Shown: piece by piece, positions 1-34,411 of the stretch | How positions within the stretch are numbered: position 1 is the first letter of the stretch | Layout: each line of letters opens with the position of its first letter | Assembly (NCBI GenBank): GCA_021373175.1 | Contig: JAJFTE010000035.1 | Coordinates: forward strand, 1 to 34,411 | DNA: 34,411 nucleotides | From: Actinomycetes bacterium | GTDB lineage: Bacteria; Actinomycetota; Coriobacteriia; Anaerosomatales; Anaerosomataceae | Direction of reading: 5' to 3' | Program-made: the position numbers and the translations under genes | The notes under the pieces: model-generated | The model's database searches: none | What the model saw: only the letters and a program-made list of their open reading frames with translations | Told to the model about the DNA's origin: nothing

Positions 1-50
1 AGGCGGAATTGAGCTGGCTTCGTGCCGTATGACGCGCGTTCCTCGGGCAT
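1..50 (-). CDS. 5' end of an unidentified gene running off the left edge
   Basis: An ATG at 50-48 opens a frame without stops to the window edge (17 codons, beginning MPEERASYGT). A near-ideal ribosome-binding site, GGAGGT, lies seven bases upstream, and a TTGACA box lies further upstream (94-99). Too little protein is visible to name a family. The start is supported by the translation signal only, so this could still be a chance frame. Confidence 0.35.
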   Translation of the reverse strand, partial: MPEERASYGTKPAQFR

Positions 51-69
51 GGCGTTCACCTCCGAGACG

Positions 70-99
70 AGCGTACGCGGCAGACGGAGCAGGTGTCAA
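70..99 (-). promoter_or_regulatory. Candidate promoter for the left-edge gene
   Basis: On the minus strand a perfect -35 hexamer TTGACA (99-94) is followed after 18 bases by TACGCT (75-70), a weak -10. It sits just upstream of the GGAGGT/ATG of the partial gene at the left edge. The -35 is convincing; the -10 is poor. Confidence 0.3.
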
Positions 100-174
100 T
101 ACGCCGTGTATGTACGTGACGCTGATGGCCGAGCGAGCATAATCATAAGAACGTCTTTACGATTGTGCGCAGAA

Positions 175-459
175 TCATAAAGGCCGAGGGTGATGCCGCT
201 GCCGCCGGTCAACGTCGCGCCGATGGCCCACTCGCGCTACCCACACGGTCAGCTCGGCGTCTTCGATGGCATAGACGATGCGATAGTCGGCGACCCGGAT
301 GCGATATCGCTCCAGTGCCGAGAGCTTCTCGCACCCATAAGGGCGTGGGTCATCCGCGAGTGCCCCGATGCGCTCCATAATGCGTGCGCGGTCGGGGGCC
401 GGGAGTGGCTCCAGGTCCTTCAGCACCGAGCGCTTAAGCGAGACGCTATAGCTTGCCAT
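175..459 (-). CDS. RelE/ParE-family toxin of a type II toxin-antitoxin pair
   Basis: A 94-residue protein. It starts MASYSVSLKRSVLKDLEPLP, followed by a helical region with the ALADDPRPYGCEKL turn and then RYRIRVADYRIVYAI and VWVARVGHRRDV. This is the usual layout of RelE/ParE toxins, which are either ribosome-dependent mRNA interferases or gyrase inhibitors. The family core normally ends soon after the GHRRxVY motif; here about a dozen Arg/His-rich residues are added, possibly a read-through into neighbouring sequence. The gene overlaps the 3' end of the upstream small gene by 14 bases, the usual antitoxin-first arrangement. Family assignment is good; the target cannot be told from sequence. 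Confidence 0.8.
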   Translation of the reverse strand: MASYSVSLKRSVLKDLEPLPAPDRARIMERIGALADDPRPYGCEKLSALERYRIRVADYRIVYAIEDAELTVWVARVGHRRDVDRRQRHHPRPL

Positions 460-643
460 CGCGCATCAGGTACGCGAGCGCCTCTTCGTACGCGATGAGC
501 GGCTCGCCATCACGCTCCGAGAAGGCTCTCAGATCCTCTTCGTCTTCCAAGAGGGCGGCTCGAATCGCCTCATTCAGTGCCGCCAACTTGCGCGAGTCGC
601 CCCCACTTGAAGGTTCGCCCTGTGCAGCATACTCGTACTCCAA
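446..643 (-). CDS. Short antitoxin-like protein paired with the RelE-type toxin
   Basis: A 65-residue acidic protein with a probable TTG start at 643; the frame is closed by a stop at 668-670, so it cannot be much longer. The C-terminal half (EDLRAFSERDGEPLIAYEEA, then LAYLMRDGKL) resembles the toxin-neutralising tail of RelB/Phd-type antitoxins, which usually ends in a pattern like YEEVLxxLKRDGKL. No N-terminal DNA-binding fold (AbrB, RHH or YefM/Phd) is recognisable. The protein is therefore either a minimal antitoxin or one that has lost its DNA-binding half. It overlaps the toxin gene by 14 bases. Function is inferred from position and the tail motif. Confidence 0.6.
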   Translation of the reverse strand: MEYEYAAQGEPSSGGDSRKLAALNEAIRAALLEDEEDLRAFSERDGEPLIAYEEALAYLMRDGKL

Positions 644-700
644 CCCAGACGCCGATGATGCGTTCCATCATTGTCGGCTGTCGACTACACCCTTCAGTTG

Positions 701-973
701 TCAGCGATTCCGGCGACCAGCAATCAGCCTGGTTCTTAGTCTGATCAGTATCGCCAACACAGCCACCGCGACACAGAGTGCTAGTGGCGGCCACTTGGGG
801 GCGTCGTGGGACAGAAGGGCTGCGACACTCAGACCCAGGAGCGGCAAGAAGAGCGACAGGGCAAACCTCTCGGTGGCGACACATGCATCACCTGACGCGT
901 GGACCCACAGGCCCGATAACACCCAAGCGGCAAACGAAACGCCGACCAGAAGCAGAACTCCATCAGCGCTCAT
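701..973 (-). CDS. Small integral membrane protein of unknown function
   Basis: A 90-residue protein with three likely membrane segments: about residues 4-22 (VLLLVGVSFAAWVLSGLWV), 38-56 (FALSLFLPLLGLSVAALL) and 63-80 (LALCVAVAVLAILI). It ends in an Arg-rich cytoplasmic-looking tail. Its ATG overlaps the stop of the gene before it (ATGA at 973-970), so the two are translationally coupled. I recognise no family. Lying downstream of an RHS C-terminal tail, it could be an immunity protein, but that rests on position only. Confidence 0.6.
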   Translation of the reverse strand: MSADGVLLLVGVSFAAWVLSGLWVHASGDACVATERFALSLFLPLLGLSVAALLSHDAPKWPPLALCVAVAVLAILIRLRTRLIAGRRNR

Positions 974-1311
974 CTGTGTATGCCCATCCGTTTTGCCGCC
1001 ACACGGGAGAACCCGTATGTGAGGCCCCAGAATGCAGTTTCGCCAACGAACACAGTCCCTCCATAGAAGAAGCCCAAGAACCCCACATCAAACTGACTGA
1101 AGGCTGGCATGATAAACAGAGTGGCTACAACCAACGCATCCACGGCTACTATCATCAGAAGAAGCGTAATCAGATTCGTTCTCAGAAGCCCACCCATCCT
1201 GCCAATGCGCCCGTCTGGAAGCGCGATGCGCTCAGTGTCCATAGCTACATACAGCAGGACATTACCCGCCAAGGCAATCGCCAAGGGCATCACAAGCATG
1301 ATTGATTCCAA
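970..1311 (-). CDS. Small integral membrane protein of unknown function, directly downstream of the RHS tail
   Basis: A 113-residue protein with a TTG start supported by a GAGGAG site eight bases upstream. Likely membrane segments are at about residues 4-23, 45-68 (LITLLLMIVAVDALVVATLF) and 76-98, with a basic loop (DGRIGRMGGLLRTN) between the first two. The stop overlaps the start of the next small membrane gene. The start lies 27 bases after the stop of the RHS fragment. No family recognised. Immunity protein to the hydrophobic RHS tail is a positional guess. Confidence 0.6.
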   Translation of the reverse strand: MESIMLVMPLAIALAGNVLLYVAMDTERIALPDGRIGRMGGLLRTNLITLLLMIVAVDALVVATLFIMPAFSQFDVGFLGFFYGGTVFVGETAFWGLTYGFSRVAAKRMGIHR

Positions 1312-1338
1312 CGGTAACTCTCCTCTTGGTTGTAGGCT

Positions 1339-1960
1339 TCAGTTGCGCGTGATGTCGCGTAGGAACTGACCAAGCCACAGCCCCCCTCCGGTGACACTCC
1401 AGTTGAAACCTTCCACAGCGAGCCATGCCGCCATGACAGAGGCGGCCCCGCCGCAGGCAGCGTATACTGCTCCACCTGCAGATGCTGCGGTACCCGCACC
1501 CGCAATCATCATCTGCACCCTGTACTCCGCCGGCGATAACTCGCCGTCAATATACTGCTGCTGGGTAACAACCCGGCTAATCATCCCAAGAGCAGTTCCG
1601 AGCGCACCGGCCGCTACTGCTAGACCCGCGGCGGTCTCGGGCGCCAGTATTCCAAACGAGCCGACAGTCAGCCCGATGCACACGAGTCCGAGGACGATTG
1701 CGCCAAGGCCGAGTGCGCCAGCAAGAACCGAGTTCGCGCTCATCATCCCGCTCGGATCGACCGCGTTCACCGGGTCCCCACCGCAGTACAGGTACGGGTT
1801 CATCGTAACAGGGTCGCTCGTGTCACCGGGATAGATGTCGCGGGTGAGGAAGCGTCCGAGCTCGGGCGCGTAGTAGCGGTTCCAGCAGTAGTAGAGGCCG
1901 GTCGAGTCATCGGCGCGGTACCTCGCGTAGCGGTAGGGGTTCTCGACGGTCTCATCTGAG
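1339..1960 (-). pseudogene. RHS-repeat protein remnant, core end plus hydrophobic C-terminal tail
   Basis: Reading leftward from about 1960, the frame encodes the conserved end of the RHS-associated core: YRYARYRADDSTGLYYCWNR, RYYAPELGRFLTRD, then NPYLYCGGDPVNAVDPSG. After the DPSG boundary comes a variable tail of about 135 residues. It is rich in Gly/Ala and strongly hydrophobic, with three or four possible membrane segments and a short polar loop (QQQYIDGELSPAEY). This is the polymorphic-toxin layout, in which the part after the core is the effector. The upstream core is in another frame, shifted by one base near 1955. An ATG at 1803 could still give a separate 154-residue product. No catalytic motif is visible in the tail. 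Confidence 0.7.
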
Positions 1961-2314
1961 GTCGATGAGCGTGCCCCAGGGATCGTAGCGGTAGGTGTTC
2001 ACGACGTCGCCGGACGCATCCGAGAGCGCGACGACGTCGCCTCTCGCGTTCAGGTGGTAGAAGTAGGTCTGTCCGCCCCGGCTCATCGCGTGGAGCTGGC
2101 CGCGGTCGTCGTGGGCGTAGGTGGCGATGGTGGCGCCTGAGCCGTCGGTCTCGGCGATCACGCGGGCGGAGGCTCCGTCGTAGTGGAAGAAGGCGGTGCC
2201 TGAGGTCTCGGTCTCGGTCGCGCTCACGCGGCGGTTCATGGCGTCGTAGGCGTAGGCGGCGATCGTCGCCACGCCATCCCCCCAGCAAGCCGACGGACCG
2301 GCCTCGTAACGACG
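1952..2314 (-). pseudogene. RHS/YD-repeat core fragment, frameshifted from its C-terminal end
   Basis: The frame opens after a stop at 2315-2317 and ends at a TGA at 1952-1954. From about 2272 it encodes typical YD-repeat sequence: AAYAYDAMNRRVSATETETS, FHYDGASARVIAETDGSG, then YFYHLNARGDVVALSDASGD and YRYDPWGTLID. The last motif normally runs straight into the sequence found in the next frame leftward, so one small indel near 1955 separates them. The large N-terminal part of a normal RHS protein, usually more than a thousand residues, is missing: upstream of about 2275 the similarity stops. This is a decayed or orphan cassette, a common state of RHS loci. Confidence 0.75.
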
Positions 2315-2401
2315 ACACTAACCCCCCGTATCGCGACACGATCACCCTGGAAGCGGTCAAGTCCGCAACTGCGGGGCTGCGCACGCGAAACGCTGCCTTC
2401 C

Positions 2402-2430
2402 ATCAGAAGGGTTGCCATCTGAGGTGTCAA
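2402..2430 (-). promoter_or_regulatory. Promoter-like sequence upstream of the RHS remnant
   Basis: On the minus strand TTGACA (2430-2425) is followed after 17 bases by TCTGAT (2407-2402), which fits a sigma-70-type promoter reading into the RHS fragment region. The 2318-2529 stretch otherwise holds no gene I can support. Confidence 0.25.
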
Positions 2431-2529
2431 GCGTTCTCGCGCAGAGGAGCTTCTTCAGGCTGCATCGGACACGCTAAGAACCGGCCCCGTCACCACGATC
2501 CCGCCTCAGTGCAGGCGCTCGGCTAGGTA

Positions 2530-3327
2530 CTACTCGCGCGCGCGACCAATCGCCTCGGCCAGTCCGCGCACGAACGCCTCCAGCTCGTCCGCGTCGCCCT
2601 GCCGCCGCACGATCGCGCTCCCCACGACGACGCCGTCGGCGATTGTCGCGACCTCGGCGGCCTGTTCGGGGGTGCCCACGCCGAAGCCGACGGCCACCGG
2701 CAGCGCCGTGTGCTCGCGCACGCGCGCCACCAGTCCGGCGAGTCCGGCGGCGAGCTCGTCGCGCTCCCCCGTCACGCCGAGGGAGGACACCACGTACACG
2801 AAACCGCGCGAGCGCGCGCCGAGCGCGTCGAGGCGCGCGGGCGTGGAGGTCGGCGCGGCGAGGAAGACGGTGTCGATGCCGAGCGGTTCGCTTGCGGCGA
2901 GCCAACGATCGGCCATGGGCGAGTCCGGCGGCAAGTCCGGCACGATGAAGCCGCTCACGCTCGCCTCGGCAGCGAGCGCGGCCACACGCGGGAAGCCGAG
3001 GCGCATCATCGGGTTCAAGTACGTCATCAGCGCCACCGGCGGCGCGTCCCGGTGCATGCCGAGAAACTCACCGGCGAGCGCGATGGTCTCGGCAAGGCCG
3101 AAGCCGTGTGCGAGCGCAGCCTTGCCAGCTTCGACGATCACGGGACCGTCGGCAACGGGGTCCGCGTACGGCACGCCGAGCTCGATGACGCCGGCACCGC
3201 CACGCGCGAGCGCTCCGAGCGCCGCGAGCGAGCCCGCGCGGTCGGGGTAGCCCGCCATCGCGTACGCGACGAGCACCGGATGCCCGGGCGCGAAGGCGCG
3301 CGCAAGTCCGCGGGGAGCGTCAGTCAA
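2530..3327 (-). CDS. trpA: Tryptophan synthase alpha subunit
   Basis: TrpA cleaves indole-3-glycerol phosphate to indole and glyceraldehyde 3-phosphate, passing indole to TrpB. The TIM-barrel motifs are clear: [16 protein letters not shown] carries the catalytic Glu and Asp, followed by [22 protein letters not shown] and GFGVGTPEQ near the phosphate site. I chose a TTG start at 3327, giving 265 residues and overlapping the trpB stop by 8 bases. With this start the catalytic Glu falls at residue 49, as in E. coli TrpA. An ATG at 3378 would add 17 residues and overlap trpB by 59 bases, which seems less likely. It is the last gene of the trp operon; no clear intrinsic terminator follows. Confidence 0.96.
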
Positions 3328-4558
3328 CGCCGAGACCCGCTTCGCGCACGATGTCCATGTCCTTGTCGCCTCGGCCACTGACGTTCACGATCACGACCCC
3401 GTCCGGGCCGAGTTCGGCGGCTAAACGCGGCAGAAGCGCAAGCGCGTGCGAGGACTCGATGGCCGGGATGATGCCTTCGGTGCGCGTGCAGAGGGCGAAC
3501 GCGTCCACGGCCTCCTGGTCGGTAACCGCCTCGTAGCGCACGAGGCCTTCGTCCTTGAGGAAGCTGTGCTCCGGCCCCACGCCGGGATAATCCAGCCCTG
3601 CCGAGATGGAGTACGCCTCGAGCGGGTTGCCCGCTTCGTCTTGCAGCAGGTAGCTATAGAAGCCGTGCAGCACGCCGGGCGAGCCCTTTGTGAGCGCGGC
3701 GCCGTGCTTGCCAGATTCCAGGCCGAGACCGGCCGCCTCGGCACCCACCAGAAGCGGGCGCTTCTCGGCGGGAACGTCGCGCAGGAACGGGTAGAACATG
3801 CCGGCGGCGTTGCTGCCGCCGCCCACGCACGCGACGACCGCGCCCACGTGCGGGATGGCCTTCTCGTCGATCTGCGCGATGGTCTCGGTGCCGATCACGG
3901 CCTGGAAGTCGCGCACGATGGTCGGATACGGGTGCGGGCCCACGACCGAGCCGATAACGTAGAACGTGTCCTCGACGCGCTCGACCCAGTGGCGAAGCGC
4001 GGCGGTGACGGCGTCGGCGAGCGTGCCGGTGCCCTCGGCCACGGGCACGACCTCCGCGCCGAGGAGACGCATCTTGTAGACGTTCAGGGACTGGCGGCGG
4101 ATGTCCTCCGTGCCCATGAAGACCGCGCACTCGAGCCCCATGAGCGCGGCGGTGGTCGCCGTGGCGACGCCGTGCTGGCCAGCGCCCGTCTCGGCGATCA
4201 CGCGGTGCTTGCCCATGCGCTTGGCGAGCAGGCACTGCCCCAGTGTGTTGTTGATCTTGTGCGCGCCGGTGTGATTGAGGTCCTCGCGCTTGAGGTAGAC
4301 GGCGCCAAGCCCGGTTGCCTCGGCGAGGCGGTCGGCGCGGTAGAGCGGCGACGGGCGTCCGACGTAGTCGGTGAGGAGCACCTTCAGCTCCTCGGCAAAA
4401 GCCGGGTCGGCCTGCGCGGTGCGGTACGCGGCCTCAAGCTCGGCGAGGACCGGCATGACCGTCTCGGGCACGAAGGTCCCGCCGTACGGGCCGAAGAAGC
4501 CCTGCGCATCGGGACCCGCGTAGGCGTCGTCGGCGGACGGCAATAAGACGTCGGACAT
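3320..4558 (-). CDS. trpB: Tryptophan synthase beta subunit, canonical TrpB1 type
   Basis: A 412-residue PLP enzyme that condenses indole with serine to give tryptophan, working as an alpha2-beta2 complex with TrpA. The PLP lysine is K101 in [10 protein letters not shown]. The catalytic glutamate region [11 protein letters not shown] and the phosphate-binding loop [10 protein letters not shown] are intact, as is the C-terminal SGRGDKD. This is the TrpB1 branch, normally partnered with TrpA, whose gene overlaps its 3' end. The gene starts three bases after the trpF stop. A second, divergent beta subunit (TrpB2) is encoded two genes earlier in the same operon. Confidence 0.98.
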
Positions 4559-4561
4559 GCG

Positions 4562-5194
4562 TCATCCCTCCAGGTCTGCCGCGCGCACGGCGGCCATGAA
4601 TGCTGCGATCTTGATGGGGTCCTTGTGGCCGGGATGCTCCTCGACCCCCGAGGAGACGTCAACGGCGAACGGGCGGACGATGCGGATCGCCTCGGCCACG
4701 TTTTGCGGCGACAGGCCGCCAGCAAGGAAGAGTGGAGCCCCTCCGGGGCGGTTGCAGGTGAGGAGTCGCCAGTCGAAGGTCCGTCCGGTCCCGCCACGCT
4801 TGCGAGCATCCGTTGCGTCGAGGAGGAAGGCGGCGACCGTTCCCCGGAAGGGCTCGAGCTCCTCAAGAGCGAAGGACGTGCCGATGTGCACCGCCTTGAT
4901 GACGGGCGCAGGCGCTCCGACACACGCCTCTGGCGACTCGTCGCCATGGAACTGCACGTACGTCAGCCCGATGCGGGTGACGGCTTCGGCCACGTACGCC
5001 GGGGCGGCGTTCACGAACACGCCCACGCGTGCTACCCGCGTTGGCACGTCTGCGAGGGCGCGAGCCGCCTGCGCGATCGTGACCTGCCGCGAGCTTTCGG
5101 CGAGCACCACCCCGAGGGCGTCGGCACCGGAGGCAACGGCGGTCCGGGCGTCCTGTGGGTTCGTGATGCCGCATATCTTGACGCGCGTGCGCAT
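4562..5194 (-). CDS. trpF: Phosphoribosylanthranilate isomerase
   Basis: A 210-residue TIM-barrel enzyme that converts N-(5'-phosphoribosyl)anthranilate to the carboxyphenylamino-deoxyribulose phosphate used by TrpC. It starts MRTRVKICGITNPQDA, with the catalytic Cys in KICGIT. VQFHGDESPE, FLLDA, LAGGLSPQNV and VDVSSGVEEHPGHKD follow, the last two binding the substrate phosphate. It lies six bases downstream of trpB2 and just before trpB. TrpF is separate here, not fused to TrpC as in E. coli. Confidence 0.97.
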   Translation of the reverse strand: MRTRVKICGITNPQDARTAVASGADALGVVLAESSRQVTIAQAARALADVPTRVARVGVFVNAAPAYVAEAVTRIGLTYVQFHGDESPEACVGAPAPVIKAVHIGTSFALEELEPFRGTVAAFLLDATDARKRGGTGRTFDWRLLTCNRPGGAPLFLAGGLSPQNVAEAIRIVRPFAVDVSSGVEEHPGHKDPIKIAAFMAAVRAADLEG

Positions 5195-5200
5195 GTTCCG

Positions 5201-6547
5201 CTACTCCGGCTCGCAGAGCGTGGCGCCGGCGGCGAAATCGTAGTCCTGCAGCTTGCCCGCGTTGAACGCCTCGTACGCCGAGAGGTCGAAATGACCGTGG
5301 CCGGAGAGGTTGAACAGCACGGTCTTGTCCTCGCCGGCCTCCTTGGCGGCAAGCGCCTCGTCGATAGCGACCCGGATGGCGTGACTGCTCTCGGGCGCCG
5401 GCAGGATGCCCTCGGCGCGAGCGAACTGGACCGCCGCTTCGAAGGACGCCACCTGGTGCACGGCAACGGCCTCGACGTCGCCGGAGCGCACGAGCGCGCT
5501 CACAAGCGGCGACTCACCGTGGTAGCGCAGGCCGCCGGCGTGGATACCGGCCGGCACAAAATCGTGTCCCAGCGTGTACATCTCCATCTGCGGCGTGAGC
5601 TTGGCCTCATCGCCGAAGTCGTAGCGGAACTCGCCAGCGGTAAGCGACGGGCACGCCTTCGGCTCGACAGCCACAAGGCGCGCCTTTGAGCGGCCGTTGA
5701 GGCGCCGGTGGTAGTACGGGAAGGCGATGCCGGCGAAGTTGCTGCCGCCGCCCACGCAGCCGATGACCACGTCGGGCTCCTCCTCGGCAAGCTCCATCTG
5801 CTTGACGGCCTCAAGGCCGATGATCGTCTGGTGTAGACACACGTGGTTGAGCACCGAGCCGAGCGAGTAGTGCGTGTCGTCGTGCGTTGCCGCGACCTCG
5901 ACGGCCTCGGAGATCGCGATGCCGAGCGAGCCCGTGCTGTCCGGGTCCATCGACAGCACGTGGCGACCCGCCGCCGTGAGGTTCGTCGGGCTCGCATGCA
6001 CGCTGGCGCCGTACGTCTCCATAAGCGCGCGGCGGTATGGCTTCTGCTCGTAGGAGACCTTAACCATGAAGACCTCCACGTCGATGCCGAAGAGCGCTCC
6101 GGCAATGGAAAGCGCCGAGCCCCACTGGCCCGCGCCGGTCTCGGTCGAAATCTTAGTGATGCCCTCCAGCTTGTTGTAGTACGCCTGCGGAATGGCGGTG
6201 TTCGGTTTGTGCGAGCCGGCCGGGCTCACGCCTTCGTACTTGTAGAAGATCTTGACGCCGGCAGGCAGGCCGAGCACCCGCTCCAGCTGCTTGGCGCGGA
6301 TGACCGGGGAGGGGCGATACGTCTTGAAGACGTCGAGCACCGCACCCGGGATGTCGATGTAGCGCTCCTGGCTTACCTCCTGCATGATGCACTCCATGGG
6401 GAAGAGCACCGCGAGCTGCTCCGGTCCCATGGGGTTGCCGTCCGCGTCAAGCGACGGTGCGATGGGTACCGGCAGATCCGCCTGGACGTTGTACCAGGCC
6501 GTGGGCATCTCCGTTTCGTCGAGCAAGAATCGCGTCTTATCTGACAT
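5201..6547 (-). CDS. trpB2: Second tryptophan synthase beta subunit, TrpB2 type
   Basis: A 448-residue PLP enzyme of the TrpB-like (TrpB2) branch, clearly different from the 412-residue TrpB1 three kilobases downstream. The N-terminal extension is typical of this branch (TAWYNVQADLPVPIAPSLD, then LFPMECIMQEVSQERYIDIP). The PLP lysine is K114 in SPAGSHKPNTA, and STETGAGQWGSA and CVGGGSNFAG follow. Members of this branch make tryptophan from indole without normal TrpA control, and some are reported to use O-phosphoserine. The ATG at 6547 has AGGAAGGAG just upstream and lies 11 bases inside the end of trpC. A longer frame upstream is only overlap with trpC. Confidence in the branch is high; substrate is unknown. 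Confidence 0.95.
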   Translation of the reverse strand: MSDKTRFLLDETEMPTAWYNVQADLPVPIAPSLDADGNPMGPEQLAVLFPMECIMQEVSQERYIDIPGAVLDVFKTYRPSPVIRAKQLERVLGLPAGVKIFYKYEGVSPAGSHKPNTAIPQAYYNKLEGITKISTETGAGQWGSALSIAGALFGIDVEVFMVKVSYEQKPYRRALMETYGASVHASPTNLTAAGRHVLSMDPDSTGSLGIAISEAVEVAATHDDTHYSLGSVLNHVCLHQTIIGLEAVKQMELAEEEPDVVIGCVGGGSNFAGIAFPYYHRRLNGRSKARLVAVEPKACPSLTAGEFRYDFGDEAKLTPQMEMYTLGHDFVPAGIHAGGLRYHGESPLVSALVRSGDVEAVAVHQVASFEAAVQFARAEGILPAPESSHAIRVAIDEALAAKEAGEDKTVLFNLSGHGHFDLSAYEAFNAGKLQDYDFAAGATLCEPE

Positions 6548-7340
6548 CGCCCTTCTCCTTCCTAACGCCAACGAGTTCCGCGAGCACATCTTCCGGAAAC
6601 GGCGAACGCATGAGCGCCTCGCCGACAAGAACCGCATCCGCACCTGCCGCCGAGGCGGTTTCCACGTCGAACCGCGCCGTGGTGCCGCTCTCGGCCACCA
6701 CCACAAGGCCGGCCTGCGCCGCGGCACGCACGAGTTCGCGGGCGCGAACGGGGTCGACATGAAGCGTGTACAGGTCGCGGCTGTTCACGCCCACGAGTGA
6801 GGCACCTGCTGTGCGCGCCACCGCGAGCTCAGCGGCGTCGTGCACCTCCACAAGCGCTTCAAGCCCGAGGGTCGACGCGAGGTCGAGGTACTCGGCCACG
6901 CGCGTGCCAAGCACGCTCACAATGAGCAGCACCGCGTCGGCGCCATGACCGCGCGCCACGAAGAGCTGCACCGGGTCGACCACGAAGTCTTTGCAGAGCA
7001 CCGGGATCGTAACCGCGTCGCTCACGTCCGAGAGGTCCGTGAAGCTGCCGCCGAAGCTCTCGGGCTCGGTGAGCACGCTTATCGCAGCCGCGCCACCGGC
7101 CTCGTAGCCAAGCGCCTGTTTCGACGCTTCGCACGCCGGCGCGATCGGCCCCGCGCTTGGCGAGCACTTCTTCACCTCGGCGATGATGGCGACATCCGGG
7201 CGTGTGGCGAGCGCGGCCGCGAACGGGCGCGAGGCGCGACCGCTCAACGCGAGGCGTTCGCGGTCCGCTGCCGAGAGGCTCCCGAACTCCGCGGCGATGC
7301 GCGCGGTGCGCCGAGCGACCATGTCGTCGAGGAAGTTCAC
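6537..7340 (-). CDS. trpC: Indole-3-glycerol-phosphate synthase
   Basis: A 267-residue TIM-barrel enzyme that decarboxylates and closes the ring of carboxyphenylamino-deoxyribulose phosphate to indole-3-glycerol phosphate. The N-terminal helix FLDDMVARRTARIA is typical. IIAEVKKCSPSAGPI carries the catalytic Glu and Lys (about residues 55 and 57), and VLCKDFVVDPVQL, LVGVNSRDL, VAESGT and LVGEALM are all present. It starts with GTG, overlapping the trpGD stop (GTGA at 7340-7337), and its own end overlaps trpB2 by 11 bases, so the three genes are translationally coupled. Confidence 0.97.
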   Translation of the reverse strand: MNFLDDMVARRTARIAAEFGSLSAADRERLALSGRASRPFAAALATRPDVAIIAEVKKCSPSAGPIAPACEASKQALGYEAGGAAAISVLTEPESFGGSFTDLSDVSDAVTIPVLCKDFVVDPVQLFVARGHGADAVLLIVSVLGTRVAEYLDLASTLGLEALVEVHDAAELAVARTAGASLVGVNSRDLYTLHVDPVRARELVRAAAQAGLVVVAESGTTARFDVETASAAGADAVLVGEALMRSPFPEDVLAELVGVRKEKGDVR

Positions 7341-9043
7341 TGCGACACCTCCTGTCCGAGACGACCGCTCGCGCTCACGAGCAGCTCGAGCGCCTGCGCG
7401 GCACGGCCCGAGTCAATCGACTCGCGAGCGCGCACGACGCCCTCGGCGAGGTCCGCTACCTCGCCTGCCGCAAGCAGCGCGGCGGCGGCGTTCACGAGGA
7501 CGACGTCGCGCTTGGGGCCGTGCTCGCCGCTGAGGATCGCTCGCAGGATCGTGGCGTTCTCGGCAGCGTCGCCGCCGGCGATGTCGGAAAGCGTGCCGCA
7601 CGCGACGCCCATCTCCTCGGGCAGGACGGTGTAGGTGCGCACGCCGAGCGCCTCGGCATCGAATTCCGAGACGGTGGTCGGGCCGCTCGCGGAGACCTCA
7701 TCCATACCGGGATGGCCGTGCACGACGAGGACCCGCTCGGCACCGAGGCGTCCGGCGACTTCGGCCATGAGCGGCGCGAGGTTCGCGTCGTACACGCCGA
7801 GGAGCTGCCGCTTCGCGCCCGCGGGGTTCGTGAGCGGGCCGAGGATGTTGAAGACGGTGCGGATGCCGATCTCGCGGCGTGTGGGACCCGCGTGGCGCAT
7901 GCTCGCGTGGAGCGACTGCGCGAAGAGGAAGCCGACGCCGCATTCGTCGATGCAGCGCGCGATCGCGGTGGCGTCGAGGCCGACGTTCACGCCGAGCGCT
8001 TCGAGCACATCCGCGCTGCCCGCCGCCGAGGAGACGGCGCGGTTGCCGTGCTTGGCGACCGGCACGCCCGCGCCGGCGACCACGAACGCGGTGGTCGTGG
8101 AGATGTTGAAGGTGTGGAGGCCGTCGCCGCCTGTCCCGCAGGTGTCGATGTAGCGCGCGGCCGTGGGGCGCACAGGCGTGGCGTGCTCGCGCATCGCACG
8201 CGCGAAGCCGACGATCTCGTCGACGGTCTCGCCCTTCATTCGCATCCCCACCACAAGCGCGCTGATCTGCGCCGGAGTCGTCTCGCCGTCCATGATCGCG
8301 TTCATCACGAGCTCGGCCTCGGCCTCGGAAAGCGAATCGCCGCTGCTCACACGCGCGATCGCGCCGCCGATGCCGGTCACCTCGGCAAGCCTTGCCGAGG
8401 AGCGCGCCGTGCCGCCGGCCGCCGCGAGCGTGGCTGGAGCACCAGAGACACCAGCGGAAAGCGGCACCTCGCCGCAGATGTCGAGGAAGTTCGCGAGGAG
8501 CTTGGTGCCCTCGGGCGTGAGCACGCTTTCGGGGTGGAACTGCACGCCGAAGACCGGATTCACGCGATGCCGCAGGCCCATGATGACGCCGTCGGGCGTG
8601 CGCGCCGTGACCTCGAGCGTCGCCGTGGGCACGCTCGTGTCATCCACGCAGAGCGAGTGGTAGCGCGTCGCGGTGAACGGGCTCGGGACGCCCGCGAAGA
8701 TGCCGCGGCCGTCGTGCGTGATGTCGTCCGTCTTGCCGTGCACCGGCTTCGGCGAGCGACAGACCGCCGCGCCGTACACCTCGGCGATCACCTGATGGCC
8801 GAGGCAGACGCCGAGCACCGGCACGCCCGCGGCAACGGCCGCGCGCACAACGTCCGCCGAGACGCCCGCCTCGGCTGGCGTGCCCGGACCCGGCGAGATG
8901 ACGACGCCGGCAGGCTCGAGCGCGAGGGCGTCGGCGGCGGTGATCGCGTCGTTGCGCTCCACGCGAACCTCGCCGTCAAGCGCCGAGAGGAGCTGCACGA
9001 GGTTGTAGGTGAAGCTATCGTAGTTGTCGATGACGAGGATCAT
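7337..9043 (-). CDS. trpGD: Fused anthranilate synthase glutaminase and anthranilate phosphoribosyltransferase
   Basis: A 568-residue fusion. Residues 1 to about 190 are the glutamine amidotransferase TrpG, with the nucleophile Cys80 in GVCLGHQVI and the His170/Glu172 pair in QFHPES; it feeds ammonia to TrpE. After a linker rich in Ala and Gly (about 192-220), residues about 225-568 are TrpD, which attaches phosphoribose to anthranilate: DTCGTGGDG, FNISTTTAFV and KHGNRAVSS bind PRPP and metal. The start ATG at 9043 has GGAGG upstream and overlaps the trpE stop (ATGA). The reading frame extends 58 codons further up, but inside trpE. The same fusion occurs in enteric bacteria. Confidence 0.97.
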   Translation of the reverse strand: MILVIDNYDSFTYNLVQLLSALDGEVRVERNDAITAADALALEPAGVVISPGPGTPAEAGVSADVVRAAVAAGVPVLGVCLGHQVIAEVYGAAVCRSPKPVHGKTDDITHDGRGIFAGVPSPFTATRYHSLCVDDTSVPTATLEVTARTPDGVIMGLRHRVNPVFGVQFHPESVLTPEGTKLLANFLDICGEVPLSAGVSGAPATLAAAGGTARSSARLAEVTGIGGAIARVSSGDSLSEAEAELVMNAIMDGETTPAQISALVVGMRMKGETVDEIVGFARAMREHATPVRPTAARYIDTCGTGGDGLHTFNISTTTAFVVAGAGVPVAKHGNRAVSSAAGSADVLEALGVNVGLDATAIARCIDECGVGFLFAQSLHASMRHAGPTRREIGIRTVFNILGPLTNPAGAKRQLLGVYDANLAPLMAEVAGRLGAERVLVVHGHPGMDEVSASGPTTVSEFDAEALGVRTYTVLPEEMGVACGTLSDIAGGDAAENATILRAILSGEHGPKRDVVLVNAAAALLAAGEVADLAEGVVRARESIDSGRAAQALELLVSASGRLGQEVSQ

Positions 9044-10527
9044 GCCGGCACCTCCTCGTACATCCCGGCGGCGAGTTCGAGCGCGCGGTGGAGTGCACGC
9101 GCCTTGTGGCGACACTCCTCGTACTCCTTCTCCGGATCCGAGTCCGCCACGATCCCCGCGCCTGACTGCAGGTACGCGCGGCCGTTCGCGAGCACGATCG
9201 TGCGGATGGTGATGCACATGTCCATCGCGCCATCGAGGCCGAAGTACCCCACGGTACCGGCGTACGGCCCGCGCGCGGCGGGTTCGAGCTCCGCGATGAG
9301 CTCCATCGCGCGGACCTTGGGGGCGCCCGAGACGGTGCCCGCCGGGAATGTCGCCCGCAGCGCGTCAAAGGCGTCCTCGTCCTCGGCAAGCACGCCGGTG
9401 ACGTTGCTCACGATGTGCATGACGTGGCTGTAGTACTCGACTTCCATGAGTTCGTCGACCTTCACCGTGCCCGGCGCGCTTACCCGGCCGAGGTCGTTAC
9501 GGCCGAGGTCCACAAGCATGACATGCTCGGCGCGCTCCTTCTCGTCGGCGAGCAGATCGGCGCGCAGGCGTCCGTCCTCGGCGGCATCCACGCCACGCGG
9601 GCGCGTGCCCGCGAGCGGGCGTGTGAGCACGGCGCCGTCCTCCACGCGCACGAGCGGCTCGGGGCTCGAGCCCACGAGCGTGACCTCGCGCGTCCGGATG
9701 TAGAACATGTACGGGCTCGGGTTGACAGCCCTGAGCACGCGGTAGAGGTCAAGGCCGTCGCCCTCGTACGGTGCCGAGAAGCGCTGCGAGAGCACGATCT
9801 GGAAGATGTCGCCCGCCGCGATGTGCTCCTTGCCCGCCTCCACGCTTGCCAAGAACTCCTCACGGGAGACGTGCGCGGTGAGCGGCACCTCGGCTGCCGC
9901 GCCCACCGAGCCGAGTTCGGCGCCGCGCGGGCCCTGGTCGATGCGCTTGAGGTAGGTGTCGATGCGCTTGAGCGCCGCGTCGTAGGCGGCTTCTGGTGCG
10001 CCGCCGGGGCGTACCGGCGCGATGACCTGCATCACGCGCCGCGCGTGGTCGAAGGCGACCACGATATCGGCGAGCATGAACACCATATCGGGGACGTTCA
10101 GCTCGTCGTTCGGGTGGCGCGGCACGCGCTCGAAGCCGGCAGTTGCCTCGTAGCCGAGGAACCCGACCGCGCCGCCCACGAAGAGCGGCAGCCCCGGTAC
10201 CCGCGCCACGCGACCCGCGTCGAGCTTGCGCGCCACGACCCGCAGCGGGTCTTGCGCGCGCTCGCCGGTGACGCCGCCGTTCTCGACGACCACCTCGTCG
10301 CCGCGCGCCGTGATGACCTCGCGGTCGCCCACGCCGAGGAAGCTGTAGCGGCCGAGCCGTTCCCCGCCGATGACGCTCTCGAGCAAAAACGCGTGCTCAG
10401 CGCCTTCGGCAAGCGCCATGAAGGCGCTGATCGGCGTGGCGAGGTCGGCGTAGACCTCGCGGGCGACCGGGACCACGTCGTGGTCCTCGGCGAGCCGGAC
10501 AAACGCTTCCTTGCTTGGGACGATCAT
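9040..10527 (-). CDS. trpE: Anthranilate synthase component I
   Basis: A 495-residue enzyme making anthranilate from chorismate with ammonia from TrpG. LLES at residues 48-51 within the N-terminal domain, together with NPSPYMFYIRT, is the usual tryptophan feedback-inhibition site, so the enzyme is probably inhibited by tryptophan. Catalytic-domain motifs include SPEPLVRVEDG, RPLAGTRPRG, MLVDLGRNDLGRVS, GTVSGAPKVRAMELI and IVADSDPEKEYEE. It is the first gene of the trp operon and is preceded by a T-box leader with a tryptophan specifier. The ATG at 10527 follows an AGAGGT site. Confidence 0.98.
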   Translation of the reverse strand: MIVPSKEAFVRLAEDHDVVPVAREVYADLATPISAFMALAEGAEHAFLLESVIGGERLGRYSFLGVGDREVITARGDEVVVENGGVTGERAQDPLRVVARKLDAGRVARVPGLPLFVGGAVGFLGYEATAGFERVPRHPNDELNVPDMVFMLADIVVAFDHARRVMQVIAPVRPGGAPEAAYDAALKRIDTYLKRIDQGPRGAELGSVGAAAEVPLTAHVSREEFLASVEAGKEHIAAGDIFQIVLSQRFSAPYEGDGLDLYRVLRAVNPSPYMFYIRTREVTLVGSSPEPLVRVEDGAVLTRPLAGTRPRGVDAAEDGRLRADLLADEKERAEHVMLVDLGRNDLGRVSAPGTVKVDELMEVEYYSHVMHIVSNVTGVLAEDEDAFDALRATFPAGTVSGAPKVRAMELIAELEPAARGPYAGTVGYFGLDGAMDMCITIRTIVLANGRAYLQSGAGIVADSDPEKEYEECRHKARALHRALELAAGMYEEVPA

Positions 10528-10557
10528 GCGTGCGACCTCTTTCTGGCGGACCCGGAG

Positions 10558-10830
10558 AATACAAAAAGCCCTCGTCCTCGAAGGGACGAGAGCTCAGCTC
10601 CCGTGGTGCCACCCTACTTGCCGCAGTGTTGCCGCTGCGGCCTCTTCCTGCAGTACTGCGAAAGTTCTCGCTATACCCGGTCCCTTGTATCGGTGGGCAT
10701 CCGCCGGGGCTAGTAGGTGTCTCCACCGTTGTCCCGGTGCCTCAGGGGTCCATTCCCGCCAGTCGCACCCGTCGGGTTTCCACCATCCCCGACTCTCTAT
10801 GCGGTGCTTCCGGAGTACTACTCCCCATCA
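10558..10830 (-). ncRNA. Tryptophan-specific T-box riboswitch leader of the trp operon
   Basis: This fills the 357-base gap before trpE. The conserved T-box AGGGTGGCACCACGG lies at about 10616-10600 and is followed by a terminator hairpin and T run. Stem I runs from about 10826 to 10706, closed by GGGGAGTAG pairing with CTACTAGCCCC, and holds AGAGAG and the distal GGTGGAAACC loop sequence. The specifier loop GGAATGGACCCCTGAGG presents UGG (10752-10750), the tryptophan codon. Uncharged tRNA-Trp should therefore stabilise the antiterminator and switch on trpE and the genes after it. Boundaries are approximate. No separate promoter upstream could be fixed. Confidence 0.95.
10562..10594 (-). terminator. 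T-box regulatory terminator upstream of trpE
   Basis: On the minus strand an 11-bp stem (AGCTCTCGTCC with GGACGAGGGCT, one G-T pair) closes a six-base loop and is followed by TTTTT. Its 5' arm lies just after the conserved T-box motif, as in every transcriptional T-box, where the antiterminator and terminator are alternatives. Confidence 0.9.
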
Positions 10831-10884
10831 CAGGCGTACTGTGTGGTTGTGGTGCACTCTACCAGCCGAGGACAGATGGCGCAA

Positions 10885-12027
10885 CTATGGCGTCGCGGGT
10901 GCCGCTCCTTGCCGGTCTCGGCCGTCCTGCGAGATGCGCGGGGCCACGGGCGCCTCGGCCCACCCCGCCAGGTTCGGCGACGGCCGCGACGCGAGGCCTT
11001 CAGCACCCAGCACCTCGCGCAGGCGCGAAACGCGGCGAAACTCGGGGTCGTCTTCCGGCGCGAAGCCAAAGCCCGCCCAGCAGTAGAAGAGCTGGGAGTA
11101 CGCGTCGCCAGCGCCCGGTACGAAGTTGTCGGCCTTGAGCACGCCCTCAAGCGCGGCCAGCATCGAGCGCGGGTCCTTCAGGAGCAGCATGCCCTCGGCG
11201 TCGGCCTTCTCGGACGCCATCCAGGCGGCGTTCCGATGCCACCACGAAAGGAGCTCGGTGACAACGACCACCAAGCCGTAGAAGACGAACCACAGCAAAT
11301 ATCCCTCGCCGCTCTTCTGGCCGCCGGCGGAATTCGTGCTCAAGCGTTTTTCTCGCTCGGCCAAACCGTCGTCACGCGCACGCAGGTCGTGCTCGCGCAT
11401 CGCCCAGATGGGGCCCATGAGCGCAGAGACGACGGTGGCCAAGAGCGTGTCGAGCGAGCGCACACGCGCCATGAGGTTCGCGAACACGGCGCGCTGCTCG
11501 TCGGGGGTCAGCCGCTCGACGAAGCCGCGCGTGACGCCGACCGCGGCAGTCTCGTAGGAGCGGCCCACCGCGAACGCATTCACCGTGTCGATGTCGATGA
11601 GGTACAGCGGCGGCGAGTGGTCGAAGCCGACGGCGATCGACATGTCCTTGAGCACGCGCTTGACCTGGGCGATCTCGCCCCGGGCGGTGATGCGCGCGCC
11701 GAGCCGTTTGATCAAGAAGCGTTCGGAGCGTGACGCTCGCCATAGGACCCAGCCAAGCGTGCCAAGAAACGACACGACGAAGCTGGCTACAAGCGTCGTC
11801 GCAGCGATGCTCACACCCCCGTCCTCGAGGGCAAGGAGCATCCAGACGAAGAAGACCGCGATCGTGACGAGCACCGCGATAGAGCACGCGATCGCCGCAG
11901 AGAACACGATCGAGAAGAACGCCACCTTCACGCGATTGCGGTCCACGCGCGTCTGGAGCGGCTCGATCTTCGCCAACCGGACGCCGGGCGGCAGCGTGAG
12001 TTCCGTCATTCCTGACCGCGGTCGCAT
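10885..12027 (-). CDS. M48-like membrane protein lacking the HEXXH zinc site (probable pseudopeptidase)
   Basis: A 380-residue protein resembling HtpX/M48 membrane metallopeptidases. Two membrane segments lie at about 34-66 and 72-97, and a third at about 244-263. The M48 stretch before the active site is well kept (LYLIDIDTVNAFAVGRSYET, AAVGVTRGFVERLTPDEQRA). But where the family has HEXXH this protein reads NLMAR (residues 184-188), losing both histidines and the glutamate. The later ExxAD motif, which holds the third zinc ligand in active enzymes, survives as EKAD (273-276). It should not be a protease; a scaffold or regulator is possible. I chose the ATG at 12027, with TAGGAG eight bases upstream and ten bases after hisE. 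It ends just before the trp T-box. Confidence 0.8.
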   Translation of the reverse strand: MRPRSGMTELTLPPGVRLAKIEPLQTRVDRNRVKVAFFSIVFSAAIACSIAVLVTIAVFFVWMLLALEDGGVSIAATTLVASFVVSFLGTLGWVLWRASRSERFLIKRLGARITARGEIAQVKRVLKDMSIAVGFDHSPPLYLIDIDTVNAFAVGRSYETAAVGVTRGFVERLTPDEQRAVFANLMARVRSLDTLLATVVSALMGPIWAMREHDLRARDDGLAEREKRLSTNSAGGQKSGEGYLLWFVFYGLVVVVTELLSWWHRNAAWMASEKADAEGMLLLKDPRSMLAALEGVLKADNFVPGAGDAYSQLFYCWAGFGFAPEDDPEFRRVSRLREVLGAEGLASRPSPNLAGWAEAPVAPRISQDGRDRQGAAPATP

Positions 12028-12037
12028 CGTGTGGCTC

Positions 12038-12370
12038 CTACGTCCGGCGACGCTGAGCAAGCTCCGCGGCCAGGTCGTCGAGGGTGAGGCCTTCTCGCAG
12101 CATGACAACCATCACATGGTACATGAGGTCACCGATCTCATAGCGCAGCTGTCCCGCGTCGTGGTCGCGCGCGGCGATGATGACCTCGCTCGCCTCCTCG
12201 CCGATCTTCTTGAGGAGCTTGTCTTGCGCTCCGAGCAGCAATTTTGCGGTGTAGCTATCCTCGGGCGATGCGTCCTTGCGCGAGGCAAGGACCTCGAAGA
12301 GCTCCTCAAGGACCGCGCCGATCTGTGGCGTGGCAGCCGGCTGTGGCTCGCCGAGCAGGTCAGTCATCAT
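12038..12370 (-). CDS. hisE: Phosphoribosyl-ATP diphosphatase
   Basis: A protein of about 110 residues of the MazG-like all-alpha NTP pyrophosphohydrolase fold, hydrolysing phosphoribosyl-ATP to phosphoribosyl-AMP (second histidine step). Visible motifs are IGAVLEELFEVL, SYTAKLL, the metal-binding KKIGEEASEVIIAA and YEIGDLMYHVMV. The frame also offers an ATG at 12385, but GAGGAG lies inside those first codons and serves the ATG at 12370 (or 12367). HisE is separate from HisI here; the two genes are adjacent. Confidence 0.95.
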   Translation of the reverse strand: MMTDLLGEPQPAATPQIGAVLEELFEVLASRKDASPEDSYTAKLLLGAQDKLLKKIGEEASEVIIAARDHDAGQLRYEIGDLMYHVMVVMLREGLTLDDLAAELAQRRRT

Positions 12371-12388
12371 GCGTGCGCTCCTCATCTG

Positions 12389-12766
12389 TCACGACAGCGG
12401 GATGCTATCGGCGCTCTCCTCGGCAGGTCCGGAACCGTGCGGCGGCGCCGGGAACAGCGTGCGGTAAAAGCAGCTTCGCGCGCCGGTGTGACACGCAACA
12501 CCCGTTTGCTCGACGAGCACAAGCAGTGTGTCGGCGTCGCAGTCGTACCGGATCTCCTTGACGAGCTGCACGTGACCTGAGGACTCGCCCTTGTGCCAGT
12601 ATGCCTGACGCGAACGGCTCCAGAACCACGTGCTACCGCTCTCGATGGTGCGGCGCAGCGCCTCGGCGTCCATCCACGCCACCATAAGCACCTCGAGCGT
12701 GCCGAACTGCTGCACGACCGCGGGAATGAGGCCATGCTCGTCGAAGGCGAGCTTCGGAACCTCCAC
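12389..12766 (-). CDS. hisI: Phosphoribosyl-AMP cyclohydrolase
   Basis: About 125 residues; opens the adenine ring of phosphoribosyl-AMP (third histidine step). Characteristic sequence: [54 protein letters not shown] and [11 protein letters not shown], which supply the metal-binding Asp and Cys residues. I prefer the GTG at 12766: it lies one base after the hisF stop with GGAGGG eight bases upstream. The longer frame to 12793 would overlap hisF. The C-terminal tail after the Cys motif is Pro/Gly-rich and not conserved in the family. Confidence 0.96.
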
Positions 12767-12767
12767 G

Positions 12768-13550
12768 TCAGTCTCCCTCCGCATCGGTCGCATGCTGCAA
12801 CCTTACCGGGATCCCGTGCGCTGCCATCGCCTCTTTGACCTGCCGCACGCTGAAGCGCCTGAAGTGAAACACGCTTGCAGCAAGCACCGCATCGGCGTCA
12901 GCCTCGATCACGACCTCGGCGAAGTGCTCCAGCTCGCCCGCACCCCCGCTCGCGATCACGGGCACGTTCACCGCGCGCGTGACCGTACGGGTGAGATCGA
13001 TGTCGAAGCCGTCTTCGGTTCCGTCGCGGTCCATGCTCGTGAGCAGGACCTCGCCGGCGCCGCGGCGCTCGGCCTCCTCGGCCCACGCCACCGCGTCGAG
13101 CCCCGTGTTCGTGCGTCCGCCCGAGACGAAGACCTCCCAGCGGCGAGAACCGGGCACCCGCCGGGCGTCGATCGCGACGACGATGCACTGCGAGCCGAAC
13201 TGACGGCTCGTCTGTGTGATGAGGCCGGGCGCGGCTACGGCCGCGGAGTTCATCGAGATCTTGTCGCACCCGGCGGCAAGCATCGCGCGGATGTCGGCCG
13301 GGGTGCGCATGCCGCCACCGACGGTGTACGGGATGAAGACCTCTTCGGCGGCGCGGCGGGCCACCTCGAGCATGAGCGGGCGCTCCTCGTATGTGGCCGT
13401 GATATCGAGGAAGACAAGCTCGTCGGCGCCTTCACGGTCGTAGGCGGCCGCCAGCTCTACCGGATCGCCCGCATCGCGCAGCTGGACGAAGTTGACGCCC
13501 TTGACGACGCGCCCTTCATGGACGTCCAGGCACGGTATGACCCGCTTCAT
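12768..13550 (-). CDS. hisF: Imidazole glycerol phosphate synthase, cyclase subunit
   Basis: About 260 residues, a TIM barrel that with HisH makes imidazole glycerol phosphate and AICAR. The catalytic Asp near the N terminus is in [15 protein letters not shown] and the second in [59 protein letters not shown] and [10 protein letters not shown] are all typical. Start is the ATG at 13550 ([10 protein letters not shown]); a GTG at 13556 is two codons earlier. It lies ten bases after hisA. Confidence 0.97.
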
Positions 13551-13559
13551 CAGCACGCG

Positions 13560-14288
13560 CTACACCTGCCCGGCATGGCCGACGCGGATGGCATCGGCCA
13601 GGCTGAAGCGCTTTTCGTAGAGCGCTGTGCCGATGATCACGCCCTCCATCTGCGGGCCGAGCGAATACAGGTCGGCGATGTCTTCAAGCGCCGAGACGCC
13701 GCCGGAGGCGGTCATCGGGATATCGATCCGCCCGGCAAGCGCACGGTACGCGCCGTAGTTCACGCCGGTCTGCATGCCATCCTTGCTGATATCGGTGTAT
13801 GCAAGCCGTTTCACACCGAGGAATTCCAGCTCCTGCACCAGCTCCAGCGCGCTGTACTCCGTCCCTTGACGCCAGCCCTGGATGGCGACCTTGCCGTCGC
13901 GAGCGTCGATCCCGGCCACGATCGCCCCGCCGAAGCGCTCGCACGCCGCAGCGACGAGCATCGGCTCTGCCACGAGCGCCGTGCCGAGCACCATGCGACG
14001 GACGCCGGCGGTCGCGAGTCGCTCGAGCGTCATCATCGACCGCAGGCCGCCTCCCGTTTGGACCGGCGTGCCCAGTGCGACGATGCGCTCAAGGTACTCG
14101 ATGTTCTTGGCGTCCCCCGTGACGGCACCGTCCAGATCGACGACGTGCAGCCATTCGGCGCCCTGGTCGATCCACTGCCGCGCTTGTTCCACCGGGTCGT
14201 CGTTGTAGACGGTGACCGCGTCGAGCTGGCCTTGCAGCAGCCGAACGGCCCTGCCATCGAGTATGTCGATAGCCGGAAAGACGATCAT
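13560..14288 (-). CDS. hisA: Phosphoribosylformimino-AICAR ribotide isomerase
   Basis: A 242-residue TIM barrel catalysing the fourth-step Amadori rearrangement. The general base Asp8 lies in VFPAIDILDGRAVRL, and the second catalytic Asp in IDARDGKVAIQGW. VVDLDGAVTG, VQTGGGLRS, AYTDISKDGMQTG, MTASGGVSAL and GVIIGTALYEKR follow. The ATG at 14288 overlaps the hisH stop (ATGA); the frame extends 31 codons upstream but inside hisH. In many actinobacteria (Streptomyces, Mycobacterium) this protein is the dual-function PriA that also replaces TrpF. Here a separate trpF exists, so dual function is not needed. Confidence 0.96.
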   Translation of the reverse strand: MIVFPAIDILDGRAVRLLQGQLDAVTVYNDDPVEQARQWIDQGAEWLHVVDLDGAVTGDAKNIEYLERIVALGTPVQTGGGLRSMMTLERLATAGVRRMVLGTALVAEPMLVAAACERFGGAIVAGIDARDGKVAIQGWRQGTEYSALELVQELEFLGVKRLAYTDISKDGMQTGVNYGAYRALAGRIDIPMTASGGVSALEDIADLYSLGPQMEGVIIGTALYEKRFSLADAIRVGHAGQV

Positions 14289-14908
14289 CGCCGGTCCGCC
14301 TCGGTAACGATCTTGCCGAAATTCGCGAGCAGCGTAAGGCCCATTGTCGAAGACTTCTCGGGGTGGAACTGTACAGCGCACGCCGAGCCCGTCTCAACCG
14401 CGGCCGCAAACGGCACGCCGTACTCCGTCCGGCCGATGATACAAGATGCGTCGTCAGGGAGGAGGTGATACGAATGCACGAAGTAAAAAGCGGTGCCCTC
14501 AGGGATGCCGTCGAAAAGACGGCTCGGGCGCGGGTACGAGACCGTGTTCCACCCGATGTGCGGGATCTTCACGCCACCGGGCAGCCGCTGGCACACGCCC
14601 GGAACGACCCCGAGCCCTTCCCATTCGCCGTCCTCAAGCCCGATGGTCGCCAGAAGCTGCATTCCCAGGCAGATGCCAAGAAACGGCGTTCCCGCCGCGA
14701 TGCGCTCTACGATGACGTCCTTCATCCCGCTGCCGGTGAGATTGGCCGCCGCGTCACGAAACGCCCCGACACCCGGAAGCACGATGCCCTCAGCGACGCG
14801 CACGACCGCCGGGTCGCCGGTGAGAACGACGTCGGCAACGCCCGCGTGCTCGAAGCCTTTCTGCACACTGCGAAGGTTGCCCATCGCGTAGTCGACGACC
14901 GCGATCAC
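14285..14908 (-). CDS. hisH: Imidazole glycerol phosphate synthase, glutaminase subunit
   Basis: A 207-residue class I glutamine amidotransferase that gives ammonia to HisF. MIAVVDYAMGNLRSVQKGFE is the typical opening. The nucleophile Cys80 is in LGICLGMQLL, and the His/Glu pair is in QFHPEKSS near residue 186. It starts with GTG overlapping the hisB stop (GTGA at 14908-14905) and its stop overlaps the hisA start. Confidence 0.97.
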   Translation of the reverse strand: MIAVVDYAMGNLRSVQKGFEHAGVADVVLTGDPAVVRVAEGIVLPGVGAFRDAAANLTGSGMKDVIVERIAAGTPFLGICLGMQLLATIGLEDGEWEGLGVVPGVCQRLPGGVKIPHIGWNTVSYPRPSRLFDGIPEGTAFYFVHSYHLLPDDASCIIGRTEYGVPFAAAVETGSACAVQFHPEKSSTMGLTLLANFGKIVTEADRR

Positions 14909-15492
14909 AGGACGCCCTTCGTGCTCGGCACGCCACCGGCGCGCGCGTCGCGTGAGACCGCCTCGGCAAGCGCGCGGGCGACCGCCTTAAACGTCGCCTC
15001 GATGATGTGGTGCGCGTTGTCGCCGGCGAACGCCAAGACGTGCAGCGTGATGCCGGCGTTGCTGGCAAGCGCGATGAAGAACTCCTTGGCAAGCGTGGTG
15101 TCGAACGTCCCGATGACCTCGATCGGTGTCTGGACGTCGTAGTGCAGCTGGCCGCGTCCCGAGACGTCGATGGCCGCGAGTATGAGCGCCTCATCCATCG
15201 GCACGACCGCCGAGCCGAACCGCCGGATCCCGGCGCGATCGCCAAGAGCATGCGAGATCGCCTGCCCGAGCACGATGCCCACATCCTCGACCGTGTGGTG
15301 CGAGTCCACCGCAAGATCGCCGGTAGCGCTCACCGCAAGGTCGAGCAGCCCGTGACGGCCGAACGCGTCGAGCATGTGGTCGAAGAACGGCACGCCGGTG
15401 GCCACGCCGACCGTTCCCGATCCGTCCAGATCGAGCGTGACGGCGATGTCGGTCTCGCGCGTGGTGCGCGCGACGGTCGCTGAGCGTCCCAC
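14905..15492 (-). CDS. hisB: Imidazoleglycerol-phosphate dehydratase
   Basis: A 195-residue manganese enzyme that dehydrates imidazole glycerol phosphate. VPFFDHMLDAFGRHG, DSHHTVEDVGIVLG, KEFFIALASNAGITLH and GDNAHHIIEATFK hold the metal-binding His and Glu residues. It has only the dehydratase domain, without the phosphatase half of the enteric HisB. The GTG at 15492 follows the hisC stop by one base and AAGGAAGAGG lies upstream; a longer frame to 15555 would lie in hisC. Confidence 0.97.
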   Translation of the reverse strand: MGRSATVARTTRETDIAVTLDLDGSGTVGVATGVPFFDHMLDAFGRHGLLDLAVSATGDLAVDSHHTVEDVGIVLGQAISHALGDRAGIRRFGSAVVPMDEALILAAIDVSGRGQLHYDVQTPIEVIGTFDTTLAKEFFIALASNAGITLHVLAFAGDNAHHIIEATFKAVARALAEAVSRDARAGGVPSTKGVL

Positions 15493-15493
15493 G

Positions 15494-16624
15494 CTACGCC
15501 TCTTCCTTCGTGTGCCTCGATGCCGTCGCCGCCATGCCGAACAGGTCGCTCGCATGGCGGCGAGACAGAATCTCGTCCATGCCCGCGAGGAAGCGCCCGA
15601 TCTCTTCTTCGGTCCCGACGCTCACGCGCAAGCAGTCTTCCAGCCCCGGCGCGCGAGAGAAGTCACGCACCAGCACGGAGTGCTCGCGCAACAGGTCGCG
15701 CCAGACCATGGAAGCGCCCGCCACCTTGAAGAGTACGAAGTTCGCCTCGGAAGGATAGACGGTGACCTCCCGGAGTGCCGAGAGCCCGTGCACAAGCATG
15801 TCGCGGTGACGGAGCAGCTGGCTGATGCCGGCCTCAAAGACCGGTCGCTCGCGAAAGACGAGTTCGGCCGCGAGCTGGGTGAACCGATTCACCGAGTACG
15901 GCTGGCGCACCTTGGTGAGCTCGCAGATGACGTCCTCGTGCGCGAGCAGGTAGCCCGCACGCAGGCCCGCGAGCGAGAACGCCTTCGAGAACGTGCGCAG
16001 GATGACGAGGTTCTGATGGCGCGACATGTGCGGCCGCATCGTGTGCCGCGAGAACTCGAAGTACGCCTCGTCGACGAGCACGAGCGCGTCGGTGGAATTG
16101 AGCACGTCGATGAGGAGCGGTTCCGAGGCAAGCGTGCCGGTCGGGTTGTTCGGATTCGCGATCATCACGATGTCGACATCGCCGGGCTTCAGACGCTCGA
16201 GCACGGCATCGCCGTCGATCGAGAAATCGGCGCGGCGCGGCAGCTCGATGACCTCGGTGCCGGTCATCCCGGCATCGATGCCGTACATCGCGAACGTCGG
16301 TGGCAGATCGATGAGTTTGCGGCCCGGTCCGCCCCAGGCGAGCAGCAGATCGAAGATAAGCTCGTCCCCGCCGTTACCGACGAGCACGTTATCGGGCTCG
16401 AGGCCGTTCGCCTCGGCGATCAGCTCGCGCAGCCTGCCGGCCAGCGGATCGGGATAGCGGTTGTACGGGATGTGCATCGCGCGCTCCGAGAACTTCTGCA
16501 AAAGCTCGCCTGGCACGTTGGCGGGGTTCTCGTTGCTCGCGAGCATCACCTCGGCGCGCACGTCCTTCGCTTCGTACGGCGTGAGCGCTTCAAGCTCGGC
16601 GCGCGGCGGCCTGAGACGGTCCAT
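15494..16624 (-). CDS. hisC: Histidinol-phosphate aminotransferase
   Basis: A 376-residue class II PLP aminotransferase, making histidinol phosphate from imidazole acetol phosphate and glutamate. Motifs: LASNENPANVPGE, NRYPDPLAGRLRE, VGNGGDELIFDLL, ANPNNPTGT, DEAYFEFS, and RTFSKAFSLAGLRAGY with the PLP lysine. The C-terminal part includes ANFVLFKV and LRVSVGTEEE. The gene follows hisD by two bases. A tail of about 20 residues after the usual end (ASDLFGMAATASRHTKEEA) is not a family feature. Confidence 0.96.
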   Translation of the reverse strand: MDRLRPPRAELEALTPYEAKDVRAEVMLASNENPANVPGELLQKFSERAMHIPYNRYPDPLAGRLRELIAEANGLEPDNVLVGNGGDELIFDLLLAWGGPGRKLIDLPPTFAMYGIDAGMTGTEVIELPRRADFSIDGDAVLERLKPGDVDIVMIANPNNPTGTLASEPLLIDVLNSTDALVLVDEAYFEFSRHTMRPHMSRHQNLVILRTFSKAFSLAGLRAGYLLAHEDVICELTKVRQPYSVNRFTQLAAELVFRERPVFEAGISQLLRHRDMLVHGLSALREVTVYPSEANFVLFKVAGASMVWRDLLREHSVLVRDFSRAPGLEDCLRVSVGTEEEIGRFLAGMDEILSRRHASDLFGMAATASRHTKEEA

Positions 16625-16626
16625 GC

Positions 16627-17940
16627 TCAGTCCCCCTCCTCGTCGTCGATGCCGTACGCCATCGCAAGCCGGATCCCGACGGTGCGAGCGTGCGCCTCAA
16701 GGCCCTCGGCCTGCGCGATCGTCATGACCGTCGGGCCGTCCATCTCGAGACCTTCGACCGAGTAGCTCAATACCGAGGACTTCTTCACGAAATCGTCGAC
16801 CGAAAGCGGGCTCGAAAAGCGCGCGGTCCCGCCGGTTGGCAGCACGTGGTTGGGCCCGGCCACGTAGTCGCCGACGCTCGCCGGCGCCCACGGGCCGAGA
16901 AAGATCGCGCCCGCGTTGCGGATGCTGCCGAGCAACTCGAGCGGCTCGGCCATCATGACCTCGAGGTGTTCGGGCGCGACGAGGTTGGCCGCGTCGATCG
17001 CGACGTCGACATCCGGGCAGATCACGACAACGCCATTGTCGGTGAGCGAGCGGCGGATCACATCGGCGCGTGCCGAGTCCTCAAGCAGCAGCTCGAGCGC
17101 GGCGTCGACCTCGTCGGGCAGCTCGGGATCGGTCGTTACTAGATAGGTGGCGGCCTTCGGGTCGTGCTCCGCCTGGGCCATGAGGTCGATCGCAACGAAG
17201 ACCGGCTCGGCCGTTTCATCAGCCAGGATGAGGACCTCGCTGGGACCGGCGAGCATGTCGATACCGACCTCCCCCATCACGAGCTTCTTCGCGGCGGTCA
17301 CATACGCGTTACCAGGACCGGTGATCTTGTCGACGCGCGGGATCGATGCCGTGCCAAGCGCGAGCGCGGCGATCGCCTGCGCGCCGCCCACCTTGTAGAT
17401 CTCGGTAACGCCCGCCTCTGCCGCGGCAGCGAGCGTGAACGGGTTCACGCGGCCGTCCGGTCCCGGAGGCACGACCATCGCGATCTCCTCCACGCCCGCC
17501 ACGAACGCCGGTATCGCGTTCATGAGCACGCTCGACGGGTAGCAGGCGCGCCCGCCCGGCACGTAGATGCCCACGCGTGCGATTGGCGTGACCTTCTGCC
17601 CGAGGAAGATCCCGCCTTCCTCGGCGCTGAACCAGCTCTGCGGGACCTGACGGCGGTGGAAGTCCTCGATTGCCGCGGCCGCGGCTGAGAGCGCCTCCTT
17701 GAAGTCGTCGCCGACAAGCTCGAGCGCCTCGGCCATCTCCTGTTCGCTCACGGCGAGTTCTCCCACGATCGCATGGTCGAACTGCTCGGCATAGTCGCGC
17801 AACGCCTCGTCACCGCGCGAGCGCACGTCGTCGATGATGCGCGAGGCCACGTTGAGGACCTCGGCGTCGATGCCGCCCGAGCGCGGTACATCGCTCGCTC
17901 GCAGACGCCTGCCACGGGCAAGTTCGATACGTCGCATCAT
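16627..17940 (-). CDS. hisD: Histidinol dehydrogenase
   Basis: A 437-residue zinc- and NAD-dependent enzyme that oxidises histidinol to histidine in two steps. Signature sequence: [101 protein letters not shown] and [18 protein letters not shown]. These include the zinc- and substrate-binding His residues. I chose the ATG at 17940 ([10 protein letters not shown]), just after GAGGAC; the next codon is also ATG. The frame upstream to 18003 overlaps hisG. Confidence 0.97.
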
Positions 17941-17959
17941 GTCCTCGATCTCCCTCTTC

Positions 17960-18628
17960 CTACGACAGCGGCACAACGGCCGCGAGCCGGTCCGCAAGAT
18001 CACGCACGCGCTCTGGTTCGGTCTTCAGGCTCACCGGGTTCGCAACGAAACGCGCAGTGGAAGCAAGCACGTCTTCGACGATGCGCAGCCGATTCTCGGC
18101 AAGCGTACGGCCTGTCGCGGTGATGTCAACGATGCGATCCGCCAGCCCGATGAGCGGCGCCAGCTCAATGTTCCCGTACAGCTTCACGATCTCCACCTGC
18201 ACGCCGCGAGCGGCGAAGTGCGTCTCGGCGATGTGCGGATACTTCGTCGCGACGCGAATCACCCCAAGGTGGCGGTAGAGCTCGTCGATGCTACGCGACG
18301 CGTCCTCGGGTTCAGCCACCACGAGGCGGCAGCCGCCAAAGCCCAGATCGACCATCTCGACGATGTCGAGGTCGGACACTACCAGCACGTCTTTGCCGGC
18401 GATCGCGACATCCACGCCGCCGTACGCGACGTAGATCGGCACATCGGTTGGTTTCGCGATGATGAACTCGGCGTCACCGGTCCGCACGATAAGGTGGCGT
18501 CCGGGATCGGCAAGACCGGACACGTCGACGCCGGCCCGGTCCAGCACGCGCACCGAGTCCGCGAAAAGCGCGCCTTTGGGGATGGCGATCCGCAGCGGCC
18601 CCGCCCCGGATGGCCTGCGCACGATCAT
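17960..18628 (-). CDS. hisG: ATP phosphoribosyltransferase, short catalytic form
   Basis: A 222-residue catalytic subunit of the first histidine step, joining ATP and PRPP. It has LRIAIPKGALFADSVRVLDR, DVPIYVAYGGVDVAIAGKDV, GFGGCRLVVAEP, RVATKYPHIAETHF and, near the PRPP site, IVDITATGRTLAENRLRIVE. It lacks the C-terminal histidine-sensing domain of the long form, and such short HisG proteins depend on HisZ, encoded directly upstream. The ATG at 18628 overlaps the hisZ stop (ATGA). Confidence 0.97.
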   Translation of the reverse strand: MIVRRPSGAGPLRIAIPKGALFADSVRVLDRAGVDVSGLADPGRHLIVRTGDAEFIIAKPTDVPIYVAYGGVDVAIAGKDVLVVSDLDIVEMVDLGFGGCRLVVAEPEDASRSIDELYRHLGVIRVATKYPHIAETHFAARGVQVEIVKLYGNIELAPLIGLADRIVDITATGRTLAENRLRIVEDVLASTARFVANPVSLKTEPERVRDLADRLAAVVPLS

Positions 18629-19893
18629 CGGGCGCCGCCTTTGCGCGCCCACGTCGCTCCCGGAGGCCCCGGTAGCGGACGTTCGAGCGGCACGGCGAGC
18701 TCACCGGCGCGATCGAGCCTGACGATCGCCTCGCCCTCGACGATCAGCGCCTCGGCCGCCTCGCGGCGCTCGGCCTCGCGCACAAGCTCGAGTCCGCTGT
18801 GGCCGACCGCGAGCAACACACGCCAGCCCGCCGCACGCAACGCGCGCGCCGCCGAGAAGACCGCCACGGCGTCCTCGCCGCCGACGACCGCGTCGAGCCC
18901 CCGGACCGTCGGGGTGCGACCCTGCTCGGCAAGCGCGATCATGACGCGCTCCAGCCCCAGCGCGAAACCGGCCGCTGGAGCGGGCGCACCGAACGATGCG
19001 AGGAGACGGTCGTAGCGGCCTCCACCGCCGAGCGGCAGGCCGAGGCCGGGCGCGTACGCCTCAAGGACGAAGCCGGTGTAATAGTCGAACGAACGCATGA
19101 TGCCGAAGTCGACCGTCACGCGGTCGGCATAGCCAAGGCCTTCGAGCACCCGGTACGTCTCGCGAAGACTGCGCAGCGCGGCCCCGCACCCGCAGGCCAC
19201 GAGCAACGCCTGAGCCGCCTCAAGCGCCTCGGCCCCTCCGCGGATGCGCGGCGCTGTGGCGAGCGCCCGCGCGACTTCCGGGCGCACGTCCGGGACCGCT
19301 GCGAGACGATCGAGCTCCACCAGGTTGCGCTCGTGAGCCGCGGCGATGACGGCGGCACCCCAGTCTTCGCCGGCTTGCGAGGCATCGATGAGGTCGCGGA
19401 GCACCTCTGCGGTGCCGATCCCTACCATGTATGACTCGAGGCCGGCGGCCTCGAGCGCCTCTACGGCCAGCGCAACGACCTCGGCGTCGGCTTCAGGACC
19501 GCCCGTCCCCACCAGCTCGATGCCCGCCTGCGTGAACTGCCGCGCCTGCCCCCGAAGCGAGGCGTGCTCGCGGAAGACCGGCGCGACGTAGGAAACACGA
19601 TGCGGGCCGGGCTCCTCGGCCAGCCGCGACGCGGCAACGCGAGCGATGGGCACCGTCATCTCGGGCCGCAGTGCGAGCAGGTTGCCGTCCAGGTCGAACA
19701 GGCGAAACGCCGTGCCGTCGACAGCGCTGCCAACACCCGCGGCGAGAACCGTGTACTCCTCAACGACCGGCGTTTCCACCGGCGCGTAGCCCCACGCGCC
19801 GAACACCACCCCGATGGCGCTCAAAACGGCCTCACGCTCCGCCGCTTCCTGGAAGAGCACGTCCCTGAATCCCCTTGGCGTCACAGGACGCAT
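18625..19893 (-). CDS. hisZ: ATP phosphoribosyltransferase regulatory subunit
   Basis: A 422-residue catalytically inactive relative of histidyl-tRNA synthetase that forms the hetero-octamer with short HisG and carries histidine feedback. Class II synthetase motifs survive: PRGFRDVLFQEAAER, LRPEMTVPIARVAA, YVAPVFREHASLRGQARQFT and GFALGLERVMIALA. YYTGFVLEAYAPG and LGGGGRYDRLLASFG are also HisZ/HisS-like. The ATG at 19893 has GGAAGG eight bases upstream; a GTG three codons earlier overlaps that site. It is the first gene of the his operon. Confidence 0.95.
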   Translation of the reverse strand: MRPVTPRGFRDVLFQEAAEREAVLSAIGVVFGAWGYAPVETPVVEEYTVLAAGVGSAVDGTAFRLFDLDGNLLALRPEMTVPIARVAASRLAEEPGPHRVSYVAPVFREHASLRGQARQFTQAGIELVGTGGPEADAEVVALAVEALEAAGLESYMVGIGTAEVLRDLIDASQAGEDWGAAVIAAAHERNLVELDRLAAVPDVRPEVARALATAPRIRGGAEALEAAQALLVACGCGAALRSLRETYRVLEGLGYADRVTVDFGIMRSFDYYTGFVLEAYAPGLGLPLGGGGRYDRLLASFGAPAPAAGFALGLERVMIALAEQGRTPTVRGLDAVVGGEDAVAVFSAARALRAAGWRVLLAVGHSGLELVREAERREAAEALIVEGEAIVRLDRAGELAVPLERPLPGPPGATWARKGGAR

Positions 19894-19914
19894 GTCTGTC
19901 ACCTTCCGCTACTT

Positions 19915-19932
19915 TATCAAGCTGTAGTGATA
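19915..19932. promoter_or_regulatory. Inverted repeat just downstream of the his promoter, possible operator
   Basis: TATCA and TGATA form perfect 5-bp arms separated by eight bases, placed about ten bases after the -10 box and before the hisZ ribosome-binding site. Position suits a repressor site covering the transcription start. The arms are short, so chance is possible. Confidence 0.35.
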
Positions 19933-19941
19933 GCGCAGCGC

Positions 19942-19970
19942 AGTATCGCATGGGGCCGTGTATCCGTCAA
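19942..19970 (-). promoter_or_regulatory. Promoter of the histidine operon
   Basis: On the minus strand TTGACG (19970-19965) is followed after exactly 17 bases by GATACT (19947-19942), about 50 bases before the hisZ start. It lies directly after the dnaE stop codon. The spacer contains CGGCCCCATG (19958-19949), the same 10-mer found upstream of the yerC regulator gene. Confidence 0.65.
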
Positions 19971-19973
19971 GCG

Positions 19974-22900
19974 TCATTCCTCGCGTACGGAGCCCTCGCC
20001 GAGCAACTCCTTGAGCTCCGCGTGCAGCGACGCCGACGCTGCATCAACGTGGAACTCCGCCGGCATCTCGAGCACCTTCGTACCCCCCGAGCCAACGAGC
20101 TGGACGTGCACCCGATCGCGCCCCGCATGACGCTTAAGGATCGCCTTGAACGCCGATCCTCTGCCATTGCTGAGCATCGTGGCGTCGGTACGGATAACGA
20201 GCGTTCCCGGCGTCTTCTCGAAGCTTCCGCCCTTGCCGAGCGGCTGTACTTCCTGCACCATGAGCTTGGTGCCACGGTCGGAGGACTCCACCTTGGCGCG
20301 CACGCGCACGATAGCGTCGACCTTGATGAGGTCGCGGTACTTGTCGTACGTCTGCGGAAACAACACGCCCTCCATCGACCGCTCAAGGTCCTCCATCACG
20401 AACGTGCCCATCAGCTTTCCGGCTTTCGTGGCGATTCGCTCGGCTTTGGTGACGATACCCGCGAACCAACCGGTCGTCCCATCCCGGAGCGACTCCGCAT
20501 CGCCGAGCGAGACGGTGCGCGCTGCCTTGATGGTGTCCGCAATGTCCGACAGCGGATGGTCGGTGGCGTAGATGCCAAGCATCTCCTTCTCGAAAGCGAG
20601 TTTCAGGCCCTTGTCCCACTCGACGCCGTTGGGAGGCGGTGTGTTCTCGGCTAGGCCGTGCGCCTCGGGTTCGAACATGTCGAAGATGGACCCCTGCCCG
20701 CTCGCACGGTCCTTCTGCCGCTTGGTCGCCCCTTCAACCGCGCTGTCCATGCTCTCCATAAGCTGTTTGCGCGTGTAACCGGTCGAATCGAACGCGCCCG
20801 CCTTGATGAGCGCCTCAAGCGTCTTCTTGTTGATAAGCTTCTGGTCGATTCGCTCGCAGAACTCATGGAACGAGGTGAACGCACCGCCTCCCTTGCGTTC
20901 GGCCACGATGGTATCGACGATGCCCTCGCCCACGTTCCTGATGCCCGCAAGCCCGAAACGGATCCCGCCCTTCACGGCGGTGAAGTCCCTGCCCGAGGAG
21001 TTCACGTCCGGCGGGAGCACCTTGATGCCGGCTGTGTTGCACGCCGCGATGTACTTCACGATCGTCTCGCTCTTACCGGTGAAACTCGTGAGCACCGCGG
21101 CCATATACTCGAGCGGGAAGTGCGCCTTGAGGTACGCCGTCTGGTACGAGATGAGCCCGTAGCAGGCAGCGTGACTCTTGTTGAAGGCGTACTCGCCGAA
21201 CTTGCGCATGTCAGCCCACACGCGCTCGGCCACCTTGCGGTCGTAGCCCCGCTCGGCGGCGCCCGCCATGAACTCGGGCTCAAGGGCGTCGACGATCTCC
21301 ATCTTCTTCTTGCCCATGCCTTTGCGAAGCTTGTCGGCCTTAGCCGCCGAGAAGCCGCCCATCTCCATCGTGATGAGCATCGCCTGCTCCTGGTAGACGA
21401 TGGCCCCGTACGTCTCCTCCAAGATGTGCTTGATACGATCGTCGTAGTACGTCACCGCGGTCCGACCGTGCTTGCGTGCGATGAAGTCGTTGATCGAATC
21501 CATCGGGCCCGGGCGAAACAGCGCCACAACGGCGACGATGTCCGCGAAGACGGTGGGTTTGAGATCTTTGAGTACGCGCTTCATGCCGGCGGATTCCACC
21601 TGAAACACGCCGTCGGTGTTCGCCCGCTGCAGCAAGGCGAAGGTGCCCTTGTCATCCATCGGGATCGCGTCGATGTCGATATCGACGCCGTGGTTCTCCC
21701 GGATCGCCTTGACCGCCTTCGCGATCACCGTAAGGGTGCGCAGGCCAAGGAAGTCCATCTTGAGCAATCCAAGCTCGGCGATGACGTTGCCCTCGTACTG
21801 CGTGATGACGGCGCCGCCCTTGGTGTCGAGCTTCACGGGCGTGTAGTACGACAGCGGGTCCCGGCAGATGACGACCGCGGCCGCGTGGATGCCCTCGCCG
21901 CGAGCGGTGCCTTCGAGCGAGCGGGCCGCATCGACGATGCGCTTGGTGTCGCCGCCGGCGTCGTAATCGGCCTTGAGGTCGGGGTTGGTCGCGAGCGACC
22001 CCTCGATGGTGGCCTCCGGGCCTTCCTGGATCTGCTTGGCGATCTTGTCGGGCACGCCGAATGGGTAACCGAGAACGCGTCCGGCGTCGCGTATAGCGGC
22101 GCGCGCCTTCATCGTGGAGTACGTCACGACCTGCGCGACTTTGTCCTCGCCGTATTTCTGCCGGACGTACTCGATGACGTCGAGGCGGCGCTCGTCATCG
22201 AAGTCGATATCGATATCGGGCATCTCCGTGCGCTCGGGGTTGAGGAAGCGCTCGAACAAGAGGCCGTGCTCGATGGGGTCGAGGCTCGTGATCCCGAGCG
22301 CATAGCTGATGATCGAGCCGGCGGCGCTGCCTCGGCCGGGGCCGACGCCGATCTCGTTGCCCTTCGCCCACTTCACGAAGTCGGCGACGATAAGAAAGTA
22401 CGCCGAGATGCCCTTGTCGGAGATGACCTTGAGTTCGTGCTCGAGGCGCGCCATCGGCTCGTCGGGAATCGGGTCGCCATAGCGCTTCTTGAGGCCTTCG
22501 AGGCACTCCTCGCGCAAGTAATCGTCTTCGGTCGAGCCCTGCGGCACCTCGAAGACCGGCAGGATGATCTTGCCGAACTCGAGGTGGACGTCGCAGCGCT
22601 CGGCGATATCAAGCGTGCTCGAAAACGCCTGCGGGTACTCGGGAAGCGCGGCTTCCATCTCCTCGGCGGACTTCAAGAAGAACTGGTCCGAGGAGAACTT
22701 CATGCGGCTTTCGTCGTCGACGGTCTTGCCGGTCTGGATGCAGACGAGCATGTCCTGCGCCTCGGCGTCTGCCGCATGCACGTAGTGGATGTCGTTGGTG
22801 GCGATGATCGGCAGGCCGAGCTCATCGGCAAGGCCCACGATCTCGCGGTTGAGCTCCTTTTGCGAGACGCCGTTTCCCGCGACGATACCCTGCTCCTGGA

Positions 22901-23438
22901 TCTCCAGGTAGAAGTTGCCGTCTCCGAAGATCGACGCGTACGTCTCGGCCCACTGCCGAGCTTCCTCGGGCTGATGATGCTCGAAGGACTTGCTCACGAT
23001 GCCGCTCATACATGCCGACGTGGCGATGAGTCCCTCGGCGTACTCCCTGAGCAGCTCCTCGTCGACCTGCGGCTTGTAGTAGAAGCCGGTCATCCACGCC
23101 TGCGACACCATCGCCATGAGGTTCCGGTAGCCGGTGTCGTTGCGTGCGAGCAGCAGCAAGTGGTTAAGCCGCGGCTTACCATCGCGCTTCTTGCGGGAAT
23201 CCGGCGTGAAGTAGATCTCGCAGCCGAGCACAGGCTTGATCGGCGCGCGGCCGGTCTTCTCGTTGCCGTTCACGGCGGCCTTGTAGAACTCGACGGCACC
23301 GAACATCACGCCATGGTCCGTGAGCGCCAGCGCGGGCATGTCGAGCTCGGCCGCACGATCGAGCAGACCCTCAATCTTCGCGTGGCCATCAAGGAGCGAG
23401 TACTCGGAGTGCGTGTGCAGATGGACGAACTGCGGCAT
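19974..23438 (-). CDS. dnaE: DNA polymerase III alpha subunit, DnaE type
   Basis: An 1154-residue replicative polymerase. The N-terminal PHP domain begins FVHLHTHSEYSLLDGHAKIE and keeps its metal-binding His/Asp pattern (ALTDHGVMFGAVEFYKA). The polymerase active site is PDIDIDFDD at residues 407-415, preceded by GVGPGRGSAAGSIISYALG. HAAAVVICRDPL, LLKMDFLGLRTLTVI, FRPGPMDSINDFIARKHG and KSHAACYGLISYQTAYLKAH follow. The C-terminal third has the helix-hairpin-helix and OB-fold regions (TTGWFAGIVTKAERIATKAG). It is full length for DnaE1. The gene starts five bases after yerC, so it probably shares yerC's transcript; the his promoter begins at its stop codon. Confidence 0.98.
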   Translation of the reverse strand: MPQFVHLHTHSEYSLLDGHAKIEGLLDRAAELDMPALALTDHGVMFGAVEFYKAAVNGNEKTGRAPIKPVLGCEIYFTPDSRKKRDGKPRLNHLLLLARNDTGYRNLMAMVSQAWMTGFYYKPQVDEELLREYAEGLIATSACMSGIVSKSFEHHQPEEARQWAETYASIFGDGNFYLEIQEQGIVAGNGVSQKELNREIVGLADELGLPIIATNDIHYVHAADAEAQDMLVCIQTGKTVDDESRMKFSSDQFFLKSAEEMEAALPEYPQAFSSTLDIAERCDVHLEFGKIILPVFEVPQGSTEDDYLREECLEGLKKRYGDPIPDEPMARLEHELKVISDKGISAYFLIVADFVKWAKGNEIGVGPGRGSAAGSIISYALGITSLDPIEHGLLFERFLNPERTEMPDIDIDFDDERRLDVIEYVRQKYGEDKVAQVVTYSTMKARAAIRDAGRVLGYPFGVPDKIAKQIQEGPEATIEGSLATNPDLKADYDAGGDTKRIVDAARSLEGTARGEGIHAAAVVICRDPLSYYTPVKLDTKGGAVITQYEGNVIAELGLLKMDFLGLRTLTVIAKAVKAIRENHGVDIDIDAIPMDDKGTFALLQRANTDGVFQVESAGMKRVLKDLKPTVFADIVAVVALFRPGPMDSINDFIARKHGRTAVTYYDDRIKHILEETYGAIVYQEQAMLITMEMGGFSAAKADKLRKGMGKKKMEIVDALEPEFMAGAAERGYDRKVAERVWADMRKFGEYAFNKSHAACYGLISYQTAYLKAHFPLEYMAAVLTSFTGKSETIVKYIAACNTAGIKVLPPDVNSSGRDFTAVKGGIRFGLAGIRNVGEGIVDTIVAERKGGGAFTSFHEFCERIDQKLINKKTLEALIKAGAFDSTGYTRKQLMESMDSAVEGATKRQKDRASGQGSIFDMFEPEAHGLAENTPPPNGVEWDKGLKLAFEKEMLGIYATDHPLSDIADTIKAARTVSLGDAESLRDGTTGWFAGIVTKAERIATKAGKLMGTFVMEDLERSMEGVLFPQTYDKYRDLIKVDAIVRVRAKVESSDRGTKLMVQEVQPLGKGGSFEKTPGTLVIRTDATMLSNGRGSAFKAILKRHAGRDRVHVQLVGSGGTKVLEMPAEFHVDAASASLHAELKELLGEGSVREE

Positions 23439-23443
23439 CGGGC

Positions 23444-23752
23444 CTACTCGCCCGCCTTCGCGGCGGCGTCCACGCGGCCGATCACGCGGCTGTATCCATC
23501 GGCACCGTAGTTGAGGCAGCGGCTCACGCGGCTGATCGTCGTGGTGGACGCGCCGGTGGCTTCCTGGATGTGCGTGTAGTGCTCACCGGCGGCCAGCATA
23601 CGCGCAACGGCGAGACGTTGCGCCATGTCCTGAATCTCGCGAATGGTGCACAGGTCTTGGAGCAACGCGTACGCTTCGTCTTCGTTCTCAAGCACGAGCA
23701 GCGCCCGCAGAAGGGCCTCGACTTCGGGTGTACGAAGGCGGTCGGAAGACAT
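23444..23752 (-). CDS. yerC: YerC/YecD-family DNA-binding protein of the TrpR superfamily
   Basis: A 102-residue all-helical protein. The family signature is clear: CTIREIQDMAQRLAVARMLA, GEHYTHIQEATGASTTTISR, VSRCLNYGADGYSRVIGR. The middle section is the helix-turn-helix shared with the tryptophan repressor TrpR. I recall that comparative work on Gram-positive bacteria links this family to histidine-gene control, and the nearby his promoter shares a 10-bp word with this gene's upstream region; the link to histidine is therefore inference. The ATG has GGGGAG nine bases upstream. It is followed five bases later by dnaE. Confidence 0.88.
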   Translation of the reverse strand: MSSDRLRTPEVEALLRALLVLENEDEAYALLQDLCTIREIQDMAQRLAVARMLAAGEHYTHIQEATGASTTTISRVSRCLNYGADGYSRVIGRVDAAAKAGE

Positions 23753-23784
23753 GAGCGGTTGCTCCCCGAATCGTCACAGACACA

Positions 23785-23828
23785 ACATGATGGGGCAATC
23801 CTACCACTGCCAGACGACATCATGGGGC
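23785..23828 (-). promoter_or_regulatory. Pair of GCCCCATSATGT direct repeats upstream of yerC
   Basis: On the minus strand GCCCCATGATGT (23828-23817) and GCCCCATCATGT (23796-23785) differ at one base and lie 32 bases apart, about three helical turns, within 80 bases of the yerC start. The first copy is extended to CGGCCCCATG, which recurs in the his promoter. They are candidate operators, perhaps autoregulatory. The 227-base gap between yerC and the next gene shows no other clear element. Confidence 0.4.
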
Positions 23829-23979
23829 CGCGCGAGCCGAGCGGAGTCGGCTTTCCGACAGGCGGCGGACACCGCTCGCGCGTTCTGAAAGTCATCGTGA
23901 CCGACGCTACAGGACACCCACCGAGCGCACGACCAAGCCGACGAGCGCATCGGACGGGAAGCGTTGCCGCGCGCGCAGC

Positions 23980-24729
23980 CTAGACCACCGAGTTGATGAG
24001 GCTCCCGACGCCCTCGATGCGAACCTCGACGACGTCGCCTCTCCGCATAGGGCCGACACCCGACGGCGTCCCTGTGAGCACGAGGTCGCCGGGCAGAAGC
24101 GTCATGACGCCGCTCACGAAGCTGACGAGCTCGTACGGATCGCGAATCATATCCGAGGTCCTGGCGGATTGCTTGCGCTCGCCGTTCACATACGTCTCAA
24201 GCTTCAGATCGAGCGGATCGATGTCGGTCTCCACCCACGGACCGACCGGGCAAAACGTGTCGAACCCCTTTGCCCGGGTCCACTGTCCGTCGACCTTCTG
24301 CAGCGAGCGTGCCGTCACGTCGTTCGCGCACAGATACCCGAGAATGCACGCTCGCGCGGCCTGGGACGTGACCTTGTGTGTGCGACGACCGATGACGACC
24401 GCCAACTCGCCTTCGTAATCCACGGTTTCCATCGAATCCGGAACGCGGATCTCGCCGTGCGGCCCGTTGACCGCAGTGGGCGGCTTGAGGAAGATGACCG
24501 GCTCGGCATTCAGCTTGTGGCCCATCTCCTTCGCGTGTTCCCGGTAGTTGATCCCAACGCATACGATCTTGGTAGGGATGACCGGCGAGATCAGCTGGGC
24601 CTGGCTGAGGGGGATAACGCCTTCAGCCTCCCATGCAGCGAACGGCTCGTCCGAGATCAGCGTGACGGTGCTGTCATCGGCCAGCCCGTAGCGAACGTCT
24701 TCGTCCTGGTACAAGCGGACGACCCTCAT
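23980..24729 (-). CDS. Fumarylacetoacetate-hydrolase family protein
   Basis: A 249-residue protein of the FAH superfamily, whose members hydrolyse, hydrate or decarboxylate 2-oxo acids using a divalent metal. The N-terminal cap runs to about residue 50. The catalytic domain has VCVGINYREHAKEMG, PVIFLKPPTAVNGP, DYEGELAVVIGRR with the metal-binding Glu residues (106 and 108), GYLCANDVTARSLQ, FDTFCPVGPWV and VLTGTPSGVGPMRRGD. The ATG at 24729 has GGGGAG just upstream; a longer frame adds 12 residues without a good site. It follows cimA by 49 bases in the same direction. The substrate cannot be told; acylpyruvate or oxaloacetate-type substrates are common for this subfamily. Confidence 0.88.
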   Translation of the reverse strand: MRVVRLYQDEDVRYGLADDSTVTLISDEPFAAWEAEGVIPLSQAQLISPVIPTKIVCVGINYREHAKEMGHKLNAEPVIFLKPPTAVNGPHGEIRVPDSMETVDYEGELAVVIGRRTHKVTSQAARACILGYLCANDVTARSLQKVDGQWTRAKGFDTFCPVGPWVETDIDPLDLKLETYVNGERKQSARTSDMIRDPYELVSFVSGVMTLLPGDLVLTGTPSGVGPMRRGDVVEVRIEGVGSLINSVV

Positions 24730-24778
24730 CGGTGCTCCCCGAGTCAGCGAACGACGGTACCTCACTTGTTCAGTTCCA

Positions 24779-26353
24779 CTAATGCTGTTCGTTCTCCTGC
24801 CTCGGGCGAAGAAGTCCGTATTCTACAGAGTCGACGAGCGCTTCCCACGATGCCTCGATGATGTTCTCCGAGACGCCCACGGTCCCCCAGCTCTTGTCGC
24901 CGTCGGTCGACTCGATGAGCACGCGCGTGACCGCGCCCGTGCCCTTCTTCTCGTCGAGTACCCGCACTTTGAAGTCGGTGAGCTCGATGAGATCGAGCGC
25001 CGGATAGAACCGGCCGATGGCGATCCGAAGCGCGCGGTCGAGCGCGTTCACCGGGCCGTTACCCTCGGCGGTGGCGATGAAACGGTGGCCTTCCACATGT
25101 ACCTTGATGGTCGCCTCGGTCACCACGCGACCGTCCTCGCGCTTCTCCATGATGCAACGGAAGCTCTCGAGCCGGAAGAGCGGCGCGTACGTGCCCGCAG
25201 CCTTGCGCAGCATGATCTCGAGGGACGCGTCGGCCGCCTCGAACGAGTAGCCGCGGTACTCCTTATCTTTGATGGAGTCGAGCACGCCCGTGAGGACCGC
25301 GTCATTCGCCGAGAGCTCGATGCCCATCTCGGCGGCCTTCATGACGAGGCTCGCGCGGCCCGCAAGCTCGCTCACCACCACGCGCGCAAGGTTGCCGACG
25401 GCTGCGGGGTCGACGTGCTCGTACGCCTCGGGCAGCCGCGCAGCCGCGCTCGCGTGCACACCGCCCTTGTGCGCGAACGCGCTCGCGCCCACGTATGGCT
25501 GCTGCGGGTAGGGCGACAGGTTCGCCGTCTCGGCGACGAAATGTGAGACCTCGGTGAGAAGGCGCAACTGGTCGTCGGTGACGCACTCCACACCCATCTT
25601 GAGCTTGAGCGCCGGAACGATCGACGTGAGGTCGGCGTTGCCGGCACGCTCCCCGTAGCCGTTCATCGTGCCCTGGACGTGCACGCAGCCGGCGTCGATC
25701 GCCACGAGCGAGTTCGCCACCGCGCATCCGCCGTCGTTGTGTGCGTGCATGCCGAGAGGAACCGCGAGCTCCTCGGCCATGGCGAGCACGATGCGGTGCA
25801 CCTGGTGTGGCAGCGTGCCACCGTTGGTGTCGCACAGCACGACCGCGTCAGCACCGGCCTCCTCGGCAGCACGGCAGACTTCGATGGCGTAGCCCGCGTC
25901 GTGCAGGTAGCCGTCGAAGAAGTGCTCGGCATCGAAGAAGACGGTGCGGCCTACGGCCTTCAGCAGCGCGACCGAGTCGTGCACCATGCGGACGTTCTCG
26001 GCAAGAGTCGTCTGCAGCGTCTCGGTGACATGCACGTCCCATGCCTTGCCGAAGATGCACAGCGTCTCGCAGCCCGTGTCAAGGAGCGCCTTGAGACCGG
26101 CGTCCTTCTCAGCGGAAGTGTCTTTTCGGCAGGTGGTGCCGAACGCCGTGATGACGGCGTGCGCAAGCTTCAGCTCGCGCGAGCGCTCGAAGAATTCGCT
26201 GTCTTTGGGGTTGCTCCCGGGAAAGCCGCCCTCGATGTAGTCGATGCCGAGGTCGTCCAGACGCACGGCGATGCGCAGCTTGTCCTCCACCGAGAGCGAC
26301 ATGCCCTCGCGCTGGGTCCCGTCTCGAAGCGTGGTGTCGTAGAGGGTGACCAC
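24779..26353 (-). CDS. cimA: (R)-citramalate synthase
   Basis: A 524-residue enzyme condensing acetyl-CoA and pyruvate to citramalate, the first step of the threonine-independent route to 2-oxobutyrate and isoleucine. TLYDTTLRDGTQREGMSLSV, YIEGGFPGSNPKD, CIFGKAWDVHV, DAEHFFDGYL, LCDTNGGTLPHQ and GMHAHNDGGCAVANS are typical of the CimA branch rather than LeuA. The C-terminal allosteric domain (about 395-524) is present. I chose the GTG at 26353, right after the ilvE stop, with GGAG ten bases upstream. The frame extends 15 codons further, within ilvE. Citramalate synthase is favoured by sequence style and by the companions leuB and leuD; assay would decide against 2-isopropylmalate synthase. 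Confidence 0.88.
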   Translation of the reverse strand: MVTLYDTTLRDGTQREGMSLSVEDKLRIAVRLDDLGIDYIEGGFPGSNPKDSEFFERSRELKLAHAVITAFGTTCRKDTSAEKDAGLKALLDTGCETLCIFGKAWDVHVTETLQTTLAENVRMVHDSVALLKAVGRTVFFDAEHFFDGYLHDAGYAIEVCRAAEEAGADAVVLCDTNGGTLPHQVHRIVLAMAEELAVPLGMHAHNDGGCAVANSLVAIDAGCVHVQGTMNGYGERAGNADLTSIVPALKLKMGVECVTDDQLRLLTEVSHFVAETANLSPYPQQPYVGASAFAHKGGVHASAAARLPEAYEHVDPAAVGNLARVVVSELAGRASLVMKAAEMGIELSANDAVLTGVLDSIKDKEYRGYSFEAADASLEIMLRKAAGTYAPLFRLESFRCIMEKREDGRVVTEATIKVHVEGHRFIATAEGNGPVNALDRALRIAIGRFYPALDLIELTDFKVRVLDEKKGTGAVTRVLIESTDGDKSWGTVGVSENIIEASWEALVDSVEYGLLRPRQENEQH

Positions 26354-26354
26354 C

Positions 26355-27269
26355 CTAGACGCGCTCCAGCCAGTCTTCGAAGTCGGACTCCTCGCCATGC
26401 ACGACGCGGAAGAATGTCCGCTGCAGATCGAGGGTGATCGGGCCGGCGTCGCCGATGACGCGCCCGTCCACCGAGCGAACCGGCACGACCTCAGCAGCGG
26501 AGCCTGTCATGAACATCTCGTCGGCGACGTACAGGTCTGTCCGCACGAGCGACTCCTCGATGACCGGGTACTCCAGCGCGTCAGCGATGACCATGATCGA
26601 GTCACGCGTGATGCCCTGCAGGATGCCGTCAGAGACCGGCGGCGTGGAGATGACGCCCTCACGCACCACGAACAGATTCTCGCCCGTGCCCTCGCAGACC
26701 TTGCCCTCTTCGTTCAGCATGACCGCCTCGTTGTAGCCGTGCTGGTTGGCTTCGATGCGCGCAAGCCCGGAGTTCAGGTAGTTGGCCGAGGCCTTGATCG
26801 CCGGCGGCAACGAGTTGATGCCGTGCTTGCGCCAGCTCGATACGCCCACATCCACGCCCTTGACGAGCGCGTCCTCGCCCATGTAGGTGTCCCATGGCCA
26901 CACGGCGATGACGACCTGCACCGGTGCCGGCATGGGGTCCACACCCATCACGCCGTACCCCCGGAACGCGAGCGGTCGAATGTAGCAGGAGGCGAGCTTG
27001 TTGACGCGGATCGTCTCTTTGACGGCCTCGACCAGTTCCTCGACCGTGTAGCCAAGATCCATAAACAGCATGCGAGCCGAACGCTCGAAGCGCAGCATGT
27101 GGTCCGTGAGGCGGAACACCGCCGAACCTTCGGGGGTCTCGTAGCATCGAAGGCCCTCAAAAACAGCCGTGCCGTAGTGCAGCGCGTGTGTGAGAACGTG
27201 GACCTGGGCTTTGTCCCAATCCACGAGCTCGCCGTCCATCCAGATCTTGTCCACCGCTGACAGTTCCAT
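26355..27269 (-). CDS. ilvE: Branched-chain amino acid aminotransferase
   Basis: A 304-residue class IV PLP aminotransferase, transferring amino groups between glutamate and the 2-oxo acids of leucine, isoleucine and valine. The PLP lysine is K159 in PPAIKASANYLNS. HVLTHALHYGTAVFEGLRCY, YIRPLAFRGYG, NEAVMLNEEGKVCEGTGENLF, GITRDSIMVIA and EMFMTGSAAEVVPV complete the fold. The ATG at 27269 follows GGAAGGGG. It lies 57 bases after leuB and runs directly into cimA. Confidence 0.96.
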   Translation of the reverse strand: MELSAVDKIWMDGELVDWDKAQVHVLTHALHYGTAVFEGLRCYETPEGSAVFRLTDHMLRFERSARMLFMDLGYTVEELVEAVKETIRVNKLASCYIRPLAFRGYGVMGVDPMPAPVQVVIAVWPWDTYMGEDALVKGVDVGVSSWRKHGINSLPPAIKASANYLNSGLARIEANQHGYNEAVMLNEEGKVCEGTGENLFVVREGVISTPPVSDGILQGITRDSIMVIADALEYPVIEESLVRTDLYVADEMFMTGSAAEVVPVRSVDGRVIGDAGPITLDLQRTFFRVVHGEESDFEDWLERV

Positions 27270-27326
27270 GACCCTACCCCTTCCGATACATCCCGAGAAC
27301 CCCGACCCGCGTGACGTGTGCCTATA

Positions 27327-28454
27327 CTACCGCTTCGCGGCCGCAAGCCGCTCGGTAACCAGGTCGCCCATGGCGGCGGTGCCGACCAGTTTCTGCGGCA
27401 GTGTCTCCGCGTCCGCGATGTCGCGTGTGCGCCATCCTTCGGCAAGCACGCTCGCGATGCCCGAGGCGAGCGCGTCGGCAGCCTCATGCATGTCAAAGCT
27501 GTAGCGGAGCATCATCTCCACCGAAAGCAGCATCGCGAGCGGATTCGCGACGTCCTGGCCGGCGATGTCGGGAGCGGAGCCGTGGCTCGGCTCGTAGAGT
27601 GCCGTTCCGTCGCCGAGCGAGGCGCTCGCGAGCATGCCGAGCGAACCGGTGAGCATCGAGGCTTCGTCCGAGAGAATGTCTCCGAACATGTTCTCGGTAA
27701 CGATCACGTCGAACTGTCCCGGCTGACGGATGAGCTGCATCGCGGTGTTATCGACGAGCTGGTCGATGAGCTCGACGTCGGAGAACTCGGCGTCGTGCAG
27801 CCGATGGACGACCTCGCGCCACAGGCGGCTCGATTCAAGGACGTTCGCCTTGTCCACCGAGTGGACCTTCCCGCGACGCTTTCTAGCGGCGTCGAACGCC
27901 GTTGCCGCGATGCGCTCGATCTCGAACTCGCGGTACTCCATGGTGTCGTACGCGCGCATGCCGGGACCGCCGCCGCTCGCTGCGCCCGGCACGCCCGTCT
28001 CACGCGCCCGCGCCCCGAAGTACAGGCCTCCAGTGAGCTCTCGGACGATGAGCATGTCAACGCCAGCCAGATACGCCGGCTTGAGGGTGGACGCTCCGGC
28101 GAGCGCCGAGAAGAGCTTCACCGGCCGCAGGTTCGCGTAGAGCCCGAGCGCCTTGCGTATACCGAGCAGCCCCTGCTCGGGGCGCGGCTTCGCGGGGTCG
28201 GTCGTATCCCACTTCGGGCCGCCGATGGCGGCAAGCAGCACGGCGTCGGCCCCGCGCGCTGCCGCAAGCGTCGCCTCGGGAAGCGGCGAGCCGGTCGCGT
28301 CGATGGCCGCCCCGCCGAGGAGCGCCTCGGCAAACGTGAACGCCATGCCGAAGCGCTCGCCGATGGCGCCGAGCGCCTTCACGGCCTCGGCGGTGATCTC
28401 CGGGCCGATACCGTCGCCCGGAAGAAGGCAGATGTGGCGGGTCGTGCCGCTCAT
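27327..28454 (-). CDS. leuB: 3-isopropylmalate dehydrogenase
   Basis: A 375-residue NAD-dependent beta-decarboxylating dehydrogenase, oxidising 3-isopropylmalate in leucine synthesis. In organisms with citramalate synthase it commonly also oxidises 3-methylmalate. [67 protein letters not shown] and the signature around [20 protein letters not shown], then [13 protein letters not shown], are all intact. It overlaps the leuD stop by four bases. Confidence 0.97.
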
Positions 28455-28945
28455 GCGCCCACCTTCTCGCGCGCGGAGGCCACAAGACCACCCTTCTCGA
28501 TGATGTCTTTGATGAACGGCGGGAACGGCTGTGCTTGGTAGGTCGCGCCAGTCGTCTCGTTCGTGATGACGCCGGAGTCCGCGTCCACCACAACGACGTC
28601 GCCGTTGGTGATGCCGTCAACCGCCTCCGGCGCCTCCATGATCGGTAGCCCGGTGTTGATCGCATTGCGGTAGAAGATCCGGGCGAAGCTCTTCGCGATG
28701 ATCACGCTCACGCCCGCGGCCTTGATGGAGATGGGCGCGTGCTCGCGGCTTGAACCGCAGCCGAAGTTCTCCTCGGCAACGAGGATGTCACCGGGGGCAA
28801 CGGCGCTCACGAAACCGGCGTCGAGGTCCTCCATGCAGTGCTTCGCGAGCTCCTCGGGCACAGATGTGTTGAGGTAGCGTGCCGGAATGATGACATCGGT
28901 GTCGATGTCGCGACCGTACTTGTGGACCGTTCCGCGGAACTTCAC
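28451..28945 (-). CDS. leuD: 3-isopropylmalate dehydratase small subunit
   Basis: A 164-residue swivel-domain subunit of the aconitase-family isomerase that converts 2- to 3-isopropylmalate, and in the citramalate route handles citraconate. [59 protein letters not shown] are typical of the short, archaeal-type LeuD. It starts with GTG behind a strong GGAGG site and is the first gene of this block. The iron-sulfur large subunit LeuC, needed for activity, is not in the window. Confidence 0.96.
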
Positions 28946-28982
28946 GGTGACCTCCTCGGAAGAAACTGCGCGGTGAGAAGTG

Positions 28983-28988
28983 ATTCTA
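28983..28988 (-). promoter_or_regulatory. Possible -10 box for the leuD-leuB-ilvE-cimA block
   Basis: TAGAAT lies about 40 bases before the leuD start on the minus strand, in the only intergenic gap (83 bases) before this block. A TTCGAT 16 bases upstream is a weak -35. TATGAT in the same gap is an alternative with no good -35. Confidence 0.25.
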
Positions 28989-29028
28989 TCATTCGAAGCA
29001 TCATATCGAACCGCGTCCTCCGAGTAGG

Positions 29029-30693
29029 CTACCGGGCTTCGATGATCGATTGCGCCCGGTCCCAGAGCGCCGTGGCGGGATCAGCCGCGCGTCCTGCGGC
29101 AAGCGCACGCTCCACGCTTGGATGGGGCGTCGATGGCGAGATGGCGTCCAGGGCGACAGCCACCTGAATGCTTCCGATCGCACCGTTCGTGTCCCACGAA
29201 GTCCGCTCCAATACCTCCGATGCGATCCGACCCGCCGTTTGCGCCGAGGAGGGCAGCTCTGCCAGCGACGCGCGCAGTGCATCCCCGCCGAACGCCGGAT
29301 CGGGCCAGCGCTCCCATCGAGCCTCGAGCGGCGTCAGACTCGAACCGCCCACGCGCTGGTCGTTCGCCCAGCCGCGCTCAAGCGCCATAAGCGGCGCCCC
29401 AGCGACCAAGAGCGCCACGGCGGCGATTGTGATGACGGCGGTCGATGCGATTCGCGCTGGAGTCGGGGGGCGACTGTCCTTCTCACCGCAGAGCAGCGCA
29501 CCTATGACGAGCGCAGCTGTGATCGCCGAAAGGGGATCGGTCCATGAGGTCAAGAGCGACACCGCCCAGGCACCAACACCGAGCGCCAGCAGCTTCGGCC
29601 CCGGCCGCGACGACGCGAGCCGCCGGGCAATCCCCTGGCCCGACAGCAGAAGTGCCGCCACGAACGCGCCCAGTGCGACCACACCACCGCCCAGCAGCCA
29701 GTCCAGGAGCACATTGTGCGGACTGTTGGTGGTCTGCCACTGAATCCAGTTGTTGAGCGGTCCCCATGCCACAACGGCCGTAAACCGGTCAGGCCCCTCT
29801 CCGAGAAGAAGGTGGCTAGGCACGCGGGCCCAAGCGCTGTGCCAGATCGCGGGCCGGTCGGTCAAGATGATCCCGAGACCGTTCGTGCCGACCGGCCCCA
29901 GTGCAGCGATAACGAAGACCCCGACCACTGCAGCGAGAAGCACCACCGCGGTGAGCCCCCACAGCGTATGCCGAACACGATGGTCGAGGCGACTCCCGAG
30001 CGTCCAGAGCAAGGCCACCCACACTCCGGCGACGAACGCGATCTCCGCCGACCGTGCGTTCGAAGCAACGAGCGCGAGAACCTCGACGACCGCCATCAGC
30101 CCCGCGACGACGCGCACGCTGCGGACCCGCTCCATCAACACAAGAGCGCTTGTCGCGCCAAGCCCAAGCACGAGAACCTGGCCGAGCGAGATCGAGCTGT
30201 CCATGAGCCCGGCGACTTCCGGCGAGTAGCGCACGGACTCCACGACGTGCGCAGCGTCAAGAAGACCGAAGACCCCGGCAGCTGACCCCATGATCGCAAC
30301 GGTCCAGACTGTCGCCCGGAACTGCCGCCCGCGCGCCAGGCGAGTGCCGACCGCGAACCAGAGCGCCGCGACCGCCCACAACAGCCACCCGTTGTGTTGC
30401 CCAACGACGCCCAAGATGCTCACGAGCGGTGCATAGCCTGTAAGAGCGCCCGCCAACAATGCGGCTAGCCCAAGGCCAGCGGCGGCGAGAACTGCGCGCG
30501 CCTCCGTACCGACGGAGATGCCAGGTACAAGGGTTTGAACGACCAACACCAGTGCTCCAGCGACCAGAGCGGCCAGCACTGCCACTAGCGGCTTGAGCGA
30601 GGCTGGCGCAAGCAGGCACGCGAACCACACGAGTGTGAGACTCATCGGAGCGGCAAGGGTCAACACACGCGGGGGTACGGACGTCGAGTTCAC
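29029..30693 (-). CDS. O-antigen ligase/polymerase-like (Wzy_C) integral membrane protein
   Basis: A 554-residue protein with about ten to twelve hydrophobic segments covering residues 15 to about 440. A large periplasmic or external loop holds TDRPAIWHSAWARVPSHLLL, GEGPDRF and SPHNVLLDWLLGGG. This is the recognised pattern of WaaL/Wzy-type ligases and polymerases, where an Arg and a His in the loop are needed to move lipid-linked glycans. The C-terminal 110 residues are soluble and Ala-rich with a TPR-like feel. The GTG start overlaps the stop of the upstream cytochrome gene (GTGA), so the two are coupled, an unusual pairing. Acceptor is unknown: surface polymer or glycoprotein. Confidence 0.75.
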   Translation of the reverse strand: MNSTSVPPRVLTLAAPMSLTLVWFACLLAPASLKPLVAVLAALVAGALVLVVQTLVPGISVGTEARAVLAAAGLGLAALLAGALTGYAPLVSILGVVGQHNGWLLWAVAALWFAVGTRLARGRQFRATVWTVAIMGSAAGVFGLLDAAHVVESVRYSPEVAGLMDSSISLGQVLVLGLGATSALVLMERVRSVRVVAGLMAVVEVLALVASNARSAEIAFVAGVWVALLWTLGSRLDHRVRHTLWGLTAVVLLAAVVGVFVIAALGPVGTNGLGIILTDRPAIWHSAWARVPSHLLLGEGPDRFTAVVAWGPLNNWIQWQTTNSPHNVLLDWLLGGGVVALGAFVAALLLSGQGIARRLASSRPGPKLLALGVGAWAVSLLTSWTDPLSAITAALVIGALLCGEKDSRPPTPARIASTAVITIAAVALLVAGAPLMALERGWANDQRVGGSSLTPLEARWERWPDPAFGGDALRASLAELPSSAQTAGRIASEVLERTSWDTNGAIGSIQVAVALDAISPSTPHPSVERALAAGRAADPATALWDRAQSIIEAR

Positions 30694-31943
30694 CGCAAGA
30701 GCCTATGCGGCGAGGTCGGACTATGACACAGGAAGCACAACTGCGCTGGTGCGCCATCTTTGACGTGGCAAGCGCAGCCAGCGTCCCAAGGATTCGTCTT
30801 GTGAGACTGCTTCCAATTGGACGGGTGCGCCGTGAACGGTCCGTGGCAACGATAGCACTCTGTGAGCTGGTGACATCTCCAGCAGGCCTGCTTGCGTTCG
30901 AATGCGGCGAGCCGCGCATGACCACCGTGGATGAACTGGCCGGAGTGCGGCATCCGAAGACCGTGACACGTGTCGCACTGGCGGGCCTGGTCGTGGCACT
31001 TGCCACACTGCTTTGGGTCGATGTCCACAAGCGGATATACGACACTCCCCGATCCGATCGTAGCGGTGGCTGATGCCGAGCCCTGCCCTCCCGACCCGGC
31101 CTTGACCGGGCTAGCCAACGGCTGTGTGACATGGCATGTGAGGCAGTCCGAAGAAGCTGACTTCCCGTCGTGGCACACAATGCACGGTGACATCGAGTTG
31201 AGACGTGAGCTACCATGCCCGGCCTTCTGATGGCAGCCGGAACAGGTGCGGCCCGCGTTTAACGGCTCGATGTGCGACATCCTAATACCGTTCGTGGTCG
31301 CCACGCCCTGCAGAACGCCGCGGTGGCATCTCAAGCATGCGCGAGAATCGACCACCGCACCTTGTGGAGCCGTCCTGCGAAGCCGCGACACGGCCATTGA
31401 GGCCCGCCCAAGGAGGTTGCCGGTCATAGAGGCCAGCCCAGGCCGTTCGTGGCATGAAACGCACTTCGCATGATTCAGAGCGGTCGCCTGGATGACCGAC
31501 TCCTCGTTCACGTGACACGTCCTCGCACAATAGGCGTTCGAGCCCGTGATCACATAGCCCGACACCAGCGCGCCGATGACGATGACGAGCACGCCCCAGG
31601 TAGCGATCATCCTGGCCGCGGCGGCAGGGGCCCGAGGCGTCTTGGGCGGCGCCGGCTTCGGCAAAGACAGATCCGGCACGTCGGTGGACGCCGGTGACGC
31701 TTCATCCGCCGTGGCCTTGGGCTCTCCAGCCTCTCTCTCCGCGATCCGGTAGCGGCGAACCCTGACAACCTTGCGCTGCCGCGGCTCGAGCAGCATGAGG
31801 GCGAGCAGAACGATGATCAGCAAGAGAATGGACGCCATAGACGCGACGAGCAGCGTGCGGGCTGGATCCTGCGTGGGAGTGAGGAGCGTGGCCTGAACGG
31901 CGTCGAAGAGCACGCCCAGCTTCTCGAAGATCCCCGAGAACAT
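30690..31943 (-). CDS. Membrane-anchored multihaem c-type cytochrome, ten CXXCH plus two variant motifs
   Basis: A 417-residue protein. A first membrane segment lies at about 30-53, then a basic and Pro/Ala-rich loop (54-110), a second membrane segment (112-133) and an outside domain with the haems. Canonical CXXCH motifs start at residues 161, 203, 234, 254, 267, 313, 323, 354, 363 and 403. There is also CARTCH (139-144, three residues between the cysteines) right after the second membrane segment, and CACH (390-393). Paired motifs with MPH between them repeat as in the preceding gene. The placement of the first sites next to a membrane helix recalls NapC/NrfH quinol dehydrogenases. The ATG at 31943 overlaps the previous stop by one base; the frame above it is not needed. 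Confidence 0.88.
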   Translation of the reverse strand: MFSGIFEKLGVLFDAVQATLLTPTQDPARTLLVASMASILLLIIVLLALMLLEPRQRKVVRVRRYRIAEREAGEPKATADEASPASTDVPDLSLPKPAPPKTPRAPAAAARMIATWGVLVIVIGALVSGYVITGSNAYCARTCHVNEESVIQATALNHAKCVSCHERPGLASMTGNLLGRASMAVSRLRRTAPQGAVVDSRACLRCHRGVLQGVATTNGIRMSHIEPLNAGRTCSGCHQKAGHGSSRLNSMSPCIVCHDGKSASSDCLTCHVTQPLASPVKAGSGGQGSASATATIGSGSVVYPLVDIDPKQCGKCHDQARQCDTCHGLRMPHSGQFIHGGHARLAAFERKQACWRCHQLTECYRCHGPFTAHPSNWKQSHKTNPWDAGCACHVKDGAPAQLCFLCHSPTSPHRLLR

Positions 31944-32902
31944 CAAGGACTCCCGGTCCCGGCAGATGAAGGATTCCTGCCTACACCGGCAAGACCAGGG
32001 TGGACATGTGCCACATGACAGCGGTCGCAGGTCTCGCGAGAGTGGCATCGGCGGCAGACTGGCGCTTCAAAGTCTCCGGCAACTGCGGAATGCGTCTTGA
32101 TGAAACCCGTGGGGTGCGGCATCGCGATGCCGTGGCAGGCATCGCAAAACGACTCGGTTTTATGGCACACAAGACATGCACGCCGGTCAGAGATCGCAAG
32201 CAGTCCGTGCTGCGCTCCGAAGGCGGCGTCGTGCGGCACTGCCGTCTTATGGCAACGGGCACAGTAGTCCTTCGGATGGCAGCCCACACACGAGCCGAGT
32301 TGCCCCATGCCATGAGTGCGCTCCCAGTTCACGCCATGTGTTACTTGCCACGCGCCGACCGCCACCCGTTGCGCGGTCGACTTCTCCGCATGGCACGCGT
32401 CGCACTCAAGAGACGCGCCCCGCATGGTGTGGCACGCGATGCAGCCCTCCATTTGCGCCGAGCGCTTCCAGCGTGTTCGATCGCCATGGGCGACCGTCGA
32501 GTGGCAAGCGTCGCACGACGGGTCGAGGGCGCACGTCGAATGATCAATCCGCAGACCGTCTTTCTCCACGACACCCGACCGTACGACCGCGGCGTGGCAG
32601 CGGATGCACGCCGCGCGTGGAGTCTCGCTCACCGGCCCCGCGACGCCTCGCCCCATGATCTTGGCCGGTTCCATCGTCAGCACCACTTTGGTCCCGAACT
32701 CCAGCCGGCCAGCAATGCCGGGCGCGTGACACGCAAGACACCGGGTGGCCTTATGCGCGGTCTCGCGTTGAGATCGGGCGAAACCGCCATGGCACGCGTT
32801 GCAGGCCCATTGCGAAGATCCAGCAAGACCGCCCGCAATGAACACAGCGACAGCCGCAATCAGGGTCGCCACGACGACGGACACAGTGGGGCGATGCTTC
32901 AT
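31943..32902 (-). CDS. Dodecahaem c-type cytochrome with N-terminal membrane anchor or signal
   Basis: A 319-residue protein with one N-terminal hydrophobic segment (about 7-28), then CNACH almost at once, as in NapC/NirT-type membrane cytochromes. Twelve CXXCH motifs start at residues 34, 55, 99, 130, 154, 167, 205, 214, 243, 253, 283 and 292, about one per 24 residues after the anchor. The last six fall in pairs of the form CXXCH-x4/5-CXXCH followed by PH and a further His, a repeated dihaem unit. Many extra His residues are available as axial ligands. It begins the operon that continues with the next cytochrome and the ligase-like protein. An electron-transfer role across the envelope is inferred. 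Confidence 0.9.
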   Translation of the reverse strand: MKHRPTVSVVVATLIAAVAVFIAGGLAGSSQWACNACHGGFARSQRETAHKATRCLACHAPGIAGRLEFGTKVVLTMEPAKIMGRGVAGPVSETPRAACIRCHAAVVRSGVVEKDGLRIDHSTCALDPSCDACHSTVAHGDRTRWKRSAQMEGCIACHTMRGASLECDACHAEKSTAQRVAVGAWQVTHGVNWERTHGMGQLGSCVGCHPKDYCARCHKTAVPHDAAFGAQHGLLAISDRRACLVCHKTESFCDACHGIAMPHPTGFIKTHSAVAGDFEAPVCRRCHSRETCDRCHVAHVHPGLAGVGRNPSSAGTGSP

Positions 32903-32947
32903 GAACGCCGGAGACTCCTTTGAAGTAGGCGGAACTGTGCGGGGTCC

Positions 32948-32994
32948 AGTCTAGCAAATGCGAGAAGCACGACACGAATCGTCCATGAATCGTC
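32948..32994 (-). promoter_or_regulatory. Candidate promoter with direct-repeat activator site before the cytochrome operon
   Basis: TAGACT (32953-32948) is a fair -10 box about 45 bases before the start. The -35 region (CGTGTC) is poor. Immediately upstream, GACGATTC occurs twice (32994-32987 and 32983-32976) with an 11-base period. That is the spacing used by OmpR/PhoB-type response regulators, so activator-dependent transcription is plausible. Confidence 0.35.
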
Positions 32995-33020
32995 TCGAAC
33001 CATTCTGTTGGGTCTCATCA

Positions 33021-33052
33021 AAGAACGGCCCTCGTCGCCGGAGGCCGTTCTC
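33021..33052 (-). terminator. Terminator-like hairpin after the hexahaem cytochrome gene
   Basis: AGAACGGCC and GGCCGTTCT form a perfect 9-bp stem around a 12-base loop, about 30 bases past the stop codon at 33080 and before the next promoter. The T tract on the minus strand is short (TTTGATG), so it may be only partly efficient. Confidence 0.65.
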
Positions 33053-33079
33053 TTCGAACATCAAAGTCAGCTGTACAGA

Positions 33080-34123
33080 CTAGAAGGTGGTGCCGACCGC
33101 GCCATGGCAAAGTAGGCAGTTGCCGTCCGCCGCAGTCTCGATCGGAGCACCGGTATTGCCGATGGTACCGTTAACAGATCCACCGGTAGCGCCCTCGGAC
33201 AGGAAGTACGGATAGCCGCGGGTGTAGTGCGGGAACGAGTTCCACGACACACCAGACTGGTCCACGCCACCGGCGATATGGCAGGCGCGGCACGAGCCGG
33301 AACCGGCAGAAGCGACCTCAACAGCACTGATCGTCACGCCCGAGTTGTGCGTCACAGAGGAGGAGACGACAACATCATTTTCGCCATACTGCGTGGCCGG
33401 ACCACCGTTGGTAGCTGAGAACGCCGTTGACGGAGCCGACACCATCGAGTGCGACCTGCGTTGGGTGGCGGTGATGGTCACGTCAGCCGAACGGCTGAAG
33501 TTCGGGTGGCAGGACGAACAGAATACGCTCTGCTGCTCGTACTTCAGCGTCGAGGCAGTCGCATGAGCCTGGGTATCATACAGACCAGCCGTCGCACCCG
33601 AGCCGCCGATGATCTCGGACTGCGGGGATGAGGGACCGAAAACACTGGGCGTTAGGCGGATGATCTTGGAGATGTTGGCACCCTTGTACGTATTGGCGCC
33701 GTGGACCGCGTGGCAGTTGGTGCAGGCACTGTGGTTGAGGCCAGAGTGGCCGGGACCCATCCACGTTCCGTAGACGCCGCTCGCGCCACCGTAAAGCTGA
33801 ACGCCACCGACTGCGGTGTCGATGTGACAGTACTTGCACGACTCAGCAGCGGTGCTACGGAGCAGCAACTCTGTGGAAGTACCTGCCGTCCAGGGAACGC
33901 CGCCCGTGGTGCCTTCGAAGCTGGCCCCTGGGGCCGCATGAACCGAGTGGCAGACGGCGCACTTCGTGGTGGCCGTCTGATAGTCAGCGTGCGGGCCGTT
34001 GACGTTCGCGCCTGTGCCATCCCATGCAATGTAGGTCGGATTGGGGACATAGGCGAACGCGGTTGCCGCAAAGCCCAGAACGAGCATGGCTGCAAGCGCC
34101 ATTACGAAGAGAGTTCTCTTCAT
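33080..34123 (-). CDS. Secreted hexahaem c-type cytochrome
   Basis: A 347-residue protein with a classical signal peptide (MKRTLFVMALAAMLVLGFAA, then TAFA with likely cleavage after residue 24) and no other membrane segment. Six CXXCH motifs begin at residues 55, 96, 134, 202, 278 and 336. Nine further histidines lie in the mature part, including CXXCHxxH arrangements, enough for six bis-His haems. The rest is rich in Gly, Ser, Thr and Ala with few charges, unlike the two dense cytochromes downstream. The haem number and sparse layout recall extracellular cytochromes such as OmcS, but I cannot show homology. I chose the ATG at 34123 (AAGGAG upstream). An in-frame ATG at 34165 with AGGAGG would add MTNLSSYANYKESV. 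Confidence 0.88.
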   Translation of the reverse strand: MKRTLFVMALAAMLVLGFAATAFAYVPNPTYIAWDGTGANVNGPHADYQTATTKCAVCHSVHAAPGASFEGTTGGVPWTAGTSTELLLRSTAAESCKYCHIDTAVGGVQLYGGASGVYGTWMGPGHSGLNHSACTNCHAVHGANTYKGANISKIIRLTPSVFGPSSPQSEIIGGSGATAGLYDTQAHATASTLKYEQQSVFCSSCHPNFSRSADVTITATQRRSHSMVSAPSTAFSATNGGPATQYGENDVVVSSSVTHNSGVTISAVEVASAGSGSCRACHIAGGVDQSGVSWNSFPHYTRGYPYFLSEGATGGSVNGTIGNTGAPIETAADGNCLLCHGAVGTTF

Positions 34124-34295
34124 TACAGACTCCTTATAGTTGGCATACGAAGAAAGATTTGTCATATGAGTAACTCACCTCCTTTCGCGACAGCATGACT
34201 CTACACGAAAGCTTCGCAGCAGACACGCCCTTTCTACTCATCGTGTAGATAAATGAATGATAGCCTCGGCGCTGCGTGTTGTACAGGCGACGCGT

Positions 34296-34357
34296 TGCCT
34301 CATAAAGAATGTACTCGAAACCGATTCGATGCCTCAGAAAAGAAGGTACTCGAACCG
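34296..34357. repeat. Two tandem copies of a roughly 34-bp unit upstream of the hexahaem gene
   Basis: TGCCTCATAAAGAATGTACT followed by CGAAACCG (34296-34323) recurs as TGCCTCAGAAAAGAAGGTAC followed by TCGAACCG (34330-34357). The period is 34 bases. The repeats lie 170-240 bases before the hexahaem start. Confidence 0.6.
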
Positions 34358-34386
34358 GCCCTTGCCGGATCGACCGGCGAAGGGCC
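34357..34386. other. Strong hairpin beside the tandem repeats
   Basis: GGCCCTTGCCGG and CCGGCGAAGGGCC are complementary with a single bulged base around a five-base loop. No T run follows on either strand, so it is not a standard terminator. It could be the terminator of an upstream unit, or part of a leader. No gene is supported between 34166 and the right edge. Confidence 0.4.
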
Positions 34387-34411
34387 AAAGAGGATGCCGT
34401 TTTCGATGACC

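Follow-up and report, generated by a model that had tools for sequence, protein, structure and literature searches.

Glycans on the cytochrome filaments of Geobacter have been proposed to serve as insulation, and we know of no enzyme that has been assigned to the glycosylation of such filaments; searches of the open-access literature found none. The filaments OmcS and OmcE carry glycans (PMC9473688, PMC11077965), and specific O-oligosaccharyltransferases (O-OTases) are often encoded beside their substrates (PMC12645811). Here we describe a locus that we read from sequence, with about even confidence, as an electron-export module of multihaem cytochromes served by an oligosaccharyltransferase-like enzyme of its own, which would probably O-glycosylate one of the module's exported partners. 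The window, meaning the whole 34,411-nucleotide stretch analysed, carries the following features:

27327-28454, after leuD: leuB, context gene, identified by translation
28451..28945, minus strand: leuD (isopropylmalate dehydratase small subunit), context gene, identified by translation
29029..30693, minus strand: LIG, Wzy_C (WaaL/O-OTase superfamily) membrane enzyme, 554 aa, starts with GTG, C-terminal TPR-like domain at about residues 448-554
30690..31943, minus strand: CYT2, 417 aa, two hydrophobic segments, then a multihaem domain (10 CXXCH and 1 CX3CH)
31943..32902, minus strand: CYT1, multihaem cytochrome, 319 aa, N-terminal anchor, 12 CXXCH
33020..33053, minus strand: hairpin of 12 bp with a short U-run between HEX and CYT1, possible attenuator or terminator
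33080..34123, minus strand: HEX, secreted hexahaem cytochrome, 347 aa, signal peptide, 6 CXXCH

The first-pass annotation had described a 12-haem gene, a 10-plus-haem gene and a ligase-like gene overlapping by one and four bases, and the sequence bears this out: CYT1 and CYT2 share one base (TGATG at 31943), and CYT2 and LIG share four (GTGA at 30693..30690). CYT1 is preceded by an AAAGGAG ribosome-binding site. The longest open reading frame of CYT2 starts at 32048, and the CYT1-coupled ATG at 31943 is its plausible start. The further claim of one transcript is likely for CYT1-CYT2-LIG; for HEX, the next gene upstream of CYT1 on the same strand, it is less certain, because the 177-base gap holds the 12-bp hairpin, within a 75-nt stretch that folds at -25.7 kcal/mol. 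This hairpin was not among the matches of a consensus promoter/terminator scan, which was uninformative.

The twelve CXXCH motifs of CYT1 compare with a mean of 0.14 and a maximum of 2 in shuffled sequence, and the protein matches PF14522 (E=1.1e-6). In CYT2 the haem motifs comprise 10 CXXCH, the CX3CH motif CARTCH and one CACH, and its profile gives weak matches to cytochrome c7 and NrfH (2j7a, E=9e-4). The initial description of these proteins as NapC-style is only partly, and weakly, sustained: both have N-terminal hydrophobic anchors and CYT2 resembles NrfH weakly, but a Pfam search matched PF03264 (NapC/NrfH family) in neither. HEX belongs to a family whose haem motifs are invariant across 27 aligned homologues, and is a candidate for the extracellular electron carrier of the module. 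A search of its profile against the PDB found no sequence relative, solved filament cytochromes included, and its structure model (pLDDT 48.7) is too poor for fold comparison with the filament cytochromes OmcS, OmcE and OmcZ.

LIG is a member of PF04932 Wzy_C (E=2.1e-12, residues 201-345), scoring 47.5 bits, above the curated cut-off of 31.7. PglL_A and Wzy_C_2 domains were not found, PF04932 alone being reported at E up to 5. Its AlphaFold model (pLDDT 86.5) aligns with WaaL 7tpg over 347 residues (Z 20.3, 15% identity), and the C-terminal part (residues 439-554) matches TPR folds; this tail is predicted to face outward. Among R214, R280 and H326, the last two are invariant in the aligned members and R214 is conserved in most. 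Searched against the PDB, the LIG profile matched a single entry, the oligosaccharyltransferase 9rmk (E=2.5e-6). LpxC was not found in any of 21 genomes, the window's own included, with control genomes positive, and a role for LIG as an LPS O-antigen ligase acting on lipid A is therefore rejected. Of the earlier "Wzy/O-antigen-ligase-like" assignment, the Wzy_C domain and the WaaL fold are borne out, and a literal O-antigen ligase is not supported.

The pairing of ligase and cytochromes is not an accident of one genome. In an order-level survey of 69 genomes (Coriobacteriia, OPB41/Anaerosomatales), a Wzy_C enzyme lay within 2 kb of 28 of the 81 CYT1 genes (~1.3 expected), and in 20 genomes outside the class one lay within 4 kb of 19 of 37 (~1.1 expected), these expectations assuming uniform placement and ignoring the relatedness of the genomes, so that the chance figures are too optimistic. 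Chance proximity is rejected by the counts, made as they are on related genomes. The first-pass annotation had asked whether the gene order is conserved or the ligase sits beside cytochromes in its own genome only; the pairing turns up again in numerous families and beyond the class as well. In ten family-level groups ligase and cytochrome genes are neighbours on the same strand, separated by short gaps or overlapping. The ligases outside the class often lie at stereotyped distances (~1 kb upstream of CYT1 or ~2.1 kb downstream). Among relatives LIG is found on either strand and on either side of the cytochrome cluster, and it is not obligatory, since about half of the CYT1-CYT2 clusters have none nearby. 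At two loci (L161 and L254) cytochrome genes are found close by or ~10 kb off. Genes at the low-GC loci L155-L165 were called without the GC3 filter, and Wzy_C gene contexts were examined for part of the set.

Ligases were collected with a core-domain profile and a TM filter and placed in a quick tree with SH-aLRT support. An iterated profile of full-length LIG also matched short TPR proteins. Immediate adjacency to cytochromes appears in several well-supported ligase clades, with at least eight changes forced by the starred branches of the tree. At least 200 residues follow the catalytic His in 61 of the 62 cytochrome-linked ligases, compared with a median of 94 for unlinked ligases. The possibility that in relatives the ligase-like gene would turn up in ordinary capsule clusters without cytochromes had also been raised at the outset; the linked ligases group in clades that carry an additional C-terminal domain, and the ordinary sugar-cluster Wzy_C proteins of these genomes have no such extension.

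The usual companions of CYT1-CYT2 are genes for TPR, NHL and small secreted cytochrome proteins, a separate TPR protein being a near-constant neighbour. In several clusters a Wzx flippase, GT2/GT4 or an initiating sugar transferase is encoded beside the cytochromes and ligase, and glycan genes near CYT1 are commoner with LIG (10/23) than without it (3/26). Genes for an initiating sugar transferase, GT4 and PGM adjoin the 704-816 aa ligases of giant-cytochrome clusters; the LIG of the window has no adjacent glycosyltransferase gene. Enrichment of Ser/Thr was not found in the small cytochromes of clusters with LIG (18.0%, versus 18.5% without).

Under our preferred reading, CYT1 and CYT2, judging by their anchors, haem number and the weak NrfH similarity, would conduct electrons out of the membrane to a small cytochrome that is secreted (here HEX). 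A lipid-linked oligosaccharide would be made and flipped by glycosyltransferases and Wzx, encoded beside the ligase in some relatives and elsewhere in the genome here. LIG, whose active-site loop and TPR-like domain are predicted to face outward, would most likely then transfer the oligosaccharide to one of the module's exported partners. The best candidates are the secreted cytochrome and the NHL protein, and the tail would be a putative docking site for the acceptor; the glycan would shield the surface electron carrier, insulate it or anchor it. We infer all three of the last elements, namely a protein acceptor, its identity and the purpose of the glycan. Against this reading count the CYT1-CYT2 clusters that have no LIG nearby, the members of the window's ligase clade that stand away from cytochromes, the equal Ser/Thr content of small cytochromes with and without LIG, and the absence of PglL_A and Wzy_C_2. 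The suggestion made at the outset, that the ligase may glycosylate a surface cytochrome, fits both the gene linkage of specific O-OTases and the glycosylation of OmcS and OmcE; its other form, an anchoring of the electron path through the cell-wall polymer, may also hold. Somewhat more tentatively, we propose that in several Actinomycetota classes multihaem modules have their own oligosaccharyltransferase, which has an outward docking domain and would O-glycosylate the extracellular cytochrome.

The main rival, which we consider unlikely but by no means negligible, is that LIG acts as a polymerase or ligase of the Wzy type and builds a cell-wall or extracellular glycopolymer by which the cytochromes are held non-covalently at the surface, as is reported of the Xap polysaccharide in Geobacter. 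The fold superfamily is the same, sugar transferase, GT4 and PGM genes do adjoin the 704-816 aa ligases, and Geobacter growth on electrodes needs polysaccharide genes, in a study whose title names cytochrome anchoring (PMC5585712). Against it stand the missing C-terminal domain of ordinary sugar-cluster Wzy_C proteins and the absence of a glycosyltransferase beside the window's LIG, and such a polymer would not require one-to-one pairing with CYT1-CYT2. The long tail that sets linked ligases apart, TPR-like in the LIG of the window, and the nearly constant separate TPR neighbour would also suit a membrane protein that no longer transfers glycans here and instead scaffolds the cytochrome complex or helps to assemble it, but the retention of R280 and H326 and the co-encoded glycan genes make this improbable.

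Equally improbable is hitch-hiking, in which LIG would be a gene of the leuC-leuD locus and adjoin the cytochromes only through their sharing that locus; in several relatives synteny places the cytochrome cluster in the leuC-leuD interval. Three members of the window's ligase clade have no cytochromes nearby, one adjoining leuD (G018), one in an apparent ilv/leu region (G056 C24) and one elsewhere (G056 C5); the clade members that lie at leuC/leuD or in the ilv/leu region and lack cytochromes (L029, L028) speak for hitch-hiking, as does the varying strand and side of LIG. It leaves unexplained why, away from leu genes, ligases from other clades immediately precede CYT1 or follow CYT2, and why ligases accompany CYT1 outside the class; for the family at large it is already contradicted.

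That the pairing recurs in mostly uncultured bacteria with iron-respiration-type genes suggests that a dedicated enzyme may coat surface electron carriers, or the surrounding wall, with glycans; the Anaerosomatales lineage includes a cultivated Fe(III)-reducing member. A widely conserved Wzy_C enzyme of distinct domain architecture, encoded beside multihaem electron-export genes, provides concrete genes for studying the glycosylation or anchoring of extracellular respiratory chains. If the wider proposal on the Actinomycetota is true, respiratory electron carriers would have a glycosylation system of their own, and its enzyme would be a candidate for the type that glycosylates cytochrome filaments.

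Among described systems, WaaL shares with LIG its fold and the R/R/H residues; unlike WaaL, LIG occurs in genomes without LpxC, hence without a lipid A acceptor, and has an extra domain predicted outside. Surface electron carriers are likewise associated with glycans in Geobacter, in OmcS/OmcE and the Xap polysaccharide (PMC9473688, PMC5585712), but by sequence HEX could not be matched to any of the solved filament cytochromes. The multihaem EET clusters of Gram-positive iron reducers (Dethiobacter, Carboxydothermus, Anaerosomatales) also combine secreted and membrane cytochromes, that of Dethiobacter with NHL and TPR proteins as here; the available portions of these descriptions do not mention a Wzy_C enzyme as part of the cluster (PMC10376724, PMC9686372). 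LIG differs from the pilin-specific O-OTases (TfpO/PilO, TfpM, PglS) in neighbouring a multihaem cytochrome module rather than a pilin, in its C-terminal TPR-like domain, in a host without LpxC and, relative to PglS, in having neither PglL_A nor Wzy_C_2. Like them, it is a Wzy_C/WaaL-like membrane enzyme whose gene adjoins that of a filament or surface protein destined for export, and such linkage points to a candidate substrate (PMC12645811).

The ligase-like gene beside the two multihaem cytochromes of the window is a recurrent component of an electron-export module. The relevant features are as follows:

34123-33080, minus strand, HEX, secreted hexahaem cytochrome
32902-31943, minus strand, CYT1, membrane-anchored cytochrome with 12 CXXCH motifs
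31943-30690, minus strand, CYT2, membrane-anchored cytochrome with 10 CXXCH, one CX3CH and one CACH
30693-29029, minus strand, LIG, Wzy_C membrane protein
After LIG: leuD, leuB, an aminotransferase and a cimA-like gene, named from a reading of their translations

The overlaps claimed in the first-pass annotation (one base between CYT1 and CYT2, four between CYT2 and LIG) were both borne out. Shuffled CYT1 contained a mean of 0.14 CXXCH motifs, so its haem density is not due to chance. A 12-bp hairpin is situated between HEX and CYT1, and HEX may therefore be expressed separately from the CYT1-CYT2-LIG transcript. Near 31530-31512 and near 30770, CYT2 carries CX3CH (CARTCH) and CXCH where some relatives have CXXCH; these are possible non-canonical or lost haem sites. 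The draft source genome totals 2.15 Mb over 144 contigs, of which the window is one complete contig (C70), ending just upstream of HEX. Its relatives are recorded as MAGs of Coriobacteriia/Anaerosomatales. Cultivated representatives of this order carry 17–18 multihaem cytochromes and include one obligate Fe(III) reducer (PMC9686372).

A CYT1 profile detected relatives in 60 of the 69 genomes searched from the order, often in multiple copies and almost always followed by CYT2. The usual companions were genes for a TPR protein, an NHL-repeat protein and a small secreted cytochrome with 3–8 haems: among the 49 clusters flanked by 5 kb or more on each side, Pfam-based assignments gave TPR, NHL and the small cytochrome in 44 each, and an adjacent CYT2 in 43. 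Dethiobacter has already been described as having NHL and TPR genes next to cytochromes of this kind (PMC10376724). In many relatives (L077, L035, L080, L083, L084, L032; the corresponding stretch of the window is 28451-34123), the cluster (TPR-NHL-HEX-CYT1-CYT2, LIG present or absent) is inserted between leuC and leuD, placing respiratory genes inside a leucine operon. A second conserved cluster (L141, L144, L145, L128, L131) comprises ResB-like and associated membrane proteins (of the type used in cytochrome c maturation), in some cases a 14-haem protein, and a Rex-type redox regulator, followed by LIG-CYT1-CYT2-TPR-NHL-4-haem-3-haem. Directly after CYT2, some clusters (L124:11828-13363, L039:415-1911) encode a membrane protein that contains a domain resembling spermine synthase, that of L124 also giving a weak partial Wzy_C match.

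Across the 69 genomes, a Wzy_C gene lay within 2 kb of 28/81 CYT1 genes (within 4 kb of 36/81), where uniform placement of the 317 Wzy_C matches predicts about 1.3 within 2 kb; outside the class, in 20 genomes picked for carrying CYT1, the domain lay within 4 kb of 19/37 versus 1.1 expected, both comparisons ignoring kinship among genomes. Ten family codes had the ligase as same-strand immediate neighbour, with gaps of -4 to +45 bases where starts were clear. Locus L108, from another family, repeats the window's gene order, with overlaps of 4 bases (CYT1-CYT2) and 1 base (CYT2-LIG). Several non-class genomes have same-strand Wzy_C genes on both flanks of the CYT1-CYT2 pair (G330:C25:394823-399815, G424:C7, G343:C15, G375:C168). 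Against a strict link, however, LIG is missing from about half of CYT1 clusters, and three members of its clade have no nearby cytochromes.

In a quick tree of 94 Wzy_C proteins (SH-aLRT support only), partly sampled for nearness to CYT1 and thus biased as to proportions, LIG grouped with L024 (support 99) inside a clade (100) of mostly leu-locus ligases. Clades with support of 100 held ligases mostly directly after CYT2 (17 rows), nearly all directly before CYT1 (9 rows), or mostly next to a cluster of 14-haem and giant cytochromes (12 rows, 704-816 aa). The label "in operon with CYT1/CYT2" requires 10 changes, of which starred branches force 8; shuffled labels required 21.4. Cytochrome-linked ligases belong to several lineages, not a single one. 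Giant cytochrome clusters at L256, L258, L260, L269 and L271 (G002, G011, G016, G015, G012), with up to 33 haem motifs per ORF, carry at one end a 704-816 aa Wzy_C and an initiating sugar transferase. The window genome's own 705 aa Wzy_C (L043, contig C51) belongs to that clade, but the examined part of its contig showed no cytochrome.

At least 200 residues followed the catalytic His in 61/62 linked ligases, versus a median of 94 in unlinked ones. The six unlinked exceptions were L028, L029 and L030, of the window's clade, and L161 and two in L254, which are near cytochromes after all (about 10 kb away in L254). In a good structure model of LIG (pLDDT 86.5, pTM 0.89), residues 8-405 matched WaaL 7tpg (Z 20.3, 347 residues, rmsd 5.0) and residues 439-554 matched TPR-type folds. 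If the N terminus is cytoplasmic, the helix count predicts that the C-terminal domain lies outside, as does the loop bearing R280 and H326. The sole PDB match by sequence for the LIG profile was 9rmk, named oligosaccharyltransferase.

Glycan genes lay within 7 kb of 10/23 clusters with LIG versus 3/26 without (Fisher p = 0.02). L108 reads Wzx flippase, GT2, TPR, NHL, 4-haem, CYT1, CYT2, LIG, then GT2 on the opposite strand; L157, from another family of the class, reads WZX, GT2, GT4, GT2, one more gene, CYT1, CYT2, LIG, TPR, NHL, 6-haem; and L260 reads giant cytochrome, 14-haem, NHL, Rex-type regulator, LIG, initiating sugar transferase, GT4, phosphomannomutase, GT4, GT4. The window has no further glycan gene beside LIG, and three initiating sugar transferases lie elsewhere in its genome. 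Lipid A is ruled out as the acceptor, since an LpxC search found none in 21/21 genomes.

Given a WaaL fold in an organism that lacks LpxC, an added TPR-like domain predicted outside and repeated placement in operons of membrane and secreted multihaem cytochromes, the simplest reading of LIG is an oligosaccharyltransferase or ligase dedicated to the electron-export module, with a module protein or wall polymer as candidate acceptor. The genes of specific O-OTases often neighbour those of their substrates (PMC12645811), and glycosylation is known from the filaments of OmcS and OmcE (PMC9473688; PMC11077965). In the open-access literature searched, we found no paper joining an O-antigen ligase with a multiheme cytochrome, and oligosaccharyltransferase with extracellular electron transfer and cytochrome returned only archaellum/surface glycosylation in an archaeon. 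The fold and enzyme superfamily of LIG are already known; its dedicated pairing with cytochromes and its domain architecture look new.
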